NCBI GenBank assembly: GCA_030077755.1
Contig: JAQJZZ010000010.1
Location: 3,100,001-3,164,000 of the forward strand
Reading direction: 5' to 3'
DNA: 64,000 nucleotides
DNA from: Filosporella fistucella
Lineage: Eukaryota; Ascomycota; Leotiomycetes; Helotiales
Shown here: positions 1-64,000 of the stretch, in pieces
Numbering within the stretch: the stretch's first letter is position 1
Layout: every line of letters begins with the position of its first letter
The notes under the pieces: generated by a model
The model's input: only the letters and a program-made list of their open reading frames with translations
What the model was told of the DNA's origin: nothing
Databases searched by the model: none
Translations under genes and position numbers: made by a program

Positions 1-1091
1 CATATGTATCGCTAAACTTCTATAGGGAACACCTCTACCGGATTCATAAAGCACCGCTGTACTGTAAAAGATGCTGGGAAGTGTTCAGCTGCGAGGAACT
101 ATTGAACACTCATGAGACGGTTGCAAAAGTAACCATATGCGAGACGGTTCCCGGGTTTCCCCCAAGCGGGGTTACGCCTGCGCAGATTGAGCAATTGAAG
201 TCAAGAAATTACAATCGAACCGATCAAGAGAAGTGGCGAGAGATTTTCAAGATTCTCTTTCCTACTGAAACCGATGTCCCCTCCCCATGTAAGTTGATTT
301 ACAAATAACCAAGCTGGCTACTCACGTGAACAATAGACTTTGAGCAACCCACTGAATATGCACCGATGTCCCCAGGCTCACAAATTCTGGGTGAGTATGA
401 GAGCTTCCTCCACACCGAGCTTCCAAATCGTTTCCGAAATAGAATAGAACAGATTGTGATGGAGCAAGTCGAACCTCTCGGGGCTTCACTACTTGCCAAC
501 ATGACCGATATCATTCGTGAATGCCAGGAACAACTATCCCGTGAATTCAGGGGGAAATTGCACTTGGCTGACGTTTCTATTCGTTCTCCAAAACCACCAA
601 CAAGCGCCTTTGAACTAGCACCCGCCTCTCAGAAGAAACCCCCAGCATCAAATGAAGTACCAATTGATCAGCCGCCGCTGGACTTCGAGGCGGTAATGCA
701 GGTTCCTCCGCTATCCGAGCCCTACAAGTTCGGAGATTTCGCTTCAATGGGATCATTCGAATCCACACACGATGACAAAGTACGAAATGACAATTCGGAT
801 TCAGGGTATGGCACGAGCTCTCTATGTAACCACACAGGTGGATGCGGTTGTGCCGGCCCATCAAGTTACCCTCGTACCCAGGATTTCGAACTGCAGTCAT
901 CAGCACCTTTAGACGCGACAGTAACTGATTTTTCTATTTTCGATTCTATAGACTGGGGAGGTCTCAACTATGAGGTAATGGATCCTATACTTGCCATGAG
1001 AGATTTTGAGACAGATGCTGGCTTTCAAGTGGTCACTGCTGCGAAATCTATTGACGATGCAGAGGGCGGGACTGAAGGAGGGTCGATATAG
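1..1091 (+). CDS. C2H2-type fungal protein, 5' end outside window
   Basis: The frame is open from base 3, so the start codon lies outside the window. Exons are 3..288 and 337..1091 with a 48-nt GT-AG intron; about 346 residues are visible. The N-terminal part has a C-x2-C finger core (YCKRCWEVF, about 62-88) followed by His and Cys, after a REHLYRIH segment. A QEKWREIFKILFP motif follows near residues 77-89 and the intron falls in SPYFEQP. The rest is acidic, Ser/Pro-rich and low in structure. This layout is common in Pezizomycotina proteins annotated only as C2H2-type or hypothetical. A role as DNA-binding protein is possible but not shown: one degenerate finger plus a disordered tail would also fit a protein-binding adaptor. 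Confidence 0.7.
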
Positions 1092-2268
1092 ATATGTCTC
1101 TCATGTCGTTCGGCTGTAGATTGATCCTGATTGCCGTGGAATATAGAAATAAAAATAACACAGAGAGTACATACAATATTCAACTAGACTCGTCTGAACG
1201 AGTATCAATACAAGGTCTTCAGTTCAAGAACTCATCGTGTGATCCTTGGCCTGCTACGGATTACGCACCCTCAAAGGTGGCAGGTAACTTTCAGTCATGA
1301 TTGTTACACGATTACGTATGCAAGTATGCTATCGCTCTTCAATGTTTTCCACAATGAATAGCACAACATACAGGATACTCGTCGTTAATTTCCCACCATA
1401 TCGAGTTAGTTAACTCACAAAGAGTCGTCAACTATCTATGCGGTTAAGATTAAGTTCGGACCATCGCCTCCGTTGACATTGTAGGCCTAGCCTGGACCGA
1501 GGACCCCACTGTGAATCACCTCGGGAACATTCCTAGGCTACCACGTTAGGAGATTTTCGGATGGCCGATGGATTGAAGAAGGAGGAATTTGTATTTTGCA
1601 CCAGTCAGAGCAAATTCTGGAATGCAGTCTTCCTTTGGCAGCACCCGAACACGCTTTTTGCACGTCGTTAACAGCCGTATCTGAATTCCCTTGGAAAGCT
1701 TCATCCCGCTGTAGCTATCTATACCTCTTGCCGCGTATTCTAGCTAATTATATGAAACACGCGCCAAGTGGTTTAAGTAAAGTCAGAGGCAGTATTACTA
1801 ATTTGTACTTCAAGAGTGAGTATGATAGATGCAAGAGCAAGGGAGACACGGGTGGGATTGTGCCGATCTGGGGATGGTAAGACAGGATGTCAGTTTTATT
1901 GCCCTTAGCACATGCCAAATACGGTTTCACCTTGTTTGGCCTGTTAAAGAAATCAAATTTTCATGCATCCTTGAGTTTCTTCTACTGCTATTTCAAGGAG
2001 CGCATCCACACTTCTGAAGTTTGCTGCCAGTTAAAAACTTCTTGAATGATTTCATTGCTATCCCCGCATAGGGTGACTAGGCATACCCCGCAATGGATTC
2101 ACGAAGACGGAGAGTGGATACTCATTTCTCAATTCGAGGCGGATGGTGTTGCGCCGTAATATCTAATCCGGAAAATATACAGCTTTGAGTAGTAGAACGT
2201 CCTAAGGCATTTTGAGTGTATACTATCCTAACAATGTGTCGTGGTAAGGACACTCGATTCAATCGAGA
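1092..2268. other. Gene-free stretch
   Basis: No frame with coding character or splice logic was found on either strand. The short open frames here lack family resemblance. It holds the 3' flank of the C2H2-type gene and the promoter region of the mannanase gene. Confidence 0.5.
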
Positions 2269-2274
2269 TATAAA
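2269..2274 (+). promoter_or_regulatory. TATA box of the GH134 gene
   Basis: TATAAA lies 100 bp upstream of the mannanase ATG at 2374, a normal distance for an inducible fungal secreted-enzyme gene. Called from sequence and position only. Confidence 0.5.
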
Positions 2275-2373
2275 TTTGTGTATTGTTCCCCCAGCTTCTG
2301 GTTTCTTGGTCACCATCCAACTCATTTTTCATACTTATCTTTTAACATCATTCTATATTACATTCTTATCACC

Positions 2374-3151
2374 ATGCACTTCACCCAAGTCTTTCTTTCA
2401 GGGCTAGCCCTCATTTCTACAGTAATGGCGGTCCCTACACCAACGAATGCAGAGAACGCAACTCCTGTCTTTGCAGTAGAGAAACGTGCATCTTCTGGAT
2501 CCTACACAGTCTCTGGTCTAGGAACACGCAAGCAGGCTGTCACTGCTGCCGGTGGAAACACCTTGGATATGGCTACAGCTATGCTCGAGACGGAGAACAT
2601 GAAAGCTGACTATGCCTATGGGGATAACAAGAGCCGTAAGTCCACATTCTTGAAATCGCATAAGCTTCTAATTTATACCATGTACCAGAGGATTCCGCCA
2701 ACTTTGGTATCTTCAAGCAAAATTGGGGAATGCTCAGAGTGTGCTGCAATAAGTTCAAGGGACAAGCTCAGAGCTCCTATAACAATGGTGCCGTCTTGAA
2801 GTAAGAAAAACACAAGTCAAGATATGCACGAGACTAACTTCAAAACTTAAAGCTCTGACTTAAAGGCAGACGTTACTTGTCTTCATGATTGCCAGAACTA
2901 TTATGGGGTTTCTACATGGTTCGCCGGTCATCGAAATGGTGCTTCTGGTCTCGCAAATCCAAATACTCAGGATATTGCCAGTAAGAATACCTTGATCCAA
3001 AAATACCATTATAAAAGACTTTGAAGTTTGTGCTAATACTTTTCTTGCAGACTATCGAAATGCTGTGTATTGGATTCAAAGTCAGATTGATTCCAAGTCT
3101 TCGTATAAGACGGACGATACCAGATTCTGGGTTGACGTACCAGCGATTTAA
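2374..3151 (+). CDS. Secreted endo-beta-1,4-mannanase, GH134 family
   Basis: Four exons (2374..2635, 2689..2800, 2853..2980, 3051..3151) give 200 residues. A signal peptide (about 1-19) is followed by a short propeptide ending in the Kex2-type site VEKR at 38. The mature protein starts ASSGSYTVSG. The core MLETENMKADYAYGD, then DSANFGIFKQNWGML, NYYG, WFAGHRNGASGL and DDTRFWVDV, matches the fungal GH134 mannanases I know (the Man134A type), which have a lysozyme-like fold and invert the anomeric centre. Glu72 and Asp84 are 12 residues apart, the spacing of the catalytic pair reported for the family. The expected role is extracellular cleavage of plant mannan. Family assignment is from memory of motifs; no search was run. 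Confidence 0.8.
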
Positions 3152-4717
3152 GCTCGTGCGGGGCCTCAAACGACTCCAGAGGGACCTTGGATTGCTTGGG
3201 GGGTATTTTTGAGGCATATTGTATGGAATGGTAGTGAGCACATTGGAAATCCTCCTCATATATCTGTGTGTGTTTTGTAGTTTCGAGAAGAAGACCAGTA
3301 GCGCAAACAACATTTTGGCAACAATTCTGCTTGACCTACTTGTATCCGTCTTTTGATTCCGTTGGAGATATAACATACATTGAATCCGGTAGGTGAGTAG
3401 CAACAATTATGATCATTCCTCTTGTTCGAAACTTGCCCCTCGTCCTCGATCAGTCAACAGCTAAGCCCCAATCTTGTAACTGGTAGCGTTCTCTTATGTT
3501 TTTTTTACTCTTCTCTCTTCAAGAGCTGAGATCTTTTGCCACGGATCTTAAGAGATGACTAGGCGATTGCATTACTAGATAGGTAGGCACTCACAAAATG
3601 GTATTTAAGTAAGCAAGCGGCTGTCAGTAGACCTCGCAACTGCTAGAAATGATTTGGAGGCTGATTTAACTGTGTTGTTAGGGGGTGTGATTTCACAAAC
3701 TACTTCGTGTTAACAAAAGTATAGTGTGTTTCATGCCATGTTCTGGCCAGTATGAGTTGTAAACATCTTAATGCAAACATGATATGATTATTTGTCAATC
3801 GGGACAGATTTGCATGTTTTTGATTGGAAAAAAGCCGACAAGACTCTGCCGCTCAGATATATGTTACACTAATATCATGTGATCAAGTCAAGAAAACCAT
3901 CGGCAAGTGAGCCAGTTCACGACTGTGACTCTGCGCAGTCAATGTTGACACCAACCAACATATGTTGGGATCAGAAACATTCCTTCTGACAGAACTCCCT
4001 TAAGTTTTCATGCAATGAATCTCAAGATCGAGCTTCTCATATTTCGGGTTCGGAGCGTGGTTTCCGTGATATGTTATCGAGCTTCAATTTTCCACTTCCA
4101 CGTCATTATCAGCAATTGTGTACAATTTATGCCAAGATAGTACCAACATGCGGCCAGATGCAGAGTTTGCTTTTCATGCCCCTCAATAGCATGAAATCTT
4201 GGATGGCTACACAATGGTCCAACCATCGTCATGTTGGTGTTTTGGCGGTGACGATCATTGCCCCCTTGAAATTGCCCAAAATTTCCCTTTATTTCAAGCT
4301 CTCGAAATAGAACCCAAAAAGGGTGTCAGCAACGTCTTTGATATGTTGATCATATCGTGAGGATTCTTCCCCACACCCAAACCTTTGCTCGCCAAGTGTT
4401 TGTTACTTCCGAGAAATGCGCTACTGTGCTGCAGCCATCCTTTGTCTCATGAACCAGTTCAATCACATAGGATGACGTTGGGTCTTGTGCACACCTACTG
4501 CGCCTCACTCTAGATTGTTAACAGCTTTTATTAACGATTCCCCTCAATTCGAATTCGAATTTCACCGTTTCTGCGGCAACATTTCCTTTTTGGCACATGT
4601 TCTTCTGCGATTCAGTTCAATGAGAAAATTCTCTTCTGTCTTGACCTTCAATATAGCACGTCTCCCAATATCTTCACAATTTAACCTGCCACTTAACCAA
4701 TCGTCTTCAGCTCCCAT
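3152..4717. other. Gene-free stretch
   Basis: AT-rich intergenic DNA between two plus-strand genes. An open frame at 4071..4310 shows no family resemblance and no usable splice context. No RNA gene or repeat was recognised. Confidence 0.5.
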
Positions 4718-6061
4718 ATGTCTCTGGAACGAGAGTACTACGGCAGCTGCCCAAACGGGGGCTCATGGTGAGGGAAACTATTAAGCACTTCGAAATGATA
4801 CTCATCCATGATCAGGTATAAATGCACAGCACAGTCACCTACCTTCTTTGGTTGCTGTACATCGAACCCATGTGATGGGAAAGGCTGCCCTCAGGGCAAC
4901 CTTCGAGCCGCTGGGCTAGGTTATGGTCCTGGTCTTGATGTGAACGATGAACCAGTCAATGCATCTTCTTATACACAATATGCAAAGTGCCCAGCAACGG
5001 CTCCTTTTTACACCTGCTCGCTGACATCGCCACAATTTCAAGGTTGCTGTGCGAGTGATCCTTGCAAGGCAAATGGTGTTTGTCCATCATCAGATCTCTT
5101 CGCAGCCGAGTTCAATAGTACGCCACCCGACCCGCCTCCGAAAACGTCTATAGCTTCATCGAAAGCTTTGCCTTCGGCGACGTTGTCATTCAGCTCATTA
5201 GGGCCAAAAACATCGTCATCGAAAAATGAGCCAGTATCGGCCACTTCTCCCGCGGCAGCGAATTCATCCACCGGACTCCCAACTCCAGTCTCAACAGTCA
5301 ATTACGCAACTATTGCAGGAGGAGCAGCAGCTGGCTCAGCCATACTTGTCTTAGCTATCGCGATATTCTTTTGGATTGTCTACAAAAGGAGAAAGCGTTC
5401 TAGCAAAAACGTTCAGCAGGACCAGCCGATCGGCAATGACGATTACAAACCTGTACCAGGTGGTCCTGACATGGAAGAAAGTCAAGGCAAGACGCAGAGT
5501 CCTGGTAAGTGTCGACCATTCCAATCTCCACTTTAAACTGATATAAAATCAGGGGGCGAGGGATACTACACCAGCCAACCAATTGACAATAATTGTAATG
5601 CTCCTAAGCATATCTCGACGACCTCTCAGGCACCTCTCACCCCTGGTCCACCGCCTTACCAATCACCTGCTTCATCACCCAATCCCAATGTTTTTGAGAT
5701 CGATTCCAGTAGTAACGTGAATACAACACAAGCGATAGCACCAGAAGACGCTGTACAATTGGACGGCACACCTATTACGCAAAGTCTCGAGCTTGGCAAT
5801 GGAGTTGCAGAACTTGGAGAAGGAAGTAGCAGATGGACACCTATGAATCCACCTAAGGCAACTGGGCCAAGTATTGGAATAAGTCCATTGGTTAAAGAAG
5901 GCCTGGTGGAAATGGGTCCAGAGTCAGCAAGTACCGGTCTAGTGGATGGTGGAGTGTCTCCCGCAACTCAACATGGGTCGCCGGATATTGGTAGTACATC
6001 TCCAGCTGGTAGGAACAGTGGGAGACAGACGTATACTAGCTGGCAAAATCTTTCGCATTAA
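4718..6061 (+). CDS. Cys-rich single-pass membrane protein, function unknown
   Basis: Three exons (4718..4767, 4816..5504, 5553..6061) give 415 residues. The outer N-terminal part has two similar modules, CTAQSPTFFGCCTSNPC and CSLTSPQFQGCCASDPC, each followed by a GCP or VCP turn. A Ser/Thr/Pro-rich stalk follows (about 115-205). One hydrophobic span (TIAGGAAAGSAILVLAIAIF) is followed by a YKRRKR stop-transfer cluster, and the tail is a long low-complexity cytoplasmic region. There is no signal peptide, so the single span would act as signal-anchor with the N-terminus outside. Such proteins are frequent in filamentous ascomycetes and have the topology of wall-stress sensors, but no WSC domain is present and no function is claimed. 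Confidence 0.7.
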
Positions 6062-7098
6062 GGACAAAGTTGGTTTCACTCGTTGATAACTTACGTAATT
6101 ATTTAATGTTGCTTTCGTTCCTTCTCCATCCCTGTTCTGGAGTGCGGGTATATATGTCAAGGTCTCATTTTCTGTAGCTTTGAATATTTGTAAATATGTT
6201 AATTTGTCAATAATGTTCTCTAATTGAAGATATCTGCACTTCGCCATCTCAAAAGCACACTTCTCACATAGATAAGTTATGTGATGATTACCCCACTTGA
6301 GGCTCTTCAACCGCAACCCAAGAGGGGGCCCCACGACTAGGATCACCACCAGCTTCATTCTTACATGTATTGATTCTCTGCATTTTTTCTGTACCTCAGG
6401 ATATAACGTTACCTGCTTCCGCTGAGTCGTACACAAGGATTCGCAAACTTCAGACGAGCTGCATGAGCGTTACATTTCCCTCACTAAGTATCATATGTTC
6501 TCCAAGCTGGGGTACCACTTTATTGGTCTCTCCCAATGAAGCGTACATAATATCCAATCACAAGGGCTACCGCGAATGCAATACAAATAGAAGAAGAAGG
6601 TTGTTACCGTACAAGCCGAATTGAGGTGACCACTGACCAATGCAGGGGTATCTTTCTGGTAGCTGTTTATCCGGTGTTCCCACTCTACCGAGCGTATCAT
6701 TCCAGAGTATATACGCCATTGCCGACTTGCCTTTATACTTCTCCTCTTATTAATATATTCATAATCGCGTCAGTACCATATAGAAAATTCGTGCCTCGTG
6801 CGTGACCTCGTTATTTGATGCTGATTATATGTTTTCAGCTTACCTGCTGCCAATACGCGAGAACATAGCTCGTAAGATATCCTGTTTATATATGTTTATT
6901 GGAAATCTGCAGGTACAGGGTTATCTTCTCCATGCTGGTAATATCATGAAAAGCTGCCGATGGCTTACAGCAGCCCCACACGACATAGCAATCAGGTCAA
7001 ACTCAAAACTTCATATACATAGCGTGTTCTCGTTGATCATTTCTCCCAAAGAAAAGGGAGACTGTGATATCGGCTAGTAAGTTTCAAAACTCGTCAAA
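6062..7098. other. Gene-free stretch
   Basis: Intergenic DNA, AT-rich, with several TATA-like runs around 6710-6760 that are too far from the next ATG (7099) to call. No other feature was seen. Confidence 0.5.
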
Positions 7099-9061
7099 AT
7101 GCGGTATTTGGTACTCTCGGCCGTCTTGTCGCTTTCTACGGTTGTCGATGGCATCAACTTCCCATTCGAGTCAATACAACTTACAGAGGCCGAGACTGCC
7201 AACTTTCCAGCTATAAGATTTGGCAGCTATCACCAATCTCACACCTATAAGCCATCTGAACCTAATTGCAAATCATTCCCAGGAACCCCAGAGTGGCCAA
7301 TTGACGAAGAATGGACAAAGTTGAATAATTCTCTGAGCGGGGCGCTCTTGAAGCCAGACCCACCGGCCGCAGTATGCTACCCAGGACCACTGTTCAATGC
7401 CGCTCAATGCAACTTCCTCCTCCGCAATGCCAGCAGTACTCGTTTTTACATTGATGATCCACTTACGGTACTGAGTCAATGGACTCAAGGAAGCACATGC
7501 CCTGCGATTCTCAATCCAACTACGAACTGTACTCGTGGAGGCTTCCCGAGTTATGTAGTCAATGTTACCACAGTCAAGCAAATACAGATCGCAGTAAATT
7601 TCGCGAGGAACAAAAATATTAGGCTAATTATCAAGTCAGTAAACTTCTTCAAGTCTAGACGGGAACGCGGACTCTTCACTAACATTTGTTGGATTCCAGA
7701 AACACTGGTCACGACTTCGTAGGGAAATCAGCTGGAGCAGGTTCTATCAGTATTTGGACACATTTCCTCAAAGACTTCGAGTACCTTCCAAAGTATCACA
7801 ATGGGAAATACTTTGGGAGGGCTGCACGTGTAGGTGCCGGCCTCGAAGGGTGGGAAACGTATAAGTATATGGATGCCAATGACATGAGTCTCGTTATACC
7901 GAGTGGCCCAACTGTTGGTGCTTATGGAGGCTGGATGGCGGGAGGTGGTCATGGGCTTTTAGCTTCGCTTTACGGATTAGGCTCCGATCAACCACTTTCG
8001 CTGCAGGTTGTCACTGCAGACGGGAGATTCGTTACAGCTGATCCGGATACTAATGAAGATTTATATTATGCTCTGAGAGGAGGTGGTCCAAGTGAGTATT
8101 GAAAGATATTTCGAGTTAAAGACAAACAAGATGCAGATTACTAATTGATAATATAGGCACTTACGGTGTGGTCACCTCAGCGGTAGTTAAAGCCTACCCC
8201 TCCATCAATGTTTCTGAATCCACTATCTTGTTCTCATCAGCAATGGCCACAAACGTAAGCGCTTTCTGGGCAGGGGTTGACAGATTCTTCGCCTTCGGAG
8301 CAGATGTGGTCGATAATGGTGGAACGACTTATAATTATGTCTTCCCTGCCGGACCCAACGCCTTCTCCTTCCGCGTACAGATCGAAATGCCAGGGAAAAC
8401 CAATAGCGAGACATTTGCATTCGTACAACCTTTTATCAACGATCTCAACGTATTGGGTATCAATATTACAAACCCGCAACCAGTCAAATCCATCCAGTGG
8501 GGAACAACAAGACATGGCGAGGGTGATGTACCAGGTGATGGTAGATTCGCAACTCGCCTTTTTCCTCGGAAAAATTGGGATGACGGTCCTCTTTTCAAAA
8601 CCACCATGGCTTCAATCCGTAACTCTGTAGAAGGAGGCTACACTTTCCACGGTATACATATGGGCCCCTCAGAAGCGGTAGCTGGATATCCTCACAACGC
8701 AGTCAATCCAGCTTTCAGAAACACAGTCATGCACGCTGATGTTTTCGACGTCTCTACTGCTGGTAAAACGCCAGCTCAGCAAATTGAACAGTACAATAGG
8801 TTTGAGACGTACATGGCTCCTATTAGAGAAGCGACGAAGGGATCTGGAGCCTATATCAATGAGGCTGATGCTTTGGAACCGGACTTTCAGCATAGTTTTT
8901 GGGGTAACAAGTATGAGGGACTGTTGAGGATCAAGAAGGAGAGAGACCCGTGGCAGCTATTTTGGGCGTTGACGACAGTGGGTAGTGAGGGATGGGAGGT
9001 GAAGACCGAAAATGGATTGCCTTCGCAGAATGGGAGATTGTGCAGAATCGCAGGTGCATAG
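7099..9061 (+). CDS. Secreted FAD-linked oxidase, VAO/PCMH-BBE family
   Basis: Three exons (7099..7634, 7700..8091, 8157..9061) give 610 residues. A signal peptide (about 1-18) precedes a PCMH-type FAD-binding domain. The motif IKNTGHDFVGKS puts His183 where VAO-family enzymes attach FAD through 8-alpha-N-histidyl. The sequence continues with SISIWTHFL, GAGLEG, and GAYGGWMAGGGHG, and with LRGGGPSTYGVVTS across the second intron. The cysteine needed for bicovalent FAD (GxC before the GGGH segment) is absent. A BBE-like C-terminus near DPWQLFWALTTVGSEGW completes the fold. Closest to fungal isoamyl-alcohol-oxidase-like and 6-hydroxy-nicotine-oxidase-like annotations; the substrate cannot be told. 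Many NxS/T sites fit an extracellular glycoprotein. Confidence 0.85.
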
Positions 9062-9678
9062 ATCAAAGACATTGGCTTATTGCCAGAAGAATATGTTTTG
9101 GATGAAAACTTCGTTTTATCTTAAGTTGTTCTTCGTCCTTGCTTTTAGTGTAAAAGGGCTCTGAAATCAGTGTTTATTATACTAGTCACGTGTGGCACGT
9201 GTTCGGCTATTTTCTAGTGTTTTGTCATATCATTCCAGGGCTCGACCTTCTATACTTAGAGACTCAGACAAGAATGCCATAATTACTGAAGACCACCAGC
9301 TGCTTACCCTTTTTTATTATTTGTATTATTTGTGGTTCTGTTTACATTAGGTGCCACGGATTATCTGTAAAATCAATGACAGTAAAGTTTTCCTGTGACA
9401 GACTAGATCGAAATTTCAAGTGAATGAGCCATGGATCATTGTTCACTCAGTCGACCACCTCCTTGTGTAATAGGTCTTTCACAACTAAACAAGAAGGTCT
9501 TTCCACGCAGTTATTTTGTTCGTGTAGAGTCGATTATTCCACCGAAGGTTGCGAAAATCCGGAAGGAGATAACTATCAGGGACCATAGGGGGAAGGATGA
9601 ACGAGGTTGACGGGACTTTTACTGATAGAACCTTTTATTCCTCGTTTCGCAGAAAATACTAAGACTCCTAAGTTCTAC
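9062..9678. other. Convergent intergenic stretch
   Basis: Lies between the 3' ends of two convergent genes. It holds two CACGTG palindromes at 9187-9192 and 9196-9201; no gene or repeat was seen. Confidence 0.5.
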
Positions 9679-12028
9679 CTAGTCATAGAATCTCTCCCTC
9701 GCGGCACTTGGATCGAGTTTCGCAAGCTCACGAAATAACACGCTGGATTCCGGCAGATCATAAAATATCGCGTTTCGTCTCTCCTTGATAAAAGTTTTAC
9801 CTTCCCACATCCCTCGATGAAGGTCCCACGGTTTCAGATTCCGCCTTGCCTCTTCCAGCCGTTTCAGTTCAGAATTGAAACCTTGTTCAGCGTGTTCTTC
9901 CTCTCTAAATCTCAACTCCTTTTCCTTTTCCTCGTCTGGTTCTTCACCCATGACATTGTTTGCTGATGAAAGCACATCTACATCTCGTTGTTAGTGAGGG
10001 TAGTTAGTGATGAAGTACTGCTATAGCTTACGTTCGACGCAATACAAGTTGCCTGAAAGCAATCTTTCGGTACATCCATCAGTTCTGCAAACTGCGACTT
10101 CTGGCGGAGGACTTTTATCAACTGGCAATGGGATGTTCTCGTCTTGTGTTTTGGCTGAAGAGTCAGCACGCCAAGCAAGCCTCTTAAACTTGGACATATA
10201 ATCTGTCTGAGCCACATTTACAGCGCTCTCTTGATCCCCATCTCCAATATCCACCTCATCTGTCTCATCATCTCTAGGTCCTATCTCAAGCGATTGACCG
10301 TGGCTATCTCTTAATAAAGAGGTCCAGGAGACGTTAAATCCGTACATATGCTTTCCACACATGGGACTGTTCTATGTCAGAAATGAATGGTTCGGAAGGA
10401 ACTCTGATGACTACCAGGCTTTATACCAGACTTCCTTCGTTAACACAAGACGGCCTCGACATGTAGGATCAGCACATCTTCCAGGTTGAATGGCCGCTGA
10501 GTCAATGAGCATCGCCATTGTAATCCTGCATTTAGGCTGGATGGCAGTGGCCCATGTCTGTTTCGAGATGGGAATGCTGTTATAGCCGTTCATGATCTGA
10601 AATTTCTGTTTCAGGACATAGGACAAGCCCGGGGAACCGAGAAAGCTGTCCTTTAGGAATCTATTAAAAAGCTGTTTCCGTTTTAGCTTACACGGCAGTA
10701 GAAAGATGAAGATCGAGACTACCTACTTCCCATTGCTGGAATTCGAGACAAGCGAGTTGGCTGGTTCTTCCCAAGGCATCTTCGAATTTGAAGTGGTCGC
10801 CAAAGAGTAACAGCGGGTAGATTCTGTTTCGGTAGAAGACTATAAGATATGGCAACAGTAGTAATCTGTATCAATGAGGCTATGCCTTGTTTTTTGACAG
10901 GGAAAGGTCTCACATGACTTCGTGGACAAGATTTTGGAGGAGTAAAAATGTCTGCCATGTGCTGACGCCCAGATCTCGTGCGGCGATCTGAAGTTTTCTA
11001 GTTGAAGTTTCCTCCGGCTCTGCTTCACGCCATAATTCTTTCGTGTGAGTGTCATCGATGGATTTGTCTACGGAACCAGAAGGTTTAGTAATAGGTGATG
11101 AAATATTTGAGAACTCGTTCGGTTGGCTTGCAAGTACAGTGGCATCTGTACGATAAAATTGCGGCCTTGTGATAGCAGTGGTCTGCTCATGCATGGTTAT
11201 TGGCGAGGAATGGAGATCAACCAGCAACTCCGTATCGGCCAGAACTGCATCCAGAGTCGATTGGTAACCGAGCTGCATTTCCTCCAAGTTTCGAATTGAG
11301 ATAGCCAGCTTCCTTAGTTCTCTTGTACTCTCCAAACTCGACTCGGAAATTCTGTTTGTGATTAGTGCAGTCGAATTTGAATGAGAAGCTTCAAGGGCAA
11401 TGCGTTGATCTTGGATGGATGCTTTAAAAGTTCCAAGTATTATATCAAGTCTAGTATCAATTGTTAAGGCCACCTTTTCCTCGACCTCGCTGGACACTGC
11501 GGCAACCTTTTGTCTATATGGATGATATTTAGTTGGATGATTTGATTTTGTGAAATGCAACAGTGCCATATCTATTTCTTATTCGAGGAGAGGAAGTACG
11601 CACAGTGTTTGTTGGGCCATATTTGCTGCTATCGCCGTCAGCGACCCTTGATGCTTGTCACGAAATTCTTTCGCCTTTTTTGATACAAAAAGTGCCCATC
11701 GGGCTTTTTTAGAAGCAGTCTGTACCGCATACCACTTTGTATCATGCCCAAGGGCGTCTCCGAATCTCGGCTCTATTTCAGAAAGAAAAGCATTCAGAGA
11801 GACACGGAGGAGATCACAATGGCCTTTTAGATTGGCAACCAGTCCAGGGTCATTACCGAAAATTTGAAAGACGGAAATATGCTGTACAGTCGTCGACAAG
11901 TTCCTCAAAAACGTGATCGTTTCCTGGAAATCAGACGAAGCTCCTCCAGAATCCTTCAACGCTTGACCGACTTTGTGAAGGAGCCCGATGGCTTTCGCGA
12001 TGTCGCCCACTGACCAGCCAAAAGACAT
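9679..12028 (-). CDS. SesA-like N-terminal plus ubiquitin-like domain protein
   Basis: Six exons on the minus strand (12028..11604, 11513..10914, 10823..10727, 10671..10415, 10366..10032, 9977..9679) give 670 residues with continuous frame. The N-terminus MSFGWSVGDIAKAIGLL with KDSGGASSDFQE is the helical domain found at the front of fungal SesA/NACHT-type proteins. A helical, coiled-coil-prone middle follows (about 140-340). The segment LLLFGDHFKFEDALGR begins the fungus-specific ubiquitin-like domain; it continues over two introns through FNRFLKDSFLGSPG to ISKQTWATAIQP. A C-x2-C pair (CPMCGK) and an acidic, Glu/Arg-rich tail close the protein. No nucleotide-binding motif is present, so it is an adaptor-like architecture; a role in non-self recognition or signalling is inference only. 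Confidence 0.75.
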
Positions 12029-12726
12029 CGTGGAAGGCACTCACGCCATGCAGAATACGTGAAGCTGAGTCAAAGTTCGGATAAAATCTTTCTACATTGA
12101 TCTTCGATTCCGAGTGTCGTGCACTTTGTAAGTTATCTTTAAAGGTGAGTGAGGCTGCATATGCAGGTCGCCCTAAGCCACGGGGGCTGAGCGAAGGCTT
12201 TGCTCTGTCATATGGCGACACAAACTAGGGTAGTGTGACCATATTCTGTCAGTTCACCAGCCTTGCAGCATGTAAAGAGCGCGTATCAGAACTTGATATG
12301 ACTGAAGGCGCACGAGACTGGTTCGCAAACGCAAAAACCTGAGTGGGACGAAATAGACAAGAGTTTGTCCCAAACTTCATATATCAGGGGTAAAATTATT
12401 GGAAATTCAGCGTTTAAGTATCAAATAACTCTAATAATGAATAGCCGCCGGCCAGAGCTGGGTAGAATGATCGAAATATCAATATTGGGAAGTTATTTGA
12501 GAGCGCAATAATAATGATTAACCTCGAGAAAAATAAACGGATTCCATTCAGATTTTCGGCTTCAAAATCCCCGAACTACTGTTATAAAAGTTTGCGATCA
12601 AAGATCAAAGATATGGAAGTTTTTACACCATAATACATCCTTATACAATTTACATAAGAATTTTCTAGTAATGTTGGTATAAAACTTTCATTTCATAATT
12701 CAATATACCATTCCATCTTCCTTTCA
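12029..12726. other. Gene-free stretch
   Basis: Promoter side of the SesA-like gene and 3' flank of the small secreted protein gene. AT-rich with A/T runs; no coding signal on either strand. Confidence 0.45.
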
Positions 12727-13216
12727 CTAATCGACATTCTCTTCTGTTGCAAATATTTGGAATATTTCGGGCTGGCCGCCGAGATATAACTCCACGCTCT
12801 TAGTTGCGGTTAGCAAATGCTGGGTCGGCTTAGTGCTTGGGGCTGATGATACGGTCCAATCTACCTTTCTCAGCTAAACTCTTAAACATTCTGAGAATCA
12901 ACTTACAGTGTTTCACGATCAAGTCTCCTCGGCCCCCATAGATGTTTGTGATATTTGCAGACACTTTCAAATCACTGCAAGCCTTTGGTGCCCCTTGCTG
13001 ATCTGTTCCTGAACAAGTCGCGGTGAAAGATGGCTCGGTAGGCGAGGTGTAAGTAGATGAGTAGGAGTTGTCGGGAGCAAAATCGATATTGAAAGAGTAA
13101 TAACATTCACCCGGAATGCAGTCGGAGATCCATGAGGTGATGTTGTATGGTCCGAAAGGTGGTGGTGCTGCCAACACCAGAGAGATAGGCATAATGAAGA
13201 GGGTCGTGAGCCGCAT
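12727..13216 (-). CDS. Small secreted protein, unknown function
   Basis: Two exons (13216..12907, 12860..12727) give 147 residues. The signal peptide MRLTTLFIMPISLVLA is followed by APPPFGPYNITSWISDC and four cysteines in the first 90 residues (DCIPGEC, ATC, AC), consistent with two disulfides. Two Asn-glycosylation sites are present. The 46-nt intron (12861..12906) was chosen because it restores a long open tail (IVKHYWTVSSAPS to FATEENVD). Without splicing, or with an acceptor 4 nt upstream of the chosen one (intron 42 nt), the frame stops near 12830, so the C-terminus is the uncertain part. Size and cysteine content fit an effector-like or wall-associated protein, but no family was recognised. 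Confidence 0.6.
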
Positions 13217-13288
13217 TGTGAGATATGTTTCTTCTCCAATTTTGTCTGATTTGAGATCTTTTTCAGCTGATTGAAAGAGTCCACAAGA

Positions 13289-13296
13289 CTTTTATA
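13289..13296 (-). promoter_or_regulatory. TATA box of the small secreted protein gene
   Basis: TATAAAAG on the minus strand, about 73 bp upstream of the ATG at 13216. Confidence 0.45.
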
Positions 13297-13819
13297 ATAA
13301 TAAGGAATTCGAAGTTCTCATCCGGACCTCCAATGCTTTGCTTCGTTCCTTCCCGTCTCACATCAGCACCGATATTGTCAGAACGCACATTTTCGTATAG
13401 CGCAATCAAGACATGCTACATGGAGCATTTCAAATGCGAGATCCTTGATAATTATAGGATCCGGGACTAATTGGGCCAGACTTCGAGGATCAACAATCGA
13501 TACGGAACTATATTGAGCACACCCTTTTTTATAATCTCAATTTCAAACCTGAGCTTTTTCTCCAATCTTCTTCTACTTCACAGCCAGATGCCAATCCATT
13601 CCCTCACATTTGCAAATTCAAGTTATCTCGACTCGCTAAGTAGAATAATAGAAGAATGAACCAATCCGAGGAAGTAGACTGTGCTCTTGGCAAGGGGTCA
13701 AGCCCACCTTTTTTCGGCAAAATGGCGGTCAACACGAGCAGCCGGAAAATTCTGTAACAGATCTTCTCCACTCAACACCTCCGAAAAAACATGCAAAAAA
13801 TTCAACTTTTCTGCATCGA
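13297..13819. other. Gene-free stretch with Pol III terminator
   Basis: No gene seen. A six-A run on the plus strand at 13795-13800 reads as T6 downstream of the minus-strand tRNA and would serve as the Pol III terminator. Confidence 0.45.
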
Positions 13820-13902
13820 TGCCCGCTATAGGAATCGAACCTATAACCTCGTCATTGCTCTAGACGTACTAGTGACGCGCTCTACCATTGAGCTAAGCGG
13901 GC
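13820..13902 (-). tRNA. tRNA-Thr (anticodon AGU) with 11-nt intron
   Basis: On the minus strand the acceptor stem GCCCGCU pairs with AGCGGGC. The D arm is GCUC..GAGC, the anticodon stem CGUCA/UGACG, and the T arm AUAGG-UUCGAUU-CCUAU with an intact box B. The loop plus intron is 18 nt: CU-AGU-A, then an 11-nt intron (genomic 13856..13866) at the canonical position after base 37, then A. Anticodon AGU decodes Thr ACN codons after inosine modification. The mature tRNA would be 72 nt before CCA addition. All stems pair, so the gene looks functional. Confidence 0.93.
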
Positions 13903-15144
13903 TTTGATTGGATGCAGTCCGGTATGGTATAAAATTCTATATATCGTTTCGGACGGAGCCCACTCCGAGATTCCATTTTCTTCAGGAAATGAATGAAGGT
14001 ACATCCGCGATGTATCTGAGGCTCAACTTATTTACTGGCCGGATTTCCATTATATTGAGCCTGCTCGGCGGGACCGGGAAAGAAGTAATCTGGATATACT
14101 CTGTTTTGCAGATGCCAAGGTGCTTCGGTAGTAGGATGCAAGATCGTTTGTGGGGGTGGATGCACACCTCTCTCCTTCGTTTATGCGGAACTCAATCATC
14201 GTCAGACGTTGGGCTTCTTGTGTTGTATTCCTTCCTTATCTTGTGGTTCTATGTTCAATCAATAACCAATATGTCAATATTGCAGCACAGAACATTCAGG
14301 TGTGCAGAGATCGCTGTTCAAGGTCATGCCATTCCCCAACATCCGAGTTCGAACTACAGCTCAATCCGTGGCTAACTTACAAGACATGGCTGACATGAAA
14401 TTTGAATGTTCTGAGAATTATAGGCCCCAGCTGCACAGAATCAAAACTCGATTGAACTAGTCCGTCAAGTGACGATCTGTATGGCTTGCGGGGTTAATAA
14501 ATGCAGAAAGCACACGCACGTATACAGCAGAAAAGGACCGATGATACAGTACCACTCGCTTGCAGGAGTATCGCTGCCCAAAACACTCTCTATCTACACG
14601 AAGTTAGGAGACATGTTAAAGATGAAATAATCACGTGAGCACAGGCGTGTCTTGTAGTCTAGGTCCTACCCTTTTCCTAGTAGAGAGTTGCTCAGTCATT
14701 TGAATTCAATTGAGTATTATAAATTAGGTATGGAATCTACATGGCGCATACTAAATACTGAGCTTGATGAAACAGAGCATCGAATAAACACCAACCTCGG
14801 AACCGCTACGTTCCTCAACCAGGATACCACTCCTCCACATAACTTGGCAATCAACTTCCCTCCGTCATTCCTCATCAATTTCCTTCAATATTCTGCCTCT
14901 TCATCTACATGCTTACGTCCAGCACCAAGGCAGGTGCTACCATCACTTCTCTCAAAACAGATTGCTGATTGGCTCGTCGCTAATATATTAATTACCACCC
15001 GGTTCAATAGCCACAGCGTTTCGTTCCGATTTACCCTTCTTTGTCACGCGCGGGAGTAATATATATTAGTTTCTTCTAGAAAAACAATTTGGAGCGCGTG
15101 AGCCATTGGCGTTTTGCGGGGTGTGGAGTCCGGGGTAAGAGTGA
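13903..15144. other. Gene-free stretch upstream of the LPMO gene
   Basis: About 1.2 kb with two open frames of 120-155 codons (13908..14375 and 14688..15059) that show no family resemblance and no coding bias I can see. This is probably a long promoter region for the AA9 gene; no recognised regulator site stands out. Confidence 0.45.
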
Positions 15145-15150
15145 TATATA
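15145..15150 (+). promoter_or_regulatory. TATA box of the AA9 LPMO gene
   Basis: TATATA about 105 bp upstream of the ATG at 15251; position and sequence only. Confidence 0.4.
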
Positions 15151-15250
15151 TCTGCCAAGATGTACCCTTCTTCAATTTTTTCTGTACTTCACCTCACTCT
15201 TCTCAATCGTCCGCGCACATAGTACAGATTCAGTCTTTGTAACAGTCATC

Positions 15251-16088
15251 ATGTTATTCTCCACACTTGCTTCGATTGTTGCTTTCCTTGCGGCGGAAGC
15301 TGCTGCCCATGGTGCAGTTACGAGTTATGTTATTGGCGGTACCACCTACCCAGGGTATGTTGCATTTTTTTTTTTCAATATTTATTCCTAAACTCTCAAA
15401 AAGCCATCTAACATGCAATAGATACACTGGATACTCGCCATCCTCTTCTCCACCATCCATCCAACGACAATGGACAAATGGCTACAACCCAATCTTGACC
15501 GTCACCGATCCCATGATGACCTGTAACGGTGGAACGTCTGCAGCACTTTCAGCCACTGTTGCAGCAGGCTCAACAGTCACCGCAAAATGGGCCCAGTGGA
15601 CGCATGCTCAAGGACCAGTGATGGTCTGGATGTACAAGTGCGCAGGAGATTTCAAAGCTTGTGATGGCAAGTCGAAAGGGTGGTTCAAGATCGACCAACT
15701 GGGTCTTGTATCAGGTCTACTGAAAGGAGATGATTGGGGAACCGGTCAAGTTCTCAAGAAGCTCGCCTGGACGAGCACCATTCCAGCTAGTCTTGCACCA
15801 GGCAACTACCTGATCAGACATGAGCTCCTCGCCCTACACCAGGCCAACACACCCCAGTTCTACCCAGAGTGTGCTCAAATTGTGGTTACTGGAACTGGAA
15901 CAGCTACACCTGCCGCATCATTCTTGACCTCTATTCCAGCTTATGCTCCTCAGACCGATCCAGGTGTCAGAGTAAGTAGCACTACTTTCGTACAAGAAAA
16001 GCAAAACTAACTTGTTCAGGTTGATGTTACCTCTGCCACCGCTCCTCAAAATTACACCTGCCCGGGCCCAGCTGTTTGGACTGGGTAA
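15251..16088 (+). CDS. Secreted AA9 lytic polysaccharide monooxygenase
   Basis: Three exons (15251..15354, 15422..15971, 16020..16088) give 240 residues. The signal peptide ends in AEAAA, exposing His20 as the mature N-terminus (HGAVTSYVIGG), the first arm of the copper histidine brace. Further AA9 marks are the DPMMTCNGG block, NYLIRHELLALHQAN with the second copper histidine, and QFYPECAQIVVTG with the axial tyrosine and conserved glutamine. The protein ends at PGPAVWTG, the usual end of single-domain AA9 enzymes, with no CBM1. It would use copper and H2O2 or O2 to break glycosidic bonds oxidatively in cellulose or related glucans. Regioselectivity and exact substrate are not readable here. 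Confidence 0.93.
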
Positions 16089-16834
16089 GCATCCCCAGCA
16101 ATTTGTCACTTCTCGCTAACTTGTGATAGAAAATAAGTAATTCATGAAAAAGGGTAGACATGGGGAACTGCATAGCGTAATGGTTCTATACTTCTTGTAC
16201 TTTTGTATATACATATCAAACAGGTGCCACAATTAACGCAATCATTCCTGCTAAGACGTGTACGCCAAACCTCGGTTGGAGTTTTCATATGAACAACCGT
16301 GGCTTGCAGACAACACATGCCGTGATTGTGGGGTAATGAGATACGTGTGACATAAAGTACCGATCCTTGCTGAGAGGCTCGCTTGGAATTGAGGCTGAAT
16401 ATGGGGGCAAATGCCTAAATTGTATCACTTGACCGACCATGTCTGACACACATTTGGATGAGGGATTAAACTTCGTGCTCATCATGATTTTGATTGTGCC
16501 TTCTCAGCTTAGTTCATCTACACACTTTTTTCAGTAAGATATGTTCCATATTGTCTGGAGGTTCAAAGATAGGCTGGAGAGGGGTAATTCGCTAAAAAAA
16601 TACAGGGCTCGCGAGCCTGGAGCTAGGCAGGCACCATACATGCACATGGTCCCTTAACATCGTCATAATATAGGTATCTGCCGCGACATTTATTGTGTTT
16701 TTCAAACCATTAAACGATGATCGTTCTATATCGTCTAATACATGTTACCGAGTAATCAGGCCGTGCTCAAATTCTTATAACTCCGACGCTAAAACACCAT
16801 GCTGATATCAAGCAAAATCAAGTGAAGGGACGAT
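16089..16834. other. Convergent intergenic stretch
   Basis: Between the 3' ends of the LPMO gene and the RTA1-like pseudogene. No coding signal, RNA gene or repeat recognised. Confidence 0.45.
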
Positions 16835-17865
16835 TCATTTCTCTACATCTCCTTGAGCTTGAGATAGCTCGTTTTCGCTTTCCTCACCGAGTGATACAGT
16901 TTTGACAACTGCTCTTCCTGCCAATCTGGGGAAACAGAAGCCGGGATGAAACATCGTGAGAACCAGAACGGAAATCAAGATCATACTAGTCATCGTGAGG
17001 ACCAATCTCCAGACAGTGTATAAGATGGACTTACAATCCTTCCATAGCAATAAAACTTGCCTCATCCTGCATAATCGAATTTTTCCAACCTCCAATCATT
17101 TCCGCGATACGATAAATGCATCGTGCAAATATTGTAAGATATGCAACAAACACAGCGATCAAGAAACCCTTGAAGCTCAGCTTTGTCAAAGCTCTCTTGG
17201 CTTCTTCATCAAGAGTGCTCCATGCCAGCCATGTCCTGGCGAAGTAGTCAAGGACCAGACATCCAAACACAAATAATGTGATGACTTGCCAGATGATGCC
17301 CGCAATCATGAGATTGGTACCGGTGTCTCGCATCTTCTTATCGTCACCTGCCCCGCCTGCAAAACCGCCACCAATTCCTTGTAGGACGAGGGACAGTAGA
17401 TCGCATGTAATGAAAATCCAGGTATACCAACGAAGTTAAATTCGAGACCTTTCTTATCCAAAGGTAAGAACGATGTGTTTTAGTGTGATGTAAATCGCAG
17501 CTGCAAGGAAAGCAGCCGCAAGAACAAGGCAACAGATTTGGATTTTGAAGCCAACATCATCATACTATTTCGAATCAGTTTCTACAGACTTTCTTTAGAG
17601 TCAAGTATATCCTCACGGGATTTGAATGCATTATCACCCGACCTCCATACCCAATTGCATCTGTGATGCACCCCAGACCTAGGGCGTATGCGAAGAAGTA
17701 TGTTCTTTTCCAGGTGCCAATTATTAGCTGAATAATGGCAAATGGCGCGAAAAAGGCGACGAAGAAAGCATTGAATCCTAAGGATGGATAGTAGCCGTAT
17801 ATAGTATCTTCTACTAGACAACCTAGGCTAATGTTTGAACACTCTAATGCTACACGAGTCGACAT
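16835..17865 (-). pseudogene. RTA1-family membrane protein with two in-frame stops
   Basis: Three exons (17865..17617, 17564..17035, 16985..16835) join in frame over 310 codons. The product has the seven-span RTA1 layout of fungal lipid-translocating/stress proteins: GYYPSLGFNAFFVAFF, AYALGLGCITDAIGYGGR, WYTWIFITCDLLSLVLQG-IGGG, TGTNLMIAGIIWQV and CIYRIAEMIGGW. Between LTFG and LRWYTWIF two TAA codons lie in the same frame (17456..17454 and 17438..17436), 18 nt apart. No intron can remove them without also deleting the conserved WYTWIF span. The rest of the frame is intact, so the damage looks recent. Both stops are one C-to-T step from CAA, as repeat-induced point mutation would leave, but two events prove nothing. 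A sequencing error is less likely because both are substitutions rather than indels. Confidence 0.75.
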
Positions 17866-18618
17866 CTTGAGTTGGGAGAATCCGAGAATGGGAGAGAAAT
17901 GAAATAGCGATCAAGTGAATTTGAAGTCTGCCACTCTATCAAGGTAACAGCAGATTTTATATGGAGTGAGTTATCTTTATTTTCCTTTCTAGAGCGTCTT
18001 AGACATTCTTATATCCTACCTTCTTCACCCACTCCCCCTAATATTAATAATGCCCCTTAAGCCAAGAAAATTAAGCGAATGCGAAATATCAATTATCTAC
18101 GCGTTATACAAGGCTATGCGCCGCATTTTCACACAATTGCAGTGTTTTATATTTGTTCAATTGGCTTTAAGTTTGCTTCATGTGAATAAAGACAAGATGT
18201 AAGTGGTGGCAGGCAGAGTATTAATTGAGGTATGGCCGCTGGTTCCACATATCGTGAGTTGGAGAAAGCGAAGGAACGTGGGGCGCAAAGATACTCAACC
18301 ATCTCCAATTATTCGCAACCCAAAATCAAATTCTGTATAAATATTATGTTCATCACTAAGAGAAAGAATTTAACGCCCATTTTTTCTTGTTCCTGAACTT
18401 CTTGCAAAGTCAAGCAGCAATCCTCGTCCTAAGAAACTTTCAGGTCATGTGACCGACATCTGAACATTTCGAATCTCAAGATCTAGCCCAAAAGATCGTC
18501 CCATCCTTCGCATTCGCCTAATCTTTGACATCATAATCAAAATATAGCCTCATATAATCGTACTCATCACGTAGAGATAAGCTTCTGGCGTGGTAAAAGA
18601 TGAGATGTATGTTCTAAC
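17866..18618. other. Gene-free stretch
   Basis: Promoter side of the RTA1-like gene. On the minus strand, 18474..18618 continues the frame of the neighbouring remnant with one further stop; otherwise nothing was recognised. Confidence 0.4.
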
Positions 18619-18843
18619 CTATGTCATATCTCGATTGTCAAGGTCAGTGACGATTGTTGACTGGAAGAACGCAATTTTGTCTGCGGTTATCATAGGCACT
18701 TGTAAGTCGAAAAATGTACGGAAAGCTAAGTCTCGATTGTTAGTTAACTGCCAAAAGCCTATGTCATTCGTGAAGATCACTACTAGAACGACAAGCAATG
18801 CAAGCCAAACTCTGCTTGTTCCAGCATAAACTCCACTTAGCCC
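18619..18843 (-). pseudogene. Possible membrane-protein gene remnant
   Basis: A 74-codon open frame on the minus strand without a start codon. It reads GLSGVYAGTSRVWLAL, then a hydrophobic span LLVVLVVIFTNDIGFW, then a polar tail with DLDNRDMT. The amino-acid pattern (one clean membrane span flanked by charged segments) looks coding, yet stops close it on both sides, at 18846..18844 and 18621..18619. Past the second stop the same frame continues for about 50 codons with only one more stop. No family was recognised. It may be the remains of a small membrane-protein gene or chance. Confidence 0.3.
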
Positions 18844-18871
18844 TCAAGACTTATTTCAGAATGCACTGGAA

Positions 18872-19973
18872 TTATCTCTGTACCATCAGATTTGCCAATC
18901 CGGCCACAAACAAGGCTAAGAATAATACTGTTCCGGGATAATTTGCGCTTTCCGTCGCAGAAGAGGCTTTGCTCGATGTAGATGCCGCTTGCGTTGAGGT
19001 GGGAATGCTTGTCCCAGGTAAACCTGGCTTTGTCACTGGTGGCGGTGATAAGGTGAGACTCGGTGAAGCACTAGCAATGGTTGATGGGACGGTCTGTGAT
19101 ATTGAAGGCAACTGAGACGTGAGCGGGCCTCCTATGAGCGAGGTTAGGTCCATAGGAAGGCTTGACTATCCCAGCATATGTCAGAAAGGATTCACCATAC
19201 GCAAATAATTAACAGCAACTTACAGCTCCGGATCGAAAGTAGGGGCAGAATGAATATCCCAAGATGTTGCTCTCCGCGGCTGAGGTCGCTTTACAAGTGA
19301 TATTTCCATTGTACTGGCACTCTGAGAAGAGAGAGTACACTGGTTCCCGACAAACACAACTTAAATACTTCGTCGTATGGGCTGGCAGATAAGTGCTCGC
19401 GCATTTGCTCGTCTCATAGTCTGCGCTGGTGCAGCTGAGTGCCAGGCGAGAGCAATCTTTCTCCCTCCATGTAGTCGTAAGTGTTGAGACGGGGAGAGTG
19501 GTGGGTGTGAAGGACAAAGAGCCAAAGTGAGCAGAGCATTGGGTATGCCAATCATTTGTCAGGCTGCTGAAGATGGGATCTAATATTTGCATGCCGATAC
19601 AGAGCGTGACATCGCTTTGGCATCTGAATGTCCATCACAATATCAGTATGCGACTAATCCCTCCCAAGAAGCATCAGAAAGCCAGAAGTGGTTCTTACTT
19701 ATAGTAGTCAGAGAGCATTTCCTGCTGGCAAAAGCAGTTAAACTTTTCCTCTGTAGTACCTAATTCTTTGCAGTGTGCGGTGTAATCGGTCATTGCAATA
19801 CAACCCGAGAGCTCTTTTAAATGTGCAGAAGGAAGACAAAACTCGGCTGGAGGTACCATACCCATGACGAATTCGCTCCCAGGAACAGCATTTGAAAGAC
19901 CGGACAACAATAACCATATCGCAATATCCCAGATGGCGACAGAAACTTTGGGTGCACAAAGAGATGAAATCAT
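18872..19973 (-). CDS. Cys-rich secreted protein, probably GPI-anchored
   Basis: Three exons (19973..19699, 19623..19224, 19165..18872) give 322 residues. ATG at 19973 is the first in frame; a hydrophobic leader (about 8-31, VSVAIWDIAIWLLLSGLSNA) serves as signal peptide. About 16 cysteines follow in residues 48-225, in blocks such as EFCLPSAHLKELSGC, NCFCQQ and YLSCVCREP. A Ser/Thr/Pro-rich stalk leads to a terminal hydrophobic stretch (YPGTVLFLALFVAGLANLMV) ending in QR, which is the layout of a GPI-anchored wall protein. The cysteine spacing does not match the CFEM domain. It is divergently arranged with the DUF3433 gene (410 bp between start codons). Function unknown. Confidence 0.7.
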
Positions 19974-20382
19974 TTTTCGTATCCTCACAGGATTGTAAGT
20001 GGTTGTTGGTTCACTAATTGAAAATTGGGGCGGACAAGCATTTTCAACTCAATTTTTGAGTTCAAGCACAGCCGCCACGAATTCCAACGCGGCTTCAGCT
20101 GTAATTGCTTTTATGTGTTCCTGGGCACACGATGAGCTGTTGTTTCAAAATATCATGTGGCAGGCTTGCAATCGCCAATGGAGATTTTTAGAATGTCAGC
20201 CACTCGCGCCACGGGTGCGGCAATTCTCAAAAGCGGCTAGACTTGAGTTGTGTAGGAGGTGCAATTCAATAACATATAGGGAGTACGTAAGGTGTAGCAT
20301 AGGGAAATTTTCAACGTTGCTGGAGGTGTGTCAATCCCAAGTGGTCAACTTCGTATCGTTTTGTCTCCTAACATCACACAAT
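19974..20382. other. Bidirectional intergenic region
   Basis: 409 bp between the divergent start codons of the anchored Cys-rich protein and the DUF3433 protein. The frame of the latter is open upstream to 19999, but the first convincing methionine is at 20383. No specific site was identified. Confidence 0.4.
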
Positions 20383-22654
20383 ATGGAAGAAGCTGCAGTA
20401 GACCTTCATCCTCTCCACAATGGTCCCTCAAACCCGCCTGAAGATCGATCAGAAGCGATCGCCCCAGTACGTAATCACGGCACTAGTTCTGTTCAATTAC
20501 CGCCTCAGATCGTCGATACGAGCCAAGAATCTCTAGTGAGCTCTATCTCAGGTACCAGAACTCAACCTCTCACCAATGATGCTTCAACAACCTCATTAGT
20601 ACATGAACCTCGCAATGACAGTGATAGTACTGTAACAGTACCTTCAAATTCCCCGGTTGCAGCACAATCTGAAGACGCAGGCCGGACAGGCCTAGGAACC
20701 TCAATCCCAGGTCCAATCCCAAATCCCAACCGACCTCCGAGTTTGCAGCCCTTTGAACAAGATACGTCGCTGCAACAGTCTAATAGGCGTGCTTTATGGA
20801 GGAAATCTCGATTTATCCCTTCAGCTTTACGGAAATGTCATCCTCACCCAAAACAATGGAGGTCTCGGACAATCAAATGGCCATGGTTGTCCCTCATTCT
20901 CTTTCTGACACTCTCAATCGTGATTGCGATTTGTACACTCGACTCTAGGTTAGTTTGTACCAAGTACAGAACTTCTAAGTAAAATTGCAGATTGAGTCTC
21001 GTGCTGACCAAGATGCTGGACTTTCAGGTCGAGAGAAAGCTCCGGATTCGCTTCACTCGGCAACCCACCTTCATTTCTCACCAATCACCCCGCACTTGCA
21101 AAAGCTCTGTGGTCCCAAGGGATACTCTATACCACCTTACCAGCATTCATGATGACGCTTTACACCATGATGATTTCATCTTCCGTCACAAGTTTTGTCG
21201 AGCTCCAGCCATTTCTAGATCTCAACAAGGGAGGTCCAGCGGAAACGACAATCTTGCTGGACTATCGGGCATATCCCATTCTATACAGCTTCTATTTTGC
21301 ATTTCGAAATAAACACAATGTACTTGGAGTCTACATGCTGTTATCAGTCTTGTTGACGGTTGCAGTGGTACCTCTCACGGCTTTTCTGTTCACTGATGCA
21401 TCTTTCAATTTCGACTCAGCAGTATCGGTTACCATCAGTACATCTTTCGATGACATGAGTGTGTTAGACATCCCTGATTTGAGGCTCATGATGGATGTTG
21501 CATCCGCGTTTCGGATTTATGATGGACATCCTCCTCCTTGGACGGACGGGGAATATGCTTTCCCAAAGATCCTCACCCCACCAGGTATCGACGCTGGACC
21601 TTCATCTGGAAACTTAACAGTACAAGTTACAGCTTACTCAGCATATGTCAATTGTCGTATCATCCCGGAAACTGATTACCATGTAACTCGTATTGTTGAT
21701 GCTGGAGGCCAGATTCCAGGTTTGACTTTGCAAATATCCTCGAATGATCGTGGGTGCGATATTACCAACAACCTCAATATCAGGAATAAAACACTGCCAG
21801 GTGTCGTGCCAAACACAACATATTTGACCACGTGGTCAACAGTATGCTTAGATGGCAGTTATAGCCGATTAAGTATTCTCAGTGCCCTATACAACCAAGG
21901 TTCCTACTCATTGACGAATCTATCCTTAATATCTTGCATTCCCTCGTACTGGCAAAGCCCAGGAAACTTATCGATGACCAATCCCGGCTCCCAACTATCC
22001 ACCTACTCATTTCAAAATAATGATGATGACGCAAAATCAGTGCGGCCACAGCTTGTATCGACTTTCCTGGAGCTAAATCTTCACAGCATAGGGGGGTTCA
22101 ATCCAACCTCTGACCTTGAAGCAAATGACTTTGGCAGACTTGTGTACACCCTTTCGAAGAGATACAACCCAGTGTCACCACTCTTACCCGAAGAACTTAC
22201 AATTGCAACACAGTTCCTGTTCTCGTCCATATACAGCGTGTTGGTCAGCACCACTGTGCTCCGGCCGATCTTGAAATCGGTCAACTCTACCGGAATTCTG
22301 TCAACCCAACATCAGAGATTGGTTGTCGTTAGCCCCGTGGCTTATATAATCGTCTTTATTCTTTGTGGGATCTGCCTTTCTATCGTAACAATGTTCTGGT
22401 ACGGAATGCAGCCAAGTATCCTTCGCGAGGAACCGATCGGGCTTCTTTCCCATGCTGTGATCATGTATGATAGCGAGATTATGAACGTAGTGAAGGCGGA
22501 GAAAGGAAGCAGTACTTGTAATGGGGCAATGGTCAAGACGCTGAAGACAGAGAAGCATTTGGAGGGTGTCACTTTTAGGATGACGGATCTTATCAATCCA
22601 ACGAGAGCGAGAATTGTCACAGAGAGAGAAATTCTCCCTTCAACAGATGCTTAA
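20383..22654 (+). CDS. DUF3433-family polytopic membrane protein
   Basis: Two exons (20383..20948, 21028..22654) give 730 residues. The N-terminal 165 residues are polar and disordered. The first span is WPWLSLILFLTLSIVIAICT. The intron acceptor at 21027 was chosen because it brings the frame to GNPPSFLTNHPALAKALWS and then to LPAFMMTLYTMMIS and ETTILLDYRAYPILYSFYFAF, the hallmark DUF3433 core. An upstream acceptor at 20990 leads to another frame that lacks the core. A third span (LGVYMLLSVLLTVAVVPLTAF), a large external-type domain with many NxS/T sites, and a last span (SPVAYIIVFILCGICLSIV) follow. DUF3433 proteins are fungal membrane proteins without an established function. Confidence 0.8.
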
Positions 22655-23209
22655 TGATATGGTCGGGGGATCTTCACGGGATATTGAAATTCGAAGCCCC
22701 TTCCTTGTCGGCAGAAGTTGCTAAAATTAATAAACCCTCCCGGTGATGGAATGGCCAAACCCTCCTCGGCTCTATCCCGAAAAGAACACTACCAACTTCA
22801 TCACAAAGTCCCAAAATTCTTCGACTCACAACTATCCTGGTAGCCTAGAACGAAGAAACCACCAGTTTGGTAGAGAAACCGCTCCTCTCTGTGCTTCTTC
22901 CCACTGGGGTGAAATGGGTCCTGTCAAATTATCCCAGATCGATGAAGAAGATCGCTAGCAGGCTCATTGCCTCGCCACGCTACAAGAAAGGTATTGAGGC
23001 AATTGCACATATATGTACATCAACACTCTATGTGTTTCCTAGTTGCATACACCTTAAATCTTATCATGAGACATCATGATGAATCAATGGCGCCGAGTAA
23101 TTTTCCAGTCTCATATATTGTGTATTATTGGTACAACGCGGTGCTCGCTGGAAGCTGCAGCGAGTTATTTGCGCAAAGCACATCAATAGATGTGACCATG
23201 ATGTGATTT
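22655..23209. other. Convergent intergenic stretch
   Basis: Between the 3' ends of the DUF3433 gene and RIT1. No coding signal or RNA gene recognised. Confidence 0.45.
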
Positions 23210-24774
23210 TCATGCTTTTGCAAAGAAAGCCCGAAGGTATTCGGACATCCCCGAGCCAGCTTCATCGCCAGGACATCCAGGCGGTGGCATTAAGAAGCTG
23301 TTGACGCTGTGCATCGTTGCTCTGCTGGGAATTGCATCGGGCTTGGAAGCAGTGATCCAGGTTAACCGGCTCTTGATCATGTTTTTGTCGGGCTTAGGCA
23401 GAACCTGAGATCCCAACAGAAGAAGGCCGATATCATGTGAAATAAGACAGAGGATGGCAAGGACAACACCAGCTGATATATTGCGGCCGTCTTCGCAAGC
23501 AACTATGGCGCGTTTCTTACATTCTGAGACTAGACTTGCCTCACCACCTGCCACCCCTAAGTTGGAACTCACAAATTCTATTATGAGAGGTAGAGCTCCA
23601 CGAAGATTTTTGCTGCCGAGTTTACCAGGCCCAAGTCCGAGTCGCAAGTGGGAAGGAGACAGGCGCCAAGTGCTCTCTTCTGTGACCTTGGGAAGTATTT
23701 CGACTATGCATGCGTCTGGATCCGGTTCGCTCCTAGACAGCGCCGCTAAGTTTGTGAAGAATAGCCAGCACCCCGGCCTGATCACGTATGCTTCTTCCAC
23801 TGATGTATTATGAATCCCCCGTTCGACGAATTTGGTGATGACATCTGGAAAATCAGACTCGGGAGTGGCGAGAAGCTGCTCTTTATATGCCCAGAATACC
23901 TGAGGTGTCAAGCCATATGCCCAATTCTCTGCATCATCTCCGGCGCCCTGAATATAGCCACCTTCACTCATTTCCCCGCCTAAAACGCATCTCGAAACAG
24001 TACAGCATATTATGGGATGATAATTGTCAAATATGGATGTAGTTGGCGCAATATCCGATTCTGGCGTGATCCAGAATGGACGTAAAGGCTTTGTGATTTT
24101 GCTTCGGAGCGTTTCGACTGGGATGTCCATAGAACGTAATGTAGTTGTGAAAGAGGGGATGAGGGCAGCAATTTGGGCGTGTTCAGACCGGGAAACGATT
24201 TGAGGTGGGGTATACAACTCATGATATTCAGGCTCGTTTGGAAATAAGACAACATTGATAGTGCTGCACCATATCGGGATAGTTTTGCTCAAGGCATCTG
24301 GCATTCCTGCATAGAGAGGTGAGTAATGGGAACGACATATGCAGCAGAGCGACTTACGCTTTCCCCTCCTCGTAGAGTCAATGATTATGCATCTAGGGGA
24401 AGGTTAGGAGACGGCATTCATCTCATGAAGCATATAAGCACGCACCCATCATTCTTCCCAATTGTGTCCAGCAGATGGAGGTTCAGTCGTTTTGTGCTGA
24501 ACTTCCAGGCATTGGTGTGACCATCTGTGCTTTTAAAAAATGCACTGTCTTTTTTGGTCTCAGGATCGACGTACCAGCTCCCACAGCGTTCGTTGGCAAG
24601 TAAGGGTCTGCTGTATGCAAGCGCGACAGTGCGAGCAAAGGCTGCGTCCTGCAGGATCGATTCCAGGCGGTTGCGGATTGAGAGATTGGAACGTTTGAGC
24701 TCACCAAGAGTTTTGGAAAAGTTATGGTTGTGTTGTTCCGCGAACACTAATTCGGAAACAGTAGGAAAGGACAT
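23210..24774 (-). CDS. RIT1: tRNA A64-2'-O-ribosylphosphate transferase
   Basis: Three exons (24774..24446, 24392..24358, 24306..23210) give 486 residues. Rit1 adds a phosphoribosyl group to A64 of initiator tRNA-Met, which keeps it out of elongation. The diagnostic stretch GCIIIDSTRRGKRMPDALSK is assembled across both introns, and KTIPIWCSTINVVLFP follows at once. Further family marks are RCGSWYVDPE and the STDGHTNAWKFSTKRLNLHLL block in the first exon, and GAGDDAENWAYGLTPQVFW in the third. The C-terminal part has the usual phosphatase-like fold region ending near NSFLMPPPGCPGDEAGSG. Length is normal for fungi. It is transcribed away from rvt, with 1.2 kb between start codons. Confidence 0.93.
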
Positions 24775-25949
24775 TGAGAGAAGGTTACATGAAGTCTGGA
24801 AATGCTATTGTGGGTGAGGCTGAAGGAAAGCCTGGTGTGGGGCTTGATGTTTGCTCTGTTTGCATTCAATTGATAGTTTTGATGAGGTCAGGCAATTTTC
24901 CATGAACATGTTGGAATTCTGACACTCAACTACGCTCTTATTCTATCCAGTGATATCCACTCGATGCAGAATTCACAGTAAAGGCATTGACTAGTCTTTT
25001 CTTCGGAAGAAGGGCACCGATTCATGAGTTGTAGATACTCGCAGAACGGGCTCACAGAGTTGACTGGAGCTTGAGGTGATTCTCTTTCTGATTCAACCCG
25101 TCAACAGATACAGATTGCTCCTTTCATCTTTTATACCTATGCTTAACTAGATATCGACCTATCACCAGATATGGAATTTGGTTTTGAATCTGTGCATCCA
25201 GTGCTATCCCGTCTGACAAGTATGTCACGTGGTTTATTCCCTTCCTCATTTGCTGTTGAATATTTGAATCGATGATTGAAGATGTTTCTATCAAGAGAAT
25301 GGCTACATACGTATGAAAATACCTCTTGCTCAAGCATTTTTAGCCTCCCGAATTTGGTTGCAATTGCATCTATGAGGACAAGCTCTTAGGACAAAAATGC
25401 TGCCTACCTCCCTACATATGTCGTTTTTGAATTGCCCTACTAAAGACACTTGTGCGTGCCTATTTCCCCGGCTCCCAATAAAGCTCACCGCTCAAGTTGA
25501 ACATGTCATGCGGCTACTCACCTTCTGACTCTCCTTTCAAAGGGGTGGTCTTTTTCGGCGTGTCGGAAAAGGCAAAGAGCCGCCTCCCGTATGACTCACA
25601 CGTGACATTTATCCGCTGAAATGTTGATGGCACTGAAGAGGAGAGACCACAATGAGCTCGCCGTTTGCATGAAGACCACTATGACATTGAGAGCTCTAGG
25701 TAACAAGTTGAAGCTCGACTGATAGGAGTAAACTATTTAAGTGGGCTTTGTACCCTCTCGAATTTGATTTCCTCAGCCTCAACCTCATCCATCTGCCCTC
25801 CCCAAACCCAACACACCATCTTTACCCAAGAGCCAGGACTCACAGCTCACTCTATCACACACATTCACTTACACACTCTCTTTTTACCACCAAAAATCCC
25901 TCTTTAATTCCTCTCGCCTCACTTGCTTGCCACCACGAAATCAACAATT
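24775..25949. promoter_or_regulatory. Divergent promoter region of RIT1 and rvt
   Basis: 1.17 kb between divergent start codons. The rvt side holds TGACTCA at 25592-25598 overlapping CACGTG at 25599-25604, a second TGACTCT at 25526-25532, a TATTTAA at 25734-25740, and then a pyrimidine-rich leader (about 25765-25949), typical of strongly expressed fungal genes. TGACTCA is the binding site of Gcn4/CPC-1-type regulators. No gene was recognised in the rest. Confidence 0.5.
25592..25604 (+). promoter_or_regulatory. CPC-1/Gcn4-type site fused to an E-box
   Basis: TGACTCA (25592-25598) runs directly into CACGTG (25599-25604), about 350 bp upstream of the rvt ATG. The first is the perfect amino-acid-control element; the second is a bHLH core. 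Both calls are from sequence alone. Confidence 0.45.
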
Positions 25950-28541
25950 ATGGCTTCCTCCGATGTTCTTTCTCAAACCCTTTCCTCCATCACCTCCATA
26001 AAACTCGACGAGATATCTAATCAACGCAAGGCTTTTGAAGTGTCCAAATCAGAGCTCCTCTCTATGGTCCAAAATGAAACCAACCAACACAAAAAGGTTG
26101 AGCTTTTACTCCATATCAATAGTGGTGTCATGCCTGGTTTCAACAAAATCGAAAGCGACACTTCGATCCAGTTCAAGAACATTACACGCTTCATGGAGCA
26201 GGCTCACATGGATCCATCCGTCTCCGGTGCTATCCAGAAAGATTGGCAGTCCAAGCTTGAAAAGCAGCTTGGAGTTCAGACCTTGAAGTACGAATACGCT
26301 TCTCTGTTTGGCCAATTAGTCAATGAATGGCTTAATACAAGCAAGGAAGCTACTGAGACGGCATCTGAAGGCGAGATGGGATTTGAGAGTATTGGAAGGA
26401 AGGAGATGCATGAGCAGCGGAAGAAGTGGGAGAGCATGGTTTTCGAAGCCAAAGAAACAAACACCCAGGCCATTGACGAATATCTTACCAAAATCTTCAA
26501 CTCAACGAAGGCTATCAAGACAGCTTATGAGCATATATGCACTGCGACCCAGGTGTTCGAGTCCCAGATGGCAACCCCTATCCACTTCGATCAAAGTGTT
26601 TTGCTATGGGTCATCAATGGTCTTCTTCGCAGCGACTTGGTCTCTGACGAGAAGAGAAAGGTGCTCAACGATTTTCTCAACAACAAGGTCGTACTTGATG
26701 AGATTGCTGATGTTTTAAATATGCGCATGTCAGCTTTGGACAAGTGGCAGTGGGACTCTGAGGGAACTGCAGTGGAGCAACGCCGGCAGCTGAATGGTCG
26801 ATACCGTTTTTACCATGACGAAGATCTTCTCCAAACTATGCTTTTGCGATATATTGGTGTTAAGTGGTCTGTCTTTTTCAAGGGTGTATTTGAAACCTTC
26901 CAACGTGCAGATGAGGTATGGAAGTCTTCCTCACAGAAAGTTACTCCAGAGGACCGTGAGCGTCGAGACTATTTTCTTGGTCCCGAATCATACCCGTCTG
27001 TAGAGGATGCACGTCACGAACATTTTAAGAACGATATCTTTCTGGAGCAACTCCAAGGCAAACTGGACGAACAGCGCGGGGGCTATGATGACGACAGCGA
27101 AGATGAAAATGACACACGCAAGACGGGCCAGCAAATCACTCAAACCCTTCTTCATACCTTGGCTGCCGAAATAATTATGAAGACTCATCTTGGGGAGGAT
27201 GTGAATGTTGTGCGTACCGATTTCGCCTGGTTTGGTCCGTCTTTGCCGTATTCCTCCATGTTTGCCGTTCTCAAATTCTTCAAAGTCTCCGATCGTTGGA
27301 TTGATTTCTTCCGTCGGGCACTTGAGGCTCCCATGAAGTTTGTACAAGATGGGCCTGATGCAGAAGTCAAGACTCGCAAGCGTGGTACCCCGATCTCAGG
27401 CCCCCTCAGTGATTTCCTCGCCGAGACAGTTCTGTTCTGTCTAGATTTTGGATTCAATCAGGAAAGCAATGGTACTCGTTTGTACCGCTTGCATGATGAC
27501 ATCTGGTTCTGGGGTTCTGAGGAGCAGTGCGTAAAAGGATGGGAAATTATGACCCATTTTGCGAAGTTGAGTGGACTGGACTTCAATCCCGAGAAAACTG
27601 GCAGCGTTCGCGTTACCAAGGTTGGAACTCCCAAGGACAAGCCTGCCAAAGTTCATCACTCCCTTCCAAAGGGTGAAGTTCGTTGGGGCTTCTTGACATT
27701 AGACTCTCAGACTGGCCGTTTCCTCATTGACCAAAAGCAAGTTGACAAGCATATCAATGAGCTACGTTTCCAACTCGACCGCTGCAAGTCTATCTTCGAG
27801 TGGATTCATGCTTGGAATATTTACGGTTGCCGCTTCTTTATCAATAACTTCGGTCGACCTTCCCATTCCTTTGGCATCGCTCACGTCGACATGTTGCTGG
27901 AAACTTTCGCACGCATTCAATCCAAGCTCTTTGCATCTACTGGCGGCAGTGTCACTTCAACTCTCAAGAAGATGATTTCGGACAAGTTCAAGGTGGAAAA
28001 TATCCCGGAAGGTTACCTCTACTTTCCACTTTCGATGGGTGGTCTCGATCTGAAGAGCCCTTTCATCGACTTGTATCTCATCCGCGGCAGCATGAAGCCA
28101 AATACCAATATTCCCATGGAGGAATACTTCGAGGCTGAGGACAAGGCTTACCATCACCTCAAGAGAGTCTTCGATGAGGGCAAGGTCCCCAGACGCAGTT
28201 ATGATGTGGAGGCCAACAGGAAGTACTACGGCAAGCCCTTCTTGACCATGGAGGAATACACCCAATATCGCGAGCAAACCTCCAGGAACCTACGCACCGC
28301 GTATTTAGAATTGACTGAGGAGCCGGAAGTTCAAGCTGTCACGATGACTCGTGATGTCTCTGGATTTGTCGGCGCTGGTTTAAGTTGGCGCACTTTAAGC
28401 CCGTATCAACAGTGGATCATACAGTTGTACGCTGCTGACATGATTGCCCGCTTTGGAAGCCTGAATGTGGTTGAGAAGGGACTCTTGCCTACTGGTATGG
28501 TGAGCATGTTCAGAGAGAGCCGATTCAAGTGGCAAGGATAA
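25950..28541 (+). CDS. rvt: Domesticated reverse transcriptase-related protein RVT
   Basis: A single exon of 863 residues, with ATG at 25950 as first good start after a CT-rich leader. The catalytic core reads as an RT palm: motif A TDFAWFGPSLPYS with Asp424, motif B RGTPISGPLSDFL from residue 478, and motif C LYRLHDDIWFWG with Asp516-Asp517 in an HDD rather than YADD setting. GLDFNPEKTGSV (motif D) and the grip-like KGEVRWGFLTLD follow. An acidic, Asp/Glu-rich loop (about 377-388) sits just before motif A, as in the loop described for rvt. About 370 N-terminal residues form a helical, coiled-coil-prone region with no transposon domain. There is no integrase, RNase H, endonuclease or terminal repeat. 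Known rvt genes are single-copy host genes conserved in fungi, and the reported enzymes polymerise nucleotides with protein priming; the cellular job is unsettled. Confidence 0.9.
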   Translation: MASSDVLSQTLSSITSIKLDEISNQRKAFEVSKSELLSMVQNETNQHKKVELLLHINSGVMPGFNKIESDTSIQFKNITRFMEQAHMDPSVSGAIQKDWQSKLEKQLGVQTLKYEYASLFGQLVNEWLNTSKEATETASEGEMGFESIGRKEMHEQRKKWESMVFEAKETNTQAIDEYLTKIFNSTKAIKTAYEHICTATQVFESQMATPIHFDQSVLLWVINGLLRSDLVSDEKRKVLNDFLNNKVVLDEIADVLNMRMSALDKWQWDSEGTAVEQRRQLNGRYRFYHDEDLLQTMLLRYIGVKWSVFFKGVFETFQRADEVWKSSSQKVTPEDRERRDYFLGPESYPSVEDARHEHFKNDIFLEQLQGKLDEQRGGYDDDSEDENDTRKTGQQITQTLLHTLAAEIIMKTHLGEDVNVVRTDFAWFGPSLPYSSMFAVLKFFKVSDRWIDFFRRALEAPMKFVQDGPDAEVKTRKRGTPISGPLSDFLAETVLFCLDFGFNQESNGTRLYRLHDDIWFWGSEEQCVKGWEIMTHFAKLSGLDFNPEKTGSVRVTKVGTPKDKPAKVHHSLPKGEVRWGFLTLDSQTGRFLIDQKQVDKHINELRFQLDRCKSIFEWIHAWNIYGCRFFINNFGRPSHSFGIAHVDMLLETFARIQSKLFASTGGSVTSTLKKMISDKFKVENIPEGYLYFPLSMGGLDLKSPFIDLYLIRGSMKPNTNIPMEEYFEAEDKAYHHLKRVFDEGKVPRRSYDVEANRKYYGKPFLTMEEYTQYREQTSRNLRTAYLELTEEPEVQAVTMTRDVSGFVGAGLSWRTLSPYQQWIIQLYAADMIARFGSLNVVEKGLLPTGMVSMFRESRFKWQG

Positions 28542-31300
28542 TTCTGGGGTTCGTATTTGGATATAGGTGTTTGGGAATTGCATTTGGAGGAGTTTGGTAG
28601 AAGGATGGGAATGGTAGGAATGGGATCAATCATTGTACAATAAGATATCACGAATTAATGACGGTTCTGGGTGCAATATCCCTTCCCTGTGATACTTTCG
28701 TGACTCGCGCACTTTTCATTGTACCAAAATGTCATACAAAATACCCACCAATCATCGTTCTCTATTCCCTCCTTTCTACCCACCAATTTTTTAGAAAATC
28801 GAACTAAAACCATCCGCCTTGCTTTAACTCTATGGATTGGGACTGGTGCCAAGACACCAATAGCAAAGTAAGGCGGACAACGATTCGGCCTCCAACTTTT
28901 CTTCGCGAATTTTCACTGGCTGTAAAATTCACCCTAGGCTGCAGATCCAAGTTGCATATGGAGGAGATTGAAATCTGGGAAGCATCATCCGCCTCGCTTT
29001 CGAACTCTGGCCCAAAGCAAAGCCATGCACGAAAAAGCGTTCTCTGGGTGGTATTTTACTGGCTGCAAACTTGTCCTGCATATGCAAAAGGCGGATCGCT
29101 GATCTGTCTTTCTTTCAACCTATAGCGCGAAGAAAGCAACGACAAACCGAGGCGGAAATGTCTCTGAACTACTTGCTCACTGGCTAGACATTTCGTTCAG
29201 AATATGCAGGAGATTTGGCGATGGCAGTATGATAACCAAAACGCCATTGTATGCTTCCTTTGAGCTCGACAAAGAGAGCGAATTCGGTGTCGATCGCTAA
29301 GTCCAAAGATATTTGAATAGTCGTGATAATATTCTCAAACTATATCTCCCTCTGGTACCTCGAATTATTCTCACAAGTCATCTCACAAAGAACCGTTCAC
29401 CGGTCTCAAATCCCCTACCTTCGACCCCACATTCCCAACCTCATCCATCAGCCAATCAACGCTTCCCAAAACCTCTGCTTCCCTTGCACCCTTTTTTAAA
29501 TTTCTTACACTTTTCATCTCGGACAAAACCGATCAAAGATTTTGCCACTCGAATTCCAGCCTCCAACTTTTTCTTTTCTGGCCGAGAAAGGAAGTGCTTT
29601 CCAACACAACGAGGCTGTGTAAACTTCTAGCTCCTGGGGCGCCAGCTGCAGCGAAGGGCTTAGCATGAGATGGGTCGTCCAATCATAATTCAGAAAAACG
29701 GTTGCTTGTGCTGGTAGATATTGGGAATCTTTGAACTTTTGAGGGATCTTTTAGGCGGAGCACGCGATTCGTACCAATCGAAAAATTAACGCCAAGGGAG
29801 TTTTGGCCTCCAAATTGCAGATTTTTCAAGGCTATTTGGCTTTGATCGACTTTGACTGCCCATCAGCAAATAGGATAGAAGAATGTTGGTATGCGGCTTT
29901 TTTTTTTCTCTTGAAGAAGAAAAGGTTTTCCTAGCAGCTGGTTAAACGATGGCGGACGAATCACAGCTTTCCAAATCGTGTATTCAACACAGAAGCTTTT
30001 TGAAATTTTAAACTTTCGAAATGCCATTTACGAATCATATTGCGGAAGCTTATGGAGGACCTTGGCCTCCACAGTTTCGAATGCAACGGCATGATTTGCG
30101 ATGAACGCTTGGGGATGAAAGTGAGGCGGACAAGCGAGTTTTCAATTGCATTTTATTTGAATCCTCGCCCGGGTGCGATAGTGCTACGAGACACAGCCAG
30201 TCTTTTTACTCATCGTTGGTGTTCAAGGTTGAATGGTTGAAGACTTACCAACGGGGAGTTATCCCTTCGTTGTGATGATGGTGGAGGGGACAATGAAAAT
30301 CCTCGAAACCTCCGATTCCCGACTTAGAACTGCGAGAACTTTATGCTCTCGCGCGATTGAGAAGTAGCATAAGTTGAGAAATTGTCTTCACGATTGCTTC
30401 TCTATTCAGTGCACCTTGACTGCTGTAGTTGGCAAGCTGAACCAAACTTGGTTAGTGCCAAGTTACCAATGGATATAAAAGATTGATTTTCCCAGACTCG
30501 CAAGACGTCAGTTTCTGAAACAAAAAAGTGTTATGAATCTTGGATGCTCGAAGAGGCTGTTACCATTTCAATGCAGAATATTTGTGTCTGATTTCCCCCC
30601 AATCTGCCTCGTTACTTATCAGCCAATTGTTGTCCTTGCACAAAAGGGAGGCTGCTGCTGCGGCTTGGAGGCATGCCGTTTTCGCGCTGTAAATGCGATG
30701 ACCACGATTTGATAGACATAATCAACAGCGGAGACAATTCAATCTTTCTACACCAATTCAGAAATGTACTCTAGTGACATGGGTGCATATATAGCTTCTG
30801 TTCCATTGGAAGTGATGACTACTAGTCACGTGAAACCATGATTAGGTATAGGTAGTTTTCCGCTCTTTGAACTTATATCACATGGAAGTAGCACCAACAA
30901 ATGGGAAGGTTGATTCACCATTGGTAATGAGGCTCGCCGCCTCTCGGTTTTATGAATTCAAATAGCCGTTCCAAAACTCTTGGGATACAAGTACCTTAGA
31001 GAACATATATCCGATGGAGTCGGAAGAGGGCCGTAGCCGATGCGGGGAACTTAGCTTCCACAACCCCCTTTTCCCTCTCGCTTGCTGACTGCACGAGACC
31101 ATGATACAGATATTGCTAGAAGCAAACAGCATTATCAGCTCTATCAAAGTTGTTTCTTTCCTTACTCTAACACCAACAGTACTGTTCAATTGAATTGGAC
31201 ACCCCCGCGACCTGGGTTTTGCTGCACACAACATTATCTCCAGCTACAATCCTCGAGTAATGATAAAATCAGGGAGACGGCTTCTTCCACTTTCGGCTAG
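28542..31300. other. 2.7-kb gene-free region with degenerate motif repeats
   Basis: No coding frame with family resemblance on either strand. Between about 28810 and 30130 the hexamer GGCGGA or its complement TCCGCC recurs at about 28813, 28872, 28988, 29090, 29151, 29755, 29954 and 30124. Longer similar blocks also recur: CATCCGCCT-GCTTT at 28811 and 28986, ACTGGCT at 28915, 29058 and 29179, TGCATATG near 28953 and 29078, and GGCCTCCAA at 28887 and 29805 with GCCTCCAAC at 29567. Spacing is irregular. It may be a decayed tandem repeat, a structured non-coding transcript or regulatory DNA. Confidence 0.4.
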
Positions 31301-33488
31301 ATGCCCGCGGTCAGCGATACAACGCGTACGCGAATTCGCAGCTCGCGAGCATGCCAGACATGCAATCATCGAAAAGTGAAATGCGATGTCACAGAGGTTG
31401 GAGTTCCTTGCAGCCGTTGTCGGGTGGATGAGTCTGCCAGCTGCAAGTTGGTCCCTTCCAAAAGAGGGACATATGTCAGAAAGCCGAGCAGGCTTCAGAA
31501 TGAATGCCTACAGGAAAAGAAAGATAGGCCAAGAGAGCACGAGCCGGATATCAACGGTATACCAGTGTCTCCATTATCTGATGAAACGTCCGCATCACCA
31601 TTACCGACTGGCGCAACGAATCGGGATCGTATGGACGCTGTCGACTTTGAGCCTGGTATCTCAACATCTACAGATACAAATGGCTTGATACTGGAGCAAG
31701 GCTTCGCACTGGGTGCCACAGCCACGGAGAAGACTCCCACCAATCTCGCACTCCTCCAGTCGAAGAGACCTCTGCAATAACTCGGCAACAACGTGACTCA
31801 CTCACGTCGATGTTTGAGAAATTCCTTGAGCAACAAGAGCAGAGCTACGAGGACATATCCACAAAATGTGGTATCATTTTCATGAGTGGAGCGTCGCCTC
31901 TTACATTTGCTCTTGAAGAGGTCCAGAACAGAGCAGCGTTACATGATGCTGTATCACAGTTTTCACAGTGTGGCGAGACTACTAGAGTTGAGCAGAATGT
32001 ACATCCGTCGCATCTGTCATCACAGGACATCGGATATCTCAAATTGAAAGGGGCTTTTGATAGTCCCACACCAGAAGTCCTACGAGCAATGGTTGCATCT
32101 TTCATCGAGCGCTTTTGTCCGTTGTATTCAATCGTCGACCTGAGCGATTTCAAAGAACTATTCAAGAGTCAGAGATTGCCTTGGATTCTACAACATTCCG
32201 TTTGCTTCATTGGTGCCACCTTCTGCGATTCGAGTGTAATGCATCGAGCGGAGTTCAAGGGAAGGCTGCACGCCCGACGGCAGTTCTATGACAAGGCAAA
32301 GATCCTATTTGACATTGGGTATGAAACCAACAAGATTGTGCTTCTCCAGACTGTGATAATGCTTTCTTTCTGGGGCCCCCAAATGAAAAGTTATTGGAAT
32401 CCGTGCTCCTGGGTAGGGTTCGGTGTTACAGTAGCAGAATCATTAGGACTGCACAGAATCGAGCCGGCCGTGGATATGGACCGAAAAAGGAAGAGTTTGC
32501 TAAAGCGACTATTCTGGGCACTCGCAGTGCGCGATGCCTATTGTGCTGCCCTACTGGGTCGCCCTTCCGACTCAATATCGCACAGTGCGATACTGGGTCA
32601 CTGGTTCTTGAGGACTTCGATCATGACGATGTCCCAGGGAATGGAACTGCTGGGGAAAGCGTCCTTCATGCCCACTACCAGATTCAGATCTCCAGACTAT
32701 CTCTAATTCTTCGAAACATTGTCGAAGCCCGATTTGACGCCTGTCGTAATGTCACTCAGACAGCATGCTTACATGAGAAGCTAGATAAATGGCAGTCCGA
32801 GCTACCTGCAGTCATGACTTGCTGGCTACAAGAACCGACTCCACATATATTTTCAACGAGCTTGAAAATCATTTTCCACCTCCACATTATTCTTAACCAC
32901 CTTGAGAAATCGGATCGATTAGCAAGTAATGGCTCATACCTATCAACAATGAATTCGTCTTCCCAGATTGCGGAATCAGCTGCTCAGGTCATCTCATCAA
33001 CTGCGTTCACCACAGTGTCGATGCTTGGAATCATGCCTCACGAGACCTTCTCTGGGTTCTTTGTCGCAGGGATAGTATTCTATCGAGGCTTCAAACAGCA
33101 GCAGGACACACTCGCAAGGTTATCCAGGTCAGCGCTCGACAATTGCCAGATGGTAATCAGTGAAGCAAGAGAGAGATGGGACCCAGCAAGTTGGGTAATG
33201 AGAATATTTGATTTCTTGCTGTCTAGCAATAACACCAAACCCACCGATACTTCCACACGCATCGATCTGAGAAGTTCGAGTGTCTCTGGAGCATATCTTG
33301 CAGGCGATTCGATACCTTTCTTCAACGACAATGGGTTTGCGAACGGTATACCGGCAAACGACATGTTGCATTCGATCGATTTCAGCTCCCCAACGTACCA
33401 GGGTATGGGCTGGATGGCTAATGAGTTCTTCCCAATGTCGAACTTCCTTCCCATGTCATTTGAAAATCCGCCTTATATGCCGGCGTGA
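31301..33488 (+). pseudogene. Zn2Cys6 transcription factor with 1-nt frameshift
   Basis: The start MPAVSDTTRTRIRSSRACQTC opens a Zn2Cys6 cluster (Cys18, 21, 28, 37, 40, 48). The middle frame (31810..32562) carries the fungal-specific transcription-factor domain: FIERFCPLYSIVDLSDF, SWVGFGVTVAESLGLHRI and KRLFWALAVRDAYCAALLGR. At 32560-32567 the text GGTCGCCCTTCC lacks one C; the next frame continues exactly with PFRLNIAQCDTGSLVLEDFD and runs to 33488. No intron can bridge this. A second frame change between the cluster and the domain (31560-31800) could be an intron or another indel; I could not settle it. The gene is broken or carries an assembly error, otherwise well preserved. Its target may be the nearby monooxygenase gene, which is only a guess. 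Confidence 0.65.
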
Positions 33489-33638
33489 GGCTTCTATCTC
33501 ATCCTCGGGTGTCGACTATCGTCTGATGTGGCTGCCCGGCATTTTACCCACCTCGCGTATTGAATGGGGGATCAAGGGGCTGGCATGAATGAAGCGAGCG
33601 TCCTCCTTACTTTCCGGGTTCTGGAGAAGAGTCTCCCA

Positions 33639-34245
33639 CTACTGGCTAACGAAAGCTATCACATCGTGATCAAACCATATGTCCTCTAAGATGTCCCAAT
33701 GATATTGTTCAATATCATCCTCGTACCCAGAAGTTGCTTGCTCAGCTGACGCTTTCGAATGCATGTTAGTCCTTGAAAAATCTACCTTGCCATCTGTTTG
33801 AGGAGTCAAAGGCGACAACGGGTCGTCCTCTGATTCGATTGAAGCATACGGGGAAGAATCCATCAAATCAATATCCGGCTTGGATTCCGTGCTCAAAAAA
33901 ATTTGAGACCATTCAGAAGTATCCCAAACGCCTGTAAAAAGGGAGATGCATCTTTCAAGTTCTCGATTTGGGTCGGAGGCGCTGAGTGTGACATCTATTT
34001 CATCGTCCTGGAGATCTTTACCTACTTTATTCCTCTGTTGTTGCATTCGTCGTGTTTTAGAACAGAAAAACTGGCTCTTGGGATTATATATCTCAACTTT
34101 TGCCTCCCTCCAATTATCGCAAAATACAGCGGTGAAGTCTGGTATCTTCTCGCCGGTATCTATGCATCTCAACCCTCATGATCGATGATCGTTGAGATTA
34201 CAGGACCACTGCCAATCCTCTGTGAAAACTGCACTCACGCGCCAT
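33639..34245 (-). CDS. Hypothetical acidic protein with 7-nt first exon
   Basis: Two exons (34245..34239 and 34174..33639) give 180 residues. The long frame has no ATG of its own and is closed by TGA just upstream. A GTGAGT donor after ATGGCGC and an acceptor at 34175 give MARLRCIDTGEKIPDFTAVF, a natural N-terminus. A basic segment (KTRRMQQQRNKVGK) is followed by an acidic Ser/Pro-rich region, and by YHWDILEDIWFD near the end. No family was recognised. It is convergent with the frameshifted regulator gene. The tiny first exon makes the start the weakest part. Confidence 0.5.
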
Positions 34246-34864
34246 TTAGTTGAGGGTTGCGGGCAGGATGGTGGTATACGAGCTGGTTCAGGGGAAGAAT
34301 TGGACGAGCATTGCTGGGGTGAAGTGGCCATTTTCAATGGAACTTCTGCTCGAAAGAAGGAAACAGGTGTTGTGGATATTTTCAGTGAAGATTTTTACTA
34401 ATGGCTTGAATTATTTTCTTGATAACAAGCATAAATATATCGGAAGCAATGCAACAGCCAATTTACTACTGCCAAAATTCAACAAAGATTCTGACTACGC
34501 TGCGCTCGGCAATATGACAATACCTGATTCAGTTGATCTAATAGTGTTGAGATACAATAAATTTGGCCGGGCGTCGGCTATATGGTAATTCCTTGAAGTT
34601 GAAATGTCTAGACCCCTATTTCATCGGAAAAGAGCCTCAACAAGGTTCTCGGACCGACGCAGACTTCCTATAGGCCAGTCATTGTATCTCGATCGTGTTA
34701 CTTTATCGCCATTAGAGAAACGATCAGCTAGTGTAAGTCTATTATCTAGTGCAGCCATCTACTCGCGGGGTCGCACCCCCTACCCCGCTTTTGACATAGC
34801 AACCTTTGAATCGACTGATTTTGGCTGTCACAGACTGTATCCAGAGAGAATGTAAATTATTTGC
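34246..34864. other. Gene-free stretch
   Basis: An open frame at 34250..34588 (plus) shows no family resemblance and overlaps the promoter region; it was not called. No other feature recognised. Confidence 0.4.
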
Positions 34865-34870
34865 TATAAA
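34865..34870 (+). promoter_or_regulatory. TATA box of the monooxygenase gene
   Basis: TATAAA 120 bp upstream of the ATG at 34990; called from position and sequence. Confidence 0.45.
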
Positions 34871-34884
34871 GTCGTAAAGTATAG

Positions 34885-36719
<1,835 letters not shown>

Positions 36720-37160
36720 TTCCTATTTCTCTACATGATATTGAAACTTTTAATCCTGTACATATATAGTTGAAAGAGGTTTCACTTCCATTGGCTCCCT
36801 GGGTGCTTTCCTCAAGTGTTTCCTCTGATCACGTGATGTCGCCTGACATACATCGCCTTCTCGCCCTTTACGCCCTTTGGCTTATAATAGTAAGCTTATT
36901 CACTGGCTTTCAAAAGTATCAGCTCGTCTTGTTGCCCTTTTACTACCCAATAGTACAGTACGCAAATGACAGTGACATGTTGTCATTTTGAGGCTTGAAG
37001 CGCGGGGCATTGTTGCCTGTTATCACTTGCCTTACCGCATGACTCAAGGCAACAGGCAGCCTCACCTCATTTACTGGACATCATTACAACAATCCAGTCG
37101 CATCGCTTTATATCTCAAATAGATGCGAAAGCTTCACTCAGCATTTGAACAGAATACAAT
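36720..37160. other. Intergenic region
   Basis: 441 bp between two plus-strand genes, with CACGTG-like text (gatcacgtgatg) at about 36828-36839. Nothing else recognised. Confidence 0.4.
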
Positions 37161-38867
37161 ATGGCTTCCTCGAGAGCGTCATCCGTGACATTGGCAGCGG
37201 AATCAATTGACGGTGAGATGCCCATGGATGTCGATTCTGTGATCGATAACGAACCCATCAAGGTCAACGAACTTGTTCTCCCAAGAGATTTAATATATCC
37301 CGGCAAAGAAACAGAGCTGTCGCCCTCGATGAAAGCAGCTTCGTATGCTGATCCTCGCATTCTAAAAGCCGTACTCAACACCGGAAATGATCAATATAAA
37401 ACACTATCCCTTGATGAGATAGCTGAAAGACGAGAGAATGGCTACCCAATATTTTCAACCGACGTAGACGTCTCGTCTGAGTTTGGACCTTGCAGTACTC
37501 GGGTTGTCAATAGTATGGATGTGGGTATCACGACCCCCTTGATGGAAGCGATTCGAGCATATGTTCCAGAAAACGTTGAGACTCTCCTGAAAGCAGGAGC
37601 AGACCCCAACGGTATCCCACTCTACATAATGGAAGAGTATGCTGGGCTTTTCCTACGCTTTCGGCCTTGTATTCCAATCTTCGAGCCTGAACGAATAGGC
37701 ATCCTAGATGGGGCGACTAGGGATGAGATGCTAAGATGTATGAACCTCCCTCAAGTGTCTAGTTTAACTTCGGAAGAAGTTGAAGACCGATTTTGGGAAG
37801 GCATGGCTCCATTCTGGTGCGAGCAAGACTTTGTCGAGGCAGATTGTTTCCCACGCGGAGGGTCCGCTCATTCGTTAGTCGACGCCGCGGTCGTTGGGTC
37901 AATTGATATTTTTGATCAACTGCTGGAAGCTGGTGCAGACTCAAGCTTCTGGGAGACGCCACAGTTTTATGTACCATCCCCTCCCACCCACAGCAGTCTG
38001 AGCGTCTCCAGTCCTATACACGGCGCCATTCAAGGGAAGAACATTAAGATGCTGCGTCATATTCTCGGGCTCGGGTTCGATCCAAATACGATGCCGCTGG
38101 TGAATCCAACGAGGTGTATTACGCCCTTGATGGCAACCGTGGTTTATCACTACGACTTCCAATATGAAGCTTTCAATCACCTGGCTTCTCAACGTAATAT
38201 CAATTTTGACCTACGAACGCCAGTCTACGGGGTTCATTTACTACATTTCGCTGTAGCAACGTTGGATTTGGACATTATCAGACATATTGTTCAGTATATC
38301 CCGCTCAGGAATGCTGGGGTCACTGCTCTTGGGCATACGTTATTGCATATCGCATGTTTGCCTGCTTGCGGGGACGAAGTGCAAAGGTGTTCACGGATTA
38401 TTTACAGGAGCATTCACGAGACTCGATATCTACACGCCTACAACGACCTTACAGCAAGACCATCCCCAAGATTCGAAGAAAACCCTCCAACCCCAATACC
38501 AGACCATCAGCGCCAAACCAAAATGGTGAAATATTTGTGGGAGAATGGGATCACCGATTTGAGTAAGCAAGATGTCCACGGAAATACAGTATTCCATTAC
38601 TTGTGCGGCTATAAGGATGTTAACCTAGAATTGCTCAGTTGGCTGAGTGAGAAAGATGGAAGCCAAGAGATCTTCAGAAGTGTATTCAACAGGGCGTCTT
38701 TCACGGCAAACGAATTGAGGCTATCTGGGACCATGATCAAACCAGACGACGAGACGGTGTGGTTGGACTGGTACGATCAAACCTGGCTCGAAGAAAGGAG
38801 GGATAAGAAAGAACGCATATGGCGGGGACTACTACAGAAAATGAGGCAAGAGATGTGGGGTACTTGA
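37161..38867 (+). CDS. Ankyrin-repeat-like protein
   Basis: A single exon of 568 residues starting at ATG 37161. Degenerate ankyrin units are visible: TTPLMEAIRAYVPENVETLLKAGADPNG (about 122-150), LVDAAVVGSIDIFDQLLEAGADS (about 240-262), PIHGAIQGKNIKMLRHILGLGFDPN and LLHFAVATLDLDIIRHIVQYIP, then TLLHIACLPAC. The N-terminal 100 residues and C-terminal 130 residues have no recognised domain. No membrane span or signal peptide is present, so a cytoplasmic or nuclear protein-protein interaction role is likely. Such stand-alone ankyrin proteins are numerous in filamentous ascomycetes and mostly uncharacterised. Confidence 0.8.
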   Translation: MASSRASSVTLAAESIDGEMPMDVDSVIDNEPIKVNELVLPRDLIYPGKETELSPSMKAASYADPRILKAVLNTGNDQYKTLSLDEIAERRENGYPIFSTDVDVSSEFGPCSTRVVNSMDVGITTPLMEAIRAYVPENVETLLKAGADPNGIPLYIMEEYAGLFLRFRPCIPIFEPERIGILDGATRDEMLRCMNLPQVSSLTSEEVEDRFWEGMAPFWCEQDFVEADCFPRGGSAHSLVDAAVVGSIDIFDQLLEAGADSSFWETPQFYVPSPPTHSSLSVSSPIHGAIQGKNIKMLRHILGLGFDPNTMPLVNPTRCITPLMATVVYHYDFQYEAFNHLASQRNINFDLRTPVYGVHLLHFAVATLDLDIIRHIVQYIPLRNAGVTALGHTLLHIACLPACGDEVQRCSRIIYRSIHETRYLHAYNDLTARPSPRFEENPPTPIPDHQRQTKMVKYLWENGITDLSKQDVHGNTVFHYLCGYKDVNLELLSWLSEKDGSQEIFRSVFNRASFTANELRLSGTMIKPDDETVWLDWYDQTWLEERRDKKERIWRGLLQKMRQEMWGT

Positions 38868-39245
38868 ACATTCAAATACCAAGTACCAAAAGACGGGTCG
38901 TTGTTGAATAATTCGACATGTTTGTCCCGTCCCATGCCGACTCTTTGCTAGTATCTAAACTGCTATGCTGATCAAATAAAGATCTCGTTGAGTAGAATTG
39001 TCTACCACTACATGTTACTTGATTTAGCCACTACATTCCACGCGATAGAAGTCCACGAAGAGAATCATGTTCATAGTACGACAATGGCTCGTGAAATATC
39101 TTCCGATCCAAGCTTTACGGCCTCGAAGGTGAATCTTATGTACCATATTCTCCACCTTACGCTCTGCTATATTCTTTTCCCTTCTTTCTGGGCTCCAGAC
39201 TCTATAATCAGAAGAAAGTATGCCTCATAGAAAAATTTCCCGTTC
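38868..39245. other. Convergent intergenic stretch
   Basis: 378 bp between convergent 3' ends; nothing recognised. Confidence 0.4.
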
Positions 39246-42200
39246 TCACAACGCAAAGCATCTTTCAATACTCTTGGCATTGTTTCCCCACCAATTCACC
39301 ATCACCGCACCTGTTGTACCAAGAAACAAGAAGATGAAAAGAAGGTTTGCGTTGAACCCGGTATCCAATGCCGCGCCTGAAATGTAAGCCCACTTGTTCC
39401 AGAATTTGTGTCTATAGCGATACAAGTAGAAATTGAAGAAAGTTCCAACCAAGATTGCGGTAAATGGCCCGGTACTGAGATTTCCGTGGAACGTTGCTGC
39501 TGAGGCGAAGAAAATGGTTGTATTCCACAGCTCGAACTTCGCGCGCGGGAACTTTTTGTATAGCAGCCAAATCACTAGAGGAGCAGCTGCACCGGCAACA
39601 AAACCGTATAGCACAGGCTGGAAGAAAGAGGATGCGAAGAGCTTCTTCGGGCCGACAAGTGCATATTGGATACCGGCTGTATTGTAAGACTTGAAGTCTT
39701 GCCCAGTCCATTGACCCTGAGGATCAACCTTGCGGCCGGAGACGTAGTCAAACTTCGTGGCAAGCACCCAGCGCATAACACCGTAGTTGACCGGTAGTGC
39801 GACGATGTTGGCAAATATTTGCATCCCGATCACGTCTCGTGGTGGAATATGTAGATAATGACCAATCTTGAAATGGTCAGCTGCCTGATGGCTCGAAGGC
39901 CCGACACAACATGAATAAGATAATTAAGTCTCAGATTCACGTACCTTTTGGTCTTCGAGAACAACACGCGCATCGTACCATACGTTGCCGGATATGATTC
40001 GGTAAGCAAGCTGCCCAAGTGGATGGCGGGAAGAGCCTTTTGCTTCGATCATGTCTGAAAAGATGTGAGCTCCTGTGCTGCAAACACAAAATTGGAATAA
40101 ATACATACAACCGTAGATGAGTTCGTTGAAGAAACCGACTTTGATAGAGTATCCTGAGACAGCATACACGAGACTCATGGGCAGCATGGCGGCTGCACCA
40201 AATCCGAGTGCAACAAAGTAGGTCCACTGCAATGCATTTAGAAACACGTCCACAGTAGCATCACTGTAACTAGCTGAGACTACTTACGGTAGGCATCCAC
40301 ACCAACCTCATCGCTACAATCACTAAGAGTATCACAATTGGTGCAGCTGTGAGCGCCGCCCATTCCCTGCTTTCGGTAAGCCTGTGTAGCCTACAAAAGC
40401 TTCCATACAGAACACGTACCATTTGGTCATCTCAGGATACTTTTGAATAAGAACACTATTTTGTCAGAGTTTAAGCAGTGTCAAGCTTTTCTGTAACTAC
40501 TTACCTCAGGCGGTCTTTGTGAAAATGTTCGGTTTCTCTTCTTGCTTTCCATAGCTTCGATATCTTAGGCGCGAGGAACAGTCCACACCAGACGAAAGAT
40601 GATATATAAGAGGCATACCACTAACATCATTTTGTCAATATGGGAGAACTACATGAAAGACATCATACCGCCCACCATGAAAATTTCCCATGTATACTGG
40701 GCACCTGAATAAGCCAGACCAAGCTGCTCATACCTAGTTTCATTTACGTGTTGTGTTCCACTAGCATCGGTATAGACTAGAAGATTATAAATAAGTGCCC
40801 CGTAGAGGTGAACGAGATATGATCTACTCACTCAGCGAGGTGAAAGGATACGTTGTCCCGTTCTTTAAGAAGACCCCATTCGACATGATATCATAAGTCG
40901 GTGAGCCCCAAAGATTACCGAAGTAGGCGATAGGAATCAATATCCAGGTCTATCCTGGTCAGTCTCATTGATCAAATGTACCAAAATCAGTAAAAGCTTA
41001 CAGTCAAGACAAATCCAACGAATATGACCAGTTGAACACTATACGGGTACGTAATCACAGTAGATGTGATATTCGACCAATTCAAAGTGATATTCAGAAT
41101 TCCAATCCCTTTTCTTCCAGCACCGAGGAAATTAACTGTGTGGTTCTTACTCGCAAACCAACAGAGAGGCGCTAGAGACGCCACGAACGGGAAGATAAAT
41201 TCGGGCAGGAATTGCCAGGCGAACATCGTGAATAGTATTATCCAAAACACCTCGACGTGTCATCAGTATGATTATTCCCGGATCGGATAGAGACACTGAC
41301 CTTCATGCGCTTCTTCTCTGTCTTTATGTGTTTCTCCGTCTCTCCTTGCATACTTCGATATAAGGTGACTTGCTGCAAAGAAAGTGGAAAGATAAATTCG
41401 GGGTCATCAACTAGCAACTTTCGTACTATAGCTATATTAATATTTTGAGACTTATTACGAACGAATTATTTACCCATTGCAGCGAATGCAAAGCCAAGTA
41501 AAGAAGCTCCCCAGCCGAAGAATAAAGCTGTACCAGGATTCATCGTGATGCCATAGTACAATGCAGCGTTCGTTGGGAGGTATGCTGCATATTTTTAACA
41601 AAAGATTTGACCAAGCCGCAAACCTTTTTACTTACTCGCCCATTGTCCTTGACTGCCGGCATTGGCAGCGATACCAATGATGGCATGTTCCTTAATTGAG
41701 AAAGGACCTGGATTCAACGAGAACGAGAATCGTCCAAGTGGCACAGTATAAGCAGGCAGAAACCTAGCAAGAAGACGACCAAGAGGAGCCGACGCAAGAA
41801 TGACGAAAAACACTGGGAATGGGGCGTATGTAGTTCGGAAGCTTTCTAGATGTTAGAACATGAATTCCACCAGCCGTAAGTTTTCTCACTATGATATTTG
41901 TGATACTACACTCCCGATCGTGCAAAAGACCGCTGCTAGTAGGAATGATCTGAACGTCAACACCGGAATGGAAGTGTCATCTTCGAAACCAACTACTTCC
42001 CGGACAAGCTCAGGTATGTCTTTAAACTCTGCTGATGTGAAATCATATTGGGGTTCATCGTCTATCGAGGTGTCTGAACTGGTACTGTTGATATTATCAA
42101 TGCTTGCCTTATAATCCTCCTTCTCCTTGCTACTTTCGTAGATGGGAATTGGATCGGGTGTAATGTTTGTAGCCGTAATATGTTTCGATAGCGTCTTGTC

Positions 42201-42290
42201 TGTTGTGACGTTTCCGTCAACAATAAGGGACATATTCATGAACCAAGTAGATACAAATCGTTGTGAGGCAGGCGTTCGTTTTGCATTCAT
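39246..42290 (-). CDS. OPT-family oligopeptide transporter, 13 exons
   Basis: Thirteen exons (42290..41890, 41841..41636, 41584..41474, 41368..41301, 41250..41002, 40949..40832, 40776..40676, 40620..40505, 40455..40420, 40366..40288, 40226..40109, 40054..39945, 39866..39246) sum to 777 residues in one frame. Family marks in order: an acidic cytoplasmic N-terminus, [129 protein letters not shown] and NVWYDARVV. The C-terminus includes LNANLL-like helices and [10 protein letters not shown]. It would be a proton-coupled importer of small peptides at the plasma membrane. The smallest exon is 36 nt. It is divergent from the carboxypeptidase S-type gene, which would act on imported peptides. Confidence 0.88.
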
Positions 42291-43297
42291 GCTCCGGTGG
42301 CTATAGCTTGACTTTATCTTGTGCTATTCCCGACACTGACCGGCTCAACTATTGTATCTCGCCACTTTGAAGAAGACATGGTTCCGAACTAGGAAGATGT
42401 GCGATATTGCTCAGCAAGACGCGAAAGCACGCAACATACCCCATTCTCTAAAAGTTCACTGTCTCCGTCTAATAGAGGGGCTTAAAATAAGGGATCTTGC
42501 TCCATTATTGGTAAGTTAGAAGCTGCGATGAACAGTACGTAGCAATATGTTCGAACCCGCCTGGTCCTGTGCAGGTACATATGTAGAGATATGGAGAACA
42601 TGAGCCAGGAATTGGACGTGGTCGCTCTCAGATGCCTAAAAAGTACGACTTTTCCGTGAATATGAAGCGATGGCGCTCATGGGTACAATATCCAAGAAAG
42701 TTACGTTGAATCTCTTTCTATCTACCCTCTTCCCCTCTTTGTGCAAGTGTGTGTGGGTGTTCCCGGATATATGGCAAATTAAAGCATCCTGCCCAGTGGG
42801 ATGTGCGCTGTTGCAGCTTGATCTGCACTTATCAAGCCAGATCAAGACGTTGGATACACTGCCAAATACTGACATTTGAGGTGTCTAAAAGGCGAGAGAA
42901 CGTCGGAGACTCGAAAGTCAAGATGCATCTCTTGAGTTAGCGAAGGGGGTAGTTTGCCCCGGGCCTGGAAACATCCTCTGTCAAACAAACAATTCCTTTC
43001 AGCTTCATATTAACTTACGACTTCAATATTGGTGACTTAATCTAGGCGTAAAGACCTTCGAGGGTCGTCCCGTATCCGCGGTGTTAAGATGTCGGCATTG
43101 GCCCACTAAATTACTGAATTATGTTCGGGGTGCCAAGAGTGGGATGGTTAATGTCAATCAAACTCCACCCCTCTGATAACCCCGAAGCGACGTCAGCTTT
43201 CTTTCTCTTAACATTCTCCTTTGCCTAATACGAGGAGTTCTTTTTTCATTGCTTCACTTGTATTTGTTTCTCTCGAGGGCGAATTGAAGCTCTAACC
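42291..43297. promoter_or_regulatory. Divergent promoter of the OPT and carboxypeptidase genes
   Basis: 1.0 kb between start codons on opposite strands. GATA-type cores are present at 42314-42318 (TTATC) and 43175-43179 (GATAA), as expected for nitrogen-regulated genes, but such cores are common by chance. No gene was recognised inside. Confidence 0.4.
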
Positions 43298-45173
43298 ATG
43301 GAGAAAACACATCTTGACCAATCTCTGCCCATTGCTGGCGACTTCAACCACCCCATAGATGCCACCGGGGTCGCAGGCCGAGTCCGACGCAGAATTGCCT
43401 GGGCGTTGATACCACTTGCATTGGCCTATCTCGCTATCTTTCATATCGCGCCTCTTCCGGGATGGACAGTTAAACCTGCTCCAAACTATGCATCTAAGTG
43501 TGTTCAACCAGATGCTCTTTTCCCAAGAGACGACGATCAGCTGGCAAAGGCATTCGACTTCATCTCTAGCCCCGCATTCAAGAACGCCACTATTGAACGC
43601 CTGTCTGGTGCCGTTAAAATAAAGACTGAGACTTTTGATGATCTTGGAGACGTTGGTGTCGATAAGAGATGGGAGGTCTTTTATGGCTTCCATGAATATC
43701 TTGAGAAGACTTTCCCACTGGTACATAGAAGCCTGAAAGTGGAGAAAGTCAACACTCATGGACTATTGTACACCTGGCAAGGTAGCAATGCTAAGTTGAA
43801 GCCCACGGTTCTCCTGGCTCATCAAGATACAGTACCTGTACCACCTGAGACAGTAAGACTCTGAAATTCTAATAGAAGAAGCTCACTGCTGACAAACCAG
43901 ATTCCATCCTGGGACTATCCTCCTTGGAGTGGTGCGTATGATGGCAAGTACATTTGGGGACGAGGTGCAAGCGATTGCAAGAATCAGCTCATCGCGAGTC
44001 TGGAGACAGTTGAATTACTCCTTGGAGCGGGGTTCAAACCCAAGCGGACTATTATACTGTCTTTTGGCTACGATGAGGAGACATTCGGCTATCATGGAGC
44101 AGGAAATCTCTCCGCTGTAATTCACAAGCGATACGGCGACGACGGTGTCGCAGTAATTGTCGACGAGGGAGCAGGATTTGAGGAAGCCTGGGGGACCGTC
44201 TTCGCCAAACCTGGTGCCGCAGAAAAAGGATCCGTCAACGTGATCATCACCATCCGTACACCAGGTGGCCATTCTTCCATCCCACAGGATCACACCGGTA
44301 TTGGTATTCTCAGCGAGCTGATTTACCTCATTGAGTCAACACAATACCCAACTCGCCTTTACGATGAGAATCCATATTTTACTCAACTTCAGTGTGGTGC
44401 CGCTTATTCCCCCAAATTTGACCCCAAACTCAGGAAACTTCTCGATGACCGCCTTCAGTCTCATCATACATGCGCAGCACAGAAAGATCCCTTGGCTTTA
44501 GAAGCGGCCAAGCAAGGGCCTGGAATCAAATATCTCTTGCAAACCTCGCAAGCTGTTGACATTATCTCTGGAGGAGCAAAAATCAATGCTCTGCCAGAGC
44601 GTGCACAAGCTATCGTCAACCACCGCATCAATGGTACGTCGAATATTAAACCTGCTTGATACATCATATGAAGCAGTACAGAGGGTGATGAAGTTCGCTG
44701 ACAAAATTATTTCAGTTGGAGAAACGGTCCAGGTTGTCTTCGACCACCTCGCTCAAGTAGCTGCTCACGTGGCTGAAAAACACAACCTCAAACTCCACGC
44801 CTTCGACGGTATCGAAGAAGCATCTTCCATCATCCTCTCCTATCCCACAAATTACTTCCTTAACCCTGCTCCTGTTACACCGTCTGATGGCTCCATCGTT
44901 AGTCCCTTCTCTGTGCTAGCCGGAACAGTGCGAGCCGTCTACGGCGAAGACATCGTCGTGACACCTGGAATCATGACTGGAAATACGGATACAAGATTTT
45001 TCTGGGATATCACGAAACATATTTTCCGATTCGCGCCAGGGTATGATAAGGATGATACACAGGGTCTTGGGTCGATTCATACGGTTAATGAGAGGGTGTC
45101 GGTGGTGAATCATATTAACGCTGTGAAATGGTTTACGCTGTTTGTGAGGAATTTGGACGAGGCTGATTTGTAG
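43298..45173 (+). CDS. Carboxypeptidase S-type M20 metallopeptidase
   Basis: Three exons (43298..43852, 43901..44633, 44716..45173) give 581 residues. A cytoplasmic N-terminus is followed by one membrane anchor (IAWALIPLALAYLAIFHIAP), as in vacuolar Gly-Xaa carboxypeptidase (CPS1). Zinc-site motifs of the M20 fold are all present: AHQDTVPVP (His175, Asp177), WGRGASDCKNQ (bridging Asp), YDEETFGYHGA (catalytic Glu pair), IVDEGAGF and the C-terminal SIHTVNERV histidine. TPGGHSSIPQDHTGIG starts the dimerisation domain and NHRINVGETV crosses the second intron. It would release C-terminal residues from peptides, probably in the vacuole. Length is normal for the family. Confidence 0.92.
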
Positions 45174-45462
45174 GTGCAGAATGGTATCATAACTATGATA
45201 GTATAAGGAAAGGAAACTATCTGCCATGATATACTCTCAGTCTGAGGGGAAGGGACTCCTGGAAGTAGTCACGAGATTGAAAGGGGCTTAGGCGAAATGA
45301 GGGTCAACTTCAAGTCCAGCACATGCGCAAGGGTATTCTCGTAGAAAAGTAAATGGTATCACTTTATGATAACTGACTAGGTAAATAGCGATTCGATGCT
45401 GTCCTTGCTCTTTTTATAGCTGACCTGAGTGGTCAATTTTCCATGTAAGCGTCAATCACCCT

Positions 45463-47185
45463 TCACGCACTTTCAACATGCTTCGTAACATGCATCCCCT
45501 TCTTCCCACTCGTGTCAATATCCTCCAGCTGTTCAGTAGCCAGAGCATCACCGAACAGCTCCGCAATCTCCTCGAGACTCTTTCCCTTCGTCTCAGGCAA
45601 GAAGAAATAATACACCAGGCCAGCAACGAAATTGCTTGCAATGAACAGAGAATAATATCGCCAGTGAACGTTCTCAATAGCAATGGGAGTGATCTGCGCG
45701 AGAACGATTGCGACGACAGCTTTGCTGAACACTGCGAGACCCAAGCCTTTGGAACGAAGGAAGAATGGGAAGAGCTCGACGGGAACGACCCAGACCATAG
45801 CGTTGAAGAATAATGCGTAGCCGAATGAGTAAATAAATATGAATGCAATGGCCGCTCGAGGTCCAGCTTGTGATGTGGTTCCAGTTCCGAACTCGGCAGA
45901 GAGTGCCATGATAATACTGATCATGACACAGAGGAAGGCTGAACCAATATCTGTATAACGTTAACAAAATTCCTGTGTCCTCATATTTTCTAGCTGTGAA
46001 TCTTACAAAGAGTGCGTGTCCGCATCCACTTGTCTGCAACAAATGCCAAGTATGCGATTTGTCCAAATACTCCCATGAATCCATAGATACCACTGATGAG
46101 AAGACCTGTTCGTCCAGTGTATCCGACCGCAGCATAGAAGATGCTCTGATAATTCTGGATCACCGTTGAGCCGCTCAACTGACCCATCATGAGGATGAAA
46201 CAAGCTGTGGCAGTACGGCGGAAATATTGGTGGGAAAATAGCTTGCCGACGGAAGATATGAGACCTGTGTTTCGCCCTTCGTTTTCGAGTAGAATCTGAT
46301 CGTGGATCTGTTTGAACTCTTGAGCTAAGAAGTCGTCAGATTGATCATCGTGGATGCGAATTATGACTGTAAATATGTGAGCTATGATTTGAAAATGTCA
46401 GTGCTGTTCGTACCTGCTTTTGCCTCTTCGTATCTTTCCTTGCCAACCAACCAACGTGGGGTATATGGGATGAAGAAACATCCAACGGGGAGCAAAATAG
46501 CTCCAGGCATCTGCATAGCAAGAGGAATTCTCCATTGTGCGTTTCCCGAAGCATATCCACCTGCATATCCAATCCAATTCGCAACCATAAATCCGATTGA
46601 TATCATCATACCTTGCAGACCAACGATGAGTCCACGGTTCTGAGGAGGTGATACTTCGGCAATGTAGACAGGTACTACTGCGAGGATCATTCCACAGGCG
46701 AGACCTGCAAAGAATCTTCCTGCGATCATCATACCAACATTTTGAGCAGCCGTCTGTAGTGCTGCCCCGAACGTGGCTTCTTGGGTCAGCTTTGCGTAAG
46801 ATACTACATACAGAAACGGAACTTACCCATCCCTCCCGCAGCGCAGATTGTCCACCGACGACTGAATCTATCTGCGCTGTAACCAGTGATGAAGGTTCCC
46901 AATGCCTGTCCCGCATTATATAATGATACAATTGCACCTGCTAACTTTGAGTATTATCTTATTATGGTTTTGGGATTGGCTTACCAGTCAACGATGCATT
47001 CTTTGCTGACGGGCCGTACATATATACAGCAAAGGTTTTGTGGCCAAGTGTCGTCGCAATGATACCTGTGGAATATCAGTATTGAATATAAAAGATGGTA
47101 AACGGAGAGAAGTACCTGAATCGACACCAAATACAAAGCCGCCGGTGGCAACCACCAAGGCAATCAACAAAACGTAGGTATTCAT
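45463..47185 (-). CDS. MFS sugar transporter
   Basis: Six exons (47185..47116, 47065..46985, 46937..46827, 46779..46414, 46366..46007, 45950..45463) give 491 residues. Sugar-porter signatures are present in order: GYSADRFSRRWTI (D-R-x2-RR type loop 2-3), VPVYIAEVSPPQNRGLIVGLQ, PYTPRWLVGKERYEEA, IQNYQSIFYAAVGY, and PETKGKSLEEIAELF near the end. The N-terminus is short (MNTYVLLIALVVATGG), so the protein starts almost at the first membrane span. It is downstream of and co-oriented with the GH78 gene (686 bp gap), next to a pathway regulator, so import of rhamnose or of a rhamnoside breakdown product is a reasonable guess. The substrate cannot be read from sequence. Confidence 0.88.
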
Positions 47186-47870
47186 GATTGATTATTTGAG
47201 TATCCTCTTTCTCGTGCGTACTGACCTTTCATATGGGTAAATAGGAATCAATCTATGGGCATAGCTTCCTTATATCTTCCAAAGTTCGGTACGAGAAGCC
47301 AAGAGCTCGCCTGAGAGTATCACACGTCTTGAATTGACCCGAAGACAAGGTTCCGGGTTACCATGATGTTCTGTGCACGTCGGGATTGTGGAGAGAAAAG
47401 TTTGATTGTCGTGGGGAAGGAATTGGGATGGGGTCTGGAGATATAGTGGAGAAAGCCTAGGCGGCACGCTACAGGCGGCGAAATACAGTGTTCATTGGCT
47501 AGAACGCCGCTCTTAACCCCCGTCAATCAAAGTGTCTTGGCGTACCTCCACAGGTCCCGGGATGATATGGAGTGAAATTATCGACCGAGTGTTGGCTTCC
47601 GGTTCCATGTTCCTGTGAGGAGACAATGACCTTTGAGCATCGGAATCGGTCGGATGTCAGGATACTGGACTATGCTAAGTCACAGAGTAGCTTACTTTGG
47701 ATGCTAGTGGGTAAAATTGTTGAAAATTGGAAAGACGTTCACTGCTCAAGCGTTCTCAGAATGGCCGCTCTTCTTCCTTCATAAATAGAAAGTCCATAAA
47801 TATAAGATTCCAAGTTAAACTACATATATGTGGAAATGAAGCTCATTGGTCTTCACTCAACATTTGATGA
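47186..47870. other. Intergenic region
   Basis: 685 bp between the start of the MFS gene and the 3' end of the GH78 gene, both minus strand. Nothing else recognised. Confidence 0.4.
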
Positions 47871-49953
47871 CTACAGAACTATAATCTTATGATGCTTCCC
47901 GCCTTCTATACCGCCTATCCAGTGATACCCCTCAGTAGGTGAGCATTTGTATGCCTGCTCGTTTACAGAGACAACCTGACCAGAAACCGCGGGCACTCTC
48001 ACTCTGCCATTTGTGCCAACTGGACCTTGAACCCAACAAGAAAAGACAATACCACCATTCCTCCTCTCCTTCTTCCAACCTGCTGAATGAAGACCATATG
48101 TGCTCGTGAAACCTCCTTCGCAATGTTCCAAATCCCCAGGAATAGGTCTAAACTCCCAAGACTTACCACCAGCTTCAGTAATGTTAAGTCCCAAAAGCTC
48201 GTAGGTCATGATATTCACTGGTCCAGTGGAAAATGGATGGCAGTGAGAAATGTAGCTCGGCTTGTCTTTGTAGAACGGATATTTAAACTGGCCATCACCG
48301 CCCCAAGCCTCCAAGATCGTGCTACCGGTACTCAATGGATTATTGAGCATCCATCCCCATGCAGTACGTATCATTTGAAGAGCATCATGCATCTTGCCAG
48401 CACGAACGAGCCCTTGTAGCTCGAATCCCGAAATGAATGGGGACACGGGTCCGGAGCATTCAGGATTGATTGGACCGAATTGACCCCATTTCTTTTTCAA
48501 ATTCTTGGTGATTGTCTTTGCCCGTTCAAGGTCAGTGATCTCAAACCAGCAGGCTAAAGAGTTCCCGTCTTGAGGATGCAGATCTCTGTTATTCAGATTG
48601 TCGACATAAAGTTCTGCTACAGGGTCCCAGAACTTCTCCAGATTGGGCTTGAGTGTTGTGGCTATCTCTCTCCATTTTCCGGCAATATCGGGTTGACCAA
48701 GCAGTGTTGCAAGAGGTGCCATCTTCTGAAGTGTCTCGTGGAAGAGAATGTTGCTGGAAAGGTTGAATCCTTCAACTGACGTCCGTCCCCAATCCAAGAT
48801 CCCAACACAGTAATATAGTCCTTCATTTGCCTGAAACTAGTATTGTCAATAAGTCCCACCATTATACAAGGATTAAGACGCATACTCTTGAAGTAGCCAA
48901 TTCCATTCCTAACAAAATCTGCTTCCACTTCTGTTTCAACCATTGCAAGTCTCCAGTCAAGTGATAGAAGTGCCTAGTTACGAGAATTGTCCAAAGATGA
49001 TATGGGTCCGACATATATGGCCATTCAGGTAGAGTAGAATAATCACCACGACTGAATTGGCAGATTGGTGGTCCAGCCCAGGGAAATTGGCCCTGCTGGC
49101 TTTGCACATCGAATAGTGTATCGAGAGCATTGCGCATAGAAATGGAGTCTCCAACAGTAGCGAACTGTGACCAAATCACTATGGCGAAATCCCCTGCCCA
49201 CACTGTCCGATCTCTTCGAGGAGCATCTGTTATGACTGTCTTCCCAGAAGTGCCGCAGATTGCATTGTTCAACCAGCCCGAGTCAATTTCGCATCGTCGA
49301 GACTGATCGTTTGCTAATGTCGACAATTGATTCGTATAAGCAGATGCGTACCACAATCTATTCAAAAGTTCGTCGTTGCAATAGAAATAGGAGGGGTAAG
49401 CTCTCAGATCCTCCCAGTGGGGCATTGATGTGAAATGTGCCGATACTTCTTCGATCTCCAGAATTGCGTCGTTCGTTTTCGTGAATATGGTGAGATACCG
49501 GTAACCTCCTCTCTGCTTTTCTAACGGCACCGTGTATGTCTCGCTGGGTCCGATCTGAAATTCAAAGTGTCCGTCATGAACGTGAGGTCTGAGGGATGTT
49601 GCATCATCACTTTCAAATCCGACCCATTGTGCGCTTTCGGCGTATGCAAATGCAATTGTTTGATGATAAGTAGATTGTGGTCCGCTTCGTAGCGTCACTG
49701 GACCGCAAACCTCTTTGCCAAAATCAAGAGTTATAGAGGAATAAATGTCTCCAGTCGACGAGCCATTCGTTGCAGGCAGAGTTCGAATGATGGTGCTCTT
49801 GAAATCAAGAAGATTTGTTTCATTTTCGACATCCCCGGTGACACGGTATATTCGAACCGGATATTGAGTCCGGGAAGCTGGAGAGAAATTATATTGATCC
49901 CAAAGGCCCGGAAAAGCCGGCGAAATGCCCTCGACAGGCGTAGGAACTCTCAT
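47871..49953 (-). CDS. GH78-type alpha-L-rhamnosidase
   Basis: Two exons (49953..48886, 48836..47871) give 677 residues. The start MRVPTPVEGISPAFPGLWDQ is the usual one for the intracellular-type fungal group, with no signal peptide. A beta-sandwich part (SSITLDFGKEVCGPV) leads to the six-hairpin domain. GH78 marks: NRLWYASAYTNQLST, TDAPRRDRTVWAGDF (from Asp243), GQFPWAGPPI, WPYMSDPYHLWTI, ILDWGRTSVEG after the intron, GFELQGLVRAGK, and STILEAWGGDGQF. It would remove terminal L-rhamnose from glycosides such as flavonoid or pectin rhamnosides. The absence of a leader suggests action on imported substrates, which fits the adjacent MFS transporter. It is divergent from the Zn2Cys6 gene, with 492 bp between start codons. 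Confidence 0.82.
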
Positions 49954-50445
49954 TGTGTCAAGAGCGAAAAAATTGCCTGTGTAAGACGTGTATATGAATA
50001 TTTATTGCTAGATGAAACAGAAGTAGAGTGTTCTATCTCACATTTTGAGAATGGTTTCTTTACATGGCACTTGCCAAAAGCTCTCGGCGCAACCTGCACC
50101 GAGGGCATAAGGGTACCAAGCTCTCAAGTACATTTCATAATTTCCAGTGATAGCAGTTCCAAGCAAAATAGGCACGATTAGCATGATCATGCAGATAAGT
50201 TAAGAGTCAAGCTCTAGGAAGGTACAGCATGGAGCACCGAAAAGGGGTCGGGCAACACGAAGTCAAAAGTGGGCGGCCTTGGCATGAAAACTGGTGTGGG
50301 CTTTGGCGGAGGACTAGGGGATGCTAGCGCCCTAGCGGGCATAAGCCCAATCAAAGTCTGACTTCACCGCAATTGTAAACATCCTTCTGCCCCACGATAT
50401 CTTTCCTTCGGGGATGTGTTCTCATCTAATTGCCAGTTGATATCA
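49954..50445. promoter_or_regulatory. Divergent promoter of GH78 and regulator genes
   Basis: 492 bp shared between start codons on opposite strands. It contains GC-rich stretches at about 50264-50340 with GGCGG and GGGCG cores. No palindromic CGG..CCG pair with fixed spacing was identified with confidence. Confidence 0.4.
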
Positions 50446-52245
50446 ATGTTGGAGAAACGTGGGAGATCGCATGCATGCCGGAGTTGCAGGTAATGATCCG
50501 AATGATTCCGTGGGGGATATTGAAAATATCACTGACGTCGTTTTGGACAGAATCCGGAAGCGCAAATGCCTTCCGATTCTCGAGGACGATACCGGATGCT
50601 GCCAGCTATGTAAATCTCAATCGATATCTTGTAGCTTAATAGCACGCAGCATTAAGAGCCATGAGATTGCTCCGAAGAGTAACCAAACGCCTCTTGCTGG
50701 AGGTGAATGCGTTGGGAATTCCTCGACCAGCACAGGTTTATTGCCACCGAAGCATGTTCTTGGCGACCTTGTAAACCTCTATTTCCGATTAATTCACGAT
50801 GGACCACATACTTTGTTTCACCAGCCTACATTTATTTCCCGACTTGATTTAGGCCAGCTTCCGGAATTCTTAATATTTGCCGTCATCTCTCTTTCTGCTA
50901 GGTGAGTAGCGTACCTCACAGGGTATGTAATAAGTTCTAATTTTTTCAGGTTCTCAGACCATGAATATTTTCGAGATGACCCTCGAGAGTTTGCAAAGAG
51001 ATATGCGGCGGCAGCTTTGGACCTTCTCCAGAGGCAAATGATCAGGCCAAGCTTAGAATCTGTCCAAGGTTACATTTTGATATCTCAACATCTCGGAGGT
51101 GAAGGCGATGTAAAAGCGAAGCATATATGTACTGGACTGGCTCGACTTCATTGTCAATCCATACGCCTTTGGGAAACCGAGGGGCTGAGTTTAGTTGACC
51201 AACAAGTGTATAAACGCACTTATCTGTCGACCGTCATCACTGGGAAAGTACGATGGGACACTTTTTGTTCTCCATATACCTTTTTCTGCATGACATATAC
51301 CTAATCAATCCTGTCCGGATAAATGCTGACTTCTTTGAAAGTGGAGCTCAGCCGATGCGTCTGTACTACCCGTTAGCACTGAATTTCCAGTGGAAAATCT
51401 TCTGCTACTTGACGAAGAAGACTTCCTTGCACTACACTCACGTCCATCCCAACACGGTATGTGGACTCAGATGGCGAAAACTATAGATCTTTACCGAGAG
51501 ATCCTAGACACCCTCGTGAGACTTGGATCAGGAATGACATTGGCGTCACAACTTTTCCACGTTAGTCGGCTAGCGTCTAGACTGGACGAATGGAAATATG
51601 CACTTCCACAGAGATTGAGGTACAGCCAGGAGAATTTGGAGTACTTTCAACAATTTGGATTTGGGAAAACCTTCCTTGCAATGCATATTGGGTACCATCA
51701 CTACCGGCAGCTTCTGTACTATCCGTTCCTGGATCCGAAAAATAATGACCAGCTGGCTTACGAATGTAAGAAACATGCAATCATGGTATCTGAGATTGCT
51801 CGTCAAGGCGGGGAACTTGTTTACTATATAATTGGGCATATATTGGTTGTGTCTTCAAGCATTCACCTTCATACTTTACTATTGGGTGGTGGTGATGTGG
51901 ACAAAGCCAGAGTGTACCTGTTGTCAAATTTTGAAACATTGATGAGGTTGAAAACGTACTGGCCGGTAATAGACATTGGAGTGAGTAAATCTCCTTTTTC
52001 AAGCCAGTTGTCAGGCTGATAGCTACTAGGTTGGGCGGCTTCGATCGTTCCAGAATCGATGCCGAGTGACTTCACTTGAATCATTCGTACTCGATGATTG
52101 GATGTGGAAGTTCCTGATCAACCCATCTGCAGTTCTCGATGAACAACGACAACCAAAATCTCGGACAAGATTGTCTTTGATCCACAACGAGGATATGAGC
52201 AACGATGCTTTAGTCGAAACTGCACTGTCATGGTTGCTTGACTAA
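50446..52245 (+). CDS. Zn2Cys6 transcription factor next to rhamnosidase
   Basis: Five exons (50446..50489, 50551..50901, 50950..51247, 51342..51980, 52030..52245) give 515 residues in one frame. The first exon encodes only MLEKRGRSHACRSC; splicing completes the cluster with Cys11, 14, 21, 32, 35 and 42 (Cys31 is an extra). A fungal-specific transcription-factor domain follows: VLGDLVNLYFRLIHDGPHTLF, HQPTFISRLD, GYILISQHL, ARLHCQSIRLWETEG and a helical C-terminus ending at SWLLD. No frame breaks. Its divergent promoter with the GH78 gene, and an MFS transporter beyond, suggest a pathway-specific activator of rhamnoside use. The role is inferred from position, not from sequence identity to RhaR. 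Confidence 0.82.
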
Positions 52246-53265
52246 AAAGAGAGGATTCACCGAGGACCCGGAGATCACGGTTGCTGCACATGTGTAAAAG
52301 CTGCGGAGAAAAACCTTAGCAGAGGTCGGTGGGGAGATCCGCCAGGGGGGAGCAAAGAACCATTGGAACAGATTACGGCGATTTTTGGAAGGATTGCTCA
52401 AATCGTCACACTAGCGCCAGCATAAAGCTTTTCCCCGCAGATGATGGAACTCAAATTAAGCTAAAGCTTGTGAGTATCTGGTCAGCTATATACAATGTCA
52501 ACTACTGAGGCCGTCAAAGCCGGCATTCTATCAAATCCGGAATGAGCCGAGCGAATCGAACGAACGAGTAAACTTCTCCCCTATATAGGGACTCCCCGGA
52601 TTAATTGTGTCTCCACAATCGGCACTGTACCTGCGTACTCCAGCTCGCTTCCATCGGCTGTAGACTGAGACTGGAACTGAAACTGAAAACTATCTTTGTC
52701 TCGGGTTGCTCCAGACGCCAGGCGCCAGGCGCTTGAGAAGCTCTACTGATTCTGAATAATGCTGGTTGGATTTTGGTCCTTGATAGAGACATCAATAAAA
52801 GCTTATTTCAAATGTGTATCAAGCCACAACCAAGAACAGAAAATTTTACCGGCAACAGATCGCTACAGCCACCTCACCTTGATTCAAAATCTATGAGGAA
52901 ACTCAAAACGCGGCTACCAAAGCGATCGTTCCTGATCGCCGTACGATCATCCCCGGTCAGTGAAGGAAAGGAAGACAGGACTGAAGAAGAGCGGCCGCTC
53001 GAGCTATTGACGTTCACATGGTGACACTCTCGTGATGGGCGTGCGAAGTTCAAATGCCGTCGAGACTCAACGCTAGGGCGGAACCCTCCACGTTGATGGC
53101 GTCGTTTCTCAGGATGCAGGTTCCCTGAACCCCCGGTTGGATAGAATATTGCTTTGAGCAATACCTAGTTTCAAATATCCTCAAAATGTGGAAGTGGGTG
53201 AGGTAATTATATTGGTCCATGAGATGAGTTTCTCCTTTGAATCGGCTCCGCTGAACCGTGGCTCA
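52246..53265. other. Gene-free stretch
   Basis: About 1 kb; open frames at 52773..53024 (plus) and 52874..53161 (minus) overlap each other and resemble nothing known. No RNA gene or repeat recognised. Confidence 0.4.
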
Positions 53266-53271
53266 TATAAA
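53266..53271 (+). promoter_or_regulatory. TATA box of the GT2 synthase gene
   Basis: TATAAA 108 bp upstream of the ATG at 53374. Confidence 0.45.
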
Positions 53272-53373
53272 CGCACCAAGGCTACATTATCATACGTCTT
53301 ACGATGGCGGAAATCAGTCTGGGCGTTCCTCCTTCGATCTTGATAGCTATCTCAACATACAGATTCTCACCAG

Positions 53374-56042
53374 ATGGCTCTCTTCCACGGCGAAGCAGCC
53401 ATAATCATCCCCCCTTCATTGCTCTCAATCCCGAATAAATCCAAGAGGAGGTCTACAAATTTCCAACGAGAGGAGACATTCGATTTGTCAGCCATTGTAG
53501 CACAATGTGCAGGAGAGGGTACCAACGTAGAGGTTTCCGTTGCGGGACTTCAAGAACCAAGCAATGGCCCTTCACCCGGACATCTAACGCGGCGACCGCA
53601 AATGGGAAGGCGATTTTCATTTCATCCGCATTTCAGAGAACGAGGGGATTCCCATGCCGAGTTCCTAGGGCTTTCCACTCCATCTGGCTTCATACGTCAA
53701 CGTTCTGCGAGCGATCACAGTCTGTCTGTGTTAGCCGAGAATATACCAGAGCGCGCTTTCAAGCGCCGCAGCTATATACTCACGTCCAGGCATCCACTGG
53801 GTTCATCATTTGAGAACTATGAGTTTCCGTCCGAAGCCGAAGAAACAGACTATTTTTCCAGCCGTCATCACACCTCACGTGATCACTCTCCCACTGGTGA
53901 TTTATCACCCGTCCAGTACGCTCCTCACTCCCCTCTGACGGAAATCTCACCTTTCTTGTTCCCTGAAGGAGCTCCCGGGACGGATATATCACACGTCGAA
54001 GCCGCTCATCACAAACCGAATCGCCACTCCAGAGGGTTCGAAGCCGCTCATAACAAATCGAATCGCCACTCTAAAAGGTTTGAAGCCGTTCAAAACAAAC
54101 CGAATCGCAACTCCAAGGGGTTCGAAACTCTGGCCTTTGAAGATGACAACCACGTTCGTATGCCTCGCCACTCAATGGGGTTTCAAAACCGTCGCCCCTC
54201 AATGGCATCTAAATTCCGCAAATTTTCCACGGTTTCTATCAATTACTTACGAGGTCGACGACGGAACAACACTTTGCACGACTTGTATGAGAAAGCAAAA
54301 GAAATAGAGACCAGCATACATAGAAGCGTCATTTATCAGAAGACGCTTGAGTATATCGGTTACACTCTTCTATTGGCAGCGTTATATCTACTTCTTATCG
54401 GGGTACCTCTTTGGAAAGGAGTGGTGCAGTGGATGTATATCTTCTTAGCGGAGACATTTGTGTTGCAAGGAGGTTGTGCGATATTCACTGGAACGGCTTT
54501 TTTGTGAGAATATCCTGGTGTCTCAAAATGGAGTAATTGGCTGACTCAATTCTGTCTAGTTATGCTTTTGGACCACTCCTTATCTTCTTCGAAAAGGATC
54601 CGGTGGAAGATCCAGTTGACTTACAATCCGAGTCGAGTGCAAGCGCGAGGAGTCGTGTGGAATGCTGTGCTCTGATCATTCCGTGTTACAAGTCAGAATC
54701 CCTAATCGGAGCGACTCTCGAAGCCGCATTAAAAGTATTCCCAGCCAAGAACATCTTTGTTGTAGCTAACGGCAATTCCCTCGAGCCTCTCGATAACACC
54801 GCCGCAGTTTGTGACAGATATAATGTCAGCCATACATGGTGTCCAATAGGCTCTAAAATCATAGCGCAATTTCTTGGAAGTTATATTTCTAAAGACTTCC
54901 CATTCACTCTTCTTATCGATGATGATTGTCATCTACCACCAGACTTTCCGGTTGTTACTGACAGGATGACGGGTAATATCAAATGTATCGGTTACACAAT
55001 TAAGAGTGTTGGACCTGGGGGACTTCCTGGGACCCTGTGCCATCAAGCACAGGATATTGAATACAAACTCAGTGGCCTTCAGCGCGCCTTTGCAGGGAAG
55101 CTTGGTAGCGCTACATTCCCTCATGGAGCTATAGCTCTCTGGGACCGAGAGCTTTTGATCCAAACTTTTCACGCCCACCCTGGATTCAGTATCAGCGAGG
55201 ATTGGTTTTTCGGTCACGTTGCCCGAGAGCTTGGAAGTAGGATCCTGATGTGTACTCAGATCTTCGTCGAGACTGAGACGCCACCATCTATCTTCTGGGT
55301 GGACAAGGGCGAAGCCCGTGGCGGTTTTGGAGAAATGACAGTGTATAAACAACGATTCTACCGATGGAACTTTTTCTTTGTCAATGATATCTATTGGAAC
55401 ATGAGATATATTCTATGCTCATGGAAATTAGGGTTTTGGGAGATAGGTACTAAGATTTTTGTTTGGCAGGAGGTATGCAGAGCTTTCCCCAACTCATCGG
55501 AATCTTACAACAGAGCTGATATTTGTAATAGGTGTACGAAACCATCATCTTTCTCCTCACTCCGTTTGTTCTACCCATCTCTTTGGTTATCCGACCTCAA
55601 TTCTGCGCTATTCTTTTTGCTGCTACCTTCGTTATGTACTTTATCAATGTTGTATTATTCAACGAGATTCACCTACGCCGGAAGAAGGAGAGGGCCAGCT
55701 GGCTGGCTGTCCTATATTATATGCCATACAAGATCATTCTATTCGCCGTCAATGTGGCATCTTGGTATTGTGGCCCTTACATATATGTGACACTCTTTGC
55801 AAAGAGTTTGACACTAATGATATCACAGTTACTACTCCATATACAAGTATATGAAATATTTTGCCAAGCGACATCCGAAAGTTGTTCAAGATCCCAAGGT
55901 AGTCAAAGTCATTTTAGATTTCATGGAGATACCGTCGAGAGGGAATTCGTCAGCACATTCTGCCACACCTTCGAGGAGACAATCAGTAAGAGATGGATCG
56001 AAGAGAAGATCATTGATGAGAATGCCACTTTATGAGGTATGA
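53374..56042 (+). CDS. GT2 polysaccharide synthase, CPS1/hyaluronan-synthase-like
   Basis: Four exons (53374..54503, 54560..55472, 55532..55764, 55829..56042) give 829 residues. The first 300 residues are a basic, disordered cytoplasmic extension with three copies of a 14-residue repeat. Two membrane spans flank the first intron (YTLLLAALYLLLIGVPLW and QGGCAIFTGTAFFYAFGPLLI). The catalytic domain has LIIPCYKSESLIGATL, LLIDDDCHLPPDFP (Asp497-499, nucleotide-sugar and metal binding), ISEDWFFGH (Glu590-Asp591, base) and YKQRFYRWNFF (QxxRW-type). C-terminal spans end in SIYKYMKYFAKRHPK, a usual mark of this fungal family, obtained by splicing at 55765..55828. The product is a wall or capsule-like polysaccharide whose identity is unknown. 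Fungal relatives are long and multipass in the same way. Confidence 0.82.
53995..54120 (+). repeat. In-frame 42-bp tandem repeat, three copies
   Basis: Units 53995-54036, 54037-54078 and 54079-54120 each encode 14 residues of the type FEAAHNKSNRHSKR, and a partial fourth copy starts at 54121. Copies differ at a few bases but keep the frame. The repeat sits in the disordered N-terminal extension of the GT2 synthase. Confidence 0.9.
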
Positions 56043-56097
56043 GGAGTTGGAAATAAAGAACATAATTCAAAGACCTAGTCCTTGCATTGAGAATTTC

Positions 56098-56704
56098 TTA
56101 TCGCCAGTACTCTTTAGGTGCCAAAATCCATCTATATTGAAAGATAGGCTGCTCCATCATTTTCCTCACTTCTTCTGCCACCGCTTCCTCATCGATATTC
56201 TCTGGTTCTTTTCCAAACGTGATACATCCTCGAAGCTGCACCTGCCATATTGACTTCCATTTCTCGTTGAGATCCTGTAATCGCTCCAGCGTAATCCACT
56301 TCGATTGTCTGGCATTCCAAAAATATCTGTTCGGCTTCCAATTGTCCAGTAACTCGTACAAATGGATCCCGTTGATGTAATTTCTGGTGTAATCTAAGAG
56401 GCGAACCGTGCCATGGAGCTGCCGATGTAATGTGTAGAATCGCTTACAGGTCAGGCCGAGGCATGCTGAGAATTCAGGGGTAAGGTATTCGAATATGAGC
56501 AGAAGAAGTTCGATAGGCAGATCAGTAATGTTGGTTCCCGTTTGAGAAGCTGATTTGTCATGTTAGTACTGTACTGTACATTCAACGCTGCCATAATATC
56601 TAGCAGATATGTAACTTACAACTTGAAGCTTGAATGGTACAAAAAGCTTTGGAGATTTCTGATTTCTCCTGGTGCTTTATTCGCTGCAGAGTCTCAGAAG
56701 CCAT
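56098..56704 (-). CDS. F-box-like protein (first of two nearby)
   Basis: Two exons (56704..56620, 56549..56098) give 178 residues. ATG at 56704 begins MASETLQRIKHQEKSEIS; the 70-nt intron splits the Ser-rich linker. The segment ITDLPIELLLLIFEYLTPEF with LGLTCKRFYTLHR (about 40-75) is a clear F-box: the LP..L...I..YL pattern followed by a CKRFY helix. The rest (YTRNYINGIHLYELLDNWKP to APKEYWR) is a small fungal extension without known repeats. F-box proteins recruit targets to SCF ubiquitin ligases, but many short fungal ones are orphans. Tail-to-tail with the GT2 gene. Confidence 0.75.
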
Positions 56705-57790
56705 ACTGATGTGCTTGCGCTAGATGTAGATTTTGGAAGGAGAGAATGTCCTTCTGATTTTTCAAGACTGTCTCGCATGTATGATGTATACCAATCTGGG
56801 CAGAAAGATGAACTGCAGTGTCTGCCGACTTGAGGATGAGGTTCCACAAAATAATAATAAAGAGTGCATGAAGATTCATGGTTGAATGTTGAAGTGAGTT
56901 CCTGGGAGGCGGTTGCCGAAGTTATTTCCTTGACAAAGAACGTGCTCTGTACCTGCCTGTTCCAAATTATCCATCGATATTCTGCTGTCCTGGTAGAATT
57001 ATCACGATTTGGATATTCTTTGAAGATTCTCTGGCATAGATACATTCTCGATGTGCTTACACATTTAATTCACGCACATTTTTGCCCTTTCACGTTAATT
57101 ATGTCTCGACCTGCACGTCAATCCGAAATACTTGGTATATCAAGGAAGCTTGACACCACTGTCAACATGCGCATCTCTAGAAACTCCAAATTCCAAAAAT
57201 TCTATTGTATTCCTGCACCTTTTGATCTAACTAACTGAACGAGAATGCAGAAAAGGTGTGAGATGGATGGGACTGAGTTCTGGGTAGTCACGTGCCTGCG
57301 AAAGGGGGTCAGTGATGAGAGTCACGAGATCTAGAACTTTCGACTGATCACGAGCATCGATCATGGGCGAGTGCTGCAACATCCAATCAGCAGCTGACCA
57401 TAAATTCAGAAACAAATGGATCATGGACAGTATAAGCCTCCAAAAATGATGTCAAAGCTGAAATGCCCATAGAACCTGGTTGTGGCAGCAGACAACCTTT
57501 ACGCCAGGAATCTGTGTGAGTTGTGTAGAAAGTTTACACTTTGACTCCATTTTCAGAAGTGATGAATGAAAATAAGTGATGTGACATTTTTGTGATATGA
57601 CTTGATGATTTCATTGTGTCTTACTCACAGGGCTTGAGGAATGTGGACCTGAACCCTGATCCGTCATATCAAAACCATACTCCCGGCTCTGACTTAAAAC
57701 TTTAACCTATACACTCATTACTCTTGAACCAAATCTCACTCGCTATCAATCGCTGCCAACACAAGTATCCACAAATCTGAGCACAACAGA
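56705..57790. other. Divergent intergenic region
   Basis: 1.1 kb between the start codons of the two F-box-like genes. Minus-strand open frames at 56677..57045 and 57227..57424 show no family resemblance. No RNA gene recognised. Confidence 0.4.
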
Positions 57791-58414
57791 ATGTCGAACT
57801 ACTACTTTGCATACCCGCCTTGCTACAACACTCCACTCGAGCCTCCTCGACGACGCTGGGGTCTTCGCCGGACATCCAGGAAGCTCAAACCGTCTCATTA
57901 CCAGCCTCGGCCTTCAGTTTCTGCTTCTTTATTTTGTCACAATTATCGAGGTAGGTATACCTGCTTTCAAAATGTCAAGACTGACTAATAAACCAAAGAC
58001 CGATCCTACCACACACAACCTTATCACGAACCTCATTACACTTACCAACCGGAGTATCCCGCTACCCGCGCTCGAAAAATCAACATCAATTCTCTTCCTC
58101 CCGAGTTGAATCTCAATATCATCTCCAATCTCGATCCTGTCTCGTCTACTTGCTACGGTCTCAGCAGCCGCAGCATCTATCCGCTTCATCGCTCGCGACA
58201 TGGGAGAGTTGGCCTATATGAGCAGAGTGCTGATCGAGGAGTGCCTTTGGCGTTCAAGTTGAGAAGATGGGTTGGAGAAGGGGTGAGGCTTGATTGGGAG
58301 ACTGAGCGATTTGTCAGAAGAGAACAGAGGAGAGCTGAGAGGGAGAAAATTCGTATCCCAGGTTGGAATGATGAGTACTACGTTCGAAAGGTTCATCGAG
58401 GCAGAGATTACTGA
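57791..58414 (+). CDS. F-box-like protein (second of two nearby)
   Basis: Two exons (57791..57950, 57999..58414) give 191 residues. The N-terminal third is basic and Tyr/Pro-rich (MSNYYFAYPPCYNTPLEPPR). After the intron, INSLPPELNLNIISNLDPVS with TCYGLSSRSIYPLHRSRHG (about 94-135) is an F-box-like helix set. The C-terminus is strongly charged (RREQRRAEREKIRIPGW). It is divergent from the other F-box-like gene, but the sequences outside the F-box do not look related, so tandem duplication is not supported. Function unknown. Confidence 0.72.
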
Positions 58415-58953
58415 GAGCTTGTTTTATTGGTTCAATAGTTTCCTTTTCCTCCTCTTTTCTAACTTTTTTTTTGCAAGTGGTTGTTTGGTGTTCTGGATGA
58501 CGTCTCGTTCGTGCTGGGAGTATTGATGAATGATTTCTTTAACTTCTGATGATTTCTTTCGTGGTCAATGATACCAGATTGGGAGAATTTTAGCTGCAGT
58601 AGTCAGATTAGCATACTTGTTGTTAAATCCGTTGTTCTTACTTGAAATGGACGTGATTTGATCTGTTTTACATGGAAGTCTTGCGCTTTTTTACTATTCG
58701 ATTTTCTGCCCAGCCTTTAGTGAAGAAAATTAGATAGAAATAAATGCTTAGCCATACAACTGGAACAGATTCAGAAATAAAATGAAACGGATTCCGAGAA
58801 CATTGCCCCCATTTTAGTCTTCAATTAAAATGTCTTTGCTCCCGGAATCCACAAATCGTTTGGCTCAATCCATGCACCCTCGCTTGTGCAACCCGAAGGC
58901 CCTCCAGAAGCCATCATGTATTGCAATAGCTTTCAGCCCACCAATCAAAACTT
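58415..58953. other. Gene-free stretch
   Basis: 3' flank of the second F-box-like gene and 5' flank of tRNA-Gln; nothing recognised. Confidence 0.4.
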
Positions 58954-59039
58954 GGTCCTGTAGTGTAGTGGTGATCACATCGGATTCTGAGAAAAATTGG
59001 ATTTTTCCGGGAACCCCAGTTCGACTCTGGGCAGGACCT
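58954..59039 (+). tRNA. tRNA-Gln (anticodon CUG) with 14-nt intron
   Basis: The acceptor stem GGUCCUG pairs with CAGGACC. The D arm is GUGUAGUGGUGAUCAC, the anticodon stem UCGGA/UCCGG with one G-U pair, and the T arm is CCAGU-UCGACU-CUGG-like with box B GTTCGACTC. The loop plus intron is 21 nt: UU-CUG-A, a 14-nt intron after base 37, and U. Anticodon CUG and the GGUCC acceptor start fit fungal tRNA-Gln. The mature form is 72 nt. T-runs at 59044-59047 and 59052-59056 can end Pol III transcription. Confidence 0.92.
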
Positions 59040-59458
59040 TAAATTTTGTCATTTTTGTTGAGGATATACTTTCTGTGCTCTGGTTGTGGCTCGTAGGGAA
59101 ATTATTTGTCGCAAAGAGACACAATTTTTTGGCACCCTCCGAACGGATGGAATACTCTTCCTTCTGTAGTGTGTTTCTATTCGAAATCTCTGATAAGTGT
59201 GGACATTGAGTTAGAGTGTCGTTTCTCGTTGTTGAAGAAAAATATCCTACCATATATCTTGGGAATCGATCTCAATGAAGTTTGTATTTTGTAAACTTGA
59301 AGGCCTGGTCGGAGGGGTAAGACAACTGAGACGGGGTTAGTGCTGACATAAACACCCGCTAAGCCACAATCAAGGCAGGGGGCCATTCGTCTGCCTCCGC
59401 TGCAACCTTTAACCTTTTACAATTACTAACTATTCTTTCAAACTTCATCGATTCCATC
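59040..59458. other. Intergenic region
   Basis: 419 bp between tRNA-Gln and the next regulator gene, with T-runs serving as Pol III terminator at 59044-59056. Nothing else recognised. Confidence 0.4.
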
Positions 59459-60848
59459 ATGCAGCAAAAGCGGGAATCTCACAAGAAGTCCCGAAGAGGG
59501 TGTCAAAATTGTAAGAAGCGACACGTCAAGGCAAGTTGTATAAAATTCAATTGAAGTTTATTACCTATGCCTGAAGGAAGTCATGCTAACGAGTGTCCAG
59601 TGCGATGAACAAGGTCCTCCATGCGCCGGTTGTGTTGCTCGTGCTTTAGATTGTGTATATCCTGCTCCTCCAGAGACAGGATATAAACCAAATAAGAAAA
59701 AATCAACTTCCTCGGCATTGACACGTCGTGTGAAAAACGGGCGTACTAATGGATCCAGCACTGACGTGTTGACGCCGTCAGTGTCGACCACGAGCACAAT
59801 CACAAGTCGCGATTCTTCCAGCTCTTCTCCAGTATCTATGGCTTTACAAATCATTTCGCCTTCCCCCGCGAGATCAATGACCATTAGCCCTACTGCTTTC
59901 TCAAACACACCATCCTCCAACCACCTTCTTGAACTCCAGCTGATGAACCGCTGGTCAACACGCACATGGCTGGGACTTCAAGCCATACCCGAAGACCAGG
60001 TATATTTAGTGGAATATCTCCCTAACGCCGCGCTCAGTAATCCATACATCATGAATGGAATATTTGCAATATCGGCCGTGGACCTCTTCATGTCGTCGCC
60101 AACTCCCAACCCGGCGTATTTCCGCGCAGCACTCGAATACAGTAATCGTGCTAGCGTCGATTTCCGTTCTCATCTCTCATGTATAAACCGCGAGAATATC
60201 AATCTTCTCTACTATTTCGGGTGTATTGCAGCGATATTCAATTTCGCTGTTCCCTTGCAGCACATGACATTGCTGGAACGGATCACTGAAGCCTACGACA
60301 TGATGGTCGGCGCGAGAGATATCGCATGGACTAATATACAGTGGCTGATAGACAGCGAGTGCTCTCTCAAAGCTGCAATTGCATATGGAGGGGCAGACCA
60401 GGATCTCATCGATGCGGATACCTCACGCGCGCTTGATTGTGTTGAGACTGTGAGCTTGCAGATGCTCGGATCCTTTTCTAAAGAAACGGATGATTCAAGG
60501 ATGATAATGTACAAATCTGCGATTAGACATTTGCGTCAGTGTTACGCAGAGGATGCGAGAAATGTTCTCCAAGGATACTGCCTCTCCTTTCCTTCGGTGG
60601 TAGGGCCAGATTTTACCCTAGCAATGCGAAGGTTGGAGCCGGTGGCAATTTTGATTGTGATGTATTTTGCAGTTCTACTTGACAGAACATCCAGAAATCC
60701 GAATGCATGGTGGATAGCATCTATGGGACGAGACCTAGTGAATGAGGTATCGAGCTGTTTGCAAAAGTCTCCTATCTCTTTACTTTCAGAAGGTCAAGAA
60801 GCTATATATTGGGCGCGGGGGCAAGTCTTCCTACCAATGTCAAAATGA
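59459..60848 (+). CDS. Zn2Cys6 transcription factor with GC-AG first intron
   Basis: Two exons (59459..59530, 59601..60848) give 439 residues. The first exon encodes 24 residues (MQQKRESHKKSRRGCQNCKK to HVK). The donor is AAG|GCAAGT, a GC-AG intron with otherwise perfect consensus; splicing to TGC at 59601 gives Cys15, 18, 25, 32, 35, 42 of a standard Zn2Cys6 cluster (KCDEQGPPCAGCVARALDC). A GT donor 4 nt downstream would add GCA-A and break the cluster frame. The Ser/Thr-rich linker is followed by a helical region of the Upc2-type group (LLELQLMNRWSTRTWLGLQ, YLPNAALSNPYIMNGIFAIS, SCINRENINLLYYFGCIA). Target genes unknown. Confidence 0.8.
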
Positions 60849-61542
60849 GCCTCTTATCTCTGGAGCCATCAACGCGGTGGAGAGTTTAGAAAAGCTGACA
60901 GGCAATGGAAGCCACATGGTACTTTTGCGGATGAATTCGACGATACCCCTCTCACCTTTCTTGTATTACAAGTAATATTCAAACTGAAATCATGGACGTG
61001 GAAGTGTCTGAATTGTTTGCCTGAAATTGGGCAACTAGTGAATAAATGCAGTCAACAAAATCGTTCGTAGACATCGCAAAGGAAGGAGCTTGGAGCGGTG
61101 TGACATTTGAAGATTTGCAAACAGATTCAACAACATGTTTCGGGAGGTATTTGGCTGTATGGGTGCTTTGTGAAGCCTGCATCTGGTAAATCTGCTAACT
61201 TAGTTGCTCCTGTGTAAGCCATGAGGGTTGTATTATGATTGGGCATGACAGGGCACCTGGGCAGAGTGGCTTGAGGCGCAGCCGAAGTCCATGAAATCTG
61301 CCAACAAAATATGTAAACTTCACTCAGCCTCACCCCATTGGAACCCTCACCGAGTTTTAAGCTCTTGTTGGAGAAATAGCATCGCACAGCTACATGAGAG
61401 TAAATCATACTGAAAATTCCATCACTTGCTCCGCCATTCTGTTAGCGAGACAGCTGCCTGAAACTGTTCGTGGAAGTTCCTCTAACCTCTCCGATCCGTT
61501 GACAATAAGGCTCTAGACTCCTGCTGAATTAATCCGATAGTC
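60849..61542. other. Gene-free stretch
   Basis: 694 bp between two plus-strand loci; nothing recognised on either strand. Confidence 0.4.
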
Positions 61543-64000
61543 ATGGCAGAACTCGGTGCAGCCGGATCTGCAGTCGGCATCGTATCTCTCGGGATCCAGG
61601 TATGCCATGGTTTGATACAGTACTATGGATCGTGGAAGGACTCGATTAAGTCTGTTGCTCAAATGCTCGGCTCGGTAAATAATCTATCAAGTATACTTGA
61701 CGCATTGAAGGGCTCATTGGCGGAAGAAGGTGTCCCCACTCAGGCGAAGGAAGTAGAGTTCTCAAGTATTGAGATCTGTGTCGAGTGCATTGAGGAACTG
61801 GGGGCCGAGCTGAAAAAAGTTCGAAAAGTTCATGGACAAACACTCTCATCAAAACCTCCATGCACAAGGAACACGTCTGCTATACCCTTTTCGTGAGGGT
61901 ACTCTTCTCAAACTAATGGAGACCGTCGATGACATTCGAAACAATTTATCTGCGGCCATAAACGTTCTCCACCTGTAAAGTCAAAGAGCAAAAGTTATGT
62001 CCAATCAAAAGCTGATTATTCCGAGGGAAGTTGCGACCAACTCTGGAGAGCAAGTCGAATTTGTCTCCTCGCAAGTCAGCAATTTGACAAACCTGATCTC
62101 TAAGTACCACATGAGTATGGCTGCACTTTATGATGAGGATGATTGAACTGACTCTTTGTAGACGCTGAGAGCAAGGCAATTATCGACTAGCTATCGCCCT
62201 TAAACTTCTTTGCAGTCCAGAGCGATACAATGATCCGACGAACGGAAGGTACGGTAGGATGGTTGTTCGACACGAAAGAATTCAAAAAGTGGCTCAACGG
62301 AAATCAAAGAGTACTCTGGTGCCCTGGAATGCGCAAGCCCACCCCGTATAGTCAATAGAGAACGCGCTAATATGCCATAGCGGGAGTTGGAAAAACAATT
62401 CTTACGTGAATCTCCCCGTCTTCTGGTTCTTTGACCATGCTAAACATCTGTTTCTAGGTCCGCAATCATATCAAAACTTCAAAACTACCCATTTCAGCAG
62501 AAAACAGGACTTGCCTTTGCGTAGTGCTACTATAAGAGTCAAGGTCTACATACACTTCCCAATATCATCGGTAGCCTTGTTCAGCAACTGGCCCATCTCC
62601 TCGATCCCATTCCAAGCCGCCTACATTCGCTGTATAATAAATTTTGGCTCTCAAAATGTTCGGCCAGGTACAAGTGAGTTGTCGGAATTACTCAAGCTAC
62701 TCATCTCGGAATTTGAAAACGTCTACATTGTAATTGACGCCCTGGATGAATGCGCTCAAGAAACGAGAAGGCAACTTATTGAGATTTTACAGGGAGCGAC
62801 ACATGGGATATGTCTTCTTTGTACCTCTCGAAATTTGGGAGATGTTCAAGAAATGATTCGAGAAGCAACAACATTGGAGATTCAAGCGAGTGATGAAGAC
62901 GTTGAGAAATATCTCGTGTCCCAGATCTCGAAAGCGCCGAAGCTGGTAAAATTCTGCAAGAAGAGCCCAGGTCTCGAAGCAAGCATAGTGGAGAAGTTGA
63001 CATCGAAAGCAAAAGGAATGTAAGCTGAAAGTACATTTTTCAAGGAGATTAATGCTTACAAGATAAGGTTTCTTCGTGCACAGTTACATCTGGAATCTCT
63101 GAAAACCCAAACGAGCCCACTGGGACTTCGAAAAGCGCTAGATGTTTTGCCAGAGGGCAGTGATACGATATATGACGAAGCATTAGAGCGAATTAGAAAA
63201 CAACCTTCGGAAGAATCAACATTAGCGATGAGAGTTCTCTTGTGGATAACTCACGCCATTCGGCCATTGAGAATTGGGGAAATCCAACATGCTTTGGCCA
63301 TAATGAGTTTTGAGCCAGAAGATACAATGTTGGATAAAGAAGGACTACCAGACGAAGTTGAGATAATTACCGACTGTGGTGGTCTTGTGATCATTGACCA
63401 TGAGAGCCAGGTCATCCGTCTAGTTCACTACACGACAGAAGAATATTTCCGAGATCATGAGGCAACCATATTCTCCAATGGCCGGACAGAAGTCCTACTC
63501 ACTTGCATTCGGTATTTGTCAATGGATGTTTTTCGACAAGGCTACTGTTCGACAAGTGAAGAGATGTGGGACCGATTCAAAGAATTTGATCTTCTTGTCT
63601 ATAGCTCAGTGAATTGGGCTTATTATGTTGAAGATGATATCGACGAAACGGTTCAGGAGCGAATTGTCGATTTTATTAGCAACAGTTCAGTCATTTCTTC
63701 TTTGGTGCAAGCAATATACGCCAGCAGAAACTTTGGGATAACATCGGACATTATTCTTGGATGCCCAACAGGGGTTCCAGGCATCGCACTTGCAGCAACG
63801 TATGGACTGACAGAAGCAGTTGCCCGTCTGCTAAAATTAGGGAGTGAATTGGAAGCGAGGGATAGTGATGGTCGTACACCACTTATTCGGACTGCTGAAC
63901 AGCCCAGAATTGTACTGTGGAGTTTCTGATTGGACAAGGGGCAGATGTGAATGCTCCGTGTGAATCTTTCCCAGGGTCGGCGCTGCATGTGACAGTTCAG
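61543..64000 (+). pseudogene. Decayed NACHT-ankyrin gene, runs off right edge
   Basis: Starts MAELGAAGSAVGIVSLGIQV, the helical N-terminus of fungal NACHT proteins. Domains in order: N-terminal helices to about 61880; LSPLNFFAVQSDT and WLFDTKEFKKWL (62191-62300); a Walker A (GMPGVGKTILT) split by a 48-nt intron with a GC donor at 62333; IVIDALDECAQ, the Walker B-like NACHT core (about 62720-62760); a winged-helix-like part (LPEGSDTIYDEALERI); then ankyrin units (AATYGLTEAVARLLKLG) from about 63790. Breaks: a frame change near 61880, TAA at 61976, TAG at 62188, TAG at 62522, a frame change near 62670 and another near 63910. Long stretches stay readable between breaks, so decay is moderate. Intact relatives act in fungal non-self recognition and programmed cell death; this copy should be inactive as a full protein. 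Confidence 0.8.

Follow-up and report, generated by a model that had tools for sequence, protein, structure and literature searches.

The closest described systems are the rvt genes, which Gladyshev and Arkhipova are said to have described in 2011 as reverse transcriptase (RT)-like host genes without an endonuclease, present in fungi and bacteria and reportedly single copy. Other rvt proteins polymerise NTPs and dNTPs and form multimers. Rvt genes occupy a long branch and have a big loop 2a (PMC5718144), and RVT of N. crassa is non-essential, is strongly induced on inhibition of protein synthesis and has terminal transferase activity (PMC3520738). The gene described here, rvtA, resembles rvt genes in being a host RT-like gene without an endonuclease and, apparently, in a long region between the fingers and motif A, but differs in that three paralogues are present, one of which has a changed motif A residue. 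A second related system is RT_UG37, a candidate anti-phage RT family in PADLOC, whose sequence profile spans rvtA residues 12-706 (E 1.4e-65), although rvtA is a fungal gene. The same profile matches rvtB (1.6e-54) and the rvtC protein P0257 (8.9e-65). Because RT_UG37 is an anti-phage profile it is prokaryotic, and the rvt family is thus common to fungi and bacteria. The antiviral RT DRT9 (9ioa, 9nlv, 9vma) is similar to rvtA in fold and palm, but the sequence match is confined to ~95 palm residues and DRT9 works with a cognate ncRNA.

The window gene rvtA

The window, that is, the whole stretch of 64,000 nucleotides analysed, carries rvtA within an open reading frame (25923-28541, + strand) that opens at TTG. 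Translation from the ATG at 25950 yields 863 amino acids, and the N terminus of the relative P0023 has approximately the same residues as this start (MASADILSQTLSSIT). The features of the gene are listed below.

25950..28541, + strand: rvtA, single-exon reverse-transcriptase-related (rvt) gene, 863 aa
25956..26438, + strand: N-terminal long helices, candidate multimer-forming part (model residues ~3-163)
27039..27149, + strand: acidic loop before motif A (aa ~364-400)
27213..27230, + strand: motif A, RTDFAW from aa 422 (Asp424), by alignment
27375..27404, + strand: motif B, RKRGTPISGP from aa 476, by alignment
27486..27506, + strand: motif C, RLHDDIW from aa 513 (Asp516-517), by alignment

The intact 863-codon frame, the acidic loop ahead of motif A and the three RT motifs of the original prediction were all located in the sequence, motifs A and C also in the predicted fold. 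The AlphaFold2 model of rvtA (31-row alignment; mean pLDDT 85, pTM 0.82) places Asp424 on a strand at 418-425 and the HDD of motif C on a hairpin at 512-522. In this model 127 residues separate a presumed fingers hairpin, which ends at 290, from the strand of motif A at 418, and the long N-terminal helices are a candidate for the part that would form multimers. The acidic loop occupies the site at which rvtC of other fungi has a segment of the histone H3 tail.

Two kinds of profile search had been proposed as checks, and their outcomes diverge: the Pfam RT model RVT_1 gives a sub-threshold match (E 0.0023, 18.1 bits; cut-off 29.6), whereas RT_UG37 matches over most of the protein, as given above. 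The Pfam scan detected no RNase H or integrase domain in rvtA, and its sole nuclease-named row, C2c1_Nuc-II, is sub-threshold (E 0.013, 15.9 bits; cut-off 27) and is taken as a chance match. Full-length relatives align across many ascomycete genera among the matches listed, and the conservation of the protein is consistent with purifying selection. The RT_UG37 profile, the fold and these relatives bear out the proposed rvt-family identity, and the window gene is almost certainly a normal, intact host member of that family.

Three paralogues and the motif A residue of rvtC

The genome carries three rvt paralogues on three contigs, with rvtA on C9 and the other two as follows.

contig C12: rvtB, 897 aa, single ORF
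G000:C15:1863489-1866576 (L007): rvtC, 1007 aa, one predicted 64-base GT-AG intron

Identity over the alignment is 0.36 for A-B, 0.42 for A-C and 0.39 for B-C. Probing the genome with the rvtA-type protein P0120 recovered these three genes alone, and dispersed near-identical copies of rvtA were not found in the genome. The expectation of a single-copy gene was therefore wrong, as the copy-number check gave three diverged paralogues, one with a changed catalytic residue. Relatives were sampled as the best 120 of at least 732 (rvtA), at least 474 (rvtB) and 1133 (rvtC) protein matches. A tree was built from 357 of the 363 rows, six rows shorter than 560 aa being omitted, after removal of the loop and of the column holding the motif A residue. 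In it B and C are each set apart by a branch with support 100, with A between them and B joining next to P0103, a long row. No bacterial relatives of rvt were returned by two bacterial genome scans, and tblastn returned none in plasmids and phages; because a bacterial outgroup is missing, the tree is unrooted and rvtA may or may not be a clade. Among the matches listed, each of the three paralogues has relatives in Phialocephala subalpina and in Lachnellula suecica. From sequence comparison we distinguish the three paralogue groups with very high confidence, and the set would have been born of old duplications.

The motif A aspartate is kept in 120/121 rvtA rows and 121/121 rvtB rows. The corresponding rvtC residue is Glu in 96/121 rows, Val in 14/121 and Asp in 2/121, so that rvtC is an rvt protein by sequence but has mostly lost this catalytic residue. 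The rest of the palm is largely retained in rvtC, with the two motif C aspartates kept in 119/121 and 114/121 rows, the motif D lysine in 120/121 and motif B in most. On the rvtC tree (115/121 rows, six omitted), Glu is by far the commonest motif A state (90/115) and includes the earliest-branching rows as drawn, and one subclade of 21 rows has Val, Ser, Ile, Met, Cys or Asn at this position. Several genera of this non-Glu group are ones that we take to be Dothideomycetes. These substitutions suggest that rvtC is probably catalytically impaired, although the change from Asp to Glu might leave some activity. It is unlikely that rvtC is still an active polymerase that uses Glu as a metal ligand and differs from rvtA in substrate alone; the retention of motif B, motif C and the motif D lysine across most of clade C is consistent with such an enzyme, but the six residues found at motif A in the 21-row subclade are not. 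With the motif A aspartate gone and motif C and the fold kept, rvtC would most likely be an impaired partner or regulatory subunit, and it may join rvtA. By analogy with other rvt proteins, rvtA and rvtB, which keep all three catalytic aspartates, would most likely polymerise nucleotides as multimers, and rvtA would be a catalytically intact host polymerase and the fungal counterpart of bacterial RT_UG37.

A few database assignments among the relatives stand out. P0049 and P0052 are rvtA-type proteins assigned to the liverwort Calypogeia fissa; the longest contig of the clusters that hold them measures 8.9 Mb, and they would represent either contamination by a fungal symbiont or transfer. The rvtB protein P0212 is assigned to a Candidatus Bathyarchaeota genome and looks like fungal contamination. 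Cadophora sp. DSE1049 has a second rvtA-type protein, P0109, in addition to P0002; its N terminus bears a GFA domain, and it is perhaps a gene-model fusion.

The histone H3 segment of rvtC and its lysines

A segment of the histone H3 N-terminal tail is present in the loop before motif A in 46/121 rvtC rows, from three fungal classes. Each loop was compared with 500 shuffles (floor p 0.002), 117/121 rvtC loops being long enough. The floor was reached by 46/121 rvtC loops, 0/121 rvtA loops and 0/121 rvtB loops, and p 0.05 by 66, 9 and 6 loops, respectively. P0257 equals H3 at 29/30 of residues 2-31. Its model has an RT fold as its core, and residues 413-465 fall below pLDDT 50, with the H3 segment at 423-452; the mimic loop is accordingly predicted to be disordered. 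Among the carriers scoring ≥75 are Glarea (Leotiomycetes), Pyrenula (Eurotiomycetes) and Lepidopterella (Dothideomycetes), as well as Cudoniella, Lachnellula, Coleophoma and Hyphodiscus. Three rvtC relatives (P0251, P0259 and P0317) bear the name 'histone' or 'histone H3' in public databases because the loop segment resembles the H3 tail. Pfam found no histone domain in these three or in P0280, the match being to the tail alone, and a fusion with an H3 gene in the gene models is rejected on that ground and because the segment always aligns at a single position and shows graded divergence. We have very little doubt, from these alignments, that the H3 mimic in rvtC is real.

The segment is far from universal. 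Scores are below 45, or loops too short to score, in 74/121 rvtC rows, and these loops, with their faint, degraded or missing mimic, contain more Gln and Met. They include the rvtC of this genome, which has a Gln/Met-rich loop and no recognisable mimic (score 23, p 0.36). Mimic presence requires 17 changes on the rvtC tree (115/121 rows), and many losses, or several gains, are therefore assumed. The rvtC ancestor would have acquired H3 residues 2 to ~38 in this disordered loop. An intron is predicted in the H3 gene of this genome precisely at the boundary of the K9 and S10 codons, and the mimic sequence spans that point; spliced H3 mRNA may have been the source of the segment, and reverse transcription a conceivable route. 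A comparable case is the linker of BAZ2B (PMC5663869), a histone mimic in which an internal, disordered stretch looks like the N terminus of H3, but lysine-rich stretches are described there, whereas rvtC has up to 29/30 H3 residues and tends to lose lysines. A histone mimic in an rvt protein was not found among the papers listed from the published literature searched, which left most subscription papers outside its coverage. Within that literature rvtA adds one more gene to an established family and rvtC with an H3 tail is undescribed; if true, it would be a striking natural histone mimic inside the host's own RT-family protein.

Lysines were counted in 37 rows scoring ≥75 (38 minus the near-copy P0254), a choice by score that favours overall H3 likeness and not the lysine difference. 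The H3 lysine positions 4, 9, 14, 18, 23 and 27 are kept in 113/206 cells, compared with 738/833 cells at the non-lysine positions of H3 2-31 and 128/139 cells at Arg positions. Taken singly, 34/37 rows keep lysine less than the rest and 3/37 do the opposite, and the gap persists at all five score cut-offs from 45 to 120. Fitch changes per row amount to 0.40 in lysine columns versus 0.11 in the others, and 0/200,000 random choices of six columns reach the lysine-column rate. Elsewhere in the same proteins, columns with a Lys consensus have a mean identity of 0.77, which lies within the range of other residues (0.68 for Thr to 0.97 for Trp). The lysines were lost in separate lineages of rvtC. 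Lysine-specific loss in the segment is thus highly likely at the protein level, and a mutation bias may contribute to it.

The H3-like segment could be a ligand of some H3-tail-binding chromatin factor. Since the segment sheds lysines but retains its arginines and the residues around them, such binding would be independent of lysine modification; the pattern is the opposite of that expected for a methyl-lysine tether and fits a modification-immune peptide, which would permanently dock RVT on chromatin or act as a decoy tying it there. Docking or decoy function of the loop is plausible, if slightly on the doubtful side. The explanation as a whole, with an intact rvtA polymerase and rvtC as an impaired partner bearing a modification-proof H3 ligand, seems to us evenly poised between right and wrong. 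More tentative is the proposal that a non-enzymatic RT paralogue has served as a modification-proof H3 decoy since before the three fungal classes split, hundreds of millions of years ago, and couples an RT complex to chromatin control; any link to heterochromatin would be conjectural. An H3 tail in one rvt paralogue across three fungal classes points to chromatin. The mimic offers a testable lead, namely which H3-tail binder is involved and why it would do without lysines.

A related but somewhat unlikely reading is that enzymes that modify H3 are trapped or blocked by the loop, which would serve as their decoy. A precedent in fission yeast, where H3K9M traps the methyltransferase Clr4, is given in PMC5030085. 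Such H3 K-to-M mutants share with the segment an H3 tail with methionine in place of lysine, but rvtC is not a histone and its K9 is rarely M (2/44). The 93 lysine replacements are most commonly R (27), M (25) and Q (12), with the flanks unchanged, and K-to-M is commoner in the segment (25/93) than in the rest of rvtC (9/197), both as a trap would predict. Against this, M is also common among non-lysine replacements of the segment, and a preference for M special to its lysines is unsupported (25/93 versus 16/95, p 0.11). The commonest replacement is R, and we know of no trapping of H3-modifying enzymes by Arg at H3 lysine sites.

Distinctly less credible is a lysine-dependent tether, in which the segment would be methylated or acetylated like H3 and recruit readers such as HP1. 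ARKS is retained at K9 in 21/38 strong rows and RKS at K27 in 16/38, and some rvtC copies with remaining lysines could still be methylated, but lysines are the least conserved positions, contrary to what lysine-dependent reading needs. It is very unlikely that the segment is a neutral, decaying leftover of one H3 insertion: the 74/121 rvtC rows with a weak, degraded or lost segment and Gln- and Met-richer loops are what decay would leave, but decay would not spare non-lysine positions (89%) while removing lysines in the 37 strong rows, and carriers occur in three fungal classes.

Surroundings of rvtA

Direct or inverted repeats of ≥30 bases were absent around rvtA within 22000-33000, and the flanks (24775-25949 and 28542-31300) have no second copy in the genome, each matching itself alone. 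The dinucleotide ratio TpA/ApT is 0.45-0.57 in the three rvt genes. It is 1.14-1.26, which is RIP-type, in 7/10 hand-picked RT stretches of the genome, and 0.58-0.62 in the remaining 3/10, which were chosen as stop-free. Stop codons interrupt 56/61 of the RVT_1 matches listed for the genome; G000:C9:6140848, C3:584501 and C19:3733 are three of the five that are stop-free, and these stretches lack the RIP signal. Pfam, repeat and flank searches thus agree with the prediction that integrase, RNase H, endonuclease and flanking repeats are lacking, and the proposed host ownership of rvtA is upheld by the RT_UG37 profile, the fold, the many ascomycete relatives, the single-copy flanks and the absence of a RIP mark. 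The RT fold of rvtA is best matched by R2 and LINE-1 proteins, but a recent retrotransposon or its remnant is rejected as extremely improbable given the lack of repeats, flank copies and RIP signal, the intact frame and the full-length relatives in many genera.

Upstream of rvtA lies a divergent neighbour.

23210..24774, - strand: RIT1 (initiator tRNA phosphoribosyl transferase), two ORF pieces

RIT1 adjoins rvtA here and in one other gene model, but the arrangement differs: in the Mollisiaceae model P0023, RIT1 domains lie downstream of rvtA in the same reading, as one protein. Downstream of rvtA in the window, 31301-32706 and 35127-36719 contain domains of the Zn2Cys6 and fungal transcription factor types together with an FMO-like ORF, and are ordinary fungal genes. 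On the contig of this genome's rvtC, a divergent ORF ~1.6 kb upstream of the gene encodes microbial PARG catalytic and macro domains.
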